Origin: Fusobacterium perfoetens
GTDB lineage: Bacteria > Fusobacteriota > Fusobacteriia > Fusobacteriales > Fusobacteriaceae
Length of the DNA: 64,000 nt
Direction: 5' to 3'
Assembly (NCBI RefSeq): GCF_021531475.1
Contig: NZ_JADYTX010000001.1
Location: 1-64,000, forward strand
Part shown: positions 1 to 64,000 of the stretch, piece by piece
Numbering within the stretch: the first letter of the stretch is position 1
Layout of the letters: each line of letters begins with the position of its first letter
The notes under the pieces: model-generated
The model's database searches: none
Seen by the model: only the letters and a program-made list of their open reading frames with translations
What the model was told of the DNA's origin: nothing
Position numbers and translations under genes: made by a program

Positions 1-78
1 ACCGAACCTAGCAGTTAAGCTCGTAAACGCTGAAAGTACTTGGGGGGCAGCCCTCTGGGAGGATAGGAACTTGCCAAC
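1..78 (+). rRNA. rrf: 5S rRNA, 3' part
   Basis: The window opens inside a 5S rRNA. The conserved 5S segments CCGAACCTAGCAGTTAAGCTC and, near the 3' end, GGGAGGATAGGAACTTGCC are recognisable by eye. The 5' third lies outside the window. The 3' end is placed at about 78 by analogy with other 5S molecules, so it is uncertain by a few bases. A hairpin (CCAACTTTT at 74-82 with AAAAGTTGG at 94-102) overlaps the end. It is not followed by a T-run, so it may be a processing structure rather than a terminator. Confidence 0.9.
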
Positions 79-523
79 TTTTTAATTTTTTGTAAAAGTT
101 GGAAAAAGTGATAATTTTGGAAAGACTTTTAATGAGAAGAGAATTATAAAGTTGATTTTTTATTTAAGAATAGAAAAAATAAAGTTATTTAAAAGCTGGA
201 GCATTTTCCATAGCATTTCAAGTTGATTTTATTTTTTTTCTTTAAATTTTACCTCAAAACCTAAAATATTGATCATATTTAAAAAGATGAAATATTTTTT
301 AGAAAAAAGCTGACAAGGATATTAAATATTATATGAGTGAAGTTGATTTGAGATATTAATTTTCAAGTCAATTTTTTATTTTTTTTTGAAAAAAATTTTT
401 TAAATAAATGTAAATAAAATTTAATAATAAAAATTTTATATAGAAAAAAGAAAAAATTTATGGTTGACTTATTGCAAAAAATGTAGTAAATACATAGTAA
501 GGATAAAGAAAATAGGTGTTGTT
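79..523. other. A/T-rich gap between 5S rRNA and pilus operon
   Basis: I see no gene here. The stretch is extremely A/T-rich. It contains the hairpin at the 5S end (74-102) and three loose copies of AAGTTGATTT-like sequence (near 150, 220 and 340). The promoter of the pilus-like operon must lie here or just upstream, but no box pair stands out against the background. An upstream extension of the first pilin-like gene from a TTG at 464 is judged spurious, because the real prepilin leader starts at 524. Confidence 0.6.
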
Positions 524-1111
524 ATGAGAAAGAAAAAGCAAAATGGCTTTTTATTAATAGAATTTTTAATAATTTTTGGTGTCATATCAATAATTATTTC
601 TATTTTTTTTATTAAATTAAAAAGTATTCAAGAGATGAAAGATCTTGAAGAAAGTGTTATTAAAATATCATCTATAATAGATAAATATACTTTTAGAAGC
701 TTTGAAACTAAAGTTTTATATAAAATAAATCTTGATTATAAAAATAAAAAGATGGAGATAAGAAAAACTTCTGATGAGAATAATAATTTTGAAGAAGTTG
801 TTTCTTTACCTGAAAAACTTACTTATTTAGTACCTTACACAATAAACGGTAAGGAAAGACTTATTGACCAGCTTGAAATACATACTACTATCAATGGAAA
901 TTTATCCGATTCTTTTACTACTTACATATTAGATTACTCTCAAAAAATAAACTATCGAATAGCTACTTATAGTTTTCAAGAAAATAAAATTTTAAAAATA
1001 AATATTTATAAAAAAATTTCTGGGAAAGATGTTTCTCAGGAAAACCTATTAGATTACCATAATTTATTATTTTCTGTGGAGGAATTGAAGAATGATTGGA
1101 GAAAAGAATGA
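524..1111 (+). CDS. Type IV pilin-like (pseudopilin) protein
   Basis: A 195-residue protein that begins with a short basic leader and a class III prepilin signal: cleavage is expected after Gly8 (NG|FLLIEF), with the conserved Glu at mature position 5 and a following hydrophobic helix of about 20 residues. The ATG at 524 is chosen over an in-frame TTG at 464 because prepilin leaders are short. The rest is variable, as in minor pilins. It is the first gene of the cluster and overlaps the ATPase gene by 20 bases, so the two are probably co-translated. It is likely a minor subunit of the pilus or pseudopilus built by the downstream genes. The exact subtype cannot be named. Confidence 0.8.
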   Translation: MRKKKQNGFLLIEFLIIFGVISIIISIFFIKLKSIQEMKDLEESVIKISSIIDKYTFRSFETKVLYKINLDYKNKKMEIRKTSDENNNFEEVVSLPEKLTYLVPYTINGKERLIDQLEIHTTINGNLSDSFTTYILDYSQKINYRIATYSFQENKILKINIYKKISGKDVSQENLLDYHNLLFSVEELKNDWRKE

Positions 1112-2309
1112 TAAAATAAAGTTTTCAAATACAAATTTTTCAATCAGCTCTAAGGAAAATTCAAAAGTTGAAATTTTTTTAAATAAGATTTTTATTGAAG
1201 GAATAAATATGAATGCTAGTGATATTCATATTGAGAGTTGTGGCGATTATTTTAGAATAAGATACAGGATAGACGGAATTTTATTAGAAAAAGGTAGGTA
1301 TAGCAAAGATGATTTTTTACCACTTGTTTCTAGAATAAAAATACTATGTAATTTAGATATAACCGAGAAGAGAATCCCTCAAGATGGAAGAGTAGACGGA
1401 AATTATAGAGGAAAAGAGTTGGATTTTAGAATATCTATAGTTCCTGCATATTTTGGAGAAAAAGTTGTAATAAGAATACTCTATAAAGTCACAGCTAAAA
1501 AAACTTTGGAAGAATTGGGATTTGATAGAAAAAATTATTCAAAACTTTTTGATATAATAAAAAGAAAATCAGGAATGCTTATTATATCTGGACCAATGGG
1601 AAGTGGAAAAACCACTTCAATGTATGCTATCTTAAATGAGATAAATAGTATAGAAAAGAATATAGTTACAATAGAAGATCCTGTTGAATATGTTATTGAA
1701 GGAATAAATCAAATTCAATGTAAAAATGAGATCGGACTTGATTTTTCAAAAATATTAAAATCTATTTTAAGACAAGACGCAGATATAATTATGATTGGAG
1801 AGATAAGAGATAGAGAAACAGCAGAGATAGCAATAAAAGCTTCACTGACTGGACATCTTATTTTAACAACTCTTCATACTAAAAATATAGTTAGTGCTAT
1901 AAAAAGACTTATAAATTTAGGAGTAGAGCCTTTTATGATTTCAGCAGGAGTAAAAGGAATACAAAATCAAAGACTTGTTAGAAAACTTTGTCCTCATTGT
2001 AAAATGGAGGATAAAAATTATAAAGAAAAATTGGAAATTTTAGGAATAAAAAATATAGATTTTGATGAAAAAATTTATACTCACAAAGGGTGTGAGAAAT
2101 GCAATTTTACAGGGTATAAAGATAGAGTTGTTATTGGAGAGTTTTTGTATATAGACAATAATATTGAAAAATTTATAACATCTGAAATAAATATTTCTGA
2201 TTTTGAAGATAGATTAAAAGAATTAGGAATAAATTCTCTTTTAGAAAATGGAATAGAGTTTGTAAAAAAAGGTATAACATCTCTTGATGAGTTAATAAGA
2301 GAGTGCTAA
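1092..2309 (+). CDS. Type II secretion / type IV pilus assembly ATPase (GspE/PilB family)
   Basis: A 405-residue cytoplasmic hexameric ATPase expected to drive pilus or pseudopilus polymerisation. Walker A is GPMGSGKTT at residues 167-175, the Asp box IVTIEDPVEY at about 191-200, Walker B ADIIMIGEIRD at about 230-240, and the His box TGHLILTTLHT at about 253-263. A C-terminal CxxC...CxxC zinc element starts at C300 (CPHC, later CEKC), typical of GspE/PilB rather than PilT. The protein is shorter than usual (about 550) because the N-terminal domain that docks on GspL/PilM is reduced. GGAGG precedes the ATG, which lies inside the previous gene. No separate PilT-type retraction ATPase is present in the window. 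Confidence 0.93.
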   Translation: MIGEKNDKIKFSNTNFSISSKENSKVEIFLNKIFIEGINMNASDIHIESCGDYFRIRYRIDGILLEKGRYSKDDFLPLVSRIKILCNLDITEKRIPQDGRVDGNYRGKELDFRISIVPAYFGEKVVIRILYKVTAKKTLEELGFDRKNYSKLFDIIKRKSGMLIISGPMGSGKTTSMYAILNEINSIEKNIVTIEDPVEYVIEGINQIQCKNEIGLDFSKILKSILRQDADIIMIGEIRDRETAEIAIKASLTGHLILTTLHTKNIVSAIKRLINLGVEPFMISAGVKGIQNQRLVRKLCPHCKMEDKNYKEKLEILGIKNIDFDEKIYTHKGCEKCNFTGYKDRVVIGEFLYIDNNIEKFITSEINISDFEDRLKELGINSLLENGIEFVKKGITSLDELIREC

Positions 2310-2310
2310 T

Positions 2311-3465
2311 ATGAAAAATTTTATTTATTATGTTGTAGATAGAAATGGAAAAAAGAGAGTTGGATTTTCAGATGATTATGAAAAAGAAGATGTTTTAAAA
2401 AAATTAAAAGAAAATAAATTTTTTGTTATAAAGATTTTAAAAATAAATATTTTTAAAAAAGAGATTTCAAAGAAGTATCTTTTAGATTTTTTTATAAAAC
2501 TTGAATTTTTTGTAAAGAATGGTTATCAGTTTTATAAAATAATAGAATTTTTAGAAGAAGATGAGAAATTTTATTATTATATACAAAAAATAAAACTTTC
2601 TATTAGAAATGGAGAGAAACTGAGTGAGATTTTTAAAAATAGTGGTCTACCTCTTAAAGAGATGGACTTGGCTATCTTAAGAGCAAGTGAAGAAACAGGG
2701 AATGTATATGAATCTTTTAAAGGTATAGCTGAGAGATTAAAAGAGGAGTTAGATAGAGAAAAGAAAATAGGAAAAATAATGATTTATCCTAAAATTGTCA
2801 GTGGTGTTATATTAATTCTTTTATTTTTTCTGGGGAAATTTATTTTACCAAATTTTGTAGAGATCATAGGAATGGAGAACACAGCTTTAGTTACAAAAAG
2901 TATAATATTTTTTTCAGAAAATATCTTATGGGTATTTTTTATTTTTGCTTTTTTTTGTGGAATAATAAAATTCTTGTTAAAAAAACAGGAATTTAGAAAA
3001 ATATTATTTAGAATATTTTTAAAAATAGATTTTATAAGAAAAATAATAGAAAATAATTTTATCTTATATTTTTCTCAAATGATAAATATTTTCTTAGAAT
3101 CAGGTATAACCGTTAGTAATGGAATAGAAATTATAAGAAATTCAATTTCCAATGAGTTTTTTAGAGAAAAACTAGATATTACAAAAGAGTTATTAAAAAA
3201 TGGAGAAGATATTTATACATCGATAAAAGAGATGAAAATTTTTAATAAGGGAGAGCTTGAACTTATAAAGACAGGAGAAGAAACTGGAGAGCTATCAGAG
3301 ATGTTCAGGTTGATATTTATAAGGAGAAAAGAAACACAAGAATATAAAATAGACAGATATATAAAATTTTTAGAGCCATTAACAATAATCATAATAGGTT
3401 TATTTGTGGGAGTGATATTTATTGGAGTTTATTCTCCAATTTTAAATATGATGAGTAGTATTTAA
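2311..3465 (+). CDS. Inner-membrane platform protein (GspF/PilC family)
   Basis: A 384-residue polytopic protein of the T2SS-F fold. Two similar cytoplasmic helical domains (about 45-150 and 240-345) are separated and followed by hydrophobic segments at about 155-175, 203-225 and 350-378. The repeated ASEETGN/TGEETGEL motifs (about 130 and 325) are characteristic of GspF/PilC. It would form the platform that the ATPase turns to insert pilin subunits. It starts two bases after the ATPase stop, consistent with tight translational coupling. Length is a little under the usual 400. Confidence 0.9.
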   Translation: MKNFIYYVVDRNGKKRVGFSDDYEKEDVLKKLKENKFFVIKILKINIFKKEISKKYLLDFFIKLEFFVKNGYQFYKIIEFLEEDEKFYYYIQKIKLSIRNGEKLSEIFKNSGLPLKEMDLAILRASEETGNVYESFKGIAERLKEELDREKKIGKIMIYPKIVSGVILILLFFLGKFILPNFVEIIGMENTALVTKSIIFFSENILWVFFIFAFFCGIIKFLLKKQEFRKILFRIFLKIDFIRKIIENNFILYFSQMINIFLESGITVSNGIEIIRNSISNEFFREKLDITKELLKNGEDIYTSIKEMKIFNKGELELIKTGEETGELSEMFRLIFIRRKETQEYKIDRYIKFLEPLTIIIIGLFVGVIFIGVYSPILNMMSSI

Positions 3466-3477
3466 GGAGGAAGTATT

Positions 3478-3984
3478 ATGAGGAAAAAAGAAAAAGGTTT
3501 TTCACTGATTGAAATTTTGGTAGTTCTTGGAATAATCGGATTATTTACTACATTTTTAACTCCCAAAATATCATATTATTTAGCTCTTGGAAAAGAAACA
3601 AAGGCAATTGCCACTTTAAATAATTTAAGAACGGCTTCGGAGATGTATCAATTAGAAAAAGGAGAGGCATTAGGAAAAGGAAAACTTGATGGAAATTTAA
3701 CAAAAGATGATGTAGAAAAATTAAAAGATTTTATTTCAGGTGGATATAAAGATTTGACAAAAAATTTAGAAAACAATACAAATGAAATTTTATATGAAAT
3801 AGGTGGAAGCAGATCAGAATCTGGAGAAGGTAAAGAGTTAGGAGATATTATTTATGGGGGAAAAGTAAAATTTACTTTTAAAGCTCCAGAAGGAGAAACT
3901 TCTGATGGTGTAAAAATTTGGATAACACCAGCAGACAAAGAGGGAGCTTACACTATGAAAGGAATAAAATGGGGAGATTTATAA
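3478..3984 (+). CDS. Major pilin-like / GspG-type pseudopilin
   Basis: A 168-residue prepilin with a textbook leader: MRKKEKG|FSLIEILVVLGIIGLF, with cleavage after Gly7 and Glu at mature position 5. The long amphipathic helix is followed by a GspG-like region (ALGKETKAIATLNNLRTASEMY) and a C-terminal globular part. Of the five pilin-like genes it has the most canonical N terminus, so it is the best candidate for the main subunit. This is an inference. An AAGGAGG Shine-Dalgarno lies 6 bases before the ATG. Its 3' end overlaps the prepilin peptidase gene by 16 bases. Confidence 0.87.
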   Translation: MRKKEKGFSLIEILVVLGIIGLFTTFLTPKISYYLALGKETKAIATLNNLRTASEMYQLEKGEALGKGKLDGNLTKDDVEKLKDFISGGYKDLTKNLENNTNEILYEIGGSRSESGEGKELGDIIYGGKVKFTFKAPEGETSDGVKIWITPADKEGAYTMKGIKWGDL

Positions 3985-4424
3985 TAGAGATAATTTTTTG
4001 GATTGTTTTATCTTTTATTGTAAAATCAGATTTTAAGGAAAAAATAGTTCCAGATAAAATGACATTATTTATTCTTTTATTGGGAGTTATAAAAATAATA
4101 TTTTTTCAAGAGGATATAGAAAATAAAATAATAGGAATGGGAACTTATCCAGTAATTTTTTTATTACTCTATGGATATGGGGAGTTTCTTTTTAAAAAAG
4201 AAGTAGTTGGATTTGGGGACATAAAACTTTTAAGTTCCATAGGATTTTATATTGGGTATTTAGGAATTTATTCTTTGATGGTGTTTTATAATATTATATT
4301 TTCATTTTCTCTTTTCTATGGATTGATTTATAAATTTTATTTTAAAAATAATGAAGTTCCTTTTGCTCCTGTAATAGTAATTGGAACTTTTATTTTCTAT
4401 TTTTTACAAGGAAATTTTATATGA
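3969..4424 (+). CDS. Minimal prepilin peptidase (A24 domain only)
   Basis: A 151-residue polytopic membrane protein. The two aspartate motifs of A24 prepilin peptidases are present: SDFKEKIVPDK near residue 20, and GFGDIKLL (the GxGDxKL motif) near residue 80. It would cleave the leaders of the five pilin-like proteins. The N-terminal cysteine-bearing N-methyltransferase half of full-length PilD/GspO is absent, so methylation of the mature N terminus may not happen or may need another enzyme. ATG 3969 is chosen because AAAGGA precedes it; an in-frame ATG at 3918 would lie deep in the previous gene. Confidence 0.85.
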   Translation: MGRFIIEIIFWIVLSFIVKSDFKEKIVPDKMTLFILLLGVIKIIFFQEDIENKIIGMGTYPVIFLLLYGYGEFLFKKEVVGFGDIKLLSSIGFYIGYLGIYSLMVFYNIIFSFSLFYGLIYKFYFKNNEVPFAPVIVIGTFIFYFLQGNFI

Positions 4425-4849
4425 AGAAAAAGGGATTTTTGTTGGTAGATGTTTTAGTATCTATAGCTATTTTTTCAACTGTTATATTTAGTCTTCTTAT
4501 TCTTATGAACAAAAATATTGAAAATACTAGAAAGATTATGGATCTTCAAGAGGAAAAAAGAGCCATTTTTAATATTGAAAATATATTAAAAAGAGATTTT
4601 GACCTAGAGAAAAAAGAAAAAAATTATGAAATCTATCAAGAGAAAAATGAAATTTTTTTAGGGGAAAAATCTAAAAATGAAAGTATAGGAAAATTTAAAT
4701 ATATTTCTTTGGATAATTTGAAAAATATAAAAATTTTTAAAAGAGAAGTTGCTTTAAATAATGAAAATATAGGAGAGATGTTTTATATCTCTGTCAAAAT
4801 AAAAGGTAAAAAAATAGAAAAAGTTATAGAGGAAAAATATGAAAAATAA
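4421..4849 (+). CDS. Minor pseudopilin with Asp at mature position 5
   Basis: A 142-residue protein with a prepilin leader MKKKG|FLLVDVLVSIAIFS. The residue at mature position 5, almost always Glu in type IV pilins, is Asp. The hydrophobic helix covers about residues 6-28, followed by a charged, Lys-rich globular domain. It overlaps the peptidase gene by four bases (ATGA arrangement) and the next gene by 11. It is probably a GspI/J-like or PilV/W-like tip subunit. The exact equivalent is not recognisable at this divergence. Confidence 0.78.
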   Translation: MKKKGFLLVDVLVSIAIFSTVIFSLLILMNKNIENTRKIMDLQEEKRAIFNIENILKRDFDLEKKEKNYEIYQEKNEIFLGEKSKNESIGKFKYISLDNLKNIKIFKREVALNNENIGEMFYISVKIKGKKIEKVIEEKYEK

Positions 4850-5270
4850 AGGTTACTTAGCTTTAGAAAGTATAGTTGTTTTAGGAATTATTTCGGTTAT
4901 TATTTCTGCAAGTTTTTTAATATTTTCTAATTCTTTAAAAGTAAAAAATAAAATTTTGGATTTTAAAAATCAAGAGATAAATTATAGAAAAAATATAGAA
5001 TATTTTTTAGATGAGGTACATCAAGGAAAAAATGCGTATATAGACAAAAATAAATTAAAATATGAAATTTTTTTAGAAAATAAAATAGTAGGAGTATATT
5101 ATTATTTTTCTGGAACATCATTTTATAGAAAAGCAAGTAACTCTGAAAAATTGGAGGAATTTTTGGAAGAGATAAAGGGAGAGTTTTTTCTTGAGAATAA
5201 TCTTTTAAGAATAAAATTTATTTTTAAGGGAAATGAAGAGGAGTATGTTATTTATGTCCAAGAAAAATAA
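4839..5270 (+). CDS. Minor pseudopilin
   Basis: A 143-residue prepilin-like protein with leader MKNKG|YLALESIVVLGI: cleavage after Gly5, Tyr at mature position 1 and Glu at position 5. A single N-terminal hydrophobic helix is followed by a mainly beta-predicted charged domain. It lies between two other small pilin-like genes with overlapping ends, as in the minor-pilin blocks of T2SS (gspH-I-J-K) and T4P (fimT-pilVWX). Its place before the GspK-like gene would fit GspJ, but this is positional inference. Confidence 0.78.
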   Translation: MKNKGYLALESIVVLGIISVIISASFLIFSNSLKVKNKILDFKNQEINYRKNIEYFLDEVHQGKNAYIDKNKLKYEIFLENKIVGVYYYFSGTSFYRKASNSEKLEEFLEEIKGEFFLENNLLRIKFIFKGNEEEYVIYVQEK

Positions 5271-5895
5271 AGGGGCAGTTCTTTTTATTGTAATAGGAAT
5301 ATTGAGTGTTTTAAGTTGGAGTATTTTTACAGGAAGTTTTATATTAAAAGATCATTATAATAAAATTTTTATAGAGAAAAATGGAGATAATTTAGAAGAA
5401 AATAAAAAAATTGCCAATAGTTTCTATAAAATTTATATGAAAAACTTAGAAAATAAAAATATAAAAGACATAGCTAGTTACCTTTTAAAAAAGGGAGAAA
5501 AAGAGATATGGGAAGAAAATTTTGGAGATAGTTTTTCATTAACTGATGGTGGATATTATATAGATGAGATTTATATAAGAAAATTTCAAGGAATAGATAC
5601 AAGTTTTGAAAAAATATATTCAAAAGAAAGTGGTCAAAAAAATAATTATTTTGGGATTATAAAAAATTTTTCAAGTATAAATAGAAGTAATACCATAAGA
5701 ATAATTTTGAAAAAAGATATAAAAAATTTTAGAATAGGAGATTTGGAAAAGTATTGGATAGAAATTTTTGGAATGGTAGAGATAAAATATTTTTTTAAAG
5801 GAAGCAAATATCCTTTGGAGAATATAGAAAAATCTCAAGGAGAGATAGATGTTAAAATTTTTGAAAAGGGAGACAGTAACTTTAAAAATAAGTGA
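5254..5895 (+). CDS. GspK/PilX-like minor pseudopilin
   Basis: A 213-residue protein with leader MSKKNKG|AVLFIVIGILSVLSW. Mature position 5 is hydrophobic, not Glu; lack of Glu5 is known for GspK, the tip-capping pseudopilin. The globular domain is longer than in its neighbours, again GspK-like. ATG 5254 is chosen because GAGGAG lies about ten bases upstream and because the in-frame alternatives (5233, 5245) lengthen the leader unnaturally or sit on the ribosome-binding site. It overlaps the gene before by 17 bases and the gene after by 47. Confidence 0.75.
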   Translation: MSKKNKGAVLFIVIGILSVLSWSIFTGSFILKDHYNKIFIEKNGDNLEENKKIANSFYKIYMKNLENKNIKDIASYLLKKGEKEIWEENFGDSFSLTDGGYYIDEIYIRKFQGIDTSFEKIYSKESGQKNNYFGIIKNFSSINRSNTIRIILKKDIKNFRIGDLEKYWIEIFGMVEIKYFFKGSKYPLENIEKSQGEIDVKIFEKGDSNFKNK

Positions 5896-6796
5896 TAATA
5901 AAATAGAAATAATTTCTGATAAAAAAGAAGTCACTTCCATTAGAAGAGAGTTTATCTCTTTAGGTGAGGACTTAGATAAAATAAAAAAATTCTTTGTTAG
6001 AAAAGATATAGAGATATTGTTAGATGATGATATTTTTATTAAAAAGTTTTTTTTAGATAAAGAAGATGCTAGTGAAATTAATATAAAAAAATATATAGAG
6101 CAAGAAATTTTAGAAAATCTTTCAGAGGAAAAAGATTTCTATTTTTCTTGCTATTTTTTTGATAAAGATGAAAATTGTGAAATTTTTATAGGAGAAGATA
6201 TTTTTATATCTACTTTAATAGAATATATAATAAAAAATAATCTAAGTATTTTAAAAATATGTGTATCTAATGAAAAATATATTTTGAAAGATTATGAAAA
6301 ACTTTTAAAAAATAGTAAAAAATCAAATTTCTCTAAGATTGTGATAGGATTTATTTTATTATTATTGTTTATATTCATATTTAACTTTTTTTATAAAAAG
6401 AATTTAGAAAAAAGATTGGAATTTTTAAAAAATGAATATTATTCAAAAGAGAAAATTCTTGATTCGAAGAAAAAAGAATTAGAAGATATAAAAGAAAAGA
6501 TAACCATTTTAGAAAAGGAGAAAGCTGAGAAAAATATCTCTTATAAAAAATTTATTGATGAGATTTTTTGGATTATAAATATTTTGCCGAGAACTTGTGA
6601 AATAAAAAATTTGTATTGGGAAAAGGGAAGTGTAATCCTTGAGGGAAAAAGTCAAAATATAGAGGAAATTTTTAAATTTGCAACCAAACTTGAAAAAGAT
6701 AAGAGAATAGAAAATATAAATTTTGATTCTATTTTGGAAAAAGATAAAAATTATGAATTTGTTATAGAGATGAGGGTGGAAAATGGAGGAGCTTGA
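5849..6796 (+). CDS. GspL/PilM-PilN-like assembly protein
   Basis: A 315-residue single-span membrane protein. A cytoplasmic domain of about 160 residues resembles a reduced actin-like PilM/GspL part. It is followed by one hydrophobic segment (about 163-182), a Lys/Glu-rich coiled coil (about 185-235) and a C-terminal periplasmic domain like the ferredoxin-like fold of PilN/GspL. It would link the ATPase in the cytoplasm to the secretin through the next gene's product. AAGGAGA precedes the ATG, inside the end of the GspK-like gene. Sequence alone is too divergent to choose between the pilus and the secretion name. Confidence 0.65.
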   Translation: MLKFLKRETVTLKISDNKIEIISDKKEVTSIRREFISLGEDLDKIKKFFVRKDIEILLDDDIFIKKFFLDKEDASEINIKKYIEQEILENLSEEKDFYFSCYFFDKDENCEIFIGEDIFISTLIEYIIKNNLSILKICVSNEKYILKDYEKLLKNSKKSNFSKIVIGFILLLLFIFIFNFFYKKNLEKRLEFLKNEYYSKEKILDSKKKELEDIKEKITILEKEKAEKNISYKKFIDEIFWIINILPRTCEIKNLYWEKGSVILEGKSQNIEEIFKFATKLEKDKRIENINFDSILEKDKNYEFVIEMRVENGGA

Positions 6797-7520
6797 TTTA
6801 AAAAATAAAATAGCAATTTTTGGGATAGGAATGATATTTCTATATATTTTTGTTCTTTTACCACTTGAAAAAACTTTGGAAGTAAAAAATGAAATTGAAA
6901 ATTATAATAAAAAAATCTATGTTTCAAGTAAAAAAATAAAAGAAGTAGAAAAACAATTAGATGAAAAATTAAAAGAATTTGAAAAATTAGAAAATTCCAT
7001 AATAAATTTAGAAGAAAAAAAATATAAATTTGCATCTGTCAGCGAGGGAAATATCTATATATCAAATTTTTTAGAAAAGTATATCCTAGAAGTTCTTGAA
7101 ATAGGAAGAATAGAAGTTTTAGATGATAATAATTATTTAATTCCTTATAGAGTGGTAGGAGATGAAAAAAATATAATAGATTTTGTAGAATATATAGAGA
7201 AAGATAATAAGGTTTTACTGCTTACTAAAAATTTTGAAATAAAAAAAATCAATGATAGTTTTGAACTTTCTTTATATTTTTATATTTTTGTAGAAAATGA
7301 AAATATTGAAATAAATAAGGGAGTTAGAAGAAATTTATCCAATAAATTTATAGATATGAGAAAAGTAGAGTTTATAAATAATGATACTGGAATTATTGAG
7401 ATTGAAAATAAAAAATTTTATATAAATAAAGAAAAAATTATAGAAGTAAATGGAATAAAATATAAAATTGTCTTAAAAAATAAAAAAGTTTTTGTAAAGG
7501 ATGGGGAGTATGAAAAATAG
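6783..7520 (+). CDS. GspM/PilO-like assembly protein
   Basis: A 245-residue protein with a short cytoplasmic tail, one membrane segment (about 10-27), a coiled coil (about 30-75) and a periplasmic domain, the layout of PilO/GspM. A C-terminal extension of about 70 residues (from about 175) is rich in short beta-like repeats around IEIENKKFYI and may play the PilP/GspC part of contacting the secretin. No separate PilP gene is seen, so such a fusion is plausible but unproven. It overlaps both neighbours by 11-14 bases, and co-expression is clear. Confidence 0.6.
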   Translation: MEELDLKNKIAIFGIGMIFLYIFVLLPLEKTLEVKNEIENYNKKIYVSSKKIKEVEKQLDEKLKEFEKLENSIINLEEKKYKFASVSEGNIYISNFLEKYILEVLEIGRIEVLDDNNYLIPYRVVGDEKNIIDFVEYIEKDNKVLLLTKNFEIKKINDSFELSLYFYIFVENENIEINKGVRRNLSNKFIDMRKVEFINNDTGIIEIENKKFYINKEKIIEVNGIKYKIVLKNKKVFVKDGEYEK

Positions 7521-9114
7521 AATGTGTATTATTTTATATTTTTTTATTTTTATATGTAGTTTTGGATATGAGGGAGAAAATTTTAAAAAACTGCAAGGTA
7601 AAATTTTTGAAAATGAGGTAAATGTATCAGGAATTACAGTAGAAAATTTTTTAATTTTTTTGTCAGAAGAAAGTGGAGTAACTTTAGTTTCAAGTGAGGA
7701 TATAAAAAATAGTGAAGTTTATCTGTATATGGACAAAAATAAAAATTTTTTAGATATTTTAGATGTGTTTTGTAGTTCAAAAGAATATGTGATGAAAGAT
7801 AGAGGAAATCATATATTGATAAGTAAAAGAGAAAATACGGAGGAAAATAGAGGAGTACTTTTGGGAGAAGTTTTTTCTTCAGAACATAATGAGCGTTTAA
7901 AAGGAGTAAAAATTAGTTTATTAGATGATTATTCGAAACCTTGTTATACAACAAAAGATGGAATTTTTAGAATAAATAATATTCCTTATGGTTCCTATTT
8001 TATAAAAGGTGAGAAAGATGGTTATGAAGTTGTTGGAGAGATAATTGATATAAATAAAAAGCAAAATAGAATAAAACTTTTATTAGAAAAAAATTATCAA
8101 TTAGAAAATAGAGAGGATAATACTTCAGAAAATTTTATTATAAAGAAGATAAAGGTTGGAGATTTAGAAAATATAAAGATAGAAGAAATTTTGCCAGATA
8201 GAGTAAAAACTCAAATAAAATTAACAAGGGATAATAAAAAAGATATTTTATATATAAGTGGAATTGAAAAAAATGTTAAAGAAGCTGAAAAAATTGTAGA
8301 GGAGATTTGTCACTCAAATAAAGGAATAAGAATATCAGTACAAATTTTAGATATAACTGATAATCTTTTTCAAGAGCTTGGTTTTTCTTGGATATATGGG
8401 AGAGAAAATCCTTTTGATAAAACAGGGCTAGTAGGTGGAATATTAGATAATTCTTATACTCAAGGAGTTGGAAGTATTTTTAATTCTACTTTTAATTATA
8501 TTAAAAATTTTGGAAGTGAAGATTCTTATTTAAACTTTGGGATAAATCTTTTAAAAACTAATCAAGATTTAAAAATAAGTACCACTTCATCTATTGTAAC
8601 TACCAATGGAAAAGAGGGAGAATTGAAAGTTACAAGGGAACAAATCGTTGGTCAAGAAAGGGTAGAAAATATTGAAAATTCTCAAAATACCTATCTTCCA
8701 ATTTTTAGAGAAGCTGGTACAGTTTTTAAAGTTTTGCCAGAGATTATAGATGGTGAACACACAGCTTTAAAAGTTGTGGTTGAGAGTAGTGATTTTAAAA
8801 ATTTGAATGGACAAAATGTCAGCGAAGATAGTGAAAATGAAAATTTAGGAAATAAAGTATCAAGAAATTTGGAAACTTCTCTTAAAGTAAGAAATGGAGA
8901 AACAGTTTTTATAGGCGGATTAAAAATGGATATTGAACAAAATCAACAAAGTAAACTTCCTTTCATAGGAGACATTCCGGGGATTGGAGTTTTATTTAGA
9001 AATACTAAAAAAGGTAAAGAAGCTACAGAACTTTATATAAGAATGAGAGTTGATGTGGTAGAAAATAGTGGTTTTAAGGATTTTGATGTGAAAAATTTTG
9101 AAAAAATTGACTAA
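7510..9114 (+). CDS. Outer-membrane secretin (GspD/PilQ family) with inserted Ig-like domain
   Basis: A secretin of about 534 residues that would form the outer-membrane gate. In order (numbering from an alternative ATG at 7501): signal peptide (about 4-22), N0/STN domain (about 35-110), a carboxypeptidase-regulatory-like beta domain (about 118-195, with GVKISLLDDYSKPCYTTKDG and IPYGSYFIKG), an N1-like domain (about 212-270), and the secretin core (from about 278, with VRNGETVFIGGL and LPFIGDIPGIGVLFR). The regulatory-like insert between N0 and N1 is not standard. ATG 7510 gives a basic signal-peptide start; ATG 7522 is also possible, so the exact start is unsure. Confidence 0.88.
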   Translation: MKNRMCIILYFFIFICSFGYEGENFKKLQGKIFENEVNVSGITVENFLIFLSEESGVTLVSSEDIKNSEVYLYMDKNKNFLDILDVFCSSKEYVMKDRGNHILISKRENTEENRGVLLGEVFSSEHNERLKGVKISLLDDYSKPCYTTKDGIFRINNIPYGSYFIKGEKDGYEVVGEIIDINKKQNRIKLLLEKNYQLENREDNTSENFIIKKIKVGDLENIKIEEILPDRVKTQIKLTRDNKKDILYISGIEKNVKEAEKIVEEICHSNKGIRISVQILDITDNLFQELGFSWIYGRENPFDKTGLVGGILDNSYTQGVGSIFNSTFNYIKNFGSEDSYLNFGINLLKTNQDLKISTTSSIVTTNGKEGELKVTREQIVGQERVENIENSQNTYLPIFREAGTVFKVLPEIIDGEHTALKVVVESSDFKNLNGQNVSEDSENENLGNKVSRNLETSLKVRNGETVFIGGLKMDIEQNQQSKLPFIGDIPGIGVLFRNTKKGKEATELYIRMRVDVVENSGFKDFDVKNFEKID

Positions 9115-9199
9115 AAGGATTGATATTCTTTAGAATTATTAGTAAAATAATAGATATGAGGGAAGAAAAATTATTACTAGGTATTAATTCGGAGGAAAT

Positions 9200-10186
9200 A
9201 TGGAAAAAGAAAGACTTGTAGAGATTATCTCTAATTTTAAGAAAGTAAAAATCGCTGTTGTAGGAGATATAATGTTGGACGATTATTTAATAGGAACTGT
9301 TGATAGAATATCTCCAGAAGCTCCAGTACCAGTAGTTTTAATAAAAAAAGAAAAATTTGTTTTAGGGGGAGCGGGAAATGTTATAAACAATCTTGCCACT
9401 CTTGGTGCTAAAAGTTATTGCTATGGTTTAGTTGGAGATGATATAGATGGAGATCGTTTGATAGCTTCTATGAAGAATCTTGGAGTAGATACTTCAGCTA
9501 TAATCAGAAGTGAAGAAAGACCAACAATAGTAAAAAGAAGAATTCTTGGAGGAAGTCAACAACTTTTAAGACTTGATTGGGAAGATCCAAGTGACATAAA
9601 TGTAATATTAGAAGATGCAATATTAGAAAAATTTGAAGAAAAAATAGATGAGATTGATGGAATAATATTATCAGATTATGATAAAGGAGTACTAACTCCA
9701 AAAGTTTCTACAGAGATTATAAAAATGGCTAAGAAAAAAGGAAAAATAGTTGTAGTAGACCCTAAACCATCTAATGTAGAAAATTATATAGGAGCTTCAT
9801 CTATGACACCAAATAGAAAAGAAGCTGAACTTTGCTTGGGAAATTCTCGTAAAAAGTCTATAGACGAAATAGGAAAAGAGATAAGAGAAAAAATTGAATT
9901 AGAAAATCTTCTTATGACAAGAAGTGAAGAGGGAGTAAGCCTTTATGAAGAGGATAAGGTAACAAATATTCCTACTTTTGCTAAGGAGGTTTTTGATGTA
10001 ACTGGAGCTGGAGATACAGTTATTTCTGTTTATACATTGGCTAAAGCTGCAGGGGCAACTTGGGAAGAAGCTGCTAAAATTGCAAATACAGCAGCAGGAG
10101 TTGTAGTTGGTAAAATAGGAACGTCAACAGTTACGGTTGATGAAATTATAAGTTTTTATGATGAAATTTATAAGGAGTGGAATTAG
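9200..10186 (+). CDS. rfaE1: D-glycero-beta-D-manno-heptose-7-phosphate kinase
   Basis: A 328-residue PfkB-family sugar kinase. It phosphorylates heptose 7-phosphate at O1 in the ADP-heptose pathway that feeds lipopolysaccharide core synthesis. The N-terminal [25 protein letters not shown] stretch is diagnostic for HldE/RfaE domain I, and the PfkB ATP/anion-hole motif DVTGAGDT lies near 265-275. The adenylyltransferase half (domain II) is absent, so this is the split RfaE1 form and the partner must be elsewhere. GGAGG precedes the ATG. It overlaps ispF by one base. Confidence 0.93.
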
Positions 10187-10665
10187 TGATAAGAATAGGA
10201 AACGGATATGATGTCCATAAACTTGTAGAGGGAAGAAAACTGATATTAGGTGGAGTGGAGATTCCTTATGAAAAAGGTCTTTTAGGACATTCTGATGCAG
10301 ATGTTTTAGTTCATGCTATAATGGATAGTCTTTTGGGAGCTTTAGCTCTTGGAGACATAGGACAACATTTTCCAGATAATGATAATAAATACTTGAATAT
10401 TGATAGTATGATTCTTTTAGAGAAAGTAATGGAACTTATAGAAGACAGAGGTTATAAAATAGGAAATATCGATGCTATAATTGTGGCACAAAGACCTAAA
10501 CTAAAAGATTTTTTACCTATGATGAGAGAAAAAATATCTAATGTTTTAAAAACTTCTATAGAAAATATAAGTATAAAAGCCACTACTGAAGAAAAATTAG
10601 GTTTTACAGGAAGTGGAGAAGGAATAAAATCCTATTCAGTAGTTTTATTAACAAAGGGGGAATAA
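10186..10665 (+). CDS. ispF: 2-C-methyl-D-erythritol 2,4-cyclodiphosphate synthase
   Basis: A 159-residue enzyme of the MEP isoprenoid pathway that cyclises CDP-methylerythritol 2-phosphate with loss of CMP. The metal ligands lie in GNGYDVHKL (Asp9, His11), and the family motif [15 protein letters not shown], then GDIGQHFPD, is intact, as is the C-terminal [15 protein letters not shown] segment. I choose the GTG at 10186, which shares a base with the rfaE1 stop, because AAGGAG lies eight bases before it. The GTG at 10177 would itself lie in the ribosome-binding site. Length is normal. Confidence 0.94.
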
Positions 10666-10666
10666 T

Positions 10667-10981
10667 ATGCCATTTATAAAAATTGCTGGGTTACCAGAAA
10701 AATTTCTTTGTGATATATCAGAAGATTTAATTGATATAGTAAATAAAGAAACAGATACTCCTAAAGAAAGAATAAGAATTTTTTATAATCCTATGAAAGA
10801 AATTGTTGAAAAAAGTTTCGTAGAAGATAGGATTATAATAGATATAGACTGGATGCCAAGACCTATGGAAATGAGAGAAAAAGTATCAAAAGCTTTTTTT
10901 GATTATTTGGAAAATAGAGGTTATAAAAAAATAAGAATTTACTTTACAGATATTAATAAGGACTATTATTTTGTAAAATAA
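10667..10981 (+). CDS. DUF1904-like small protein
   Basis: A 104-residue protein starting MPFIKIAGLP. The Pro directly after the start Met and the alternating beta pattern recall the tautomerase/MIF superfamily. The overall sequence (RIRIFYNPMKEIVE, DIDWMPRPMEMREKV) fits the DUF1904 family as I remember it. No function is established. It begins one base after the ispF stop and follows a clear Shine-Dalgarno (GGGGGAATA), so it belongs to the rfaE1-ispF operon. A terminator follows directly. Confidence 0.6.
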   Translation: MPFIKIAGLPEKFLCDISEDLIDIVNKETDTPKERIRIFYNPMKEIVEKSFVEDRIIIDIDWMPRPMEMREKVSKAFFDYLENRGYKKIRIYFTDINKDYYFVK

Positions 10982-10989
10982 AAAAATGT

Positions 10990-11041
10990 AAGAGTTGTTG
11001 TAAATATAGAAATATATTTATAATAGCTCTTATTTTTGTTT
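10990..11041 (+). terminator. Intrinsic terminator after the rfaE1-ispF operon
   Basis: A 19-bp stem (10990-11008 with 11013-11031), complete if three G-U pairs are allowed, closes a GAAA tetraloop and is followed by ATTTTTGTTTT. It ends the rfaE1-ispF-DUF1904 transcript. Confidence 0.85.
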
Positions 11042-11187
11042 TGAGTTAATATTAGAAAAACTTATAGCATAATAAAAAAATATAATAAGAAAATAAAGAA
11101 AAAATGTGCTATAATAATTATATACTTGATTAATATAGAATAGTTATAAAATAAATTATTATATAAAAAGAGATTTTATTAATCTAA

Positions 11188-11352
11188 AAAAGATTATTTT
11201 ATACTCCTTATATAAAACAAGATGAAATGACATTATTGGTTAAAAAAAGACTTTTTTTAGAACAAATATAGCAAGAAAATGCCCAGAATATAAAAAATAG
11301 ATTTGTTGAATATAAAAAATATATTTCAAAAGTTAGTGAAATTGGACTATAA
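11188..11352 (+). pseudogene. Possible decayed gene remnant
   Basis: Within the roughly 450-base gap before crt, one frame reads as protein-like sequence for 55 codons with a single TAG (at 11269-11271). It contains stretches such as TLLVKKRLFLEQI and, after the stop, QNIKNRFVEYKKYISKVSEI. Charged/hydrophobic balance looks coding rather than random A/T. No family is recognised and the upstream frame is closed by TAA at 11185. The rest of the gap (11042-11187, 11353-11491) shows nothing beyond A/T-rich sequence that must hold the crt promoter. This is a weak call. Confidence 0.22.
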
Positions 11353-11491
11353 TACAGATAAATAAAAATATGAGTTCAAAAAATAAATGAATAAGATAAA
11401 AAAATGACCTAAATAAATTTTCAGTAGTGTTAAAAATTAATCCTTGATTAGTTTTTTAAGTGAAAATAGGCTAGAATTAAGGAGGAGCAAG

Positions 11492-12268
11492 ATGGAATTT
11501 GTAACTTATGAGCAAGAAGGATTTGTAGGAGTGGTAACAATTAACCGTCCTAAAGCTTTAAATGCTTTAAATAGTGGAGTATTAGAGGAATTAGAAGCGA
11601 CTTTTGATCAAGTTGATTTAGAAACTACAAGGGTAATAATCTTAACAGGAGCTGGAACTAAATCATTTGTTGCTGGAGCAGATATAGCTGAAATGAGTAC
11701 TTTAACAAAAGAAGAGGGAGAAGCTTTTGGTAAAAAAGGAAATGATGTATTTAGAAAAATAGAAACATTCCCATTACCAGTAATCGCTGCAGTAAATGGA
11801 TTTGCACTTGGTGGAGGATGTGAAATCTCTATGAGTTGTGATATAAGAATTTGTTCTGAAAATGCTGTGTTTGGACAACCAGAAGTAGGATTAGGAATAA
11901 CACCAGGATTTGGAGGAACTCAAAGATTAGCTCGTATCATAGGTGTTGGAAAAGCAAAAGAAATGATATATTCAGCTAGTAATATAAAAGCTGAAGAAGC
12001 TTATAGAATAGGACTTGTAAATGCTGTTTATTCACAAGAAGAATTAATGGATATGGCAAAAAAATTAGCTAATAAAATAGCAAGAAATGCTCCAATAGCT
12101 GTTCGTGCTTGCAAATCTGCTATGAATGAAGGTCTTGATGTAGATATGGACAAAGCTATTGTTGTAGAAGAAAAAGCATTTGGAAGTTGCTTTGAAACTG
12201 AAGATCAAGTTGAAGGAATGAAAGCTTTCTTAGAAAAAAGAAAAGTAGAAGGATTTAAAAATAGATAA
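11492..12268 (+). CDS. crt: Crotonase (3-hydroxybutyryl-CoA dehydratase)
   Basis: A 258-residue enoyl-CoA hydratase/isomerase-family enzyme interconverting 3-hydroxybutyryl-CoA and crotonyl-CoA in the butyrate pathway. The oxyanion-hole segments AGADIAEM (about 60-67) and ALGGGCEISMSCDIRI (about 102-117) and the catalytic Glu region PEVGLGITPGFGGTQRL are intact. ATG 11492 is chosen because AAGGAGG lies just upstream; an in-frame ATG at 11444 would add 16 unconserved residues. It is the first gene of the crt-hbd-thl-bcd-etfB-etfA block. Length is normal. Confidence 0.95.
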   Translation: MEFVTYEQEGFVGVVTINRPKALNALNSGVLEELEATFDQVDLETTRVIILTGAGTKSFVAGADIAEMSTLTKEEGEAFGKKGNDVFRKIETFPLPVIAAVNGFALGGGCEISMSCDIRICSENAVFGQPEVGLGITPGFGGTQRLARIIGVGKAKEMIYSASNIKAEEAYRIGLVNAVYSQEELMDMAKKLANKIARNAPIAVRACKSAMNEGLDVDMDKAIVVEEKAFGSCFETEDQVEGMKAFLEKRKVEGFKNR

Positions 12269-12323
12269 TAAATTTTACTAAAATTAATAATAGATATAAT
12301 AAATAAAATCAGGAGGAATTGAA

Positions 12324-13163
12324 ATGAAAATAGGAGTTATCGGAGCAGGAACTATGGGTTCAGGAATTGCCCAAACATTTGCACAAACAGAAGGATTTGA
12401 AGTAATGTTATGTGACATCAACGAAACATTTGCTGCAAACGGAAAAAATAAAATAGCAAAAGGATTCGAAAAAAGAATAGCTAAAGGTAAAATGGATGCA
12501 AAAGTAGCGGAAGAAATCCTAGCTAAAATAACTACTGGAACTAAAGAAATCTGTGCTGATTGTGATTTAGTAATAGAAGCAGCTATTGAAAATATGGAAA
12601 TAAAAAAACAAACATTTAAAGAATTAGATGGAATTTGCAAACCAGAAACAATGTTTGCAACAAATACTTCATCTTTATCAATAACTGAAATAGGAGCTGG
12701 ACTTGCTAGACCTGTGATAGGAATGCACTTCTTCAATCCAGTACCTGTTATGAAATTAGTAGAAGTTATAGCAGGACTTAACACACCAGTAGAAATGGTT
12801 AATAAAATAAAAGAAATTTCTGAAGCAATTGGAAAAGTACCAGTACAAGTTGAAGAAGCACCTGGATTTGTTGTAAATAGAATATTAATTCCTATGATAA
12901 ACGAAGCTATCGGAATTTATGCTGAAGGAGTTGCTTCTGTTGAAGGAATAGACGCTGCTATGAAATTAGGAGCTAACCACCCAATGGGACCATTAGCATT
13001 AGGAGACCTAATAGGACTAGATGTATGTCTAGCTATAATGGAAGTTCTTTATAACGAAATGGGAGATTCAAAATACAGACCTCATCCATTATTAAGAAAA
13101 ATGGTTCGTGGAAAACAATTAGGAATGAAAACTGGAAAAGGATTCTATGACTATACAAAATAA
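12324..13163 (+). CDS. hbd: 3-hydroxybutyryl-CoA dehydrogenase
   Basis: A 279-residue NAD(P)-dependent dehydrogenase reducing acetoacetyl-CoA to 3-hydroxybutyryl-CoA. The Rossmann motif [11 protein letters not shown] is at residues 7-17, the catalytic region [15 protein letters not shown] near 135-150, and the substrate-side [16 protein letters not shown] near 185. AGGAGG is seven bases before the ATG. It follows crt after 55 bases, probably co-transcribed, and is closed by its own terminator. Length matches the family. Confidence 0.96.
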
Positions 13164-13184
13164 TTAATTAAAATTGTTTTAAAA

Positions 13185-13214
13185 AAGCTCGAAAAATTCT
13201 TTCGAGCTTATTTT
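13185..13214 (+). terminator. Intrinsic terminator after hbd
   Basis: A perfect 10-bp stem AAGCTCGAAA (13185-13194) / TTTCGAGCTT (13200-13209) is followed by ATTTTAT. It separates crt-hbd from thl, so thl probably has its own promoter. Confidence 0.85.
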
Positions 13215-13590
13215 ATAAATAAAATAGATGGCAAAATCATTCTTGAAAAAATAGTTTTAAATTATAATCTTTAATAAAATAAAAAATTATTGAATAAATA
13301 AAAAAATTAAAATTATAAAAAATAATATATAAAATATATTTTAAAAAAAATAAAAATTGCAATATAATAGGAGTATATAATATAATGGGAAGTGTTTGAA
13401 ATAATTTTTTCTGTTTGAATATAAAAAAATATGTTTTAAAACTTTTCGATTAAAAAATAAAAAATGTGCGAAGAATTAATAGAAAATAAAAATAGAAAAG
13501 CATATTTGAGCAAAGATTAAATGGTTAAAAATTAGTTTCATTTATATTATAGTATTTCTGACAATTAAAATAAAACGTTAGGAGGCAAAA
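13215..13590 (+). promoter_or_regulatory. Intergenic region with candidate thl promoter
   Basis: No gene is visible in this 376-base A/T-rich stretch. The best promoter candidate is TTGCAA (13357-13362), an 18-base spacer and TATAAT (13381-13386), which would give a 5' leader of nearly 200 bases before thl. A long leader could hold regulation, but I see no convincing fold. AGGAGG lies directly before the thl ATG. Confidence 0.45.
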
Positions 13591-14799
13591 ATGTCAAAAG
13601 TATATTTAGTAACAGCTAAAAGAACACCAATCGGAAGTTTCTTAGGAAGTTTAAAAGATGTAAAACCTGGAGATTTAGGAGCATTAGTAGTAAAGAAAAT
13701 AATCGATGATACAGGAATCAACCCTGCAGACTTAGATGAAGTAGTAATGGGAAATGTATTACATGCAGGACATAAACAAGGAATAGGAAGACAAGTAGCT
13801 ATAAAAGCTGGAATACCTCAAGAAGTACCAGGATATTCAGTAAACATGATATGTGGATCTGGATTAAAATCAGTTTACTTAGCTTATTGCGAAATAAAAT
13901 CAGGACAATCTAATATGATAATTGCTGGAGGAGTTGAATCAATGTCTCAAGCAGGATTCGTATTACCAGCATCAGTAAGATCAGGATTTAAAATGGGAGA
14001 CTTAAAATTAGTTGACCACATGGTATCTGATGGATTAACAGATGCATTCCATGAATATCACATGGGAATTACAGCAGAAAATATCGCTGAAAAATATTCT
14101 ATTTCTAGAGAAGAGCAAGATGAGTTTGCTATGAACTCTCAAAGAAAAGCAATAGCAGCTGTTGATGCTGGAAGATTTGATGATGAAATAGTTCCAGTTC
14201 CAGTAAAAATCAAAAAACAAGAAGTTCTATTTGCTAGAGATGAACACCCTAACAGAAAATCAACTCCAGAAATCTTAGCTAAATTAAAAACAGCATTTAA
14301 AAAAGATGGAACAGTTACAGCAGGAAACGCTTCTGGATTAAACGATGGAGCATCAGCTGTATTATTAGCATCTGAAGAAGCAGTAGCTAAATATAACTTA
14401 AAACCAATGGCTGAAGTTTATGCAGTTGGACAAGGTGGAGTAGACCCAGCATATATGGGACTTGGACCAGTTCCTGGAATCAGAGACGTATTGAAAAAAG
14501 CTGGATTAAAAATAACTGATATAGAATTATTTGAATTAAACGAAGCTTTCGCAGCTCAATCTCTTGGAGTTTTAAGAGAAGTTTGTGAAGAGCACGGAGT
14601 AACAAAAGAATGGATGTTAGAAAGAACTAACGTTAACGGAGGAGCAATTGCATTAGGACACCCTATTGGAGCTTCTGGAAACAGAATTCTAACAACTCTT
14701 GCTTATGAAATGGAAAAAAGAGATTTAACTTACGGATTAGCAACTCTATGTATCGGTGGAGGGATGTCAGTAGCAGTTATCTTAAAAAGAAATAAATAA
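13591..14799 (+). CDS. thl: Acetyl-CoA acetyltransferase (thiolase)
   Basis: A 402-residue thiolase condensing two acetyl-CoA to acetoacetyl-CoA, the entry step of the butyrate pathway. The nucleophilic Cys lies in NMICGSGLKS (about residue 89). The other active-site motifs are NEAFAAQ, GGAIALGHPIGASG (catalytic His) and CIGGGMS (second Cys) near the C terminus. It has its own AGGAGG site and a terminator on each side. It is flanked by the other pathway genes, which supports the biosynthetic thiolase role over beta-oxidation. Confidence 0.95.
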   Translation: MSKVYLVTAKRTPIGSFLGSLKDVKPGDLGALVVKKIIDDTGINPADLDEVVMGNVLHAGHKQGIGRQVAIKAGIPQEVPGYSVNMICGSGLKSVYLAYCEIKSGQSNMIIAGGVESMSQAGFVLPASVRSGFKMGDLKLVDHMVSDGLTDAFHEYHMGITAENIAEKYSISREEQDEFAMNSQRKAIAAVDAGRFDDEIVPVPVKIKKQEVLFARDEHPNRKSTPEILAKLKTAFKKDGTVTAGNASGLNDGASAVLLASEEAVAKYNLKPMAEVYAVGQGGVDPAYMGLGPVPGIRDVLKKAGLKITDIELFELNEAFAAQSLGVLREVCEEHGVTKEWMLERTNVNGGAIALGHPIGASGNRILTTLAYEMEKRDLTYGLATLCIGGGMSVAVILKRNK

Positions 14800-14811
14800 C
14801 AAATAATTTTA

Positions 14812-14853
14812 AATAGCTTATCAGTGGAATAAAATCGCTGGTAAGCTATTGTT
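14812..14853 (+). terminator. Hairpin/terminator after thl
   Basis: A 13-bp stem AATAGCTTATCAG (14812-14824) / CTGGTAAGCTATT (14838-14850) with one G-U pair, loop of 13. The following T-run is short (GTTT), so termination may be partial. Confidence 0.6.
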
Positions 14854-14928
14854 TAGAACAAAAACTTATCAAAAAACGATAAAAATAAAATCATTTTTAA
14901 AAAAAGAGTAAAAAAATGGAAAAAATAG

Positions 14929-14956
14929 TTGATTTTGCATACACTTTTATTATAAA
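14929..14956 (+). promoter_or_regulatory. Candidate promoter of bcd-etfBA
   Basis: TTGATT (14929-14934), a 16-base spacer and TATAAA (14951-14956), 50 bases before the bcd start. This is consistent with a separate bcd-etfB-etfA transcript after the thl terminator. Confidence 0.5.
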
Positions 14957-15006
14957 ATGATAATTGACAAAGTTTAGCTAAAAAATCAGTAGGAGGATTA
15001 GATAGA

Positions 15007-16152
15007 ATGGAATTCAATATACCTAAAACACATGAACTTTTCAGACAAATGATAAGAGAATTTGCTGAAAAAGAAGTAAAACCTTTAGCTGCAGAGGTTG
15101 ACGAAGAAGAAAGATTCCCAGTAGAAACTGTTAAAAAAATGGCAGAAATAGGAATAATGGGAATACCAGTACCAAAAGAATATGGAGGAGCTGGAGGAGA
15201 TAACTTAATGTACGCTATGGCAGTAGAAGAGTTATCTAGAGTATGCGGAACTACAGGAGTTATAGTTTCTGCTCATACATCTCTTGGAACTTGGCCAATT
15301 CTTCATTTTGGAACTGAAGAACAAAAACAAAAATATATCCCTGGATTAGCAAAAGGTGAAAAAATAGGGGCATTTGGATTAACTGAACCTAACGCAGGAA
15401 CTGACGCTGCTGGACAACAAACAACAGCTGTATTAGATCCAGAAACTAACGAATGGATAATCAACGGTTCAAAAATATTCATAACAAACGCAGGATATGC
15501 TGATGTATATGTAATATTTGCAATGACAGACAGAAGCAAAGGATTAAAAGGAATTTCTGCTTTCATAATTGAAAAAGGAACTCCTGGATTCACAATCGGT
15601 AAAAAAGAGAAAAAACTTGGAATCAGAGGATCTGCTACTTGTGAATTAATATTTGAAAATGCTAGAATACCAAAAGAAAACCTATTAGGACAAGAAGGAA
15701 AAGGATTCAAAATTGCTATGATGACTCTTGACGGAGGAAGAATAGGAATCGCTTCTCAAGCACTTGGAATCGCTCAAGGAGCTTTAGATGAAACAGTTGC
15801 TTACACTAAAGAAAGAAAACAATTTGGAAGATCTATAGCTAAATTCCAAAATACTCAATTCCAAATGGCTGACTTAGATGTTAAAGTTGAAGCAGCTAGA
15901 TTATTAGTATACAAAGCAGCTTGGAAAGAAAGCGCTGGATTACCTTATACACTAGACGCTGCAAGAGCAAAATTATTTGCTGCTGAAACAGCTATGGAAG
16001 TAACAACTAAAGCAGTTCAATTCCACGGTGGATACGGATACACAAGAGAATATCCAGTAGAAAGAATGATGAGAGACGCTAAAATAACTGAAATCTATGA
16101 AGGAACTTCAGAAGTTCAAAGAATGGTTATAGCAGGACACTTATTCAAATAG
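15007..16152 (+). CDS. bcd: Butyryl-CoA dehydrogenase
   Basis: A 381-residue acyl-CoA dehydrogenase, FAD-dependent, reducing crotonyl-CoA to butyryl-CoA. FAD/substrate motifs include [14 protein letters not shown] (about 120-133) and FITNAGYADVYV. The catalytic Glu lies in the C-terminal IYEGTSEVQRMVIAGHLFK. It is directly followed by etfB and etfA, the arrangement of the bifurcating Bcd-EtfAB complex, which couples crotonyl-CoA reduction to ferredoxin reduction in anaerobes. Bifurcation is known for relatives and not shown here. AGGAGG lies 10-15 bases before the ATG. Confidence 0.95.
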   Translation: MEFNIPKTHELFRQMIREFAEKEVKPLAAEVDEEERFPVETVKKMAEIGIMGIPVPKEYGGAGGDNLMYAMAVEELSRVCGTTGVIVSAHTSLGTWPILHFGTEEQKQKYIPGLAKGEKIGAFGLTEPNAGTDAAGQQTTAVLDPETNEWIINGSKIFITNAGYADVYVIFAMTDRSKGLKGISAFIIEKGTPGFTIGKKEKKLGIRGSATCELIFENARIPKENLLGQEGKGFKIAMMTLDGGRIGIASQALGIAQGALDETVAYTKERKQFGRSIAKFQNTQFQMADLDVKVEAARLLVYKAAWKESAGLPYTLDAARAKLFAAETAMEVTTKAVQFHGGYGYTREYPVERMMRDAKITEIYEGTSEVQRMVIAGHLFK

Positions 16153-16199
16153 GAAATTTTTAGGTAAAAAACATATTGAAAAATATTGGAGGACGAAAG

Positions 16200-16988
16200 A
16201 TGAAAATAGTAGTTTGTATAAAACAAGTTCCAGATACAACTGAGATAAAACTTGATCCAGTAAAAGGAACATTAATCAGAGACGGAGTTCCAAGTATAAT
16301 GAACCCTGACGATAAAGGTGGATTAGAAGAAGCTTTAAAATTAAAAGACTTATATGGAGCACATGTAACAGTTATAACAATGGGACCACCTCAAGCTGAC
16401 GCTATCTTAAGAGAAGCTTACGCTATGGGTGTAGATAGAGCTATCCTATTAACAGACAGAAGATTTGCTGGAGCAGATACATTAGCTACATCTAATGCAC
16501 TTGCAGCAGCTTTAAGAGAATTAGATTATGATTTAATAATCGCAGGAAGACAAGCAATCGACGGAGATACTGCACAAGTTGGTCCACAAATTGCTGAACA
16601 CTTAGGAATACCTCAAATATCTTATTTAAAAGAAATGAAATACAATGAAGAAGCTAACACAATAACTGTAAAAAGAGTTATTGAAGATGGATACTACTTA
16701 TTAGAAACTCAATTACCAGCATTAGTAACTGTATTATCTGAAGCTAACAGCCCAAGATACATGAGAGTTGGTGGAATAGTTGACGCTTTCGATAAAGAAG
16801 TTGAAGTTTGGACAGTTGACAATGTAAAAATTGAAGTTGAAAAACTTGGATTAAAAGGTTCTCCAACTCAAGTTAAAAAATCATTTACTAAAGGAGCTAA
16901 ACAAGCTGGAAAAGTATTTGATGACTTAGATGCTAAACAAGCAGCAGACTTAATTGTAGAAAAATTAAAAGAAAAATTCGTTATATAA
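16200..16988 (+). CDS. etfB: Electron transfer flavoprotein, beta subunit
   Basis: A 262-residue EtfB. The N terminus MKIVVCIKQVPDT and the later AGRQAIDGDTAQVGPQIAE and ETQLPALVTVLSEAN motifs are typical. It forms a heterodimer with EtfA and carries the bifurcating-side flavin or nucleotide in anaerobes. ATG 16200 is chosen because TTGGAGGACG precedes it; the in-frame ATG at 16176 would add eight unconserved residues. It lies 47 bases after bcd and 42 before etfA, in one transcript. Confidence 0.95.
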   Translation: MKIVVCIKQVPDTTEIKLDPVKGTLIRDGVPSIMNPDDKGGLEEALKLKDLYGAHVTVITMGPPQADAILREAYAMGVDRAILLTDRRFAGADTLATSNALAAALRELDYDLIIAGRQAIDGDTAQVGPQIAEHLGIPQISYLKEMKYNEEANTITVKRVIEDGYYLLETQLPALVTVLSEANSPRYMRVGGIVDAFDKEVEVWTVDNVKIEVEKLGLKGSPTQVKKSFTKGAKQAGKVFDDLDAKQAADLIVEKLKEKFVI

Positions 16989-17030
16989 TTGAGAACGAAA
17001 ATAATACCTTAAGATAAAGGAGATAGGATA

Positions 17031-18056
17031 ATGAATTTAAGCGATTATAAAGGAATAGCTGTATTTGCTGAACAAAGAGATGGGCAATTACAAAACGTAG
17101 GATTAGAATTATTAGGAAAAGCAAGAGAACTAGCAGAAAACTTAGATACTAAAGAAGTAACTGCTATATTAATAGGAAGCGAAATAGAAGGATTAGCAAA
17201 AGAATTAATAGCTTTTGGTGCTGACAGAGTATTAGTAGTAGACAAACCTGAATTAAAATACTATGATACAGAAGCTTATGCACAAGCATTCAAAGCTGTT
17301 ATCGAAGCTAAAAAACCAGAAATCGTATTATTTGGAGCAACAACATTAGGAAGAGACTTAGCTCCAAGAGTATCTTCAAGAATGACAACAGGACTTACTG
17401 CTGACTGTACAAAACTTGAAATTTCTGCTGACGAAAACAAAAGATTAGAAATGACAAGACCTGCATTCGGTGGAAACTTAATGGCAACTATCATCTGTCC
17501 TAACCACAGACCACAAATGTCTACAGTTAGACCAGGAGTTATGCAAAAAATAGCTAAAGATGAAGCTAGAGAAGGAGTAGTTGAAAAATTCGACTTTGCT
17601 TTAGATCAATCTAAATTAAAAGTAAAAGTATTAGAAGTTGTTAAAGAAGAAAAAAATAAAATAGATATCACTGAAGCTAAAATACTAGTTTCTGGAGGAA
17701 GAGGAATCGGATCTGCAGAAAACTTCAAAAACTTACAAGCTGTAGCAGAACAAATCGGAGCAGAAGTATCTGCATCAAGAGCTGCTGTAGACGCTGGATA
17801 TATGGATCACGACAGACAAGTTGGACAAACTGGTAAAACAGTTAGACCTGACATCTACTTTGCTTGTGGAATTTCTGGAGCAATCCAACACGTTGCAGGT
17901 ATGGAAGAATCTGAATATATCGTAGCAATCAACAAAGATAAAGATGCTCCAATATTTGGAATAGCTGACTTAGGAATCGTTGGAGATGCTAACAAAATAA
18001 CAGCATTATTAGCTGAAGAATTAAAAAAAGCTATAGCTGCTAAAGAAGGAAAATAG
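17031..18056 (+). CDS. etfA: Electron transfer flavoprotein, alpha subunit
   Basis: A 341-residue EtfA. The C-terminal FAD-binding domain carries VSGGRGIGSAENF, GQTGKTVRPDIYFACGISGAIQH and the final DLGIVGDANKI motifs. Compare the partial EtfA domain fused inside the protein at 44084-46009, which shares these motifs. It acts with EtfB to pass electrons to or from Bcd. AAGGAG precedes the ATG, and a strong terminator follows. Length is normal. Confidence 0.95.
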   Translation: MNLSDYKGIAVFAEQRDGQLQNVGLELLGKARELAENLDTKEVTAILIGSEIEGLAKELIAFGADRVLVVDKPELKYYDTEAYAQAFKAVIEAKKPEIVLFGATTLGRDLAPRVSSRMTTGLTADCTKLEISADENKRLEMTRPAFGGNLMATIICPNHRPQMSTVRPGVMQKIAKDEAREGVVEKFDFALDQSKLKVKVLEVVKEEKNKIDITEAKILVSGGRGIGSAENFKNLQAVAEQIGAEVSASRAAVDAGYMDHDRQVGQTGKTVRPDIYFACGISGAIQHVAGMEESEYIVAINKDKDAPIFGIADLGIVGDANKITALLAEELKKAIAAKEGK

Positions 18057-18080
18057 TTTTAGTTAAACTTTAAGTCAAGA

Positions 18081-18108
18081 AAGCTGGGAAAATTTCCCAG
18101 CTTTTTTT
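18081..18108 (+). terminator. Intrinsic terminator of the butyrate operon
   Basis: AAGCTGGGAAA (18081-18091) pairs with TTTCCCAGCTT (18093-18103), followed by a run of seven or more T. A strong rho-independent terminator after etfA. Confidence 0.92.
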
Positions 18109-18201
18109 AAATTTTAATAGAAAAGTATAATTTTTTTTATTTAAAAATAAAAAAGATTATCACAAGTATAAATAATTTTATGATAACCCTTTTAATATAA
18201 A

Positions 18202-18786
18202 TTATTTATTTTTTAGCAAAATGGAATCTTCTTCAGTTATCTCTCTTAAAACTTTACAAGGATTTCCTACAGCAATTACTCCAGCAGGAATATCTTTTGT
18301 AACAACAGAGCCAGCTCCTATTATAGAATTATCTCCAATAGTAACTCCACCTAAGACAGTGCAGTTAGCTCCTAACCATACATTATTTCCCAAAGTGATA
18401 GGTTTGCTAAGAGTTATACCTTTATTTCTTTCAGAAGCTAATATAGGGTGACTAGCACAAGAAATAATTGTATTTGGACCTATAAAAGCATTTTCTCCGA
18501 TAGTGACAATGGAGTTATCAAGGATAACACAATTATAATTTAAAATAGCAAGTCCTTTGAAGAAAATATTTTTTCCATAATCGCATTTAAAGTCTTGATT
18601 AATAAAAACTAAATCTCCACATTCTCCAAAAAGTTCTTTCAAAATTTTTGATTTTTTTAATTTATTTTCTGGAGAAAGATGATTATATTCATAAAGTAAT
18701 ATTTGGGCATTCTCTTGAAGAGATTGTAATTCCCTATCTAAAGCGTTATATGGAATCCCATTTAACATTTTTTCTCTTTCTGTCAT
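18202..18786 (-). CDS. Sugar O-acetyltransferase (maltose acetyltransferase type)
   Basis: A 194-residue left-handed beta-helix acetyltransferase, trimeric in relatives and using acetyl-CoA. The N-terminal Mac domain (MTEREKMLNGIPYNALDREL) and hexapeptide repeats (IGENAFIGPNTIISCASHP, GNNVWLGANCTVLGGVTIG) are clear, with the catalytic His in ASHPI. The substrate is unknown; family members acetylate maltose, galactosides or Nod factors. It lies eight bases downstream of the OmpA-like gene on the same strand and is probably co-transcribed with it. Confidence 0.88.
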   Translation of the reverse strand: MTEREKMLNGIPYNALDRELQSLQENAQILLYEYNHLSPENKLKKSKILKELFGECGDLVFINQDFKCDYGKNIFFKGLAILNYNCVILDNSIVTIGENAFIGPNTIISCASHPILASERNKGITLSKPITLGNNVWLGANCTVLGGVTIGDNSIIGAGSVVTKDIPAGVIAVGNPCKVLREITEEDSILLKNK

Positions 18787-18794
18787 ATATCTCC

Positions 18795-19439
18795 TTATGG
18801 AAGAACTTCGATAGTAACTCTTCTATTAGCTTTTCTTCCTTCTAAAGTGCTATTAGGAGCAATTGGCATATCTGGTCCCTTTCCTAATACTGTAAATCTG
18901 TTAGCAGATACTCCACGTGATACAAGGTAATTTCCAACAGATAAAGCTCTCTTTTGAGAAAGTTCCATATTATATTCACGAGAACCTGTTGAGTCAGTAT
19001 GTCCTGTAACTACAATTTTAGATTTTGGATAATTATTTAAAACAGTAGCAATACCGTTTAAGTGTCTTGTAAATTGAGATTTTAAAGCAGAACTATTTAG
19101 ATTGAAAGTTAATCCTTCAGGGATATTTAATAAAATAGAAGAACCAGTATTAACTATTTCAACACCAGAATTATAAAGTACATTTCTAAATTCGTTTTCT
19201 TGTTTTTGAAGGTTAGCACCGATAGCTGTACCTATTAAAGCACCAGCTGCAGTTCCGATTAAAGTTCCTTTTGTATTTCCACCTATTAGTTGACCAGCAA
19301 GAGCACCAGCCGCAGCTCCACTAAGAGCTCCTCCAGTTGTATAAGACATAGAACCTTCAGGTCTTACAAAGTTAGAAGTACATCCTCCTAAAATTAGGGC
19401 AGTAGTTAAGAAACTAACAACTATTTTTTTATTTTTCAT
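18795..19439 (-). CDS. OmpA-family lipoprotein with glycine zipper
   Basis: A 214-residue envelope protein. A lipobox LGGC at residues 17-20 predicts a lipid-anchored N terminus. A Gly/Ala-rich glycine-zipper segment (about 35-75, GALSGAAAGALAGQLIGG) is followed by a C-terminal OmpA domain (about 100-214) with the peptidoglycan-binding signature TGHTDSTGSREYN...LSQKRA and the conserved RANRRV-like end (KANRRVTIEV). It resembles YiaD/Pal-like proteins that link the outer membrane to peptidoglycan. GGAGG is seven bases before the ATG. Confidence 0.9.
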   Translation of the reverse strand: MKNKKIVVSFLTTALILGGCTSNFVRPEGSMSYTTGGALSGAAAGALAGQLIGGNTKGTLIGTAAGALIGTAIGANLQKQENEFRNVLYNSGVEIVNTGSSILLNIPEGLTFNLNSSALKSQFTRHLNGIATVLNNYPKSKIVVTGHTDSTGSREYNMELSQKRALSVGNYLVSRGVSANRFTVLGKGPDMPIAPNSTLEGRKANRRVTIEVLP

Positions 19440-19626
19440 AATTGAACCTCCTAAATCGTGTAATAAAATAAAAAAAATAAACCTCTTATAACAATTATAA
19501 TCTATTATTCTTAACTAATCAATAAATTTGTAAAAAATATTTAAAAAAATTTCAAAAAAACTTAAAATAAAAACCATTGAAAATAAAAGAAAAAATAAAA
19601 AAACGAATAAAAAATAAAAAAAAGTG

Positions 19627-19655
19627 TTGACAGATTTTATATAATATGATATTAT
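19627..19655 (+). promoter_or_regulatory. tRNA-cluster promoter
   Basis: A consensus TTGACA (19627-19632), 17-base spacer and TATTAT (19650-19655) about 20 bases before the first tRNA. This is one of the strongest promoters in the window and fits a stable-RNA operon. Confidence 0.85.
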
Positions 19656-19676
19656 TATTCTTGTCTTAGGGGACGT

Positions 19677-19753
19677 CGGAATATAGCGCAGTCCGGTAGC
19701 GCACTTGCCTTGGGAGCAAGGGGCCGCAAGTTCGAATCTTGCTATTCCGACCA
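19677..19753 (+). tRNA. tRNA-Pro (TGG)
   Basis: Acceptor stem CGGAATA/TATTCCG with C1-G72 typical of bacterial tRNA-Pro, D-arm GCGCAGTCCGGTAGCGC, anticodon TGG, T-loop GTTCGAATC, encoded CCA. Confidence 0.95.
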
Positions 19754-19756
19754 TTT

Positions 19757-19832
<76 letters not shown>

Positions 19833-19845
19833 TTTTTATGTTTAT

Positions 19846-19922
<77 letters not shown>

Positions 19923-19927
19923 TTAAT

Positions 19928-20004
19928 GGTGACTGTAGTTCAGTTGGTAGAGCGCCAGTTTGTGGCACTGGTTGTCGCGAGTTCGAGCCTCGTCAGTCAC
20001 CCCA
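19928..20004 (+). tRNA. tRNA-His (GTG)
   Basis: Acceptor stem GTGACTG/CAGTCAC with an extra 5' G (19928) opposite C73, the tRNA-His identity feature. Anticodon GTG, encoded CCA. Confidence 0.95.
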
Positions 20005-20013
20005 TAACAATAT

Positions 20014-20089
20014 GCGTCATTAGCTCAGTAGGTAGAGCACACGACTTTTAATCGTGTTGTCACTGGTTCAAATCCAGTATGACGCACCA
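20014..20089 (+). tRNA. tRNA-Lys (TTT)
   Basis: Acceptor stem GCGTCAT/ATGACGC, anticodon loop CTTTTAA (anticodon TTT), encoded CCA. Confidence 0.95.
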
Positions 20090-20099
20090 TAAATTTAGT

Positions 20100-20183
20100 G
20101 CGAGGATGGCGGAATTGGCAGACGCGCTAGACTTAGGATCTAGTGTCTCCGACGTGAGGGTTCAAGTCCCTCTCTTCGCACCA
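20100..20183 (+). tRNA. tRNA-Leu (TAG)
   Basis: A class II tRNA with a long variable arm: acceptor stem GCGAGGA/TCTTCGC with one G-U pair, anticodon loop around CTTAGGA (anticodon TAG), encoded CCA. Confidence 0.94.
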
Positions 20184-20221
20184 TTTTTTTATAAAAAAAT
20201 AAATAATTTAGAATTATACAA

Positions 20222-20250
20222 AGGGCTACTTTTTTAGGTAGTCTTTTCTT
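20222..20250 (+). terminator. Terminator of the tRNA cluster
   Basis: An 8-bp stem AGGGCTAC (20222-20229) / GTAGTCTT (20238-20245) allowing G-U pairs, followed by TTCTT. Confidence 0.6.
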
Positions 20251-20323
20251 ATATTTAAAATATATTTTAAAAGTTGTTTTTTTATGCTATAATTATTTAG
20301 GCAAAACTCTAGCAAGGAATGGA

Positions 20324-20893
20324 ATGAGTATGGAAATATATGACGCAAAAGAAAAAACAAAGATAAATTTTCAAAAAATACAAAATGAAAAAAATTTTTA
20401 TTTAGGAGAATTTAGAGAAAATGTAATTTCTGCATTGAAAAAACAGGATATAGATGAGAATATTCAATATCGTTTTTTAAATCTAATGAAAAATAAAAAT
20501 GCAAAACTTTTAAAAATAAGCAGAGAGCTTAATATGAAAGATATAAAAAAATATATAGAGTATGCTGAAAAAATAAATTTAAACTATCGTTTAGTAGATG
20601 GTTTATCATATGAAGGGGATATTGGAATGGTAATTGTTTCAAAGGAGCCTTTAGAAAATGAAAATGAGGATATCATTTTTGAGGGAGAACAAGAGTTATA
20701 TGTAAAAGCAGGTCTTTCACCTTATTACTGGGAAGCTGAAGGAAAGAAGATCTGTAAAAAACATTATAAATTACTGGAAGAGAAATATCCAGAAAAAAAA
20801 GAAAAGTTTGACTTAATGGGAATATTAGATAAAATGTTGGGATATAAATGTCCTATCTGTACAAAGGAAAATTCAAACAAAGGAGATATTTAA
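20324..20893 (+). CDS. DUF1694 (YueI-like) protein with Cys-rich C terminus
   Basis: A 189-residue protein. The N-terminal two thirds match the DUF1694/YueI family pattern as I know it: [18 protein letters not shown] near residue 28, then [37 protein letters not shown] and [13 protein letters not shown]. The family is of unknown function and relates to the L7Ae/L30e-like fold in some annotations. The C-terminal part (about 145-189) has KKICKKHY and YKCPIC, a C/H pattern that could bind zinc. An extended -10 (TGCTATAAT at 20285-20293) lies upstream. The stop overlaps the murA start by one base. Confidence 0.65.
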
Positions 20894-22170
20894 TGGGAGT
20901 AGGAGCTTTTAAAATCAGAGGAAATAAAAAATTATCGGGAATACTAGAAGTAGAAGGATCTAAAAATGGATCATTACCAATTTTTGTAGCCACTCTTATA
21001 GAGAAAGGTACATACATTTTAAGAAATATTCCAAATCTTATGGACATAAGAACATTAATCAAACTATTAGAAAGTTTAGGGCTAGAAGTAGAACAACTGG
21101 ATAAACACTCATATAAAATTGTAAATAATGGTATAAAAAATATAGAAGCATCTTATGAGTTAGTAAAAAAAATGAGAGCATCATTTTTAGTAATGGGACC
21201 AATACTTGCTCACTGTGGAGAAGCTAAAGTATCACTTCCTGGAGGTTGTGCAATAGGAGCAAGACCTGTTGATTTACATTTAAAAGGTTTTGAAGCTTTA
21301 GGAACAGAAATAACAATAGAACATGGTTATGTATATGGTAAAGTAAAAGATGGAAAACTAAAAGGAGATAAAATAATTTTAGATTTTCCAAGTGTAGGAG
21401 CAACAGAAAATATAATAATGGCTGCAGTAAAAGCAGAGGGTGTTACAATAATAGAAAATGTGGCTAGAGAACCAGAAATCGATGATCTTTGTCATTTCTT
21501 AAATAAAATGGGAGCAAAAATAGAAGGAATAGGAGAAGGAAAACTTACAATAACAGGAGTTGACAAACTATATCCTTGTGAATATGAAATAATACCAGAT
21601 AGAATCGTTGCAGGAACATTTATAATCGCTGCTGTAATGTTTGAAGGGGTAAAAGTTAAAGGAGTTAGAACAGAGCATTTAGAAAGCTTTTTAATGAAAC
21701 TTCAAGAGATGGGAGTAACTTATCACATTGATGAAAATGGACTTTTTGAAGTTACTTCTAAATTAGAAGATCTAAAGGGAGTAAAAGTAAAAACAATGCC
21801 TCACCCAGGTTTCCCAACAGATTTACAATCTCCTATTATGACTCTTATGTGTTTAGCTAAAGGAAGTAGCGAGATAACAGAAACAATATTTGAAAATAGA
21901 TTTATGCACGTACCTGAGTTAAATAGAATGGGTGCAGAGATAACAACAGAAAAAAACATAGCAGTAATAAAAGGAATTGACAAATTTTCTTCAGCACAAG
22001 TTATGTCAAGTGATTTAAGAGCTGGAGCAGCTTTGGTCCTTGCAGCTTTAAAAAGTGAGGGAGAAAGTACTGTAAATAGAATTTATCATATAGATCGTGG
22101 ATATGAGGATCTTGAAATTAAATTAAGAAATATTGGTGCTGATATAGAAAGAGTTAAAGAAGAGATATAG
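20893..22170 (+). CDS. murA: UDP-N-acetylglucosamine 1-carboxyvinyltransferase
   Basis: A 425-residue EPT-family enzyme that transfers enolpyruvate from PEP to UDP-GlcNAc, the first committed step of peptidoglycan synthesis. The catalytic, fosfomycin-reactive Cys is C119 in [14 protein letters not shown]. The N-terminal substrate loop reads GSKNGSLP, where most MurA have GAKNAALP. ATG 20893 overlaps the preceding TAA and has AAAGGAGA upstream; the longer frame from 20848 is an overlap artefact. Length is normal. Confidence 0.95.
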
Positions 22171-22177
22171 GAGTGAT

Positions 22178-22888
22178 ATGGATAAAATAATCGGAATAAA
22201 CCCTGTTATGGAGGTTTTAGAAAATAAAGAAAAGAATATTGAGAAAATAGAAATATTTCAAGGAATAAAAGAAGATAAAGCTAATCTTATTAGAAAAAAA
22301 GCCTCTGAAAGAAATATAAAAGTTCAATATATTAAGAAAAAAGTTGATAATTCACAAGGAGTTATTGCTTATATAAGTTCCTATGATTATTATGTTGAAT
22401 TTGGAGAGTTTTTAGAAAAAATAGCTCCTAAAGAAAAAGATATAGTTTTGGTTTTAGATGGTGTACAAGACCCTAGAAACTTTGGAGCAATAATAAGAAG
22501 TGCTGAGATATTTGGTGTATCAGGTATAGTTATTCCTGAGAGAAACTCTGTAAGTATAAATGAAACAGTTGTAAAAACTTCAACAGGAGCTATAGAATAT
22601 GTTGATATAGTTAAGGTTGTAAATATTACAGAAGCACTAAAAAATCTTAAAAAATTAGGATATTGGGTATATGGAGCAGAAGGTGACGGAGCAAAAGTAT
22701 ATTCAGAAGAAAAATATCCAGACAAAACAGTAATAGTTTTAGGTAGTGAAGGATTTGGAATAAGAAAAAAAGTTAAGGAAAACTGTGATATTTTGATAAA
22801 AATACCAATGCACGGAAAGATAAACTCTTTAAATGTGTCTGTTGCAGGAGGAATTCTTTTGTCAGAAGTGGCAAAATCAATTTATTAA
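22178..22888 (+). CDS. rlmB: 23S rRNA 2'-O-methyltransferase, SpoU/TrmH family
   Basis: A 236-residue SPOUT methyltransferase. It has an N-terminal L30e-like substrate-binding domain (GINPVMEVLENKEKNIEKI...) and a C-terminal knotted domain with the family motifs VLDGVQDPRNFGAIIRSAE, VLGSEGFGI and IPMHGKINSLNVSVAGGI. The RlmB assignment (G2251 2'-O-methylation) rests on overall similarity and on its position before a sigma-H-like gene, as in the Bacillus yacO-sigH region. Start and Shine-Dalgarno (TAGGAGTG) are clear. Confidence 0.88.
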   Translation: MDKIIGINPVMEVLENKEKNIEKIEIFQGIKEDKANLIRKKASERNIKVQYIKKKVDNSQGVIAYISSYDYYVEFGEFLEKIAPKEKDIVLVLDGVQDPRNFGAIIRSAEIFGVSGIVIPERNSVSINETVVKTSTGAIEYVDIVKVVNITEALKNLKKLGYWVYGAEGDGAKVYSEEKYPDKTVIVLGSEGFGIRKKVKENCDILIKIPMHGKINSLNVSVAGGILLSEVAKSIY

Positions 22889-22907
22889 AAAATTTGGAGT
22901 GTGTTAA

Positions 22908-23489
22908 ATGGACGCGTCAGAATTAAAAATTTTGATGAAAGCCAAAGCTGGTGATAATGAAAGCTTTGAAATTCTTTTAAAAAAATATGAAAAATACATA
23001 TATATGAATACAAAGGATTACTTTCTTGCTGATGGAGAGAGAGAAGACTTGGTTCAAGAAGGAATAATAGGACTTTTAAAAGGAATAAAAAGCTATGATA
23101 GTGAGAGAGAGGCTTCTTTTAAAACTTTCGTAATAATGTGTATGAGAAGACAAATTATCACAGCTATAAAATCTTCCAATAGTAAGAAAAATAGATTTAT
23201 AAGTTTGTCAGGATCAGAAACTGATGAAAGTTTGATGGAAGAATATGTAGAAAAATCTCCAAATGCTGAAGAGGTTTTTTTATATAAAGAGCTTATGGAA
23301 GAGTTTAAAGAATACACAAAAGAACATTTTAGTGATTTAGAAAAAGAAGTTTTAGAGAAACTTTTTCAAGGATATAACTACAGCGAAATAGCTGAAAATT
23401 TAGGAAAACCAGCAAAAGTCATAGACAATGCTTATCAAAGAATAAAAAATAAAGTAAAAAGATGGCTTAAAGATTTTAGAAATGTATAA
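22908..23489 (+). CDS. Alternative sigma factor, SigH-like (sigma-70 family)
   Basis: A 193-residue sigma factor with region 2 (about 10-85: EDLVQEGIIGLLKGIKSYD, then ASFKTFVIMCMRRQIITAIKSS) and region 4 (about 130-190: LSDLEKEVLEKLFQGYNYSEIAENL). The RFISLSGSETDESL linker and the rlmB-sigH order resemble Bacillus Spo0H. Fusobacteria do not sporulate. In other non-sporulating relatives of this family (Staphylococcus SigH, Streptococcus ComX) the targets are competence and pilus genes, so the secretion/pilus cluster in this window is a possible target. That link is inference only. Confidence 0.82.
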   Translation: MDASELKILMKAKAGDNESFEILLKKYEKYIYMNTKDYFLADGEREDLVQEGIIGLLKGIKSYDSEREASFKTFVIMCMRRQIITAIKSSNSKKNRFISLSGSETDESLMEEYVEKSPNAEEVFLYKELMEEFKEYTKEHFSDLEKEVLEKLFQGYNYSEIAENLGKPAKVIDNAYQRIKNKVKRWLKDFRNV

Positions 23490-23526
23490 ATTTAAAATAT
23501 AAAAACTTTTTAGAAAAGGGGGAACA

Positions 23527-26124
23527 ATGAAAGAGTATAATTTCAGAGAAATTGAAAAAAAATGGCAAGCAAAGTGGGAAAATAGTGTACTCTTTAAAAC
23601 TAACGATAAAGTAGATGGAAAAGAAAACTATTATGTTTTAGTAATGTTACCTTATCCATCAGGAAAATTGCACGTTGGACACGCAAGAAACTATACAATA
23701 GGTGACGTTATAGCTAGATATAAAAAAATGAAAGGATATAATGTACTTCACCCAATGGGATGGGATTCTTTCGGATTACCAGCTGAAAACGCAGCTATTC
23801 AACATGGAGCACACCCAGCAATCTGGACAAAATCAAATATAGAAAATATGAAAAGACAATTAAAATTAATGGGACTTTCATATGATTGGGACAGAGAAGT
23901 TGCCACTTATACAAAAGAATATTATAGATGGAACCAATGGATATTCAAAAAATTATACGAAAAAGGTTTAGTTTATAAAAAAGTATCAACAGTAAACTGG
24001 TGTCCAGAATGTCAAACAGTTTTAGCAAATGAACAAGTTGAAGACGGAAAATGTTGGAGACACTCAAATACTCAAGTTATTCAAAAAGACTTAGAACAAT
24101 GGTTCTTTAAAATAACTGATTATGCAGAAGAATTACTTACTGGTCACGAAGAATTAAGAGAAGGTTGGCCAGAAAAAGTTCTTACAATGCAAAAGAACTG
24201 GATAGGAAAATCTTTTGGTACTGAGATAGTATTTACAGTTGAAGAAACTGGAGAAAAATTACCACTATTCACAACAAGAATAGACACTATCCATGGAGTA
24301 ACTTATTGCGTTGTAGCTCCAGAACACCCAATTGTAAATAAAGTTATAGAAGCTAATCCAAGTATAAAAGAGGCAGTTAGCAACATGAAAAATATGGATA
24401 TAATCGAAAGAACTGCTGAAGGAAAAGAGAAAAATGGAATACCAACAGGTTGGCATGTTATAAACCCTGTTACTGGAGATAAAGTACCTTTATGGATAGC
24501 TGACTATGTTCTTATGAACTATGGAACAGGAGCAGTAATGGCTGTACCTACTCACGACGAAAGAGACTTTGCTTTTGCTAGAAAATATAACTTACCAATG
24601 AAAGTTGTAATTAATCCAGTTGGACAAGAGGAAATTTTAAATCCAGCTGAGATGAAAGAAGCATTTACGGAAGCTGGGGTAATGGTAAACTCTGGAGAGT
24701 TTAACGGAATGAACTCAAAAGAAGCTCTTGAAAAAATAGCTGACTATGTTCAAGCTAAAGGATACGGAGAAAAAACAACAAAATATAGATTAAAAGACTG
24801 GGGAATTTCAAGACAAAGATATTGGGGAACTCCTATTCCAGTATTATACTGTGATAAATGTGGAATGGTAATGGAAAAAGATGAAAATCTTCCAGTAGAA
24901 TTACCGACAGATGTTAAATTTACAGGAAATGGAAACCCTATTGAAACTTCTGAAGAATATAAACATGCAGTATGTCCAATCTGTGGAGGACCAGCAAGAA
25001 GAGAAACAGATACAATGGATACATTCGTTGATTCATCTTGGTATTTCTTAAGATATTGTGACCCTAAAAATACAAATCTTCCATTCTCTAAAGAAGCTGC
25101 AGATACTTGGACTTCTGTAAATCAATATATAGGTGGAGTAGAACATGCTGTAATGCACTTATTATATGCAAGATTCTTCTACAAAGCTTTAAGAGATTTA
25201 GGACTTGTAAGTGCTAATGAACCATTCAAAAGACTTCTTACTCAAGGAATGGTATTAGCTGACTCTTATTATTCACCAGCAACAAATAAATTCTTATTCC
25301 CATCAGAAGTTGAATTAAAAGATGGTAAAGCTTTTGCAAAAGAAACTGGTGAAGAATTAGTTATTAAAATGGAAAAAATGTCAAAATCTAAAAATAACGG
25401 TGTTGACCCAGAAGAGATAATGGAAAAATATGGTGCTGACGCTACAAGATTATTTATAATGTTCACTGCACCACCTGAAAAAGAATTAGAATGGAACGAA
25501 AATGGACTTGCAGGAGCAGTTAGATTCTTAAATAGAGTATGGAGAATAGTTGTAGAAAATAAAGAATTTATAAGTGATGACAAAATAGATTATTCAAAAA
25601 TCTCTAAAGAAGATAAAGCACTAGTTAGAAAACTTCATCAAACAATCAAAAAAATCACTGATTCAATAGAAGATAACTACCACTTCAATACAGCAATAGC
25701 TGGAACAATGGAACTTATCAATGATGTTTATGATTATAGAGCAAATGTACTTGGAACAGATAAAGAAACACCTGAATCTAAAAAAATATTTGGACAAGTT
25801 ATAGAAAATATAATTTTAATGCTTTCTCCATTTACACCACATTTCTGTGATGAGTTATGGGAAGAAATTGGAGAAGAGGGATATTTATTCAATGCTCCTT
25901 GGCCAGAATATGATGAAAAATTAACAGTGGCTGACGAAGTTACAATAGCTGTACAAGTAAACGGAAAAGTAAGAGGTTCTGTTACAGTAGATGTAAATGC
26001 TTCAAAAGAAGAGATTGAAAAACAAGCCTTTGAAATTGAAAATGTTAAAAAATTCACAGAGGGAAAAACAGTTGCAAAAGTGATAGTTGTTCCTAAGAAA
26101 ATAGTAAACATAGTAGTTAAATAA
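23527..26124 (+). CDS. leuS: Leucyl-tRNA synthetase
   Basis: A class I synthetase of 865 residues that charges tRNA-Leu. The HIGH motif is HVGHARN near residue 50, the KMSKS motif is KMSKSKNNG near 618. The CP1 editing domain (about 225-420, with TTRIDTIHGVTY and GTGAVMAVPTHDERD) and the zinc-like Cys pairs CPECQ and CDKCG/CPICG are present. AGGGGGAAC precedes the ATG. No T-box leader is present between sigH and leuS. Confidence 0.97.
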   Translation: MKEYNFREIEKKWQAKWENSVLFKTNDKVDGKENYYVLVMLPYPSGKLHVGHARNYTIGDVIARYKKMKGYNVLHPMGWDSFGLPAENAAIQHGAHPAIWTKSNIENMKRQLKLMGLSYDWDREVATYTKEYYRWNQWIFKKLYEKGLVYKKVSTVNWCPECQTVLANEQVEDGKCWRHSNTQVIQKDLEQWFFKITDYAEELLTGHEELREGWPEKVLTMQKNWIGKSFGTEIVFTVEETGEKLPLFTTRIDTIHGVTYCVVAPEHPIVNKVIEANPSIKEAVSNMKNMDIIERTAEGKEKNGIPTGWHVINPVTGDKVPLWIADYVLMNYGTGAVMAVPTHDERDFAFARKYNLPMKVVINPVGQEEILNPAEMKEAFTEAGVMVNSGEFNGMNSKEALEKIADYVQAKGYGEKTTKYRLKDWGISRQRYWGTPIPVLYCDKCGMVMEKDENLPVELPTDVKFTGNGNPIETSEEYKHAVCPICGGPARRETDTMDTFVDSSWYFLRYCDPKNTNLPFSKEAADTWTSVNQYIGGVEHAVMHLLYARFFYKALRDLGLVSANEPFKRLLTQGMVLADSYYSPATNKFLFPSEVELKDGKAFAKETGEELVIKMEKMSKSKNNGVDPEEIMEKYGADATRLFIMFTAPPEKELEWNENGLAGAVRFLNRVWRIVVENKEFISDDKIDYSKISKEDKALVRKLHQTIKKITDSIEDNYHFNTAIAGTMELINDVYDYRANVLGTDKETPESKKIFGQVIENIILMLSPFTPHFCDELWEEIGEEGYLFNAPWPEYDEKLTVADEVTIAVQVNGKVRGSVTVDVNASKEEIEKQAFEIENVKKFTEGKTVAKVIVVPKKIVNIVVK

Positions 26125-26131
26125 AATTTTA

Positions 26132-26165
26132 AAATCCTGTAAATAAATTTTGCAGGATTTTTTTA
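26132..26165 (+). terminator. Intrinsic terminator after leuS
   Basis: AAATCCTG (26132-26139) pairs with CAGGATTT (26153-26160), followed by TTTTTA. Confidence 0.85.
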
Positions 26166-26265
26166 TTAAAAATATTGAAATATATATATTTTTTTTGAAA
26201 ACTGTAGTATAATAAGAGAGTTAATAGAAAAATAATTAAGAAAAGATTTAGAAGGAGATGATAGT

Positions 26266-26907
26266 ATGAATATTATGTTATTTGGAGCACCAGGAGCTGG
26301 AAAAGGAACTCAAGCAAAATATATAATCGAAAAATATGGAATTCCTCAAATCTCTACTGGAGATATATTAAGAGCTGCTGTAAAAGAAGGAACTCCTATG
26401 GGACTTGAAGCAAAAGCTTGTATGGAAGCTGGAAAATTAGTTTCTGATGAAATTATAATCGGAATCATAAAAGACAGATTAGCAAAAGATGATTGTAAAA
26501 AAGGATTTATCCTAGATGGTTTCCCAAGAACAATAGCTCAAGCTGAAGCTTTAGAAGTTTTAATGCAAGAAATGGGAATAAAATTAGATAAAGTTATATC
26601 TTTAAATGTTCCAGATGAACTAATCGTAGGAAGAGTAGTAGGAAGAAGAGTTTGTAAAGACTGTGGAGGATCTTTCCACGTAGAATTTAATCCACCAAAA
26701 GTAGAAGGAGTATGTGATTTCTGTGGTGGAGAATTAATCCAAAGAAAAGATGATTCTGCTGAAACAGTTGGAAAAAGATTACAAGAATACCACTCTCAAA
26801 CTGCACCATTATTTGATTTCTACATGGAAAGAGGAATCCTTGCTGATATAGATGGAACAAAAGAAATTGATGAAATAACAAAAGAAATATTTAACATTTT
26901 AGGTTAA
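26266..26907 (+). CDS. adk: Adenylate kinase, zinc-LID type
   Basis: A 213-residue enzyme interconverting AMP + ATP and 2 ADP. The P-loop GAPGAGKGTQ lies at residues 7-16, the FPRT motif (DGFPRTIAQAE) near 85, and the long LID carries four Cys (CKDCGG...CDFCGG) that bind zinc, as in many Gram-positive and anaerobic bacteria. It is the first gene of adk-map-infA-rpmJ, the classic end of the S10-spc-alpha ribosomal cluster. AGAAGGAG lies upstream. Confidence 0.97.
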   Translation: MNIMLFGAPGAGKGTQAKYIIEKYGIPQISTGDILRAAVKEGTPMGLEAKACMEAGKLVSDEIIIGIIKDRLAKDDCKKGFILDGFPRTIAQAEALEVLMQEMGIKLDKVISLNVPDELIVGRVVGRRVCKDCGGSFHVEFNPPKVEGVCDFCGGELIQRKDDSAETVGKRLQEYHSQTAPLFDFYMERGILADIDGTKEIDEITKEIFNILG

Positions 26908-26924
26908 TTTTAGGAAGGAAGAAT

Positions 26925-27695
26925 ATGGCAGTTATTATAAAAACTCCTGAAGAGATAGCAGGAATAAAAAAAGCCAATCAAATAATCGCAAGACTTTATG
27001 AAGAGGTATTACCACAATATATAAAACCGGGAATATCTACAAAAGAGATAGATAAAATAGTTGATGATTATATAAGATCTCAAGGAGCAATACCAGGTTG
27101 TATTGGAGTGCCAGGATTTTATAATTCATTCCCAGCAGCTACTTGTATTTCTGTAAATGAAGCAGTAGTTCACGGAATCCCAAGTGAAAATATAATTCTA
27201 AAAGAGGGAGATATAATAAGTGTAGACACAGTTACTATTTTAGATGGATATTATGGAGATGCAGCTATAACTTATCCAGTTGGAGAGGTAGACGCAGAAA
27301 CAAAAAGACTTTTAGAAGTTACTGAAAAAGCAAGAGATATCGGAATAGAACAGGCTGTTGTAGGAAATAGACTTGGAGATATTGGACACGCAATCCAATC
27401 TTTTGTAGAAAAAAATGGTTTTTCTGTTGTAAGAGATTACGCAGGACATGGTGTTGGAAAAGAGATGCACGAAGATCCTTGTGTAGCTAACTATGGAAGA
27501 AAGGGTAGAGGAATAAAAATCGAAGAGGGAATGGTACTTGCCATAGAGCCTATGGTTAATGCTGGAAGTTACAGAATTGGTATGCTAGAAGATGGTTGGA
27601 CAGTAGTAACTAAGGATGGGAAAAAATCAGCTCACTTTGAACATTCTATTGCGATAGTAGATGGAAAACCATTGGTACTTAGTAAATTAGACTAA
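26925..27695 (+). CDS. map: Methionine aminopeptidase type I
   Basis: A 256-residue metalloenzyme removing N-terminal Met from nascent proteins. Metal ligands lie in SVDTVTILDGYYGDAA (two Asp), YAGHGVGKEMHEDP (His), EEGMVLAIEPM (Glu) and the C-terminal FEHSIAI (Glu). It begins 17 bases after adk with GGAAGGAAG upstream and belongs to the same transcript. Length is normal. Confidence 0.96.
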   Translation: MAVIIKTPEEIAGIKKANQIIARLYEEVLPQYIKPGISTKEIDKIVDDYIRSQGAIPGCIGVPGFYNSFPAATCISVNEAVVHGIPSENIILKEGDIISVDTVTILDGYYGDAAITYPVGEVDAETKRLLEVTEKARDIGIEQAVVGNRLGDIGHAIQSFVEKNGFSVVRDYAGHGVGKEMHEDPCVANYGRKGRGIKIEEGMVLAIEPMVNAGSYRIGMLEDGWTVVTKDGKKSAHFEHSIAIVDGKPLVLSKLD

Positions 27696-27724
27696 AAAAT
27701 TTTTCAAAAAACTCAAAAAATCAG

Positions 27725-27753
27725 TAGACATTTTTTAAAAAATATGGTAAAAT
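27725..27753 (+). promoter_or_regulatory. Candidate promoter for infA and the alpha operon
   Basis: TAGACA (27725-27730), 17-base spacer and TAAAAT (27748-27753), 30 bases before infA. It would allow translation genes to be expressed apart from adk-map. Confidence 0.55.
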
Positions 27754-27783
27754 ATTTTGAATTTCTGTTCGATAGGAGGAGAT

Positions 27784-28002
27784 ATGTCAAAAAAAGATGT
27801 TATCGAATTAGAAGGAACTATTTTAGAAGCCCTTCCAAATGCGATGTTTCAAATTAAATTAGAGAATGGGCATACTATTCTAGGTCATATTTCAGGAAAA
27901 ATGAGAATGAACTATATCAAAATCTTACCTGGAGATAAAGTTACTGTTCAAATTTCTCCATATGATTTATCTAGAGGAAGAATAGTTTACAGAAAGAAAT
28001 AG
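27784..28002 (+). CDS. infA: Translation initiation factor IF-1
   Basis: A 72-residue OB-fold protein that binds the ribosomal A site during initiation. [20 protein letters not shown] and [18 protein letters not shown] are diagnostic. ATG 27784 has TAGGAGGAG just upstream; the in-frame ATG at 27757 would add nine residues and is rejected. Length equals the family's 72. Confidence 0.96.
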
Positions 28003-28032
28003 TTTTTTTACATCACGAAAAAGGAGGTAGAG

Positions 28033-28146
28033 ATGAAAGTAAGAACATCAATTAAACCTATTTGTGACAAATGTAAAGTAATCAGAAGACACGGTAAAAT
28101 AAGAGTTATCTGCGAAAATCCTAAACATAAACAAGTTCAAGGATAA
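28033..28146 (+). CDS. rpmJ: Ribosomal protein L36
   Basis: A 37-residue protein beginning [21 protein letters not shown], with the C-x2-C...C...H zinc pattern (C11, C14, C27, H32) of the zinc-binding form of L36. AAGGAGG lies eight bases before the ATG. It sits between infA and rpsM, its usual place. Confidence 0.95.
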
Positions 28147-28203
28147 TTAAAGATAAAATTATTTTAAAGAAAACTAGATTATTTTACTAACAGGAACAAA
28201 TTT

Positions 28204-28310
28204 AGTACTGACATTGGAAGTACTGTAAAGATATGTTTGGCTGTAGGGTCTATTCTTAGGGAAACCTAAGGCATATCGAGGAAAGTGTTGGCTAACCTAA
28301 GATGTTAGCG
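28204..28310 (+). promoter_or_regulatory. Structured mRNA leader of the rpsM (alpha) operon
   Basis: The 201 bases between rpmJ and rpsM fold into several nested elements, all visible by eye. AGTACT (28204-28209) pairs with AGTACT (28219-28224). GATATG (28230-28235) pairs with CATATC (28272-28277), enclosing CTTAGG-GAAA-CCTAAG (28255-28270). GCTAAC (28291-28296) pairs with GTTAGC (28304-28309). CCTAAG also occurs in the last hairpin (28296-28301), so it competes for CTTAGG. TTGGCT, the start-codon context of rpsM, appears twice more in the leader (28237 and 28288). This suggests autogenous control, most likely by S4, which represses the alpha operon in other bacteria. Confidence 0.65.
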
Positions 28311-28347
28311 AATATATAAAATTTTTGTGAAATAGGAGGAATCAGAT

Positions 28348-28704
28348 TTGGCTAGAATCGCTGGAGTAGACGTTCCTAGAAATAAGAGGGTAGAAATATC
28401 TTTAACTTATATCTACGGAATTGGAAGAAAAACTTCTCAAGACATTTTAACTCAAGCAGGAGTTAATTTTGACACAAGAGTAAAGGATTTAACTGAAGAA
28501 GAATTAAACAAAATTAGAGGTATCATCGACGGATTAAAAGTAGAAGGAGACTTAAGAAAAGAAGTTAGACTTTCAATAAAAAGACTTTTAGATATCAGAT
28601 GTTACAGAGGATTAAGACACAAAATGAATCTACCAGTAAGAGGACAAAAATCTAAAACTAACGCTAGAACTAGAAAAGGTCCTAAAAAAATGGTAAAAAA
28701 ATAA
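28348..28704 (+). CDS. rpsM: Ribosomal protein S13
   Basis: A 118-residue small-subunit protein at the head of the 30[27 protein letters not shown] and the basic C terminus ([20 protein letters not shown]) are diagnostic. The start codon is TTG at 28348, supported by AGGAGGAA 7-8 bases upstream and by the protein alignment. It is preceded by a structured leader and begins the alpha block rpsM-rpsK-rpsD-rpoA-rplQ. Confidence 0.96.
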
Positions 28705-28785
28705 GATTAACTTAAAATTTCGTGAAAGTTAATTAGTGTCACATTTTAGAGATGAATTAGAATTAGAAGTAAGGAGGGAGCTCAA

Positions 28786-29172
28786 TTGGCTAAAAAAGTA
28801 GCTAAAGTTAAAAAGAAATTAAAAAATATTCCTAGCGGAGTAGCTCATATACATTCAACATTCAATAACACAATTATTGCTATTACTGACCCAGAAGGAA
28901 GAGTAGTAAGTTGGAAATCAGGTGGAACTTCAGGTTTCAAAGGAACTAAAAAAGGAACTCCATTCGCAGCTCAAATCGCAGCTGAACAAGCAGCAGGAAT
29001 AGCTATGGAAAATGGAATGAAAAAAATTGAAGTTAAAGTTAAAGGACCTGGATCAGGAAGAGAAGCTTGTGTAAGATCTTTACAAGCTGCTGGATTAGAA
29101 GTTACAAAAATAACTGACGTAACTCCAGTTCCACACAACGGATGTAGACCACCAAAAAGAAGAAGAGTGTAG
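28786..29172 (+). CDS. rpsK: Ribosomal protein S11
   Basis: A 128-residue small-subunit platform protein. [33 protein letters not shown] and the C-terminal [17 protein letters not shown] are diagnostic. Like rpsM it starts with TTG (28786), behind AAGGAGGG. The 81-base gap after rpsM contains an 8-bp hairpin (ATTAACTT 28706-28713 / AAGTTAAT 28726-28733). Confidence 0.96.
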
Positions 29173-29225
29173 TCACTTAATATTTATTTAAGTAATGAGA
29201 AAATAGTAAGGAGGAATATTCGAGA

Positions 29226-29813
29226 ATGGCAAGAAATAGACAGCCTATATTAAAAAAATGTAGAGCACTTGGAATTGAGCCTATGATTTTAGGAGTAAAT
29301 AAAACTTCAAAAAGAGGGTTCAGACCAAACGCAAACAAAAAACCTACAGAATATGCAATACAATTAAGAGAAAAACAAAAAGCTAGATTTATATATAATG
29401 TAATGGAAAACCAATTCAGAAAACTTTATGAGGAAGCAACTAGAAAAGAAGGAGTTACAGGTTTAGTTTTAGTTGAATTCTTAGAAAGAAGATTAGAAAA
29501 CGTTGTTTACAGATTAGGATTTGCAAAAACTAGAAGACAAGCTAGACAAATCGTTTCTCACGGACACATTGCTGTAAACGGAAGAAGAGTAAACATAGCT
29601 TCTTACAGAGTTAAAGTTGGAGATGTTATTTCTGTAATTGAAAACTCTAAAAATATCGAATTAATAAAAGAAGCTGTAGAAGCATCTACAGTTCCAGCTT
29701 GGTTAGAACTAGACAGAGCAGCTTTTGCTGGTAAAGTTCTTCAAAATCCAACTAAAGAAGATTTAGACTTTGATTTAGATGAAGCCTTAATAGTTGAGTT
29801 CTATTCTAGATAA
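29226..29813 (+). CDS. rpsD: Ribosomal protein S4
   Basis: A 195-residue primary 16S rRNA-binding protein with the S4 RNA-binding domain (LERRLENVVYRLGFAKTRRQARQIVSHGHIAVNGRRV) near 85-125. The first residues (MARNRQPILKKCRALGIEP) lack the zinc-type Cys cluster and fit the C-minus form. It is the likely autoregulator of this operon by analogy with E. coli. AAGGAGG precedes the ATG. Confidence 0.96.
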   Translation: MARNRQPILKKCRALGIEPMILGVNKTSKRGFRPNANKKPTEYAIQLREKQKARFIYNVMENQFRKLYEEATRKEGVTGLVLVEFLERRLENVVYRLGFAKTRRQARQIVSHGHIAVNGRRVNIASYRVKVGDVISVIENSKNIELIKEAVEASTVPAWLELDRAAFAGKVLQNPTKEDLDFDLDEALIVEFYSR

Positions 29814-29839
29814 TAAGCCTTTTAATAGGAGTTGATCAA

Positions 29840-30817
29840 ATGTTAAAAATTGAAAAACATGCTAGAGGTATAAACATAAGTGAAGTAAAAGAAAATGAAT
29901 TTAAAGGTCAATACATAATTGAGCCTTTATACAGAGGGTATGGAAATACAATTGGAAATGCTCTAAGAAGAGTTTTACTTTCTTCTATACCTGGTGCAGC
30001 AATAAAAGGTGTAAAAATTGAGGGAGTTTCTAGCGAATTTTCTATCATGGAAGGGGTTAAAGAGCCAGTTACTGACATTATCCTTAACATAAAAGAAATA
30101 GTAGTTAAAACTGAATCAGTTGGAGAGAGAAAAATGACTCTTTCTGTTAAAGGACCTAAAATTGTTAAAGCAGCTGATATAATTCCAGATATTGGCTTAG
30201 AAATAGTAAACCCAGAACAAGTTATTTGTACTATAACTACTGACAGAGAAGTAGAAATGGAATTCTTAGTAGATGTAGGAGAAGGGTTTATCGTATCAGA
30301 AGATATAGATAAAAAAGATTGGCCAGTTGGGTATATAGCAGTTGACGCTATCTATACTCCAATTAGAAAGGTGTCTTATTCTGTTGAAGCAACTATGGTT
30401 GGTAGAATGACAGATTTTGATAAGCTAATTATTAACATAGAAACTGATGGAAGTGTTGCCATAAGAGATACTGTTTCTTATGCAGTAGAACTTCTAAAAT
30501 TATATCTTAACCCATTCTTAGACTTAGGTAACAGAATGGAATACTTAAGAGATGAAGTAGAAGAAGAAGAGGAAGAAACAGAAAAACAAGAGAAAGATGG
30601 CAATATATTAGAGACTAAGATAGAAGAGCTAGACTTAACAGTTAGATCATTCAACTGCTTAAAGAAAGCTGGAATAGAAGAAGTTGGACAATTAGCAAGA
30701 CTAAGCATGAACGACCTTCTAAAAATAAAAAATCTTGGAAGAAAGTCTCTTGATGAAATCCTTGAAAAAATGAAAGAATTAGGATTTGACCTTAATCAGA
30801 ATGAGTATTCTGAATAA
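29840..30817 (+). CDS. rpoA: RNA polymerase alpha subunit
   Basis: A 325-residue alpha subunit. The N-terminal assembly domain (RGYGNTIGNALRRVLLSSIPGAAI) is followed by an acidic linker (EEEEEETEKQEKDG, about 236-250) and the C-terminal DNA/UP-element-binding domain (about 258-325, with RSFNCLKKAGIEEVGQL and NLGRKSLDEI). It lies 26 bases after rpsD with TAGGAG upstream. Length is normal. Confidence 0.97.
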   Translation: MLKIEKHARGINISEVKENEFKGQYIIEPLYRGYGNTIGNALRRVLLSSIPGAAIKGVKIEGVSSEFSIMEGVKEPVTDIILNIKEIVVKTESVGERKMTLSVKGPKIVKAADIIPDIGLEIVNPEQVICTITTDREVEMEFLVDVGEGFIVSEDIDKKDWPVGYIAVDAIYTPIRKVSYSVEATMVGRMTDFDKLIINIETDGSVAIRDTVSYAVELLKLYLNPFLDLGNRMEYLRDEVEEEEEETEKQEKDGNILETKIEELDLTVRSFNCLKKAGIEEVGQLARLSMNDLLKIKNLGRKSLDEILEKMKELGFDLNQNEYSE

Positions 30818-30843
30818 TATCGACAAGAGGAGGAAGCTAATTA

Positions 30844-31194
30844 ATGAATCACAACAAATCATATAGAAAATTAGGAAGAAGAGCTGACCACAGAATGGCT
30901 ATGCTTAAAAACCTAACAATATCATTAGTAAAAGAAGAAAAATTAGAAACTACAGTTACTAGAGCTAAAGAACTTAGAAAATTTGCTGAGAGAATGATAA
31001 CTTTAGGTAAAAAAGGAACTTTAGCTGACAGAAGAAGAGCTTTTGCTTTCTTAAGAGACGAAGAAGCAGTAGCAAAATTATTCAATGATTTAGCACCAAA
31101 ATATGCTGAAAGAAACGGTGGATACACTAGAATAATCAAAACTTCTGTAAGAAAAGGTGACTCTGCTGAATTAGCAATAATCGCTTTAGTATAG
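30844..31194 (+). CDS. rplQ: Ribosomal protein L17
   Basis: A 116-residue large-subunit protein near the exit tunnel. [21 protein letters not shown] and [26 protein letters not shown] are diagnostic. AGAGGAGG precedes the ATG. It closes the alpha block and is followed by a strong terminator. Confidence 0.96.
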
Positions 31195-31215
31195 TAAGAT
31201 TTTCATTTATAAACA

Positions 31216-31247
31216 AGAGACTCTTTTGAAAAGGGTCTCTTTTTTTA
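31216..31247 (+). terminator. Intrinsic terminator of the alpha operon
   Basis: A 12-bp stem (31216-31227 with 31229-31240, one G-U pair) followed by a run of seven T. Confidence 0.92.
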
Positions 31248-31336
31248 TATAGATACAGTAATAAAAGTTTTATGTACTTTAAGTATAAAATATGTTATAA
31301 TTTAATAAAAAATGTTTTTAAGGAGAAAACTCAGAA

Positions 31337-32140
31337 ATGATAAAAATAGCTTTGGCACAAATAAAATCTTTTCATGGAGATCCAGAATTAAATTTGAAAA
31401 AAGCAATTAAGTTAATAGAAGAAGCTTCAAATAAAAAAGTAAATATAATTATTTTTCCAGAACTTTACTATAGTGGATATTTTAATAGAAGAAAAAAATT
31501 TTATGAGATATCAGAAACTAAAGAAGAGTTTCACTCAAAATTAAAAAATATAGCTAAAGAACATAACATTTCTATAATAATGGGATATCCAGAAAAAGAA
31601 GGAGAAAAATATTATAATAGCATAATTTATATTGATGAAGATGGTAAATTATTGTGTAGTTATAGAAAAATATATTGTTGGAAAGAAGAAAAGAGAACTT
31701 TTGAACAAGGTGATAAACTATTTGTAGTTGATACAAAATTTGGAAAAATAGGTTTATTGAGTTGTTACGATGTGGAGTTTCCTGAGCTCTTTAGAATTTT
31801 ACATTTTAAAGGTGCTAAATTGGTTATATGTCCAGCTGTTTGGAGTGAATGGATAGGACATCGATGGGATTCAAGTCTTATGGCAGGAGCAATAAATAAT
31901 TTATATTTTGTTGTTGGAGTTAATACTGTAGGTCCAACTCCCTTGAATAAAGAACTTTGTGGTAATAGTCAAGTTATATCTCCATTTGGTGAAGTAGTTG
32001 TAAGAGCTAGTTCCAAAAAAGAAGAAGTTATTTATTGTGAAATAAATTTAGAAGAAGTAGAAGAAATACGAAAAGAGTATCCAATATGGCAAGATTATAG
32101 AGAAGATATGTTTGATAAGAATTTAATTAAAAAATATTAA
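31337..32140 (+). CDS. Carbon-nitrogen hydrolase (nitrilase superfamily amidase)
   Basis: A 267-residue enzyme with the Glu-Lys-Cys triad of the superfamily: Glu in IIFPELYYSGY (about 41), Lys in YRKIYCW (about 113) and Cys in GLLSCYDVEFPE (about 142). It would hydrolyse an amide or N-carbamoyl bond of a small acid. Substrate cannot be read from sequence. Neighbours (LysR regulator, M29-like metallohydrolase, dicarboxylate-type symporter) suggest uptake and breakdown of an amide-bearing acid. AGGAG lies upstream, and the LysR gene follows after 26 bases. Confidence 0.85.
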   Translation: MIKIALAQIKSFHGDPELNLKKAIKLIEEASNKKVNIIIFPELYYSGYFNRRKKFYEISETKEEFHSKLKNIAKEHNISIIMGYPEKEGEKYYNSIIYIDEDGKLLCSYRKIYCWKEEKRTFEQGDKLFVVDTKFGKIGLLSCYDVEFPELFRILHFKGAKLVICPAVWSEWIGHRWDSSLMAGAINNLYFVVGVNTVGPTPLNKELCGNSQVISPFGEVVVRASSKKEEVIYCEINLEEVEEIRKEYPIWQDYREDMFDKNLIKKY

Positions 32141-32166
32141 AATATACTTTTTGGAGGATGTTAATC

Positions 32167-33144
32167 ATGACAAATGAAATGCAGTATATTTATGCTATAT
32201 ATCAAGAAAAAAGTTTTTCAAAAGCTGCAAAAAAATTATATATTTCCCAACCAGCTTTAAGTGCTATGGTAAAAAAAGTGGAACAAAAAATAGGATATCT
32301 TATATTTGATAGAAATACTATTCCTCTAACAGTTACTAAAGAGGGTAAATATTATATAAAATGTGTTGAGAACATATTGAATATAGAAAAAAATATGGAG
32401 AGTTATTTTAAGGATTTAAAAAATCTTGATTCTGGAAAAATAGTTATAGGAGCTTCATCATTTTTTTGTGCTTTTACTTTACCAAAGTTAATATCAAAAT
32501 TTAGAGAAAATTATCCAAAAGTAGATATAGAAGTAATAGAGGGAAATATAAAAGAATTAAGGGAAGGATTAGAAAAAAATACAATAGACTTAATAATGGA
32601 AACAGCTGTTTCTCCAGATGATGAAAAATTAAAAACATATTTTTATAAAAATGAAAATATATTATTAGCAGTTCCTAAAAAATGGAAAATAAATAATGAA
32701 TTGAAAGAGTACCAGCTAACATATGAAGACATAAAAAATAATAGACATTTAAGCAAAGAAAAATTATCTGTACCCCTTATTAAATTTAAAGATTTTTCTT
32801 TTATAACTATGAAAAAAGGTAATGATCAATATGTGAGAGGATTAGCATTGTGTAAAAAAGCTGGTTTTACTCCAAAATCATCTTATAAAATAGATCAAAT
32901 TATGACAGGATATCATATTGCAATTTCTACTTTAAGTGCAGTAGTTTTTGTCAGAGATTTGTTAATTGTTGATGAACAAGAAACAGACAAATTAATTTAT
33001 TACAAGTTAGATGAAGAATTATCTATTAGACCAATATACATTGCAACAAAAAAAGGTAAATACATCTCCGTTTTGGAAAAAGAATTTATAAAGCTTGCTT
33101 GTTCTGAATCCATTATTAGTATTAATAAAAAAGATAACCCATAG
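32167..33144 (+). CDS. LysR-family transcriptional regulator
   Basis: A 325-residue regulator: N-terminal winged helix (about 1-62, SFSKAAKKLYISQPALSAMVKKVEQKIGYLIFDR) and a periplasmic-binding-like effector domain (about 88-300, starting GKIVIGASSFFCAFTLPKLI). ATG 32167 is chosen because GGAGG lies nine bases before it; the ATG at 32158 touches the ribosome-binding site. It probably senses the substrate of the adjacent amidase/M29 genes. The divergent M29-symporter intergenic region is a likely target. Effector is unknown. Confidence 0.88.
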   Translation: MTNEMQYIYAIYQEKSFSKAAKKLYISQPALSAMVKKVEQKIGYLIFDRNTIPLTVTKEGKYYIKCVENILNIEKNMESYFKDLKNLDSGKIVIGASSFFCAFTLPKLISKFRENYPKVDIEVIEGNIKELREGLEKNTIDLIMETAVSPDDEKLKTYFYKNENILLAVPKKWKINNELKEYQLTYEDIKNNRHLSKEKLSVPLIKFKDFSFITMKKGNDQYVRGLALCKKAGFTPKSSYKIDQIMTGYHIAISTLSAVVFVRDLLIVDEQETDKLIYYKLDEELSIRPIYIATKKGKYISVLEKEFIKLACSESIISINKKDNP

Positions 33145-33157
33145 AGGGTTATCTTTT
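33130..33157. terminator. Bidirectional terminator between LysR and M29 genes
   Basis: AAGATAACCC (33131-33140) pairs with GGGTTATCTT (33146-33155), loop ATAGA, flanked by A-run and T-run. The LysR stop codon lies in the loop, and both convergent genes can use it. Confidence 0.88.
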
Positions 33158-33193
33158 TTAATCATTATATAAAAATAAATTTTTTTGTTTTTA

Positions 33194-34192
33194 TTAATCT
33201 TCAACACAAAGAACTTTTCCATCTTTGACAATTAATTCATCATCAAAAGTAATAGTAGGATTATATTGAACCATATCAATATGAACAGTAGATCTAGCAG
33301 GTTGTCCATAATAGAATCCGTTACCCATAGCTATATGACAAGTTCCATAGGCTTTTTTCTCTTCTTCAAAATCTCCGTTAAATAGACAATTTCTATTTAA
33401 TCCAATTCCTATTTCAGCTATATTGTCACTATCTTTGACTTCAGCTATTTGTCTACGGATCTCAGTACAAATTTTTGGATCTCCGCCAACAACCTCAACA
33501 ATACGACCACCTTCTATTCTTAGTTCGATAGGAGTAGTAGGACATCCATAATAACATATAGGACCATCAATTACTAATTTACCATGAGTAGTTCCAATAA
33601 CTGGACCTAAAGAAACTTCACCATCAGACCAAGCCATTGCGTCTCCAGGATTTCTAGCTATTCCACATTCAATAATAGGTTCCATTTGATTCATTTCCAT
33701 ATATAAGTCAGTTCCAGCAGGAGTAGTTATATGAGCTTTTTTCTTACCTCTCCATACAGATTGTAATTTTACTCCATCAGCATAAACTTTTTCATAATCA
33801 GCTTGAGCTCCTCCACGAGTAAAGTTATCTATATTTCTAAGAACTATTGAACATTCTCTTAATTTTTTTTCATTTATTAATTCTTTTAATCTGTTGTTGT
33901 AAATAGCGGCTCCAGAAGCAGTAGTCATTCCAATGAAAACATCACAAGCTTCCATAGCTAGTTCTAAAGTTTTAGGGAAAATAGTTGCTTTGTCTTTTCC
34001 TCTAACTGGCATCATAGATATATTGTATTCAGCCCCACATTTTAAAGCAGCCGCTGCGATAGCATTTGCCATTCTCATATCTGTTTGTGGATCTATTGCA
34101 ATAAGAACTTCTTCACCAGGTTTAACACCCATTAAATTTCCTATAAGATAATCTGCTCTTTCAATACATTCGATTATTCTGTTGTCTTCCAT
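33194..34192 (-). CDS. M29-like aminopeptidase / NicX-like metalloprotein
   Basis: A 332-residue protein resembling the M29 (thermophilic aminopeptidase T) fold, which also includes 2,5-dihydroxypyridine dioxygenase NicX. The C-terminal metal-binding pattern is visible: GTCHIAMGN (His), then STVHIDMV (His-x-Asp), with upstream Glu in EIGIGLN. The N-terminal VKPGEEVLIAIDPQTD is also M29-like. Substrate is unknown. ATG 34192 is supported by AAGGAG eight bases upstream; the longer GTG start is rejected. It is divergent from the symporter gene. Confidence 0.72.
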   Translation of the reverse strand: MEDNRIIECIERADYLIGNLMGVKPGEEVLIAIDPQTDMRMANAIAAAALKCGAEYNISMMPVRGKDKATIFPKTLELAMEACDVFIGMTTASGAAIYNNRLKELINEKKLRECSIVLRNIDNFTRGGAQADYEKVYADGVKLQSVWRGKKKAHITTPAGTDLYMEMNQMEPIIECGIARNPGDAMAWSDGEVSLGPVIGTTHGKLVIDGPICYYGCPTTPIELRIEGGRIVEVVGGDPKICTEIRRQIAEVKDSDNIAEIGIGLNRNCLFNGDFEEEKKAYGTCHIAMGNGFYYGQPARSTVHIDMVQYNPTITFDDELIVKDGKVLCVED

Positions 34193-34538
34193 TAAAATCA
34201 CTCCTTTTTAAATTTGGGATATTTGTTTGTTGTTTTGATAACTCAATGATATCTTAAGATAAATTTTTTTTCAATTGTTATACAAAAAGTTATATAAGTT
34301 ATAATTTTTATTTATATGTTTTGAAATAATATATCCATTTATATTATAAATTAAGCGAAAAAAGATATTAATATTATTTTTGTTGATATATTACTGAATA
34401 GATATAAAAAAAAATTATAATTTATAATAAATTCATATAACACTTTGAATATTAAAAAAAATAATGTATAATTTTTTTATCCGGAAAGTTAGCTTTAAAG
34501 CAAAACTTAAAATTCTAAAAATAAACAGGAGGGCGAAA
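34193..34538. promoter_or_regulatory. Divergent promoter region between M29-like and symporter genes
   Basis: A 346-base A/T-rich gap between two divergently transcribed genes. No RNA fold or coding sequence is visible. It is the natural place for the LysR regulator to bind, but I cannot pick out a reliable T-N11-A operator against the A/T background. Confidence 0.4.
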
Positions 34539-35810
34539 ATGGAGACAAAAAAGAGTATACCATTGCATATTAAAATATTTATAGCATTATTTTTAGGAAT
34601 ATTTGCAGGTTATGTTTTAAACTTTATGGGTGGAGTAGAAAATCCTATTATTAATAATCATATTTTACCATTTTTACAATTTTTAGGAGATTTTTTTATA
34701 AAAGCTATTAAAATGGTAATAGTTCCATTGGTGTTTTTTTCTGTGACAGATGCAGCATTGTCATTAGGAGATATAAAAAAATTACGTAGTATAGGTTTAA
34801 AAACAGTAGTATTTTTCTTGGGAACTTCAGGATTAGCTGCAACAATAGGTTTAGTTTTAGCAAATATAATTCAACCAGGAAAAGGTGTTCTTTTAGGAAC
34901 GGCTGGTCAAAAAGTAGCTGTAAAAGAGTTACCTGGAGTTTATAAAACAATTTTAGATTTATTACCTAACAATCCTTTTGAATCTCTTTCAAAAGGTGAT
35001 ATGATGCCAATAATTGTATTTTCATTATTATTAGGATTTGCAATTATAATGATGGGAGAGAAAGGAAAACCATTGGCTAACATAATAAATAGTTTAGCAG
35101 AAGGAATGTTTAATATTATAGGTTTAATAATATCTATTATTCCTTATGGAGTTTTTGGGCTTATGTCAGTAGCTATGGCAAAATATGGTACAGCAATCTT
35201 TGGACCTGTTTTAAAATTTATATTAACAGATTATTTAGCTTCAGCAATTATGATAGTAGTAGTTTACAGTATTTTACTAGTGGTAATAGGAAAGGTTAGT
35301 CCAGTAAAATTCTGGAAAAAAGCAATTCAACCTTGGATAATTGCTTTTAGTACTTGCACTTCTTCAGCAGCATTACCAGTTTCAATGGAGGTTGCTCCGA
35401 AGTTAGGGATTTCTAAAAATGTTTCTAACTTTGTTTTACCATTAGGGGCAACAGCTAATATGAATGGAACTTGCATATATTTTGGGGTAATAGTTTTATT
35501 TGCAAGTCAATTATATGGAATAAATTTATCAATACAACAACAAATTTTATTAGTTATACAAGCAACATTTTTAAGTGTTGGCTGTGCAGCTACTCCTCAA
35601 ATAGGATTGGTAATTTCTATAACACTTTTAACTCAAATGGGTCTACCATTGGAGGCAACTGCATTAGTAGCTGGAATTTATAGAATAATAGATCAAGCTC
35701 ATACATCTACAAACTCTTCTGGAGATTTAGTAGCTTCAGTTTGTATTGCTGCAATGGAAGGAGAATTAGATAGAGAGACATTTAATAAATCAGATGAAAT
35801 AGCAGCCTAA
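34539..35810 (+). CDS. Dicarboxylate/amino acid:cation symporter (GltP/DctA family)
   Basis: A 423-residue polytopic inner-membrane transporter of the DAACS family. The hairpin and substrate motifs are intact: STCTSSAALPVSM (HP1), GATANMNGTCIY (the NMDGT-like motif, here NMNGT) and the HP2/TM8 stretch ending DQAHTSTNSSGDLVAS. Family members use Na+ or H+ to import glutamate, aspartate or C4-dicarboxylates. ATG 34539 has CAGGAGGG upstream; the in-frame ATG at 34464 is rejected. Asn in place of the common Asp of NMDGT may alter cation coupling. Confidence 0.9.
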   Translation: METKKSIPLHIKIFIALFLGIFAGYVLNFMGGVENPIINNHILPFLQFLGDFFIKAIKMVIVPLVFFSVTDAALSLGDIKKLRSIGLKTVVFFLGTSGLAATIGLVLANIIQPGKGVLLGTAGQKVAVKELPGVYKTILDLLPNNPFESLSKGDMMPIIVFSLLLGFAIIMMGEKGKPLANIINSLAEGMFNIIGLIISIIPYGVFGLMSVAMAKYGTAIFGPVLKFILTDYLASAIMIVVVYSILLVVIGKVSPVKFWKKAIQPWIIAFSTCTSSAALPVSMEVAPKLGISKNVSNFVLPLGATANMNGTCIYFGVIVLFASQLYGINLSIQQQILLVIQATFLSVGCAATPQIGLVISITLLTQMGLPLEATALVAGIYRIIDQAHTSTNSSGDLVASVCIAAMEGELDRETFNKSDEIAA

Positions 35811-35831
35811 CATAAAAAGATAATAATACCC

Positions 35832-35865
35832 AAAAAAGTAACCACTAGTTGGTTGCTTTTTTATT
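35832..35865 (+). terminator. Intrinsic terminator after the symporter
   Basis: AAGTAACCA (35836-35844) pairs with TGGTTGCTT (35850-35858, one G-U), flanked by A-run and T-run. Confidence 0.88.
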
Positions 35866-35962
35866 TTTAATAGAAATAATAAAAAATAAAAAAGGAAATT
35901 TTTTTTAATTACAGAATAATAAAATGAAAGCTTTTAAAATAAATAAAGTGGAGGAGAGAGAT

Positions 35963-36535
35963 ATGAAATTAAAAATGTTATTAGCAGGACTAACTTTGAC
36001 CTCAACAGTGGCATTAGGAGCTGGACCTCAATTGTCAGTGGCACCAGGTCTTCAATTTGGAGCTACAAAATATGATTCCATTGATAACTTCAGTTTTAAC
36101 TTATTAGGAGCTGAAAACCAAAGTATGTCAGGATTTGATTTATCATTGATCGGTTACAGACAAATAAATGGAAACTTTAATGGGGGACATTTAGCTGTAT
36201 TTGGATTTGAAGCATTTAGAGTAGCAGGAGATATGACAGGAGTATCTTTAGCTCTATGGAATGATGTAGGTGGAAATCTAAATGGAGGAACTATCGGTAT
36301 AGTAAATACAACTAGAGGAAATGCTACTTTTAATCTTGGTGGAGTAAACTATGTTGAAGGAAAAGCTATGGTTCAACTTGGATTTGTAAACTATTCTCAA
36401 TCAGTAGGAGGACTTCAATTTGGATTTGTAAATGCAACACAAAATTTAGAAGGAATTCAAGTTGGATTTGTAAACTATGCTGCTAATGGAATTTTACCAG
36501 TTTTACCAATTATAAATTTTAGAAAATCTTTTTAA
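35963..36535 (+). CDS. Secreted repeat protein of unknown function (G-x-V-N repeats)
   Basis: A 190-residue protein with a signal peptide (about 1-20, cleavage near ALGAG). The body is made of short imperfect beta repeats of the type GGxxxGxVNxxxx: LNGGTIGIVNTTRG, MVQLGFVNYSQS, LQFGFVNATQN, IQVGFVNYAANG, ending PVLPIINFRKSF. Such repeats occur in surface or periplasmic proteins of several Gram-negative groups, with no settled function. ATG 35963 follows TGGAGGAG; the earlier ATG at 35924 gives a poor signal peptide. It has its own terminator and seems to be a single-gene unit. Confidence 0.65.
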   Translation: MKLKMLLAGLTLTSTVALGAGPQLSVAPGLQFGATKYDSIDNFSFNLLGAENQSMSGFDLSLIGYRQINGNFNGGHLAVFGFEAFRVAGDMTGVSLALWNDVGGNLNGGTIGIVNTTRGNATFNLGGVNYVEGKAMVQLGFVNYSQSVGGLQFGFVNATQNLEGIQVGFVNYAANGILPVLPIINFRKSF

Positions 36536-36562
36536 GATTATACTATAGAGAACAATAAAAAT

Positions 36563-36622
36563 AAAAAAGACTGTTTTAAATTATTGATTTTATTAAGAAA
36601 ATAATTGAGATAGTCTTTTTTT
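36563..36622 (+). terminator. Intrinsic terminator after the repeat protein
   Basis: AAAAAAGACT (36563-36572) pairs with AGTCTTTTTT (36612-36621) with further partial pairing inside, followed by T. Confidence 0.7.
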
Positions 36623-36649
36623 ATAAAATAACATTTTTATAAAAAAAGC

Positions 36650-36678
36650 TTGATTTTTTTTTAAAAAAATGTTATATT
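36650..36678 (+). promoter_or_regulatory. Candidate promoter of the hydrogenase-rubrerythrin gene
   Basis: TTGATT (36650-36655), 17-base spacer and TATATT (36673-36678), about 50 bases before the start. Confidence 0.6.
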
Positions 36679-36726
36679 ATTTTTACAAATATGGAATAAT
36701 TACAATTTTAAAGTTTAGGAGGAATC

Positions 36727-38766
36727 ATGGTGAAGCATTTATCTACAGATATAAGAGTAGCTATAGAAAAAGATAATTTTTCTATAATGAGAGATGAAGA
36801 AAAATGTGTAAAATGTGGTTTATGTAAAGAGATTTGTAATAATTATATAGGAGTAAATAATAGATATTCTCTAAAAGATACAAATGATAAAGCCATATGT
36901 ATAGATTGTGGACAATGTTCAAATGTATGTCCAACTTCTAGTATAACAGAAAAATATGATTATAAAAAATTAAAAGAGATTATAAAAGATAAAGATAATA
37001 TTGTAATCTTTTCTACTTCACCAGCTGTAAGAGTTTCTTTAGGAGAGGAATTCAATTTAGAAAAAGGAAGTTTTGTTGAGGGAAAAATGGTCTCTCTATT
37101 AAGAAAATTAGGAGGAAGTTATGTATTAGATACTAACTTTGCTGCTGATTTAACTATAATAGAGGAAGCCAGTGAATTGATTGATAGAGTAACAAAGAAA
37201 AAAGTATTACCTCAATTTACAAGTTGTTGTCCAGCCTGGGTAAAATATGCTGAAATTTTTTATCCTGAAATATTACCTAATATATCTACAGCTAAAAGTC
37301 CAATAGGAATGCAAGGTCCAACTATAAAGACATATTTTGCTAGTAAAATGGGATTAAATCCTAAAAAAATAGTAAATGTAGCAGTAACACCTTGTACAGC
37401 AAAGAAATCAGAGATAAAAAGAGATGAGATGAACGCCTCAGCAAGATATCATAAAATTGATGATATGAGAGATATGGACTTTGTTATTACAACTAGAGAG
37501 TTAGCTTTATGGGCTAAAGAAGAAAATATTGATTTTAGTATTTTAGAAGAAAGTTCATATGATAATTTAATGGGTAAAGCTTCAGGAGCCGGAGTAATAT
37601 TTGCCAATACAGGTGGAGTTATGGAGGCAGCTTTGAGAACAGCTTATTATTATATAACTAAAACAAACCCTCCTCAAGAACTTTATAATTTAACAGAAAT
37701 AAGGGGAATGAAAGGAGTAAAAGAAGCTTCTTTAAAAATAGGGGATTTAGAATTAAATGTAGCTGTTATTTATGGAACTGATAATGCTGGAAAATTTATT
37801 GAAAATTTAGATAAATTAGATAAAAAATATCATTTTATAGAAGTTATGACTTGTCCAGGTGGATGTATTGGTGGTGGAGGACAACCAAAACCAAAAGACG
37901 GAGATATGGATAAAGCTAGATTAAAGAGAATTGAAAGTATTTATAATAGAGATTCTCAATTAGAAGTTAGAACAAGTCATGAAAATGATGAGATAATAAC
38001 TTTATATAAAGAATTTTATAAGGAACCATTAAGTGAGATAGCTGAAGAAATACTACACACTATTTATTTTGATAAAAGTAATCAATTAGGAGGAAAAAAA
38101 ATGAAAAAATATCGTTGTACAATATGTAATTATATTCATGAAGGAGATTTACCAGAAGATTTTGTATGTCCAATCTGTAAACAACCAGCTTCTGTATTTG
38201 AAGAAATAGTAGAGAAAAAAGAAGAAGGAAAAAATAAATATTCAGGAACTAAAACAGAAAAAAATCTTTTAGAAGCTTTAGCAGGAGAATCAATGGCTAG
38301 AAATAAATATACTTTCTTTGCTAGTGTTGCAAAAGCTGAAGGATATGAGCAAATTCATAATTTATTTATAAAAACAGCTGATAATGAAAGAGAACATTCA
38401 AAATTATGGTTTAAAGAATTAGGAATGTTAGGAGATACTAGTGAGAATTTATTACATGCAGCTGAAGGAGAAAATTATGAATGGACAGATATGTATGATA
38501 AATTTGCTAGAGAAGCTGATGAAGAAGGATTCCATGATTTAGCATTAAAATTCAGAGCTGTGGCAAAAATAGAAAAAGCTCATGAAGAAAGATATAGAAA
38601 ATTATTAAGTAATGTTGAGATGAAAAAAGTATTTGAAAAATCAGAAGAAACTATGTGGGAATGTATAAACTGTGGTCATCTAGTAATGGGTAAAAAAGCT
38701 CCTGAAAGTTGTGAAGTTTGTGGATATGCACAAGGATTCTTTGAAGTAAGAAGCGAAAACTATTAA
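36727..38766 (+). CDS. [FeFe]-hydrogenase fused to rubredoxin-rubrerythrin
   Basis: A 679-residue fusion. Residues 1-75 hold two [4Fe-4S] motifs (C27-x2-C-x2-C-x3-C; C58-x2-C-x2-C-x3-C). The H-cluster domain has [16 protein letters not shown] and [14 protein letters not shown] in order; Thr replaces the Met usual before PCTAKK. From residue 459 a rubredoxin ([22 protein letters not shown]) leads into a rubrerythrin diiron domain ([30 protein letters not shown]) and a second rubredoxin ([20 protein letters not shown]). H2 oxidation could feed peroxide reduction, or the two halves may act separately. A full ribosome-binding site and ATG occur at the junction, so a free rubrerythrin may also be made. 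Confidence 0.9.
38089..38103 (+). promoter_or_regulatory. Internal ribosome-binding site and ATG at the fusion junction
   Basis: TTAGGAGGAAAAAAAATG: a near-perfect Shine-Dalgarno eight bases before an in-frame ATG at 38101, exactly where the rubredoxin domain begins ([10 protein letters not shown]). The same bases encode the linker LGGKKM. This could yield a separate 221-residue rubrerythrin from the same mRNA. Confidence 0.7.
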
Positions 38767-38775
38767 AAATAAATT

Positions 38776-38810
38776 AGAGGGTATTGGAATTTTCCAATAC
38801 CCTCTATTAA
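38776..38810. terminator. Bidirectional terminator between hydrogenase and MATE genes
   Basis: A perfect 14-bp stem AGAGGGTATTGGAA (38776-38789) / TTCCAATACCCTCT (38792-38805) between two convergent genes. Confidence 0.85.
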
Positions 38811-38817
38811 TTTTATA

Positions 38818-40152
38818 TTAAAAAACTTTATCTTTAGTTTTAAAGAAATTATAAATATGAAAGCTTGAAATAGCTATCCAACCAATACCTGTGGCAAGAG
38901 CAACTCCTCCGAGTTCTAAAGAACTGATAAAAGCATAAGATAAAATTACCCTTATGATAATTTGTAGTGTTGTTCCAATAAAAGGAATATTCATTATACC
39001 AGTTCCTCTAAAATATCCAACAAATGCACTTCCGTTAAAACATAAAATATAGAAATAAGAGATAATTCGAAGATATTTAACTCCGTTTTTTATAGTTTCA
39101 GAACTAGCATTTGTAAGAAGAGCCTCCATAAATGGTGTGGCTCCAAAATACATAAATAGTGCCATTATAATTCCTAGAGAATACATAAGAACGATACTTG
39201 TTTTAAATCCCTCAAAGGCTCTTTTTTTATTTCCAGCTCCAATATTTTGAGCAATAAATACAGAGATAGCATCTGTACCACTTATAGCAAAAGTATTGGC
39301 AATCCCTTCTATTCTATTTGTAGCTGTATAAGCTGCAATTCCAAAAGCTCCCAATGTATTAACAGCTCCTTGAACTAAGATTTTTCCAATATAAAGACTT
39401 GATTGATGAAGAGCTGAAATAGATGCAAAATATAGGGTTTTCTTAAGTAAAATGCCATCAAATATCATATCAGCTTTTGAAATAATACATTCAGCAAAAT
39501 TTTTCTTTATATATGAGAAACATAAAAGAGCTGAAATTCCTTGTGAAATAACTGTTGCCCAAGCTGCTCCACTTATTCCAAGATGAAGATATTTTATGAA
39601 AATAATATCAAAAAATATATTGCAAATTATTGAAATAATCAAAAATATCAAAGCAAATTTTGTATTTCCCATAGAACGCAGTTGAGAGGCAAATAAGTTA
39701 TATAGGAAAGTAACGAATAATCCTAAGAAAATTATAATTAAATATTCAGTTACATAGGGTTCAATCTCTGGTGGAGTATTAATAATTTTTAGAATTGTTG
39801 GTAGAGATAGAATAGATATAAGACTTAGTAAAATAGTAAATCCTAAACCAAATGTAATTGCTAAGAAAGACTCTTTTCTATACTCTTTCATATCCTGTTT
39901 TCCGTAGAACATTGAAAGAATAACAGAAACTCCAGTACAACAACCTCCCAGTAAAAATATAAAAAGATTCATAACAGTTCCAGCTACTCCAAGCCCAGCA
40001 AAAGCATTTTCTCCTATATATTTTCCAACAATAATAGTATCCACCAAATTATAAAATTGTTGAAATATATTCCCAATAAGAAGAGGAATAGCAAGTTTTA
40101 TAAGCTGACTTTTTATATTTCCCTCTGTGAGAATATAAGTATTTTTTTTCAT
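38818..40152 (-). CDS. MATE-family efflux transporter
   Basis: A 444-residue, twelve-helix multidrug/toxin extrusion protein. The N-terminal LIKLAIPLLIGNIFQQFYNLVDTIIVGKYIGENAFAGLGVAG stretch and the mid-protein GISGAAWATVISQGISALL and IEGIANTFAISGTDAISVFIAQNIGAGN are typical of the DinF/NorM-like group. It would export cationic compounds using Na+ or H+; substrate is unknown. The AGGAGG lies about 15 bases before the ATG, longer than usual, so the start is a little uncertain. Confidence 0.92.
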   Translation of the reverse strand: MKKNTYILTEGNIKSQLIKLAIPLLIGNIFQQFYNLVDTIIVGKYIGENAFAGLGVAGTVMNLFIFLLGGCCTGVSVILSMFYGKQDMKEYRKESFLAITFGLGFTILLSLISILSLPTILKIINTPPEIEPYVTEYLIIIFLGLFVTFLYNLFASQLRSMGNTKFALIFLIISIICNIFFDIIFIKYLHLGISGAAWATVISQGISALLCFSYIKKNFAECIISKADMIFDGILLKKTLYFASISALHQSSLYIGKILVQGAVNTLGAFGIAAYTATNRIEGIANTFAISGTDAISVFIAQNIGAGNKKRAFEGFKTSIVLMYSLGIIMALFMYFGATPFMEALLTNASSETIKNGVKYLRIISYFYILCFNGSAFVGYFRGTGIMNIPFIGTTLQIIIRVILSYAFISSLELGGVALATGIGWIAISSFHIYNFFKTKDKVF

Positions 40153-40220
40153 AAAACTTTTATAAAACCTCCTGTTTTTTCTATATATTATATCATAAAA
40201 TCATAAAAAAATTTATCAAT

Positions 40221-40254
40221 AAAAAAGATTGCTGTGATACTCACAACAATCTTT
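40221..40254 (-). terminator. Intrinsic terminator after asnA
   Basis: A 14-bp stem (40224-40237 with 40241-40254, one G-U pair), followed on the minus strand by TTTATTG. It ends the asnA transcript. Confidence 0.85.
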
Positions 40255-40262
40255 TGATATTT

Positions 40263-41258
40263 CTATAGGAAATAAGCTCCGATTTTTGCATATTCTTCAA
40301 CCATTTCTTCAGGCCAAACAGATGCTTGAACCTCTCCAATATGTAATTTTTCCAAGAAGAACATACAAATTCTTGATTGTCCTATTCCTCCACCAACAGT
40401 GTAAGGAAGTTCTCCATTAAGTAAAGCTTTGTGGAAAGTTAATTTTTTTCTTTCTTCAAGTCCAGAGATTTTTAATTGAGCATCAAGAGTTTCTCCGTCT
40501 ACTCTTACTCCCATTGATGAAAGCTCAAGAGCATGTCCAAGTACAGGGTTCCATACAAGAATATCTCCGTTTAAATTCCAGTCATCATAGTCTGGGGCTC
40601 TTCCATCATGTTTTTTACCAGATTCTAATGTTTTACCAATTTGAGAGATGAATACTGCTTTATGAATTTTAGCAATTTGGTCTTCTCTTTCTTTTGGAGT
40701 AAGATCTGGATATAAATTTTCTAATTCTTGAGAAGTTATGAATGTAATATCATGAGGTAATTTTTTTTCAAATATAGGATATTCTCTTAAAATATATTCC
40801 TCAGTTTTTCTTAAAGCTCTATAAATTTCTTTAACTATCGCTTTTAGAGTAGTCATATTTCTTTCTTCTTTTTTTATAGTTAATTCCCAGTCCCATTGGT
40901 CAACATACATAGAATGGATATTGTCTAAATCTTCGTCTCTTCTGATAGCGTTCATATCTGTATAAAGTCCTGAGTGATTAGGGAAGTTATATCTTTTTAA
41001 TGCCATTCTTTTCCATTTAGCAAGAGAGTGAATGATTTGAAATTCTTCTCCTTTATCCCATTTTGTATCAAATATAACAGGTCTTTCACTACCACTTAAG
41101 TCATCGTTTAATCCAGATGATCTTCTAACATATAAAGGTGCAGAAACCCTTGTTAAATTTAATTCATATGCTAATGTTCTTTCAAAGTAGTCTTTTATTT
41201 TTTTTATGGCTACCTCTGTTTCATATAGGTCTAGTTTACAATCGTAATCTTTTATCAT
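40263..41258 (-). CDS. asnA: Aspartate-ammonia ligase
   Basis: A 331-residue class II synthetase-like enzyme making asparagine from aspartate, ammonia and ATP. Diagnostic stretches are APLYVRRSSGLNDDLSGSERPV, HSLAKWKR, DMNAIRRDEDLDNIHSMYVDQWDWE and the C-terminal LPYTVGGGIGQSRICM. ATG 41258 is used because AAGGAG lies eight bases upstream (the GTG three codons earlier is rejected). It is preceded by an Asn-rich leader peptide and an attenuator, so expression probably answers to charged tRNA-Asn. Confidence 0.95.
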   Translation of the reverse strand: MIKDYDCKLDLYETEVAIKKIKDYFERTLAYELNLTRVSAPLYVRRSSGLNDDLSGSERPVIFDTKWDKGEEFQIIHSLAKWKRMALKRYNFPNHSGLYTDMNAIRRDEDLDNIHSMYVDQWDWELTIKKEERNMTTLKAIVKEIYRALRKTEEYILREYPIFEKKLPHDITFITSQELENLYPDLTPKEREDQIAKIHKAVFISQIGKTLESGKKHDGRAPDYDDWNLNGDILVWNPVLGHALELSSMGVRVDGETLDAQLKISGLEERKKLTFHKALLNGELPYTVGGGIGQSRICMFFLEKLHIGEVQASVWPEEMVEEYAKIGAYFL

Positions 41259-41304
41259 TAATATCACTCCTTTAAAAATATATAAATTAATAAAATTATT
41301 TTTT

Positions 41305-41424
41305 TAATAAAAAAGCCATTCGGTTGTACCCGAATGGCTTAATATCTTAAGAAGGTCGGGTACAAATCATTTTTAAGTGAAAATGGATTTGTACCTAAAG
41401 CAAATATTACTTAAGTCCAAATCC
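41305..41424 (-). promoter_or_regulatory. asnA transcription attenuator (alternative hairpins and terminator)
   Basis: Read on the minus strand, five segments can pair in two exclusive ways. Segment 0 is GGATTTG (41424-41418, leader codons 21-23). Segment 1 is GGTACAAATCC (41395-41385). Segment 2 is GATTTGTACCCGA (41368-41356). Segment 3 lies in AAGCCATTCGGGTACAA (41340-41324). Segment 4 is CCGAATGGCTT (41323-41313), followed by a T-run. 1:2 pairs over 10 bp and allows 3:4, a perfect 11-bp terminator. 2:3 pairs over 10 bp (TTGTACCCGA / TCGGGTACAA) and destroys the terminator. 0:1 pairs over 7 bp (GGATTTG/CAAATCC) and frees segment 2. Confidence 0.85.
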
Positions 41425-41484
41425 CAACATATTATTATTGTTATTATTTATTAAATCAGATAAAAATATAATATGCCCCTTCAT
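41407..41484 (-). CDS. asnA leader peptide with six consecutive Asn codons
   Basis: A 25-residue open reading frame with GGAGGAATT directly before its ATG (41484) and a TAA at 41409-41407. Residues 13-18 are six Asn in a row (AAT AAT AAC AAT AAT AAT). It begins MKGHIIFLSDLI and ends MLGFGLK. It lies between a good promoter and the attenuator hairpins of the asparagine synthetase gene, the classic design of amino-acid leader peptides such as TrpL and HisL. A longer frame from 41610 would start upstream of the promoter and is rejected. Confidence 0.88.
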   Translation of the reverse strand: MKGHIIFLSDLINNNNNNMLGFGLK

Positions 41485-41520
41485 AATTCCTCCAAATTTT
41501 TTAAACAAATGTATGCAAAT

Positions 41521-41549
41521 AGGATACAACTTTTTTAGGTAAAAGTCAA
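41521..41549 (-). promoter_or_regulatory. asnA leader promoter
   Basis: On the minus strand TTGACT (41549-41544), a 17-base spacer and TATCCT (41526-41521). Transcription would start near 41514, about 30 bases before the leader ATG. Confidence 0.75.
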
Positions 41550-41603
41550 TATTTTTTTGAAATAAATTTTTAAGAAAAAAATAAAATTTTTTTAAAAAAT
41601 TAT

Positions 41604-41632
41604 TTGACAAACTAAATATTTTATGATATTAT
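41604..41632 (+). promoter_or_regulatory. Promoter of the small RNA at 41639
   Basis: TTGACA (41604-41609), 17-base spacer and TATTAT (41627-41632); an overlapping TATAAT lies at 41630. It points away from the asnA leader. Confidence 0.75.
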
Positions 41633-41638
41633 AATATC

Positions 41639-41790
41639 AAGAAAAGAATATTTCTTCTTTGAAACGATGGTGATGAGTTTCAAAGTGTCCGATTTATCTC
41701 TCCTAAAATAAGTCGGATTCCTACCCTAAACTTTTAAAAAATTGTAGAAAAAGCTGACTAGTGATGAAGTACAGCTTTTTCTATTTTTTG
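41639..41790 (+). ncRNA. Candidate small RNA with C-rich loops
   Basis: A transcript of about 150 bases with promoter and terminator but no credible ORF. Hairpin 1: CTTTGAAAC (41657-41665) / GTTTCAAAG (41677-41685), loop GATGGTGATGA. Hairpin 2: TCCGATTTAT (41688-41697) / ATAAGTCGGA (41708-41717, one G-U), loop CTCTCCTAAA. Then single-stranded TTCCTACCCTAAA and a 12-bp terminator TAGAAAAAGCTG (41745-41756) / CAGCTTTTTCTA (41772-41783) with a T-run. The CTCTCCT loop and CCTACCC tail could pair with Shine-Dalgarno sequences, as in known trans-acting sRNAs. It could also be an orphan riboswitch, but no known class was recognised. The target is unknown. Confidence 0.65.
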
Positions 41791-41802
41791 GAAAATTTTT
41801 CT

Positions 41803-41829
41803 AAAAAAATAAGAGGAAAACTCCTCTTA
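41803..41829 (-). terminator. Intrinsic terminator after pyridoxal kinase
   Basis: On the minus strand AAGAGGA-GTTT-TCCTCTT followed by ATTTTTTT (stem 41829-41812), just downstream of the kinase stop. Confidence 0.85.
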
Positions 41830-41837
41830 CTTTAAAT

Positions 41838-42728
41838 TTATTTATTATTTAATATTTCGTAGCTACTAGAAATTACAGGCATATTTAAAATATTTAACAT
41901 TCTTTCTAAAAGTATTCCCTCTCTAGTATCATATTTAAATCCATAACTTGCTCTTATACATTGAGTGATAAATTGTGTACCTCTATCAATGGCAATAGGC
42001 AAACTATCTCCTTGTAAAAGACTTCCTATAACCACACTTGTGTAACAATCTCCAGTTCCTGGATAAGAGGCAGGAATATATTTACATCTTATCTTCCAGA
42101 AAACATTATTTTCTTTATCATAAGCAATAACATTTGAATATTTTTCATTTAAAATAGTTTCATTTTCAGGAACACTAGTGGCGATAACTATTTTTGGTCC
42201 CATATTAGCAAGTTTAATAAGATAATTTTTAACAATTTCTTCATCAATATTTTCAACATATTCTTTATCTAATAAAAGACAAACTTCTGTAAAATTTGGA
42301 GTGATAATATCAGCTTTGGTAATAAGTTTTTTCATCTCTTCTACCATTTCACAACCCATTGTACTATAAAGTTCTCCACTATCTCCAAGGACAGGATCTA
42401 TAACTACAAGATTATTTTTATGACCAAATCTATCTATAAATCTTGAAACGATATCTATCTGTTTGTGAGAACCTAAAAAACCAGAATAGATACAATCAAA
42501 TTCTAAATCTAGTTTTGACCAATGTTCCATCATTTTCTCCATATTATCAGTTAGATCTATAAAACTAAAGTCTGTAAATCCTCCTGTATGAGTTGATAGA
42601 ATAGCTGTTGGAAGAGGACAAACTTGAATTCCCATAGTAGAGAGAATAGGAATTATATTTGTAAGGGAAGATCTTCCAAATCCTGAAAGGTCATGTATAG
42701 CTGCAACTTTTTTTATTATTTTTTCCAT
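41838..42728 (-). CDS. pdxY: Pyridoxal/pyridoxine kinase
   Basis: A 296-residue ribokinase-fold enzyme of the PdxK/PdxY group, phosphorylating B6 vitamers in the PLP salvage pathway. The N-terminal AAIHDLSGFGRSSLTNIIPILSTMGIQVCPLPTAILSTHTGGF, VVIDPVLGDSGELY and the ASYPGTGDCYTSV anion-hole motif (Gly-Thr-Gly-Asp) are visible. ATG 42728 follows TAGGAGG; the in-frame TTG/ATG further up is rejected. PdxY rather than PdxK is a family guess. It is a single-gene unit with its own terminator. Confidence 0.82.
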   Translation of the reverse strand: MEKIIKKVAAIHDLSGFGRSSLTNIIPILSTMGIQVCPLPTAILSTHTGGFTDFSFIDLTDNMEKMMEHWSKLDLEFDCIYSGFLGSHKQIDIVSRFIDRFGHKNNLVVIDPVLGDSGELYSTMGCEMVEEMKKLITKADIITPNFTEVCLLLDKEYVENIDEEIVKNYLIKLANMGPKIVIATSVPENETILNEKYSNVIAYDKENNVFWKIRCKYIPASYPGTGDCYTSVVIGSLLQGDSLPIAIDRGTQFITQCIRASYGFKYDTREGILLERMLNILNMPVISSSYEILNNK

Positions 42729-42796
42729 AAAACCTCCTAAAGTAAGCATTAATTTTTACAATATTATACCTATTTTTTTTAAATATTGCAAAAAAT

Positions 42797-42824
42797 AAAA
42801 GCAGGAAACAAAAGTTTCCTGCTT
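42797..42824 (-). terminator. Intrinsic terminator after the flavodiiron gene
   Basis: On the minus strand AAGCAGGAAAC (42824-42814) pairs with GTTTCCTGCTT (42809-42799), then TTATTTTTT. Perfect 11-bp stem. Confidence 0.9.
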
Positions 42825-42841
42825 AGGGGGGTTATAATATC

Positions 42842-44047
42842 TTATTTATTCATGCTTTCAACTATTGCATCAACTAAAGAATCCATATCTTGATGAGTGT
42901 CATCTGTCATAGAAGATGTTAGAGTAACTTTTTCATCTAAGATATTCATATCTTTCATTTCTTCTAAACATTCTCTCATTAAAGAACCAGATTTGCAAGC
43001 CCAAGAACCATTTTCAAGGATAGCCACAGTTCTCTTTTGAAGATTTAGAGCTTTCATATCCATTAAGAAGTTATGCATTAATGGATAGATTCCAAGGTTA
43101 TAAGTAACAGAAGCAAAAACTATATGACTGTATCTAAAAGCATCAGAGATAAGGTTAGATACATGAACTTTTGATACATCATACATCTTAACTTTTGTGA
43201 TACCTTTTTCTACTAATTTTGTAGCTAGTACAGAACAAGCATTTTCAGTATTTCCATACATAGAAGCGTATACAATCATAACTCCTTTGTCTTCAGGTTC
43301 GTATTTACTCCATTTGTCATATTTATCTAAGAAATATCCAAGATCACTTCTCCATACAGGACCGTGAAGAGGACATATAATTTTAATATCAATTCCAGCT
43401 GCTTTTTTAAGTAATGCTTGAACGTGAGGACCATATTTTCCAACTATGTTTGTATAATATCTTCTTGCATCATCAAGCCATTCTCTATCAAATTCAACTT
43501 CGTCATTGAAAAGTTTACCATCTAGTGATCCAAAACTTCCAAATGCGTCAGCACTAAATAATACTCCGTTAGTTAAATCAAAACTTACCATAGCTTCAGG
43601 CCAGTGAACCATTGGAGCAGCAACGAATAATATTTCATGCTTACCAAATTTTCTTGTATCTCCTTCAGCAACTATTTCAGATTTTTCAGTATCAACGCTA
43701 TAACCAAATTGATTCATAAGGTAAAAAGCTTTTTCTGAACTGATAACTTTAACATCAGGATAGTGGAACATAACTTCTTGCATCATAGCTGCGTGATCAG
43801 GCTCCATATGGTTTATTACCATATAATCAAGTTTTCTATCTCCTAAAACATATTTGATATTTTCTATAAATTGTCTTCCGATAGACCAATCAACAGTATC
43901 AAATAAAACAGTTTTTTCATCTAATAATAAATATGAGTTATAAGAAACACCTCTGTCAATTGGGTGTATATTTTCAAATAAGTGTAGACGATGATCATCT
44001 CCTCCTACCCAGTAAAGATCATCAGTTACTTTTCTAACATTGTGCAT
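42842..44047 (-). CDS. Flavodiiron protein (A-type flavoprotein, O2/NO reductase)
   Basis: A 401-residue protein: metallo-beta-lactamase-like diiron domain (about 1-250, ligands in NHMEPDHAAM, WPEAMVSFD, SADAFGSFG and CPLHGPVW) followed by a flavodoxin domain (about 255-400, FMN loop YASMYGNTENA). One canonical ligand position reads H-W-P-E rather than the usual H-WPD, a known variation. Family members take electrons from rubredoxin and reduce O2 to water or NO to N2O. The gene lies 36 bases behind the dehydrogenase-EtfA-rubredoxin fusion, so a shared operon and direct electron transfer are likely. ATG 44047 follows GAGGAGG. Confidence 0.92.
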   Translation of the reverse strand: MHNVRKVTDDLYWVGGDDHRLHLFENIHPIDRGVSYNSYLLLDEKTVLFDTVDWSIGRQFIENIKYVLGDRKLDYMVINHMEPDHAAMMQEVMFHYPDVKVISSEKAFYLMNQFGYSVDTEKSEIVAEGDTRKFGKHEILFVAAPMVHWPEAMVSFDLTNGVLFSADAFGSFGSLDGKLFNDEVEFDREWLDDARRYYTNIVGKYGPHVQALLKKAAGIDIKIICPLHGPVWRSDLGYFLDKYDKWSKYEPEDKGVMIVYASMYGNTENACSVLATKLVEKGITKVKMYDVSKVHVSNLISDAFRYSHIVFASVTYNLGIYPLMHNFLMDMKALNLQKRTVAILENGSWACKSGSLMRECLEEMKDMNILDEKVTLTSSMTDDTHQDMDSLVDAIVESMNK

Positions 44048-44083
44048 AAACACTCCTCCTCTATAAAGTACTAACTAATATAA

Positions 44084-46009
44084 TTAATCTTCATCTATAC
44101 AAATGAAAGCAGATTTTTCTTCTCCACAATCTGGACAAATCCAGTCTTCAGGCAGTTTAGTAAATAGTGTTTCTGGTTCTACTCCATTTTCCTCATCACC
44201 GATAGCTGGGTCGTATTCATATCCACAACCACTACATACATAACGTTTCCAAGAAGATGATCTTGTTGGTTTTGGTATAGATCTCTTCATCTTTTTCATT
44301 GGTGGTGCAGGAAGTTTTTCCTCTCCATTGTCAAGAGCTTGAGTAAGTAAAGGTAAAACTTCTTTTAAATCTCCAACGATACCGTAGTCAGCATTTTTAA
44401 ATATAGGTGCGTTAGGATTATTGTTTATTGCAACTATTGTAGTAGCATCTTTTATACCTTTTAAGTGTTGTCCTGCTCCAGAAATTCCACAAGCTATATA
44501 TAAATTTCCATTGAATTTTTGACCAGACATTCCAACATAACGATTTAATGGAACGTATTTTAAAGTTTCAGCTACAGGTCTTGAAGAACCGATTGCAGCT
44601 CCAGCTTGATAAGCTAAATCTTCGATAAGTTTCATATTTTCTTTAGCTCCAATACCTTTACCAGCACTTACTACTCTTTCAGCTGAAGAGATAGGAGTGT
44701 CAGCAGGGATTCCTACTGTGAAGTCATATCCATCTTTCTTCAAACTTTCAACTAAAGCATTAACTTTATCTTCCATACTTCCATCTTTAAAAATTATATT
44801 TTTACGGATACCAGTTGCGTGTCCTTTTGCTGATTTTTTCTTAGGTGAAGAACCTTCAGATTTTGGCATTTTTCCGATAAGATGAGAAGCGATAACAACT
44901 CTTTGAATTTCGTTTGTACCTTCATAGATAGTACAGATTTTAGCATCTCTATAAGCTCTTTCAACTTCCATTCCTTTTAGGTAACCAGTTCCACCAAAGA
45001 TTTGTAAAGCATCATTTACAACTTCTAGGCAGATATCAGAAGCATATTGTTTAGCCATAGCTGATTCCATTCCAAATGGTTCATGATTTTCTTTAAGTTC
45101 AGCAGCACTATAAACTAAGAATCTAGCTGCTCTAATTTTTGTTGCCATATCAGCAAGTTTGAATGATATAATTTGTTGTTGAGCTATTGGTTTTCCAAAT
45201 TGTATTCTTTCTTTTGAATAAGCTAAAGCATTTTCAAAAGCTCCTTGAGCGATTCCAAGTGCTTGAGAAGCGATTCCTATTCTACCACCATCTAGTGTAG
45301 CCATAGCTATTTTAAATCCTTCTCCCTCTTTTCCTAAAAGATTTTCTTTAGGAACTTTTACATTATTAAATATTAATTCAGCTGTTGAAGATGAACGGAT
45401 ACCCATCTTATCATAGTGATCTCCAAAAGTAAATCCTTCCCAACCTTTTTCAACTATAAAGGCACTGATTCCTCTAGTACCAATACCAGGTGTTGTAACA
45501 GCGAATACTACATATGTGTCAGCTTTGTCAGCGTTTGTTATAAATATTTTTCCACCATTTAAGATGTAGTGATCTCCTTCAAGAACGGCAGTAGTTTCAG
45601 TTCCTCCTGCATCAGATCCAGCATTAGGTTCTGTAAGTCCAAAAGCTCCAAGTTTTTCTCCACTAGCTAATGGAACTAAATATTTTTGTTTTTGTTCTTC
45701 TGTACCGAAAGCATAAATAGGATAGCTACCTAAAGATACATGTGCCGAAAGAATAACTCCAGTTCCTCCGTCAACCCTAGATAATTCCTCTACAGCGATA
45801 GCATAACTTAAAGTATCCATTCCAGCTCCACCGTATTCTGTTGGATAAGGGATACCCATAAGTCCCATTTCAGCAAATTTTTTAATAGCCTCAGTAGGGA
45901 ATTCATTATTTTGGTCTAACATAAATGCTATTGGTTTTACTTCGTTTTCTGCAAACTCTCTAACCTTTTGACGAAGATTTTCGTGTACCTCTGTTGTTTT
46001 AAAAGACAT
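44084..46009 (-). CDS. Acyl-CoA dehydrogenase-EtfA-rubredoxin fusion
   Basis: A 641-residue three-part flavoprotein. Residues 1-382 are an acyl-CoA dehydrogenase much like the bcd product here ([14 protein letters not shown], catalytic Glu in [17 protein letters not shown]). Residues about 405-565 match the C-terminal FAD domain of EtfA ([50 protein letters not shown]), without EtfA's N-terminal domain. Residues about 588-641 are a rubredoxin ([33 protein letters not shown]). Electrons from an acyl-CoA could pass acyl-CoA to FAD to EtfA-FAD to rubredoxin, and then to the flavodiiron protein encoded next. Such fusions occur in Fusobacterium and some Clostridia. The coupling is inferred. Confidence 0.92.
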
Positions 46010-46346
46010 ATTATAACCTACCTCCTTCGTTTAACTTTCCTATATCGAAAAATTATTAACTTTCTTAAAATTGTATTTGTTTCATTTATGCTTTGATTAT
46101 AGCATGGAAATTATTAAAAAGCAATAACAAAAAATTAAAAAAAGTATATTTTAAGTACAAGTTTAAATTAATTTAAACATAAAGATAAAACATATGAATT
46201 AAAAGTAAACAAAAAAGAGTAGATGATTAGTCTACTCTTTCTATAAAAATTGGTATTTATATTATTTTAGTCAAAAAAATATTTTCTAAAAAAATACATA
46301 AAAATAAAGTTGTTAATTAAAAATTAACAAAAAATTTTTAATATTT
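46010..46346. promoter_or_regulatory. Region upstream of the dehydrogenase fusion: promoter with palindrome
   Basis: On the minus strand a good promoter is present: TTGCTT (46124-46119), 17-base spacer and TATAAT (46101-46096) with the extended TGC just before it, giving an 80-base leader. The imperfect palindrome ATGCTTTGATTATAGCAT (46088-46105) covers the -10, a plausible operator for a redox or acyl-CoA regulator. AGGAGG (46018-46023) precedes the start. The remainder, 46125-46346, is A/T-rich and contains only the terminator listed separately. Confidence 0.65.
46214..46240 (-). terminator. Intrinsic terminator after the radical SAM gene
   Basis: A perfect 10-bp stem AAAGAGTAGA (46240-46231 on minus) / TCTACTCTTT (46223-46214), followed on the minus strand by further T. 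Confidence 0.82.
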
Positions 46347-47273
46347 TTATTTTAGACGGTAAGTTTTAATTCCTTTATAATCTATAATATTTATTTTTTC
46401 ATCATTTTCAATTTCTTGAACAAGTTCTTCAATATTTTCTACATTTCTACTTGCTAAAAAACTTCTAAGTTCAAATTGATTCATTGGGTGTCTTTTACAA
46501 AGACTTAAAACAGCTTCGTGGTGGTCATCAATCTCACTATAAAAAGATCCAGAGCTTAACATATCAATAGAGATTCCATGAAGTTGTTCTACTGCATATT
46601 TCATATTTTCTTTTGAAACCATATTTACATAAGATTCAGCAGGTGGTCTTACTGGAGTATTTAGATAAACTCTCGAATATTTTATTTTTTTCAAAATCTT
46701 TTTAAACTCATCAATAGAATGTTTATCATCATTCATTCCATCAAGTAACATAATTTCAAGCCAAAGTTCTCCTTTATATAGATGAGAAAATTCAATAAGT
46801 CCTTCTAAAATTTCATTATATTTAATTAAACCATAAGGTCTATCTATTTTTTTTGAAAGTTCTTCATTATAAGCGTTGATTGATGGAAGAACTATGTCAG
46901 CTTCCATTAAATCTTTTTGTACTTGTTTATCATTAAGTAAAGCTCCGTTTGTGATAACTGCTACAGGTTTGGTAGTTAAAGATTTTAAAGTTTTTACAAG
47001 TTCACCAAGTCTTGAATATAAAGTAGGTTCCCCCTCTCCTACTACTGTAACCACATCAAAAGCATCAGAGTTTTTAAGATATTCTTTAAATTCTGCTACA
47101 ATATCCTCAAGTTTAAAAAATTCTTGCCTTGTATTTGTCATCTTATTAGTTCTACCAAGTTGGCAATAGATACAAGAATAGTTACAAGTTTTTTTAGGTA
47201 TAGGACTAACTCCTAAAGAACGTCCAAGTCTTCTTGATGGAATAGGACCATATACATATTTTAATGTTTGCAT
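46347..47273 (-). CDS. Radical SAM protein (COG0731-like)
   Basis: A 308-residue protein with the radical-SAM CxxxCxxC motif in CNYSCIYCQLG (about 30-40), preceded by the family's GPIPSRRLGRSLGVSPIP. GEGEPTLYSRL (about 98-108) is the SAM-binding GGE-like region. The C-terminal 70 residues look like a winged helix (LCKRHPMNQFELRSFLASRNVENIEELVQEI). Related proteins are annotated only as Fe-S oxidoreductases. The reaction is unknown. AGGAG precedes the ATG. Confidence 0.82.
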   Translation of the reverse strand: MQTLKYVYGPIPSRRLGRSLGVSPIPKKTCNYSCIYCQLGRTNKMTNTRQEFFKLEDIVAEFKEYLKNSDAFDVVTVVGEGEPTLYSRLGELVKTLKSLTTKPVAVITNGALLNDKQVQKDLMEADIVLPSINAYNEELSKKIDRPYGLIKYNEILEGLIEFSHLYKGELWLEIMLLDGMNDDKHSIDEFKKILKKIKYSRVYLNTPVRPPAESYVNMVSKENMKYAVEQLHGISIDMLSSGSFYSEIDDHHEAVLSLCKRHPMNQFELRSFLASRNVENIEELVQEIENDEKINIIDYKGIKTYRLK

Positions 47274-47985
47274 AAAAATCGTCTCCTAACTATATATTAA
47301 ATAATTTTTATTTAAAATTTCTTGATATAAAAGGATTATACCATAAAAAAACCTTTATTTTCAAGGTTTTCAAAAAACAAAAAATATATAGCTGATTATA
47401 CCTCTGTTCTTTTTTATTTTTTTCATTTTAAAACAAAACAAATTTTTTGTAAAAAAGAGAAGTAAAAAAATATTAACATTTATTAGCACACGAGAACATA
47501 TATTTCAATAATAAAAAGTTAGTTTATTAAAATAATAAAAATTTATAAAATTAGTTAATATATTGTTTTAATTAAAAAAAAGAAATAAATTTAAAACAGA
47601 GTGATTTTATAAATTGAAATAAAGTTAATATGTTTTAAAACGGAAGAAATAAATCAAAAATAAGAAATAAAGTTAAGAAATGTTAAAATTGTGTAAAAGA
47701 AAAAATATCAATGTAAAAAAAGTTAAAGGATCTGTTGAAATAAAATCTATTTTTTATATTTATTTCATTCAAAAAATATATATTTATATAAAACATGTAA
47801 ATTAAATATTTTAAGATAAAAAAAGAAATAAAAAAAAGAATTGTCTGAAAAAAAACAAAAAAAGTTTAAAAAAAAACAAAAAAAAGGTTTACAAAATACA
47901 AAAAATAATGTATGATTGTCTTAGGGATGAAAAAGATAAACATCTTAGATAATATATTATGTACATTCAAGGAGGAAAGTTTATT
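47274..47985 (+). promoter_or_regulatory. Long A/T-rich region upstream of the expressed outer-membrane gene
   Basis: About 700 bases without a credible ORF, mostly A and T, with many A-tracts that could bend DNA (for example 47810-47890). It ends in the promoter TTTACA (47888-47893), 17-base spacer, TATGAT (47911-47916), then a short leader with the stem GATG...CATC (near 47929-47952) and AAGGAGGAAAG (about 47969) before the ATG at 47986. This is the only strong promoter plus ribosome-binding site associated with the three related outer-membrane genes. Confidence 0.7.
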
Positions 47986-48831
47986 ATGAAAAAATTAGCA
48001 CTTTTATTAACAGCACTTGGTGTTGTTTCTGCAGCAGCTTACGCAGCACCTGAATTAACAGTTACATCAGTAGGACAAGAATTAGAAATAGAACATGAAA
48101 ATGGAACTGATGGGACAACAGCTTGGTTATTTAACTCTGTTGGATTAAAATATGATGATTGGTCTTTTACTGCTACAGGAGCAAAACAATGGAAATATAG
48201 CGATAAAAATGATGATGTTACATCTAGTAACCATAGATTACAATTTGATGTAGCTAAACCAGTAACAGATAATTTAACTTTAAAAGGAAGATATAGAGGA
48301 CAAAATAATCTTGATAGATTCCAAGCAAGCTATGATTATAAATATGGAATGTTCTTATCATCTGGAGATTTCTTCTATGATTCAGTAAATGGAACAGATC
48401 ATGACTCATTCCATGCTGAATGGCATCCAATTGGAGTTAGCTTAGGTCCAGTTCAAGTTAAATATTATTTTGAATATGTAAAAACTTTAGGGGATGTTCA
48501 AGTAGGAGAAGTTGAAGAAGCTTTCGATCACCAAATAAGATTATACGCTCCATTATATAAAGGAGAAAGACTAACTCTTTCTACAGAAGGTAGATTCTCT
48601 TTCCACGCTTCTAATGAATATAACGGAGAAGCTAATGCTACTCAAAAAGTTTATGATGATTTCGGAAATAACAGAGTTTATTTAAAAGCTAACTATGTTA
48701 TGACTGAAAACCTAAATGTATATGCTAACTACTACTATCAATTTAGAGACTATGAATTTGAAACAGTTAAAAAGGATAATGTAAAATCATACACTTCTAA
48801 CTTAGTTTTAGGATGGTCTTATAAATTCTAA
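47986..48831 (+). CDS. Outer-membrane beta-barrel (porin-like) protein, expressed copy
   Basis: A 281-residue protein with a signal peptide MKKLALLLTALGVVSAAAYA|APE and a body of alternating beta strands (LKGRYRGQNNLDRFQASYDYKYGMF, DHQIRLYAPLYKGERLTLSTEGRF, NNRVYLKANYVMTENLNVYANYYYQF), ending in aromatic Phe (WSYKF), the outer-membrane insertion signal. It resembles FomA-like fusobacterial outer-membrane proteins in style; function is unproven. It alone of three paralogues here has promoter, Shine-Dalgarno and start. ATG 47986 is chosen over 47959 for these reasons. The signal-peptide DNA is nearly identical to the silent copies. Confidence 0.85.
   Translation: MKKLALLLTALGVVSAAAYAAPELTVTSVGQELEIEHENGTDGTTAWLFNSVGLKYDDWSFTATGAKQWKYSDKNDDVTSSNHRLQFDVAKPVTDNLTLKGRYRGQNNLDRFQASYDYKYGMFLSSGDFFYDSVNGTDHDSFHAEWHPIGVSLGPVQVKYYFEYVKTLGDVQVGEVEEAFDHQIRLYAPLYKGERLTLSTEGRFSFHASNEYNGEANATQKVYDDFGNNRVYLKANYVMTENLNVYANYYYQFRDYEFETVKKDNVKSYTSNLVLGWSYKF
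47999..48081 (+). repeat. 83-bp inverted repeat, left copy (candidate recombination site)
   Basis: The segment coding for the signal peptide and first mature residues (CACTTTTATTA... to ...GGACAAGAA) is repeated in opposite orientation at 53402-53484 with two mismatches by my alignment (at 48010 and 48035), and directly at 51203-51263 over about 60 bp. Confidence 0.9.
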
Positions 48832-48854
48832 TCTGAATTAAATTAGTAAAATTT

Positions 48855-48884
48855 GAGGAAAGTGTAAGAACTTTCCTCTTTTTT
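48855..48884 (+). terminator. Terminator after the expressed outer-membrane gene
   Basis: GAGGAAAGT (48855-48863) pairs with ACTTTCCTC (48870-48878), then TTTTTTA. The silent copy at 52640 has nearly the same terminator, so gene plus tail were duplicated together. Confidence 0.9.
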
Positions 48885-48969
48885 ATTTTTATCATTAATT
48901 TAATTACTCCACTTATTTCAATAAAAGTATTAAAATAAAAATAATAACTTTTTTTGAAAGGAGTGCACC

Positions 48970-49566
48970 ATGATATACGGATATGTAAGAGTTAGTAGTG
49001 ATAGGCAAACAGTGGAGAATCAAAAATTTGAAATTATTAAATTTTGTAAAAGAGAAAAAATAAAAATCGATGGTTGGATTGAAGAAACCATCAGTGGCAC
49101 CAAAAATTATGATAAAAGAAAATTAGGAAAACTTTTAAAAAAAATTAAAAAAGATGACTTAATAATCTGTTCTGAATTATCAAGACTAGGAAGAAATCTT
49201 TTTATGATAATGGAAATTTTAAATATTTGTATGACTAGAGAATGTAAGGTTTGGACTATCAAAGATAACTATCGTTTAGGAGAGGATATTCAAAGCAAGG
49301 TATTAGCTTTTGCTTTTGGGTTATCTGCTGAAATAGAAAGAAACTTAATTAGCCAAAGAACTAAAGAAGCTCTTGCTAGAAAAAAAGCTGAAGGTGTAAA
49401 GTTAGGTCGTCCTTTAGGTAAGGCTAAAACTGTTAAACTTTCAGGAAAAGAGAGATATATAAAAGGATTATTAAATAAAAATATTTCAAAATCAGAAATA
49501 GCTAGAAGATTGAGAGTGGATAGAGGAACAGTAGCAAATTTTATTAAAAATTATATTGAAATTTAG
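48970..49566 (+). CDS. Serine site-specific recombinase (invertase/resolvase family)
   Basis: A 198-residue small serine recombinase. The catalytic domain begins GYVRVSSDRQTVENQ, with the nucleophilic Ser in VSSD (about residue 9-10), and ELSRLGRNL (about 69-77) carries the conserved Arg residues. The long E helix (AFGLSAEIERNLISQRTKEALARKKAEGVKLGRP) leads into a C-terminal helix-turn-helix (KSEIARRLRVDRGTVANFI, about 174-192) for site binding. It resembles Pin/Hin and the Bacteroides Mpi invertases. Its place inside the inverted repeats that join three outer-membrane gene copies makes it the likely switch enzyme. GGAGTGC precedes the ATG. Confidence 0.92.
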   Translation: MIYGYVRVSSDRQTVENQKFEIIKFCKREKIKIDGWIEETISGTKNYDKRKLGKLLKKIKKDDLIICSELSRLGRNLFMIMEILNICMTRECKVWTIKDNYRLGEDIQSKVLAFAFGLSAEIERNLISQRTKEALARKKAEGVKLGRPLGKAKTVKLSGKERYIKGLLNKNISKSEIARRLRVDRGTVANFIKNYIEI

Positions 49567-49570
49567 AAAA

Positions 49571-49605
49571 AATGGAGCTGTTATAAATTATTAGACAGCT
49601 CCATT
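49571..49605. terminator. Bidirectional terminator between invertase and hipA
   Basis: A perfect 11-bp stem AATGGAGCTGT (49571-49581) / ACAGCTCCATT (49595-49605) between convergent genes. Confidence 0.8.
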
Positions 49606-49613
49606 GTATCATT

Positions 49614-50753
49614 TTATAAATATTCTTTTAAATCATTTTCAACTATTTTTTTTATTTCTAAAGCGATTTTTTCAGATTCATCTTTTTTCAATCCAATATT
49701 TTCGGCCACTTTTAAAATATCTTTAATAGTTGGATTTTTTCCATTTCCTGCTATTGTTGTTGCATGTTCTCCACCAATAGAGTTACTATAAGTTAGATCA
49801 TATGCTGGTGAAAGCTCCCATTTTCTTTTAACTTCATTGTATAAAAATGAAAAATTTTTAGAATGATCATCTCTATTATGTGCAAAAATATTAAAACACA
49901 TAAGTCTATACATTTTTTTTACTTCTTCAAAATCATTAGTCAATTTTAGAGTTAATTTCATCAAAATATCATAATCAAGATTTGGAATTCTATGAGAAGT
50001 TTCTAAAAGCCCACTGACAGAAACCATATGAATTTTTTTTATTTTATTTTCAGAATTTTTTTCTCTATCAAATCTTTTTACTCCAAAAAATCCAGAACAA
50101 TTTTTTGATGGAAATAACTTTGTTTCAGGCATAAAAATTCCACACTTTTTAGCACATAAAGAATAATCATACTCCTGTTTTCCAATATTATCATTATCAA
50201 ATTTTGAAGGGAATTTGATTATCCAATCTTCTCCATTAATATTAGTGAGTATTTTAGGTCTTGCTCCTCCTGAAGATCCTCCTAATAAAAATAATTCATC
50301 TAAATTTTCAGAATATTCTGTATTTAAAATTTTTTTACAAGAAAGAGCCAATTCATCTAAATCTTTTATTTCAGATTTTATTTCAAAATCATATTGAGGA
50401 ATATATTCAAGTCCACCCATTCCAGAATTACCAACAATTGCTAATCTATCTAGTGAAGTTATTTCAAAAGGATCGATATTATTTTTTTTCAAAGTTCTAT
50501 CAACTAGTAATTTTCCCCAACCATCAGGCAAACTATCAGAGAAAACTCCAAACATTCCATTAAAAGGGTCTATTTTAGGAATAAAAACCTTATTTTCTAA
50601 AGGCAAACTAAAAGGACTTATAGAAAAACCATTTTTTATCCATTCATCATCATACTGAAAAGCTAATAAATCAATTTTACTTTTATTAAGAAGTGCAAGT
50701 GTTCCTATTTTTTTTTCATTGAATATTACTTCCAATTTTTTAATTTTATTCAT
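49614..50753 (-). CDS. hipA: HipA-type serine/threonine kinase toxin
   Basis: A 379-residue HipA-family kinase. An N-terminal HipA_N domain (about 1-110, LPLENKVFIPKIDPFNGMFGVFSDSLPDGWG) is followed by a kinase core with the phosphate loop GGSSGGARPK (about 158-167), catalytic FNIFAHNRDDHSKNFSFL (about 288-305) and metal-binding LSPAYDLTYS (about 316-325). The family phosphorylates glutamyl-tRNA synthetase or other targets and slows growth. It overlaps hipB by eight bases. The pair lies inside the invertible segment and may help to keep it. Confidence 0.92.
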   Translation of the reverse strand: MNKIKKLEVIFNEKKIGTLALLNKSKIDLLAFQYDDEWIKNGFSISPFSLPLENKVFIPKIDPFNGMFGVFSDSLPDGWGKLLVDRTLKKNNIDPFEITSLDRLAIVGNSGMGGLEYIPQYDFEIKSEIKDLDELALSCKKILNTEYSENLDELFLLGGSSGGARPKILTNINGEDWIIKFPSKFDNDNIGKQEYDYSLCAKKCGIFMPETKLFPSKNCSGFFGVKRFDREKNSENKIKKIHMVSVSGLLETSHRIPNLDYDILMKLTLKLTNDFEEVKKMYRLMCFNIFAHNRDDHSKNFSFLYNEVKRKWELSPAYDLTYSNSIGGEHATTIAGNGKNPTIKDILKVAENIGLKKDESEKIALEIKKIVENDLKEYL

Positions 50754-51024
50754 CTAAGATCTCCTCTATAGAATTATAGTGCTTTTTAGAAAAAAGTTGC
50801 ATAAGTTCATCATCACAATCAAGAATAATAGCAATTTTTGTTAAAGAAAAAAGAGAAATTTCTCCTGTATTTTCAAATCTTTTAATAGAACCTAAACTCA
50901 CCCCCGTTTTTTTTGCAAATTCCTCTTGAGTTAATTTCATTTCTTTACGTCTGGCTCTAACATTTTCTGCTATTTTTTTTTGAATATCTTTTGGTGTATT
51001 AATTTTAAAAAAATCTAACTTCAT
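50746..51024 (-). CDS. hipB: HipB-type antitoxin (XRE helix-turn-helix)
   Basis: A 92-residue DNA-binding protein with an XRE helix-turn-helix (about 18-72: ENVRARRKEMKLTQEEFAKKTGVSLGSIKRFENTG). It would neutralise HipA and repress the operon. ATG 51024 is preferred to an upstream in-frame start at 51060 because a promoter -10 lies only seven bases before it. The mRNA would then be leaderless, and no Shine-Dalgarno is visible. Confidence 0.85.
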   Translation of the reverse strand: MKLDFFKINTPKDIQKKIAENVRARRKEMKLTQEEFAKKTGVSLGSIKRFENTGEISLFSLTKIAIILDCDDELMQLFSKKHYNSIEEILDE

Positions 51025-51080
51025 ATATAATATATTATCTAATTTTTTAAAAAAAGTCAATAATAGATAAAATATTATCT
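51025..51080 (-). promoter_or_regulatory. hipBA promoter with two operators
   Basis: Minus-strand TTGACT (51060-51055), 17-base spacer and TAATAT (51037-51032). Two sites of the form AGATAA-N4-TTATCT flank it: a perfect one at 51065-51080 and an imperfect one at 51025-51040 over the -10. They are 40 bp apart, about four helical turns, as expected for paired HipB dimers. Confidence 0.75.
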
Positions 51081-51190
51081 ATTTATTTGTGAAAAAATAA
51101 AAATTATTTTTTAATTAAAGAAAATCTTAATTAAATAAAAAAGCCCGATTATTTTCTTAAGATTTTTGATAAAATTTTGTCAAAAAATTA

Positions 51191-52051
51191 ATGAAAAGAA
51201 TTCCACTTTTATTAGCAGCACTTGGTGTTGTTTCTGCAGCAGCTTACGCAGCACCTGAATTAAGAGTAACATCTATAGGACAAACTTTAGCAGTTGAAAA
51301 TACTTCTGGAGCTCAAAATATAGGAGAAGCGGTTCAATTTGTAAATAAATTAGGATTAGCTTATGAAGATTGGACATTCAATTTCTTAGCAAGAAAAACT
51401 TGGTCAGCTTCTACTAATGAGTGGAAAGATACAAACAATAAAGTTCACAAAGGATTTGAATCAACTAATCATAGAATGGAAATAGTAGCTACTAGAAGCT
51501 TTGGAGATTATTCAGCAGCTTTAAAATGGAGAGCTCAAAAAGATTATGACAGATTACAAGTACCTGTTTCTTATAAATTTGGAATGTTCTCAGGAAATAT
51601 TGCTCCTGGTTACCAATTCAATAACACTACTGGTGGACAAGATGCATTCTTTATGGATGGAGAACCTTTACAAGTTAAACTTGGACCAGTTCAATTAGCT
51701 TACTTCTTAGAATATGTTAAATATACTGGAGATGCTAAAGGAACAGATACAGCTCATGATTATAAAAATCAAATCAGATTAAGAGGAACTTTATATTCAA
51801 CAGAAGATTATAGAATTGGTGCAGAATATAGATATCAATTTTTACATGATGTTGAGTTAGGAAATGGAAAACAAGGTGTTGAAAACAATAGACACATTGC
51901 AATATTAAATGCAGCTTATAATTTAACAGAAAACTTAACAATTGATGGATATTATCAATATGAATTTAACAAATATGATGAACACGATGTAGCTCCTAAA
52001 GCAGATGACTACTATGGAGAATTAGGATTTGGATGGACATACAAATTCTAG
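51191..52051 (+). CDS. Outer-membrane beta-barrel protein, copy without ribosome-binding site
   Basis: A 286-residue paralogue: signal peptide MKRIPLLLAALGVVSAAAYA|APE, beta-strand body (HRMEIVATRSFGDYSAALKWR, FGMFSGNIAPGYQF, YKNQIRLRGTLYSTEDYRIG), ending FGWTYKF. The body differs a great deal from the copy at 47986, but the signal-peptide DNA is almost the same. Upstream sequence (AAAAAATTAATG) has no Shine-Dalgarno and I find no promoter, only an inverted repeat (51121-51130 / 51157-51166). It is probably a silent or poorly expressed cassette that can be moved by recombination. Confidence 0.8.
   Translation: MKRIPLLLAALGVVSAAAYAAPELRVTSIGQTLAVENTSGAQNIGEAVQFVNKLGLAYEDWTFNFLARKTWSASTNEWKDTNNKVHKGFESTNHRMEIVATRSFGDYSAALKWRAQKDYDRLQVPVSYKFGMFSGNIAPGYQFNNTTGGQDAFFMDGEPLQVKLGPVQLAYFLEYVKYTGDAKGTDTAHDYKNQIRLRGTLYSTEDYRIGAEYRYQFLHDVELGNGKQGVENNRHIAILNAAYNLTENLTIDGYYQYEFNKYDEHDVAPKADDYYGELGFGWTYKF
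51203..51263 (+). repeat. Third copy of the signal-peptide repeat
   Basis: About 61 bp (CCACTTTTATTAGCAGC... to ...CCTGAATTAA) matching the right-hand copy at 53425-53485 with one mismatch, in inverted orientation to it and in direct orientation to 47999-48081. Confidence 0.88.
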
Positions 52052-52077
52052 TTTGATATAAACTAAATTAATAAATT

Positions 52078-52107
52078 AGAGGGATGTTTATTTTCCCTCT
52101 TTTTTTG
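52078..52107 (+). terminator. Terminator after the second outer-membrane gene
   Basis: AGAGGGA (52078-52084) pairs with TCCCTCT (52094-52100), followed by seven T. Confidence 0.85.
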
Positions 52108-52130
52108 TGCTATATTTTCATAAAAATAAA

Positions 52131-52147
52131 AAAGACCCCGAAGGGTT
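52131..52147 (-). terminator. Terminator after the small toxin-like gene
   Basis: On the minus strand ACCC-TTCG-GGGT closed by a UUCG tetraloop, followed by CTTTTTTATTTTT. It lies just after the stop of the 29-residue peptide. Confidence 0.7.
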
Positions 52148-52155
52148 GAGGGATA

Positions 52156-52245
52156 CTATTTGTTGCTATGCCACCACCAAGCAAAAACACAAAGAATTAT
52201 TAAAATCCCTGCATTCAAATTGATGTTTTCGATGTATACTACCAT
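52156..52245 (-). CDS. 29-residue hydrophobic peptide, type I toxin-like
   Basis: A short ORF (ATG 52245, TAG 52158-52156) with a strong GAGGAGGG seven bases upstream. The peptide starts MVVYIENINLNAG, has one hydrophobic segment ILIILCVFAWWW and ends HSNK, the layout of membrane-acting type I toxins (Ldr, Ibs, Fst, Zor). The 16 bases directly before and over the Shine-Dalgarno (52258-52273) are the exact complement of part of a small RNA encoded just upstream (52341-52356). No family match is recognised by name, so the toxin role is inferred from design. Confidence 0.75.
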   Translation of the reverse strand: MVVYIENINLNAGILIILCVFAWWWHSNK

Positions 52246-52296
52246 AAGTACACCCTCCTCAAAATAAATGATTTTTCTACCTTGCTTAAGGGCAGA

Positions 52297-52376
52297 ATAA
52301 AAGCTCCCAAAAATTTGAGAGCCTTTATCCTAAGCTTAATAATCATTTATTTTGAGTACCCTACGGGTTTGTTTCT
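52297..52376 (-). ncRNA. Candidate antitoxin RNA A
   Basis: Minus-strand unit of about 80 bases with promoter TTTACA (52411-52406), 17-base spacer, TATAAT (52388-52383) and terminator (stem 52326-52297, with GGGAGCTTTTATT). After a conserved 5' part with a small hairpin ACCC-GTA-GGGT, it carries CTCAAAATAAATGATT (52356-52341), fully complementary to the toxin ribosome-binding region (52258-52273). It could block toxin translation in trans, or in cis if the terminator is read through. Confidence 0.7.
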
Positions 52377-52411
52377 ATAAGTATTATATCATTTTCTCAA
52401 TAAATTGTAAA

Positions 52412-52489
52412 GAAAAAAGCTCCCAAAAAACTGAGAGCTTCTATCTGACCTTTTAAACTAATATTTCAGTACCCTACGGGTTTGTTTCT
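52412..52489 (-). ncRNA. Candidate antitoxin RNA B (different targeting segment)
   Basis: A tandem copy of the RNA A unit with the same promoter (TTTACA 52524-52519, 17 bases, TATAAT 52501-52496), an identical 23-base 5' segment (52468-52490 versus 52355-52377) and a similar terminator (about 52440-52412). The targeting part differs (CTGAAATATTAGTTTAAAAG) and matches nothing in this window by eye. It may guard against a related toxin encoded elsewhere, or be a relic. Confidence 0.62.
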
Positions 52490-52584
52490 ACAGGTATTAT
52501 ACCATTTTTTTAGAAATTTGTAAATGAAAAAGCTTTACATTTCAATAATAAAATATTTTTTGATTATAAATTAAAATGCAAATG

Positions 52585-52614
52585 AAAAAAGAGGAAAGTT
52601 TTTACACTTTCCTC
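52585..52614 (-). terminator. Terminator of the silent outer-membrane cassette
   Basis: On the minus strand GAGGAAAGT (52614-52606) pairs with ACTTTCCTC (52599-52591), followed by TTTTTTC. Almost identical to the terminator at 48855. Confidence 0.85.
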
Positions 52615-52639
52615 AAATTTTTTATTAATTTAATTCAGA

Positions 52640-53491
52640 CTAAAATTTATAATTCCATCCAAATGTTAAGTTTTGATAATTTCCAACTGATTCATCAGCT
52701 GTAGAACCATTTCTTCTTTCATTTTCATTGAATTCATAAGCATAGTTTACATAAACATTTAAGTCTTCAGAAACAGCATAGTTAGCTTTTAGATATAATC
52801 TATTTCTTCCGAAATCTTCCCATGTAGTATAGTCTTTATCATTAACCATATCTTTTTCAGCATGTAAAGTTATTCTTGCTTCAGTTGATAAAGATAATCT
52901 ATCCCATTTATATAGTGGAGCATATAATCTAATTTGATGTTCTGTGTAACTTTCTTCAGATTTAACAGCATTATTATTTTCTTTATAGTTTAATAAATAT
53001 TTAGCTGTAACTGGACCTATTTTAACTCCAATTGGGAACCATTCCATTTCTATGTTGTCTTCAGCATTGTTATTATTGAATTGATACCAGAAATCTCCTG
53101 ATGATAAGAACATTCCATAGTTGAAGTCGTATCTAGCCATGAATCTATCCATATCTTTTTGACCTCTGTATCTAAATCCTAATTTTAAATTGTCATTTAT
53201 TTTTCTCCAAGCATCAAATTGTACTCTGTTGTTAGCAGAAGAAATTCCTTTTCCTTCTTTATCCACACCATTGTCATCATTATCATAGTTCCATTGTTTT
53301 GCACCTTGGAATCCAAATGACCAATCCCCATATGCTAATCCAACATTGTTATATAACCAAGCTGTTGTATCATCAGATCCATTAGTGTGTTCTATTTCAA
53401 CTTCTTGTCCTACTGATGTAACTGTTAATTCAGGTGCTGCGTAAGCTACTGCAGAAACAACACCAAGTGCTGCTAATAAAAGTGGATTTAT
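52640..53491 (-). pseudogene. Silent outer-membrane protein cassette lacking a start codon
   Basis: An open frame of 283 codons on the minus strand coding for a close paralogue of the protein at 47986: NPLLLAALGVVSAVAYAAPELTVTSVGQEVEIEH... to WNYKF. The body has no internal stop. At its 5' end the frame reads TAA ATA AAT CCA CTT, where an active copy has ATG AAA...; upstream lies ATCAAAAAATTGCTG, apparently a mutated ATGAAAAAATTG start, and no Shine-Dalgarno. A GTG at 53266 would give a truncated protein without signal peptide and is rejected. Inversion at the 83-bp repeats would join this body to the start and promoter at 47986. Confidence 0.85.
53402..53484 (-). repeat. 83-bp inverted repeat, right copy
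   Basis: Minus-strand counterpart of 47999-48081 with two mismatches. It marks the junction between the silent coding body (left) and non-coding flank (right). Outside it (53492-53691) only A/T-rich sequence is seen before coaE. Confidence 0.9.
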
Positions 53492-53691
53492 TTACAGCAA
53501 TTTTTTGATGAAAAAATTTATTTCAAATTACAATAATTTTTTATTGCTTTGTGGTTTCAAAAAAATATCTTTTTAATAAAATTATTTCAAAAATAAAAAC
53601 TATAAAAGAAAATTGAAATAAAAATTTTTATTGAAAAAATATTAAAAAAACACTACAATAAAAGGATAGGATATTTTTGTAGGAGGAAAAA

Positions 53692-54282
53692 ATGATATTA
53701 GGTCTTACAGGTGGAATAGCTAGTGGAAAATCAACAGTGAGCAATATTTTTAAAAAGTATGGGATATATATAGCTGATGCAGACAAGATAGCAAAAGAGT
53801 TAGGAAATAGAAAAGATGTTATAGATGAAATTGGAGAAAAAATTTCAAAAACTGTTATAGATAAAAATGGAAACGTGGACAGAGCTAAACTGAAAGAGAT
53901 TGTTTTTTGTGATAAATCAAAATTAGAAATACTTAATAAAATATATCATCCAAAAATTAGAGAAGAATTTAAAAAAATTAAGTTAAATTCTTCTAAAAAT
54001 GATATAATAATATTTGATGTACCTTTACTATTTGAAACAGGAATGTATACTTTATGTGACAAGAACATTTTAGTGTATGTAAATGAAGATATTCAAATAG
54101 AAAGATTGATAGCAAGAGATGGAATAACAAAGGAACTTGCAAAAAAAATCATAGATTCTCAAATGAGTTTAGATGAAAAAAAATCAAAATCAGATATTCT
54201 TATAGAGAATAATGGTTTATTGGAAGAATTAGAAGAAAAAGTAGAGATAGTTTATAAAAAAATTTTAGAAGAGATAAGATAA
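53692..54282 (+). CDS. coaE: Dephospho-CoA kinase
   Basis: A 196-residue P-loop kinase that phosphorylates dephospho-CoA in the last step of CoA synthesis. Walker A is GGIASGKST (residues 6-14). Further motifs are DADKIAKEL, HPKIREEF, DVPLLFETGM and the LID Arg region IERLIARDGI. TAGGAGG precedes the ATG. It starts the coaE-U32-pgpA-cinA run, with the next gene 12 bases away. Confidence 0.95.
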   Translation: MILGLTGGIASGKSTVSNIFKKYGIYIADADKIAKELGNRKDVIDEIGEKISKTVIDKNGNVDRAKLKEIVFCDKSKLEILNKIYHPKIREEFKKIKLNSSKNDIIIFDVPLLFETGMYTLCDKNILVYVNEDIQIERLIARDGITKELAKKIIDSQMSLDEKKSKSDILIENNGLLEELEEKVEIVYKKILEEIR

Positions 54283-54294
54283 TTGGAGGAAAAA

Positions 54295-56463
54295 ATGAAA
54301 ATAGTAGCCCCAGCAGGTAATTTAGAGAGATTTTATTCAGCAGTTAATGCTGGAGCAGATGAAATCTATATGGGTATAAAAGGATTTGGAGCAAGAAGAA
54401 ATGCCGAGAATTTCACATTAGAAGAGTATAAGGAAGCTATTGATTACGCTCACAAAAGAGGAAGTAGAATATTTTTAACTTTAAATACTCTTATGAAAAA
54501 TGTAGAGATAGATTTTTTATATACAAATTTAAAAGTTCTTTATGAATATGGATTAGATGCAATAATAGTTCAAGATTTAGGATATTTTAGATTTATAAAA
54601 GAAAACTTTCCTGATATAGATATTCACGGAAGTACTCAAATGACAGTGGCAAATCATTTTGAGGCAGAATATCTTAGAAAATTAGGTTTCAAAAGGGTAG
54701 TTTTACCACGTGAAATGACTTTTGAGGAGATAAAAAAAATCAGAGAAAACACTTCGATAGAATTAGAGGTGTTTGTATCAGGGGCTTTATGTATCTCTTA
54801 TTCTGGTAATTGCTATATGAGTAGCTTTATAGGTGGTAGAAGTGGAAATAGAGGAATGTGCGCCCAACCTTGTAGAAAACTGTATACTAAAGATAGTAAA
54901 TGTAATTTCTTATTAAGTCCAAAAGATCAACTTATGGGAAAAGAAGAAATTCAAAAATTAAAAAGTATAGGTATCAATAGTATAAAAATAGAAGGAAGAA
55001 TGAAAGAAAAAACTTATGTTAATGAGGCTGTGACATATTTTAAAGATATGATAGCTGATATTGATAGAGATGAAAAACTTTCAAATGTATTTAATAGAGG
55101 TTACTCTAAAGGATATTTTTATTCAGATACTAAGTCTAGTGATATAATGAATAGAAATTATTCTGCTACAATGGGGAAAAATATTGGAATAATCAGTGGA
55201 AAAGAGTTAATTCTTGAAGATGGAATAATCTTAGGAGATGGTATAACTTATCTTTCAAGAGATTATGAAGTTCTTGGTGGAGAATATATCAATAGAATAG
55301 AAAAGAAAAATCAAAGGGAAAAATTTAAAGAAGCAAATATTGGAGATAAGATAATTCTTAGAAATGCTCCAAAAGGTGCAAAATATGTTTTCAAAAACTT
55401 TGATAAAGAAGTTATAGATGAAATTACTCAAAGATTAAAACAAGAAAATAAAAAGCAAGAGATTGAGCTTATTTTTGAAGGAAAACTTGGAGAAAAACCA
55501 GTTCTAAAAGGAAAAATAACTAATAACTATGGAAAAGAGATATTTGAAACAATAGTTGGAGAAAATATTATAGAACAAGCTAGTAAAAAAAGTGCTGATG
55601 CAAAAAATATTGAAGAAAAACTTTGTGAAACAGGAGATACACCTTTTGTTGTAACAGATTGTAAAGTGTATATAGATAATAATATTTTTATGCCAGTATC
55701 AGTTTTAAAAGAGTTAAGAAGAAATTTACTTCAAATATTAGAGGAAAAATTAGTTGAAAGTTATAGAAGAAAACTTGGAGAAAGAAAAATCTTTAGGCTA
55801 GAAATAGAAAAAGATATAGTAAAAACTCCAGAGATTTCTGTAATGTTAACAACTAAAGAGCAAGAAAAAATAGTTAGAAATTTAGGAATAAAGAAAATTT
55901 ATCACAGAGGTTTTGATGTGGCAAAAGAGGGAAATCTTGAAAAAATTGATTTAAACTCTCATTTAGCTACAAATTTATATCAAGTTTTAGAAAATAAAAC
56001 AAAAGATATAACAGTTGGTTGGAACTTAAATATTGGAAATATTTATTCTCTAAATGAGTTTTCTAAAATTCCAAATGTAAAAACTATTATACTTTCTCCA
56101 GAACTTAAATATGAAGAAATTGAAAATATTGGAAGAGTACCTGTAAGAAAAGCTATGCTTGGATATTCAAAATTAAAAGGAATGTATATTGAGCTTGGAA
56201 TATTGGGAGATGGAGATACTTTTGTGAATGAGCAAAATGATATTTTTATTTCAAGAATAAACGAGCTTGGAAATGACGAAATTTATTTCAAAAAACCTTT
56301 AAATGTATTAAGTCAAGTGAGAAGACTTGGAAAATTAGGAATAGATGAGGTTGTTATTGAGTTTTTAGATGAAACAGAGCAAGAAATAAATGATATAATA
56401 AATAATATAGATAAAAAAGAAAATACTTATAGTCCATACAACTATGAGAGAGGAGTATTTTAG
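54295..56463 (+). CDS. Peptidase U32 family protein (long form)
   Basis: A 722-residue protein. The N-terminal U32 domain (about 1-300) has MKIVAPAGNLERFYSAVNAGADEIYMG, the signature EVFVSGALCISYSGNCYMSSFIGGRSGNRGMCAQPCR and IKIEGRMKEKTYV. The C-terminal part fits the DUF3656-containing long U32 proteins. U32 members include RlhA (23S rRNA hydroxylation) and UbiU/V. The conserved Cys residues suggest an Fe-S cluster, so RNA hydroxylation is more likely than protease work; this is unproven. ATG 54295 follows TTGGAGG. Confidence 0.88.
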   Translation: MKIVAPAGNLERFYSAVNAGADEIYMGIKGFGARRNAENFTLEEYKEAIDYAHKRGSRIFLTLNTLMKNVEIDFLYTNLKVLYEYGLDAIIVQDLGYFRFIKENFPDIDIHGSTQMTVANHFEAEYLRKLGFKRVVLPREMTFEEIKKIRENTSIELEVFVSGALCISYSGNCYMSSFIGGRSGNRGMCAQPCRKLYTKDSKCNFLLSPKDQLMGKEEIQKLKSIGINSIKIEGRMKEKTYVNEAVTYFKDMIADIDRDEKLSNVFNRGYSKGYFYSDTKSSDIMNRNYSATMGKNIGIISGKELILEDGIILGDGITYLSRDYEVLGGEYINRIEKKNQREKFKEANIGDKIILRNAPKGAKYVFKNFDKEVIDEITQRLKQENKKQEIELIFEGKLGEKPVLKGKITNNYGKEIFETIVGENIIEQASKKSADAKNIEEKLCETGDTPFVVTDCKVYIDNNIFMPVSVLKELRRNLLQILEEKLVESYRRKLGERKIFRLEIEKDIVKTPEISVMLTTKEQEKIVRNLGIKKIYHRGFDVAKEGNLEKIDLNSHLATNLYQVLENKTKDITVGWNLNIGNIYSLNEFSKIPNVKTIILSPELKYEEIENIGRVPVRKAMLGYSKLKGMYIELGILGDGDTFVNEQNDIFISRINELGNDEIYFKKPLNVLSQVRRLGKLGIDEVVIEFLDETEQEINDIINNIDKKENTYSPYNYERGVF

Positions 56464-56961
56464 ATGAAAATGATGACAATTAGAAATCTGGCTACTTGGT
56501 TTGGATTGGGAGATATGCCAAAAGCTCCGGGAACTTTTGGAACTTTAGGTGGGATACCTCTTTATATTGGGATTAGTTTTTTAAGAAATCTATTTCCTAA
56601 TATAACATTATATAATTCTTTTTACTTTATGTTTTTGATGACATTTTTTGCTTTAAGTGTTTATGTGGCAGATGTAAGTGAGAGAATTATATTTAAAAAA
56701 GAGGATCCTCAACAAGTGGTTATAGATGAAGTTTTGGGATATATGACTACATTATTTCTTGTAAACCCTGTTGGATTTAAAGAACATCTGATAGCTATAG
56801 TACTTGCTTTTGTAATTTTTAGATTTTTAGATATAACAAAGATAGGTCCAATAGATAAGGTGCAAGAGTTAAAAGATGGAATAGGAGTTACAATGGACGA
56901 CTTTTTAGCAGGAGTTATTGGAAACTTTATATTACTTTGTATATGGACATTTTTCTTTTAA
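56464..56961 (+). CDS. pgpA: Phosphatidylglycerophosphatase A
   Basis: A 165-residue membrane phosphatase removing phosphate from phosphatidylglycerophosphate in phospholipid synthesis. PKAPGTFGTLGGIPLY (about 19-34) and DPQQVVIDEVLGYM (about 80-93) are the family motifs, and DKVQELKDGIGVTMDDFLAG is near the C terminus. Three or four hydrophobic helices are seen. The ATG directly follows the U32 stop and has GAGGAG eight bases upstream. Confidence 0.92.
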   Translation: MKMMTIRNLATWFGLGDMPKAPGTFGTLGGIPLYIGISFLRNLFPNITLYNSFYFMFLMTFFALSVYVADVSERIIFKKEDPQQVVIDEVLGYMTTLFLVNPVGFKEHLIAIVLAFVIFRFLDITKIGPIDKVQELKDGIGVTMDDFLAGVIGNFILLCIWTFFF

Positions 56962-56985
56962 TAAATAATCAAGGGAGATGGAGAG

Positions 56986-58191
56986 ATGAAAGCTAGTATA
57001 ATTCTTGTTGGAACGGAACTTTTAAGTGGTGGAACAGTTGACACTAATAGTATCTTTATGGCAGAAGAGTTAAATAAATATGGAATTGAGATAAAATATA
57101 AGCTAACAGCAAAAGATACTATAGAAGATATTTTAGAAGCTTTAGATTTTGCAAGAAAGCATAGTGATCTTATTATAACTTCAGGTGGTCTTGGACCAAC
57201 AATTGATGATATTACAAAAGATGCTGTGGCAATGTTTTTGAATAAAAAAATTGTTGTTGATGATGAAGATTTAGCAATAATGAAAAAGAAATTTGAAGAT
57301 AGACAAGTTAAATATACTCCAAATAATATAAAACAAGTTGAAAAGCCAGAGGGAGCAGTTTCAATTCAAAATCAAGTGGGGATGTGTCCAGCTGTTTATG
57401 TAGATGGAATAGTTTGTTTTCCAGGAGTTCCTTCAGAAGTATATGATATGTTCCCTAGATTTTTAAAATGGTATTCAGAAGAGAAAAAATTATTGGTAGA
57501 TGAAATTTATATAAGAGATTTACTTGTTTATGGAATAGGAGAATCACACCTTGATCAAATGATAAGTGGATTTTTTACAGAAGAGGGAATAGATTATGAA
57601 TTTCTTGTAAAAGATTTTGGAATAATAATAAGATTACAGGGAAAAAATAGTAATAAAAACATAGTGGAAAAAATTGCTGAAAAGATATATAATATAGTAG
57701 GTGCAAATATTTTTGGAGAGGGAGAAGATAGATTAGAAAATCTAGTTATTGAAAAACTTAAAAAAAATAATCTAACACTTTCTGTTGCAGAATCTTGTAC
57801 TGGTGGTATGCTTTCAGCCAAGATAGTAGGAGTATCTGGTGCTTCAGAAATCTATAAAGAGGGGCTAACGACTTATAGTAATGAAGCGAAAGTAAAAAGA
57901 CTAGGAGTAAAACAAGAAACATTAGATAAATATGGTGCAGTCAGTGAAGAAACTGCTAGAGAAATGGTACAAGGTTTAACAACTGATGTGGCAATATCAA
58001 CAACAGGAATAGCAGGTCCTTTAGGAGGGACAGAAGAAAAGCCGGTTGGATTGGTTTATATGGGAATTAGAGTAAAAGATAAGATTATAGTTGAGAAAAA
58101 AGTTTTTGTAGGAACAAGAAATAAAATTAGGGAAAGAGCAACATTACAAAGCTTGTTTTATTTGAACAAAATGTTGAAAGGAATGTACTAA
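56986..58191 (+). CDS. cinA: CinA-family protein (NMN amidase / ADP-ribose pyrophosphatase type)
   Basis: A 401-residue two-domain protein. The N-terminal MoCF-like domain (about 1-170) has GTELLSGGTVDTNS and ITSGGLGPTIDDITKDAVA. The C-terminal CinA domain (about 245-400) has LSVAESCTGGMLSAKI and ISTTGIAGPLGGTEEKPVGLVYMG, with the amidase nucleophile Ser in AESCTGG. The C domain deamidates NMN in NAD recycling; the name comes from a competence locus. It overlaps the next gene by one base. Confidence 0.94.
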   Translation: MKASIILVGTELLSGGTVDTNSIFMAEELNKYGIEIKYKLTAKDTIEDILEALDFARKHSDLIITSGGLGPTIDDITKDAVAMFLNKKIVVDDEDLAIMKKKFEDRQVKYTPNNIKQVEKPEGAVSIQNQVGMCPAVYVDGIVCFPGVPSEVYDMFPRFLKWYSEEKKLLVDEIYIRDLLVYGIGESHLDQMISGFFTEEGIDYEFLVKDFGIIIRLQGKNSNKNIVEKIAEKIYNIVGANIFGEGEDRLENLVIEKLKKNNLTLSVAESCTGGMLSAKIVGVSGASEIYKEGLTTYSNEAKVKRLGVKQETLDKYGAVSEETAREMVQGLTTDVAISTTGIAGPLGGTEEKPVGLVYMGIRVKDKIIVEKKVFVGTRNKIRERATLQSLFYLNKMLKGMY

Positions 58192-58736
58192 TGACTATAG
58201 GAGAGAAAATAAAAAAGCATAGAACAGAAAGAGGGTTTTCATTGAGAGAACTTGCTAAAAGAGTAGATTTATCAGCAAGTTTCTTGTCTCAAATTGAACA
58301 AGGAAAAGCATCACCATCAATAGAAAATCTAAAAAAAATAGCCAATAACTTAGAAGTAAGGGTGAGCTATCTTATAGAGGAAGATGAAAAATTAGAAACT
58401 TTTCTTGTAAAAAAAGATGAAATTAAATATGTTGAAAGTATAGATTCAAAAACTTCCATAGGACTTTTAACTTCTTCAAAGTTAGAAAAAGATATGGAGC
58501 CAATTATATATGAAATAAAACCGGGAGGAGAAAGTGGAAGAGGTTTCTTCAACCACCCTGGAGAAGAGTTTATATATATAATAGAGGGAAGTCTTGATAT
58601 TTATATAGAAAATCAAGTTACTACATTAAACGAAGGGGATAGTTTTTACTTTAAATCCACTTTAAGCCATAGATTTAAAAATAATGGTAAAAAATTAACA
58701 AGAGCAATATGGGTAGTTAGCCCACCAACATTCTAA
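58191..58736 (+). CDS. XRE-cupin transcriptional regulator
   Basis: A 181-residue regulator with an N-terminal helix-turn-helix (about 5-60: KIKKHRTERGFSLRELAKRVDLSASFLSQIEQGKASPSIE) and a C-terminal cupin (about 105-178: PGGESGRGFFNHPGEEFIYIIEGSL, LNEGDSFYFKSTLSHRFKN). This PuuR/SinR-like design senses a small metabolite, often a polyamine or amino acid. Its start overlaps the cinA stop (TAATG), so it is co-transcribed with the coaE-cinA run. Targets are unknown. Confidence 0.9.
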   Translation: MTIGEKIKKHRTERGFSLRELAKRVDLSASFLSQIEQGKASPSIENLKKIANNLEVRVSYLIEEDEKLETFLVKKDEIKYVESIDSKTSIGLLTSSKLEKDMEPIIYEIKPGGESGRGFFNHPGEEFIYIIEGSLDIYIENQVTTLNEGDSFYFKSTLSHRFKNNGKKLTRAIWVVSPPTF

Positions 58737-58765
58737 TTTTTAGTATAATAAAATTTGGAGGAAGA

Positions 58766-61282
58766 ATGGAAATAAAAATACAAGTATTAAATGCAATGAG
58801 ACTTACAAAACTTCTTATTGCAGCAAGTAGATGGTTATCAAGACACGCCGATGTGTTAAATGATTTAAACGTTTATCCTGTACCAGATGGGGATACAGGA
58901 ACAAATATGTCAATGACATTACAAGCTGTTGAAAACCAACTTGTAAAACTTAATTATGAACCTAAGATGGCAGAGCTTTGTGAAATAGTATCAGAAGCAA
59001 TACTTTTAGGTGCAAGAGGAAATTCGGGAACAATTTTATCTCAAATTATTCAAGGATTTTTAATGGGAATCCAAGATAAAGAAGAGGCAACTGTTGAAGA
59101 TGTAATAAGAGCTTTTGAAAAAGCGAAAGAGAAAGCTTATAACGCTGTAAGTAATCCTGTTGAAGGAACTATCCTTACAGTAATAAGAAAAGTATCAGAA
59201 GCTGCAAAAGTTTATGAGGGAGATAGGGAAGACTTTATCCCATTTTTAGTGCATTTAAAAAATGTTTCAGCAGAAGCTGTAGAAGAAACACCAGAACTTT
59301 TACCAAAATTAAAAGAAGCTGGGGTTGTAGATGCTGGAGGAAAAGGAATATTCTATATACTAGAGGGATTTGAAAAATCTATTACTGACCCTCAAATGTT
59401 AGAAGAACTTGAAAGAATTATCCAATCTCAATCAAAAAGAAAAGAGATGTTAGATGCCACAGCTATTGCCATGGAAGACATCAAATTTAAGTATTGTACA
59501 GAATTTATCATAGAAAATGGAAGCTTTGATTTAGAAGAGTATAAGAAAAAAATAGAAGTTTATGGAGATTCTTTAGTGTGTGCTCAAACTTCTAAAAAAA
59601 CAAAAACTCATATTCATACAAATAATCCAGGGCTTGTATTGGAGATTGCTTGTGCTTTAGGAAATCTTTCTAATATGAAAATAGAAAATATGGAAATTCA
59701 ACATCATAACAACAAGTTATTTAAAGATGGAAGTTATGATATAGAAGAAAGTAATATAATAGTAAGAAATGAAAATGCAAGACCTATTGGATATTTTGCT
59801 ATTGTTGATAATAAAGAGATGGGAGAGATATTCCTAAATACTGGAGCTGCTGCAGTTCTTATTGGAGGGCAAACAAACAATCCAAGTGTAGCAGATATAG
59901 AAGAGGGAATTAAAAAAATAGACTCTGAAAAAGTAATAGTGTTACCAAATAATAAAAATATCATATCAGCAGCTAAAATTGCAGCAGAAAGAGCTACAAC
60001 AAAAGAGGTTACTGTATTAGAAACTAAGAGTATGTTAGAAGGACACTATATCATAAAAAATAAGGATTTAAAAATAGAAAGTGTTATTGACCATCTTGGT
60101 GTAAATACATCTATTGAAGTAACAAAAGCTGTAAGAAATACAAGAGTTGACGAATTAGAAATAAAAGAAGGAAATTATATTGCTATAGTCAATGGAAAAA
60201 TAAAAGAAACAGCTGATACTTTAGAGGAGATGACTAAAAAATTAGCAGATAAGTATTTTGTTAAAGATACTTTAAATGTATTAGTTTCTCTTGGAAAAGA
60301 GGCAGAAGAAAATGCTAGTGCTAATTTAAGAAAAATTTCATCTACTGCTAAATATGAAGAGATAAACTGTGGTCAAGATCACTATCACTACTATATCTAT
60401 GTAGAAAATAGAGATCCAAAACTACCAGAAATAGCAATAGTAACAGACTCTACATCAGACTTATCAGAAGAGATGATTAGAGATCTAAATAACTTGGAGA
60501 TAATACCTCTAAAAGTTAAATTAGATGGAGATAATTATTATAGAGATGGAGTAGATATTTCAAAACAAGAGTTCTGGAGAAAAATAATAGAAGAGGGACA
60601 ACTTCCAAAAACTTCTCAACCATCTCCAGCAGAGTTTAAAGCTCTATATGAGAGATTATTTGCTAAAGGTTACAAAAAAATCATCTCAATACATCTTTCA
60701 GGAAAACTAAGTGGAACTCAACAAGCTGCTAGAGTTGGAAGAGGTATGTCAAGTAGAGAAGATGATATAATCATAGTAGATTCAAAAACAGTTACATTTG
60801 CTTTAGGTCACTTAGCAACAGAGGCTGCTAAAATGGCTCAAGAAAGAAAAGAATTACCAGAAATTATTAAATGGATAGAAGAAACAAAAGAAGCGATGAA
60901 AGTTTACTTTGTAGTTAAAGATTTAGATTACCTACAAAGAGGTGGAAGAATAGGAAAAGCTTCAGCTTTTATTGGTGGAATTTTTAGAGTAAAACCAGTA
61001 TTAAAAGTGGAAAATGGAGAAGTTTCAGTTGAAACTAAAGTACTTGGAGAAAAAGGTGCGCTTCTTCATATGGAAAAATTAATAAAAGCTGCAAAAACTT
61101 CTATTATTTTATATACAGCTTGGGGAGGAAGCCAAAGTGGACTTACTAATGCGGATACTCTAAAGAGCATAGCAGAGAGATTTAAAAAAGTAGATTATAG
61201 AGGAAGAGTGGAAATAGGAGCGGTTATTGGTTCTCATGTAGGTTCTGTTTACGGAATGGGAATAATGGATAAGATCAGATAG
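58766..61282 (+). CDS. Fatty acid kinase fusion: FakA (DhaL-like) plus FakB (DegV-like)
   Basis: An 838-residue protein. Residues 1-205 are a DhaL-type ATP-binding domain (NVYPVPDGDTGTNMSMT, metal-binding Asp 41 and 43; ARGNSGTILSQI). About 210-545 match the rest of FakA/YloV. About 555-838 are a complete DegV/FakB lipid-binding domain (IAIVTDSTSDLSEEMI, TSQPSPAEF, ISIHLSGKLSGT, RGGRIGKASAFIGGIFRVKPVL). In Firmicutes FakA and FakB are separate proteins that phosphorylate fatty acids for phospholipid synthesis. Here kinase and acyl carrier are one chain. TTGGAGG precedes the ATG. Confidence 0.9.
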   Translation: MEIKIQVLNAMRLTKLLIAASRWLSRHADVLNDLNVYPVPDGDTGTNMSMTLQAVENQLVKLNYEPKMAELCEIVSEAILLGARGNSGTILSQIIQGFLMGIQDKEEATVEDVIRAFEKAKEKAYNAVSNPVEGTILTVIRKVSEAAKVYEGDREDFIPFLVHLKNVSAEAVEETPELLPKLKEAGVVDAGGKGIFYILEGFEKSITDPQMLEELERIIQSQSKRKEMLDATAIAMEDIKFKYCTEFIIENGSFDLEEYKKKIEVYGDSLVCAQTSKKTKTHIHTNNPGLVLEIACALGNLSNMKIENMEIQHHNNKLFKDGSYDIEESNIIVRNENARPIGYFAIVDNKEMGEIFLNTGAAAVLIGGQTNNPSVADIEEGIKKIDSEKVIVLPNNKNIISAAKIAAERATTKEVTVLETKSMLEGHYIIKNKDLKIESVIDHLGVNTSIEVTKAVRNTRVDELEIKEGNYIAIVNGKIKETADTLEEMTKKLADKYFVKDTLNVLVSLGKEAEENASANLRKISSTAKYEEINCGQDHYHYYIYVENRDPKLPEIAIVTDSTSDLSEEMIRDLNNLEIIPLKVKLDGDNYYRDGVDISKQEFWRKIIEEGQLPKTSQPSPAEFKALYERLFAKGYKKIISIHLSGKLSGTQQAARVGRGMSSREDDIIIVDSKTVTFALGHLATEAAKMAQERKELPEIIKWIEETKEAMKVYFVVKDLDYLQRGGRIGKASAFIGGIFRVKPVLKVENGEVSVETKVLGEKGALLHMEKLIKAAKTSIILYTAWGGSQSGLTNADTLKSIAERFKKVDYRGRVEIGAVIGSHVGSVYGMGIMDKIR

Positions 61283-61319
61283 TTTACTATTTCCTTAAAA
61301 TCAAAAATTTTTGAAGCAT

Positions 61320-61345
61320 AAGGACTCATAAAGAGTCCTTTCTGC
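61320..61345 (+). terminator. Terminator after the FakA-FakB gene
   Basis: AAGGACTC (61320-61327) pairs with GAGTCCTT (61333-61340), flanked by GCA...TGC. The T-run is short (TCT), so it is moderate in strength. Confidence 0.65.
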
Positions 61346-61391
61346 ATTTAATTTAGTTATTCAAAGATTTATATAGATTTTAGGAGGACAA

Positions 61392-62669
61392 ATGGAAAAT
61401 GTGTTGATGATTGCAGGAATACTGATTTTTTTGGTGACGTTCTATTTTATAATCACTGAAAAATATCCAAAATCTTTAGTATCTGTAATTGGTGGTGCTC
61501 TGATGGTTGTAATCAGAATTCTAAATGAAGAGCAAGCTCTTGAAGTTGTAGGATACAATTTAGAAATTTTGATACTTCTTATCGGAATGATGGTTATTGT
61601 AGAGATTATGTCAGAAACAGGAGTGTTTCAGTGGGTAGCAATAAAGATTGCTCAAAGTGTTAAAGGGGATCCGATAAAGATATTGGCTCTTCTTTCAGTT
61701 GTGACTGCTACATTCTCAGCTTTTTTAGATAATGTTACTACAATACTTTTGATAGTACCTGTTACTATATTTTTGGCAAAAAGATTGGAGCTAGATCCCA
61801 AACCTTTTGTGTTGATGCAAATATTTATGTCAAACATAGGTGGAACAGCTACAATGATAGGTGACCCGCCAAACTTAATTATTGGAAGTCTTGGGAATAT
61901 TGGCTTTAATGATTTTATTATTCATCTTGGACCTATTGTAGCAATTAATACTGTTGTTTTAATAGTGTCTGCTAGTCTTTACCTAAAGCCAAAAATGCAT
62001 GTTTCAAGAGAGTTAAGAGCAGCTATTATGGAACTTGATCTATCAAGAACTATAAAAAATAAAAAACTTTTAACTCAATCAATAGTTGTTTTTGTAGGTG
62101 TGATTTTAGGATTTTTAACTAACACTTTTACAGAGATAGGACTTGCAATAATAGCCATTTTAGGTGCTTGTATATTGGTTATTTTCAGTGGGAGAAAACC
62201 AGAAGATGTGTTAGCTAAGGTAGAGTGGGATACTTTATTTTTCTTCGGAGGATTATTTGTAGTTATTCAAGGGATAGAAGAACTTGGAATAATAAAAAGA
62301 CTGGGAGAATATGTAGTATCTCTTACATCTGGAAATTTGGAATTTACTTCAGCTTTGATGCTTTTAGTATCAGCAGGATTATCTCCAATAATAGGTTCAA
62401 TCCCACATACACTTTCTTTTGGAAAGATAGTATTAGAGATTATACCAAATTATTCTGGAAATACAGATGTATTATGGTGGGCTTTGTCACTAGGAGCTTG
62501 TCTTGGTGGAAATATGACAATAGTTGGTGCAGCTGCTAATATGGTAGGAGCATCAGTATCAAAAAAAGTAGGAATAGAGATTACTTTTAAAGAATTTTTT
62601 AAATGGGGAACAGTGGTTGTTGCTCAATCAGTTGTGTTGAGCTTGGCATATATTTATATTAGATATTAA
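61392..62669 (+). CDS. ArsB/NhaD-family ion transporter (first copy)
   Basis: A 425-residue polytopic inner-membrane transporter of the ion transporter superfamily. The N-terminal FYFIITEKYPKSLVSVIGGALMVVIRILNEEQAL, the FSAFLDNVTTILLIVPVT hairpin and GGTATMIGDPPNLIIGS are family signatures. The closest groups are the P-protein/NhaD/ArsB-like permeases that carry Na+, arsenite or carboxylates; the substrate is not readable. It is followed after 12 bases by an EIIA-CBS protein and then by a very similar second permease. Confidence 0.85.
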   Translation: MENVLMIAGILIFLVTFYFIITEKYPKSLVSVIGGALMVVIRILNEEQALEVVGYNLEILILLIGMMVIVEIMSETGVFQWVAIKIAQSVKGDPIKILALLSVVTATFSAFLDNVTTILLIVPVTIFLAKRLELDPKPFVLMQIFMSNIGGTATMIGDPPNLIIGSLGNIGFNDFIIHLGPIVAINTVVLIVSASLYLKPKMHVSRELRAAIMELDLSRTIKNKKLLTQSIVVFVGVILGFLTNTFTEIGLAIIAILGACILVIFSGRKPEDVLAKVEWDTLFFFGGLFVVIQGIEELGIIKRLGEYVVSLTSGNLEFTSALMLLVSAGLSPIIGSIPHTLSFGKIVLEIIPNYSGNTDVLWWALSLGACLGGNMTIVGAAANMVGASVSKKVGIEITFKEFFKWGTVVVAQSVVLSLAYIYIRY

Positions 62670-62681
62670 CGGAGGATAATT

Positions 62682-63611
62682 ATGAAACTTTCTAACTATT
62701 TTGATAAGAAACTGATTTTTATAGACATTGAGGGAAATACACAGGAAGAAATAATAGAAAAATTAGTAGAAAAAATTGCCAGTGAAGATAAAGTAGTAGC
62801 TGACAAGAAAGAAGAAATAAAAAAGGCAGTAATAAAAAGAGAAAGAGAGATTTCAACAGCAATAGGAATGGGAGTAGCAGTTCCTCATGCTAGAATAGCA
62901 AATTTCAATGATTTTATAGTAGCAGTTGGGATTTTAAAGGAGCCTTTTGAAATAAAAGTGGAAGGTTTAGATGAGAAAGACCATGTAAAAGTAGTATTTC
63001 TAGTAATTTCTGATATATTGAAAAATAAAAATATGTTAAAAATTATGGGTGGAATTTCAAAAATTGCTATGAAAAAGCCAGAATATTTAGAAAAAATAAA
63101 ATCTGGAAAATCTGCCAAAGAGGTATTAAAAGCTATTGAAGAGGCTAATATAGAATTTGATCATAAAATAATAGCAGATGATGTTTTAAGCCCTAATATT
63201 ACACCAGTGTATGAAGATACAACTTTGGAAGAAGTAGCAAAAAGATTAATCAGTGAAAAAATTGGAGGAATTCCAGTAGTTGATAAAGAAAATAACTTTT
63301 TAGGAGAGATAACAGAAAAAGAGCTTATAAGCTATGGTATGCCTAAATACTTGTCATTGATGAGAGATTTAGACTTTTTAACAATAGGAGAACCTTTTGA
63401 AGAATATCTTTTGAAAGAGGAAACAGCAACAATAAAAGATATTTATAGAAAGAAAGAAGATTTACATATTTTAGATAGAAAAACTCCAATAATGGAAATA
63501 TGTTTTGTAATGGTCAACAAAGGATACACAAGACTTTATGTAGTTGATGAAGGAAAATTCCGTGGAGTTATCAGAAGATATGATATAATTAAAAAAGTTC
63601 TTCACATTTAA
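62682..63611 (+). CDS. PTS EIIA-like domain fused to two CBS domains
   Basis: A 309-residue cytoplasmic protein. Residues 1-150 are a fructose/nitrogen-type EIIA domain, with the phosphorylatable His69 in MGVAVPHARI. Residues about 165-309 hold a CBS pair (DDVLSPNITPVYEDTTLEEVAKRLISEKIGGIPVVD, later RKTPIMEICFVMVNKGYTRLYVVDEGKFRG). No EIIB or EIIC is present. It lies between two related permeases in one operon, so it probably regulates them by phosphorylation and adenine-nucleotide binding. This is inference. GGAGG precedes the ATG. Confidence 0.85.
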   Translation: MKLSNYFDKKLIFIDIEGNTQEEIIEKLVEKIASEDKVVADKKEEIKKAVIKREREISTAIGMGVAVPHARIANFNDFIVAVGILKEPFEIKVEGLDEKDHVKVVFLVISDILKNKNMLKIMGGISKIAMKKPEYLEKIKSGKSAKEVLKAIEEANIEFDHKIIADDVLSPNITPVYEDTTLEEVAKRLISEKIGGIPVVDKENNFLGEITEKELISYGMPKYLSLMRDLDFLTIGEPFEEYLLKEETATIKDIYRKKEDLHILDRKTPIMEICFVMVNKGYTRLYVVDEGKFRGVIRRYDIIKKVLHI

Positions 63612-63633
63612 CAATTGAATAATAGGAGGCAGA

Positions 63634-64000
63634 ATGTTTTACTTAACAATCGGGGTACTAATATTTATCGTAATATTTTATTTTATAATTACAGAAAAAA
63701 TTTCTAGTGCTTGGGCGACAATGCTAGGAGGACTTATAATGGCATTGATAGGCATTTTAAATGAGGAGCAAGCTCTTAAGGCGATATATGAAAGACTTGA
63801 AATATTGCTTTTACTTATAGGAATGATGATGATGGTTCACATTATTTCAGAAACAGGAGTGTTCCAATGGTTTGCTATTAAAGTGGCTCAATTTACAAAG
63901 GGAGAACCCTTTAGACTGATTGTTATGCTTTCACTTATAACCGCTTTATGTTCAGCTTTTTTAGATAATGTGACAACAATTCTATTGATGGCACCTATAT
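63634..64000 (+). CDS. ArsB/NhaD-family ion transporter (second copy, cut by window end)
   Basis: The first 122 codons of a paralogue of the permease at 61392: MFYLTIGVLIFIVIFYFIITEKISSAW, GILNEEQALKAIYERLEILLLLIGMM, SETGVFQWFAIKVAQFTKGEP and CSAFLDNVTTILLMAPI line up with the first copy throughout. TAGGAGG lies six bases before the ATG. The frame is open to the end of the window. Together with the EIIA-CBS gene it forms a permease-regulator-permease block. Confidence 0.85.
   Translation, partial: MFYLTIGVLIFIVIFYFIITEKISSAWATMLGGLIMALIGILNEEQALKAIYERLEILLLLIGMMMMVHIISETGVFQWFAIKVAQFTKGEPFRLIVMLSLITALCSAFLDNVTTILLMAPI

Follow-up and report, generated by a model that had tools for sequence, protein, structure and literature searches.

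A putative leader-peptide attenuator for asparagine upstream of asnA in Fusobacteriota

The asnA Locus and Its Leader Region

The window analyzed here, i.e., the whole 64-kb stretch of Fusobacterium perfoetens DNA, carries asnA on its minus strand. The encoded aspartate-ammonia ligase scores 358.9 bits against the TIGR00669 cut-off of 292.8, and the gene is single-copy in this genome, in which no asnB-type synthetase was found above cut-off, leaving AsnA as the only asparagine synthetase that passes. Since AsnRS is encoded as well, the level of charged tRNA-Asn should be set by the asnA product or by uptake. The following elements were located upstream of the gene, including RNA segments numbered in the order of transcription:

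41521 to 41549, minus strand: promoter, with -35 TTGACT (41549-41544), a 17-bp spacer and -10 TATCCT (41526-41521)
41485 to 41495, minus strand: Shine-Dalgarno region of the leader ORF, TTGGAGGAATT, including GGAGG ahead of the ATG at 41484
41407 to 41484, minus strand: leader peptide ORF, 25 codons plus TAA (41409-41407), MKGHIIFLSDLINNNNNNMLGFGLK
41431 to 41448, minus strand: six Asn codons in a row (AAT AAT AAC AAT AAT AAT), codons 13-18 of the leader
41418 to 41424, minus strand: segment 0, GGATTTG, leader codons 21-23, partner of segment 1
41385 to 41395, minus strand: segment 1, GGTACAAATCC, partner of segment 0 or of segment 2
41356 to 41368, minus strand: segment 2, GATTTGTACCCGA, partner of segment 1 or of segment 3, comprising the stretch GATTTGTACC (41368-41359) and the antiterminator part TTGTACCCGA (41365-41356)
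41324 to 41333, minus strand: segment 3, TCGGGTACAA, antiterminator partner, overlapping the 5' arm and the loop of the terminator
41313 to 41340, minus strand: intrinsic terminator hairpin of 11 bp, -18.5 kcal/mol, arms 41340-41330 and 41323-41313, followed by a T-run
40263 to 41258, minus strand: asnA (start 41258), aspartate-ammonia ligase (TIGR00669), the gene regulated in the present proposal

The original prediction, made from the letters of this DNA, had described a promoter at 41549-41521 and a 25-codon ORF with its own Shine-Dalgarno and Asn at positions 13-18, and both were recovered by direct reading and by script, the promoter being of the sigma-70 type. It had also opposed a 10-bp hairpin plus 11-bp terminator to a 10-bp antiterminator, and the helix lengths are indeed 10 bp for 1:2, 11 bp for the terminator (3:4) and 10 bp for 2:3. 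The additional 7-bp pairing that it suggested between GGATTTG in codons 21-23 and segment 1 (0:1) is present too and is kept in relatives.

Short ORFs preceded by a Shine-Dalgarno and containing at least five consecutive Asn codons occur once in the real sequence and were absent from all 40 dinucleotide-shuffled versions of the window. When the window was scanned for Shine-Dalgarno-preceded short ORFs with a run of at least three identical residues and a terminator behind, the asnA leader was the sole hit, and no further candidate leader for another amino acid was found within the 64 kb. Likewise, the asnS and weak asnB-like loci of the same genome are without an Asn-run ORF. AT-richness as the cause of the run was ruled out, as AAT and AAC codons are mixed and the frame is kept.

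Proposed Mechanism

The region displays the features by which an amino-acid leader attenuator can be read from sequence, that is, a Shine-Dalgarno-preceded ORF with an Asn run upstream of a biosynthetic gene and a terminator between the two. From the sequence comparisons and folding models given below, which document the parts, their conservation and covariation, and a codon-by-codon switch in predicted folding, we hold it very probable that it is a ribosome-mediated transcription attenuator of asnA sensing charged tRNA-Asn.

In this proposal, RNA polymerase would start just past 41521 and a ribosome would begin the 25-residue leader. With uncharged tRNA-Asn, this ribosome would stall in codons 13-18 and leave segment 0 (codons 21-23) bare; segment 0 would then pair with segment 1, segment 2 would be free for segment 3, no terminator would form and asnA would be transcribed. 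If asparagine is plentiful, the ribosome would reach the stop codon and cover segment 0, allowing 1:2 and the 3:4 terminator to form, and transcription would end about 50 nt before asnA. Translation of the leader in vivo, a response to asparagine and a transcript end at the hairpin are what we infer from these elements.

Folding of the Alternative Structures

Equilibrium folding of the full leader was uninformative because the terminator always wins, and truncated transcripts were folded instead. For stalled states, the edge of the ribosome was placed 13 nt past the codon in the A-site, and the RNA of the window was folded from there through segment 3. As long as codons 13-16 occupied the A-site, the probability of 0:1 was 0.98 and that of 2:3 was 0.95; the probability of 0:1 was 0.85 at codon 17, 0.31 at codon 18 and 0 from codon 19 on, so that the predicted switch coincides with the end of the Asn run. 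The switch point likewise falls at the end of the run in three related leaders (L003, L006, and L013) and is weaker in another (L010).

With the ribosome at the stop codon, folding of the growing transcript predicts that 1:2 forms once segment 2 emerges (-14.3 kcal/mol) and is held until the last bases of segment 3, the final fold being 1:2 plus 3:4 at -30.5. In these models, the logic of the original prediction (0:1 with 2:3 when stalled, 1:2 with 3:4 at the stop) thus holds. At equilibrium, when segment 3 is just complete and the ribosome is at the stop, the RNA of the window still favors 2:3 (probability about 0.72), and termination would therefore rely on 1:2 forming first during transcription. 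In the stalled state, before segment 3 emerges, 1:2 beats 0:1, so that 0:1 needs either a head start or the cooperation of 2:3 to prevail. The stalled fold also contains, joining segments 0 and 1, a small hairpin around the stop codon (AAGTAA paired with TTACTT in L003), which a ribosome terminating there would melt.

The stalled-minus-stop difference was positive in all 34 entries folded, and exceeded that of 90% of shuffles in 18, the window sequence not being among these.

Selection on Reading Frame and Pairing

Frame conservation was assessed in 18 sequences of the window-type leader. Segment 0 is found at a distance of 45, 48, 51, 54, 57, 60, or 66 nt from the ATG, in each case a multiple of three, whereas the spacings between segments 0 and 1 and between segment 1 and the terminator also include lengths not divisible by three. 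Length changes by whole codons are the pattern expected of selection on the reading frame, suggesting that the ORF is translated. The leader peptide itself is poorly conserved.

Pairing was analyzed in a 14-sequence alignment of groups g1 and g5. Helix 0:1 is paired in 98% of cells, three rows showing a GC-to-AU replacement on both sides; for the 2:3 antiterminator the share is 84-94%, one pair being changed on both sides and others by wobble. The corresponding figure is 90% for 1:2, where five g1 rows with GGGC use a register slightly different from that of the alignment, and 98% for the 3:4 terminator, in which four pairs have changed on both sides. When the partner was slid by one to three columns, the paired cells fell to 21-51%. 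Shuffles of the rows did not support every measure, and further pair types were not raised. In this alignment, the terminator covaries clearly, 0:1 and 2:3 modestly. The conservation of alternative pairing, on the loss of which the original prediction was to stand or fall, is thus found for 0:1, 1:2, 2:3, and 3:4, with compensatory changes in 0:1, 2:3, and 3:4.

Distribution in Fusobacteriota

Searching 98 Fusobacteriota genomes with AsnA and scanning the regions upstream identified asnA in 78, among which 34 genomes, belonging to two families, carry a leader with an Asn run; the run that the original prediction expected in relatives is kept in these 34. The carriers include all seven genomes of the window's genus, six of g5, all 11 asnA-bearing genomes of g3, all six of g14, as well as G002, G049, G053 and, in another family, G097 (MKTVVTSIANNNNL). 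Asparagine makes up 347 of 970 codons (36%) in the 32 tabulated leaders vs. 3.6% in AsnA. Each of these 32 leaders has an ATG start behind a Shine-Dalgarno, and AAT and AAC are mixed across them. In 32 of 34 leader entries scanned, a promoter of the form TTGACW, 17 bp, TANNNT precedes the ATG of the leader by 30-51 nt. An intrinsic terminator stands between the leader ORF and the gene in 34 of 35 entries; it is lost in a single g14 copy (L147:311-397, genome G056), together with the Asn run and the sequence between the two, so that MFKLITIFNNNNNT remains, without attenuator. This copy represents either a natural loss of the attenuator or an assembly fault, the genome being 62% complete.

On the AsnA protein tree, the leader label requires 4 changes compared to a mean of 28.6 after shuffling, and marks three clades. 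No f4, g4 or g6 genome carries the leader, nor do the g5 genomes with a different AsnA lineage. In a phylum-wide pattern search, the leader core was found once per genome, at asnA, in 15 genomes. An extra match to the g3 pattern in G046 corresponds to no short Asn-run ORF and was taken as chance. No plasmid copy of the leader was found, and the non-fusobacterial asnA loci fetched harbor no ORF with at least four consecutive Asn codons.

Two genomes (G032 and G035) possess two asnA copies each, every copy with its own leader; the second copy of G032 (L112, G032:C16:43355-44338) contains an in-frame TGA and retains its Asn leader. In one of the six g5 carriers (L219, G019:C8 119950-120799), an insertion of about 700 bp, partly masked, separates the asnA leader from its gene. 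The core of the leader remains intact upstream, and the insertion should uncouple or alter the regulation.

Alternative Explanations

The same terminator could be controlled by a T-box or a riboswitch, i.e., an RNA binding a tRNA or a ligand, to which the ORF would be incidental. Such an RNA governs asnA in Clostridium relatives, where the T-box model (RF00230) matched 7/7 loci tested as a positive control, and segments 0 and 1 are so conserved in sequence that they can resemble an aptamer. Yet none of the 98 Fusobacteriota genomes gave a T-box match at asnA, none was detected anywhere in the genome of the window, and no Rfam family reached its cut-off in the leader stretch, so that a T-box or another known RNA family was rejected there. 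Moreover, the frame, Shine-Dalgarno and Asn run of the ORF are maintained in lineages that have completely different RNA around it, and we give this explanation very little credence. There is an almost negligible chance that (AAT)n acts as a microsatellite prone to slippage and switches asnA by phase variation, not by asparagine sensing. The length of the run does vary between species, from 3 to 12 codons, but the runs are broken by AAC, AGC, GGC, and Cys codons, the lengths to segment 0 change by whole codons only, and terminator and antiterminator stay conserved; conservation of the frame led us to reject a microsatellite devoid of coding role.

A looser leader is also conceivable, in which a ribosome reaching the stop would still block the antiterminator while starvation for any amino acid, or the general rate of translation, would set the outcome. 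Untranslated RNA is predicted to fold like stalled RNA in most sequences, hence any failure of translation should raise asnA. Asparagine is nevertheless the residue enriched in the leaders of every lineage, making such a general sensor improbable compared to the attenuator sensing tRNA-Asn that we favor.

Diversity of Leader Architectures

The leaders of g3, together with those of G002 and G049, are built differently from that of the window. They comprise 30-49 codons, with up to 22 Asn, and their C-terminal part and the bases around the stop codon pair directly with the 5' arm of the terminator. This arm is paired upstream at 37-59% in stalled folds vs. 5-26% with the ribosome at the stop. 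The g3-type terminator is paired in 97% of cells with covariation at four pairs; the antiterminator, preserved in 90% of cells, covaries more weakly. A mutually exclusive antiterminator that depends on the position of the ribosome is hence predicted for both the window type and the g3 type, and is weak in g14. In the latter, segments 0 and 1 are conserved as GGATTTG and CARATCC, the predicted 2:3 helix is weak, and a pairing of GAGGGG with CCCCTC dominates the fold. In several leaders of g14 and g13 (L142, L143, L144, L149, L159, and L018), the codons after the Asn run, GAGGGG or, in L018, GAGGGATTTG, can pair with CCCCTC or CAAATTCCTC just before the terminator. Such pairings in g14 and g13 complicate the simple 0:1 model.

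In both architectures, the untranslated RNA folds mostly like the stalled RNA, with L011 and L150 as exceptions. An untranslated leader should thus, according to these folds, read through as stalled RNA does. We would tentatively go further and suggest, with somewhat less than even confidence, a class of asparagine attenuators special to Fusobacteriota. Antitermination would be the default and termination would be imposed only by a ribosome finishing the Asn-rich peptide, in at least two unlike RNA architectures (a 0:1 relay in g1, g5 and probably g13, and a pairing of the leader tail with the terminator arm in g3). The Asn-run leader, either older than its RNA context or of repeated origin, would do the job performed by the T-box at asnA in Clostridium.

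Relation to Known Attenuators

The trp leader has four segments and the his leader six, and both terminate when they are not translated. The asnA leader shares with these enteric leaders (Rfam Trp_leader and His_leader) a short ORF rich in codons for the end product, its own Shine-Dalgarno, an exclusive choice between antiterminator and terminator, and a biosynthetic gene downstream. It differs by the amino acid, asparagine, by the phylum, Fusobacteriota, and by its five segments, among which the finishing and not the stalled ribosome would disturb the first helix. The original prediction, which saw here the Trp/His principle, was right in kind, the parity being predicted to differ, as a finishing ribosome would free segment 1. 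The reversed parity, if true, implies that blocking the initiation of leader translation should raise, not lower, asnA, which would separate this attenuator from trp and his. The covariance models Trp_leader, His_leader, Leu_leader, and Thr_leader gave no match at cut-off, nor even at an E-value of 1, in the leader stretch.

Leader peptides for other amino acids have been described, among them those for Trp, Leu, Ile-Val, and Cys of Actinobacteria (PMC1262725). A computational survey with Fusobacteria among its genomes proposed the attenuator candidates uORFC-8-2 (cysS) and uORFC-13-1 (aroF), which similarly combine codons for the sensed amino acid with a terminator and concern other genes, amino acids, and phyla, its main text being without asnA or asparagine (PMC8632094). 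In Firmicutes, His leader peptides replace T-boxes at hisS/hisZ of bacilli (PMC2965389), a situation that resembles ours in that a leader peptide takes the place that a T-box has in relatives at genes of the same function; the genes differ, and asnA, asparagine, and Fusobacterium are absent from the main text of that study. The T-box of Clostridium asnA (RF00230) has the same gene, the same expected signal, uncharged tRNA-Asn, and the same antitermination output, but its RNA senses the tRNA directly, without a ribosome. Thus, the same gene, and presumably the same signal, would be served by two sensors in two phyla, providing a clean example of one gene and one signal read by a T-box in Clostridium and by a leader peptide in Fusobacteriota.

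The original prediction knew of no such asnA leader in the phylum, and our search of the open literature, whose silence is no proof, found no description of an Asn leader peptide for asnA, or of such a leader in Fusobacteria, either. The mechanism is known and appears new for the amino acid and for the phylum. Asparagine would join the short list of amino acids sensed through leader-peptide attenuation, in what is apparently, judging from the open literature, the first such attenuator of Fusobacteriota, a phylum in which gene regulation has been little studied.

A T-box survey counted zero in its two Fusobacteria/Thermotogae genomes (PMC2494555). Clustered T-box-like matches below cut-off occur in three Fusobacteriota genomes without asnA (G042:C2:81267-83719, G043:C4:351595-354050, and G046:C177:19521-25550) and represent possible tandem T-boxes. 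Finally, the window encodes an S4-Fusobacteriales ribosomal protein leader (Rfam RF03133, 65.1 bits) at 28223-28283 on the plus strand.
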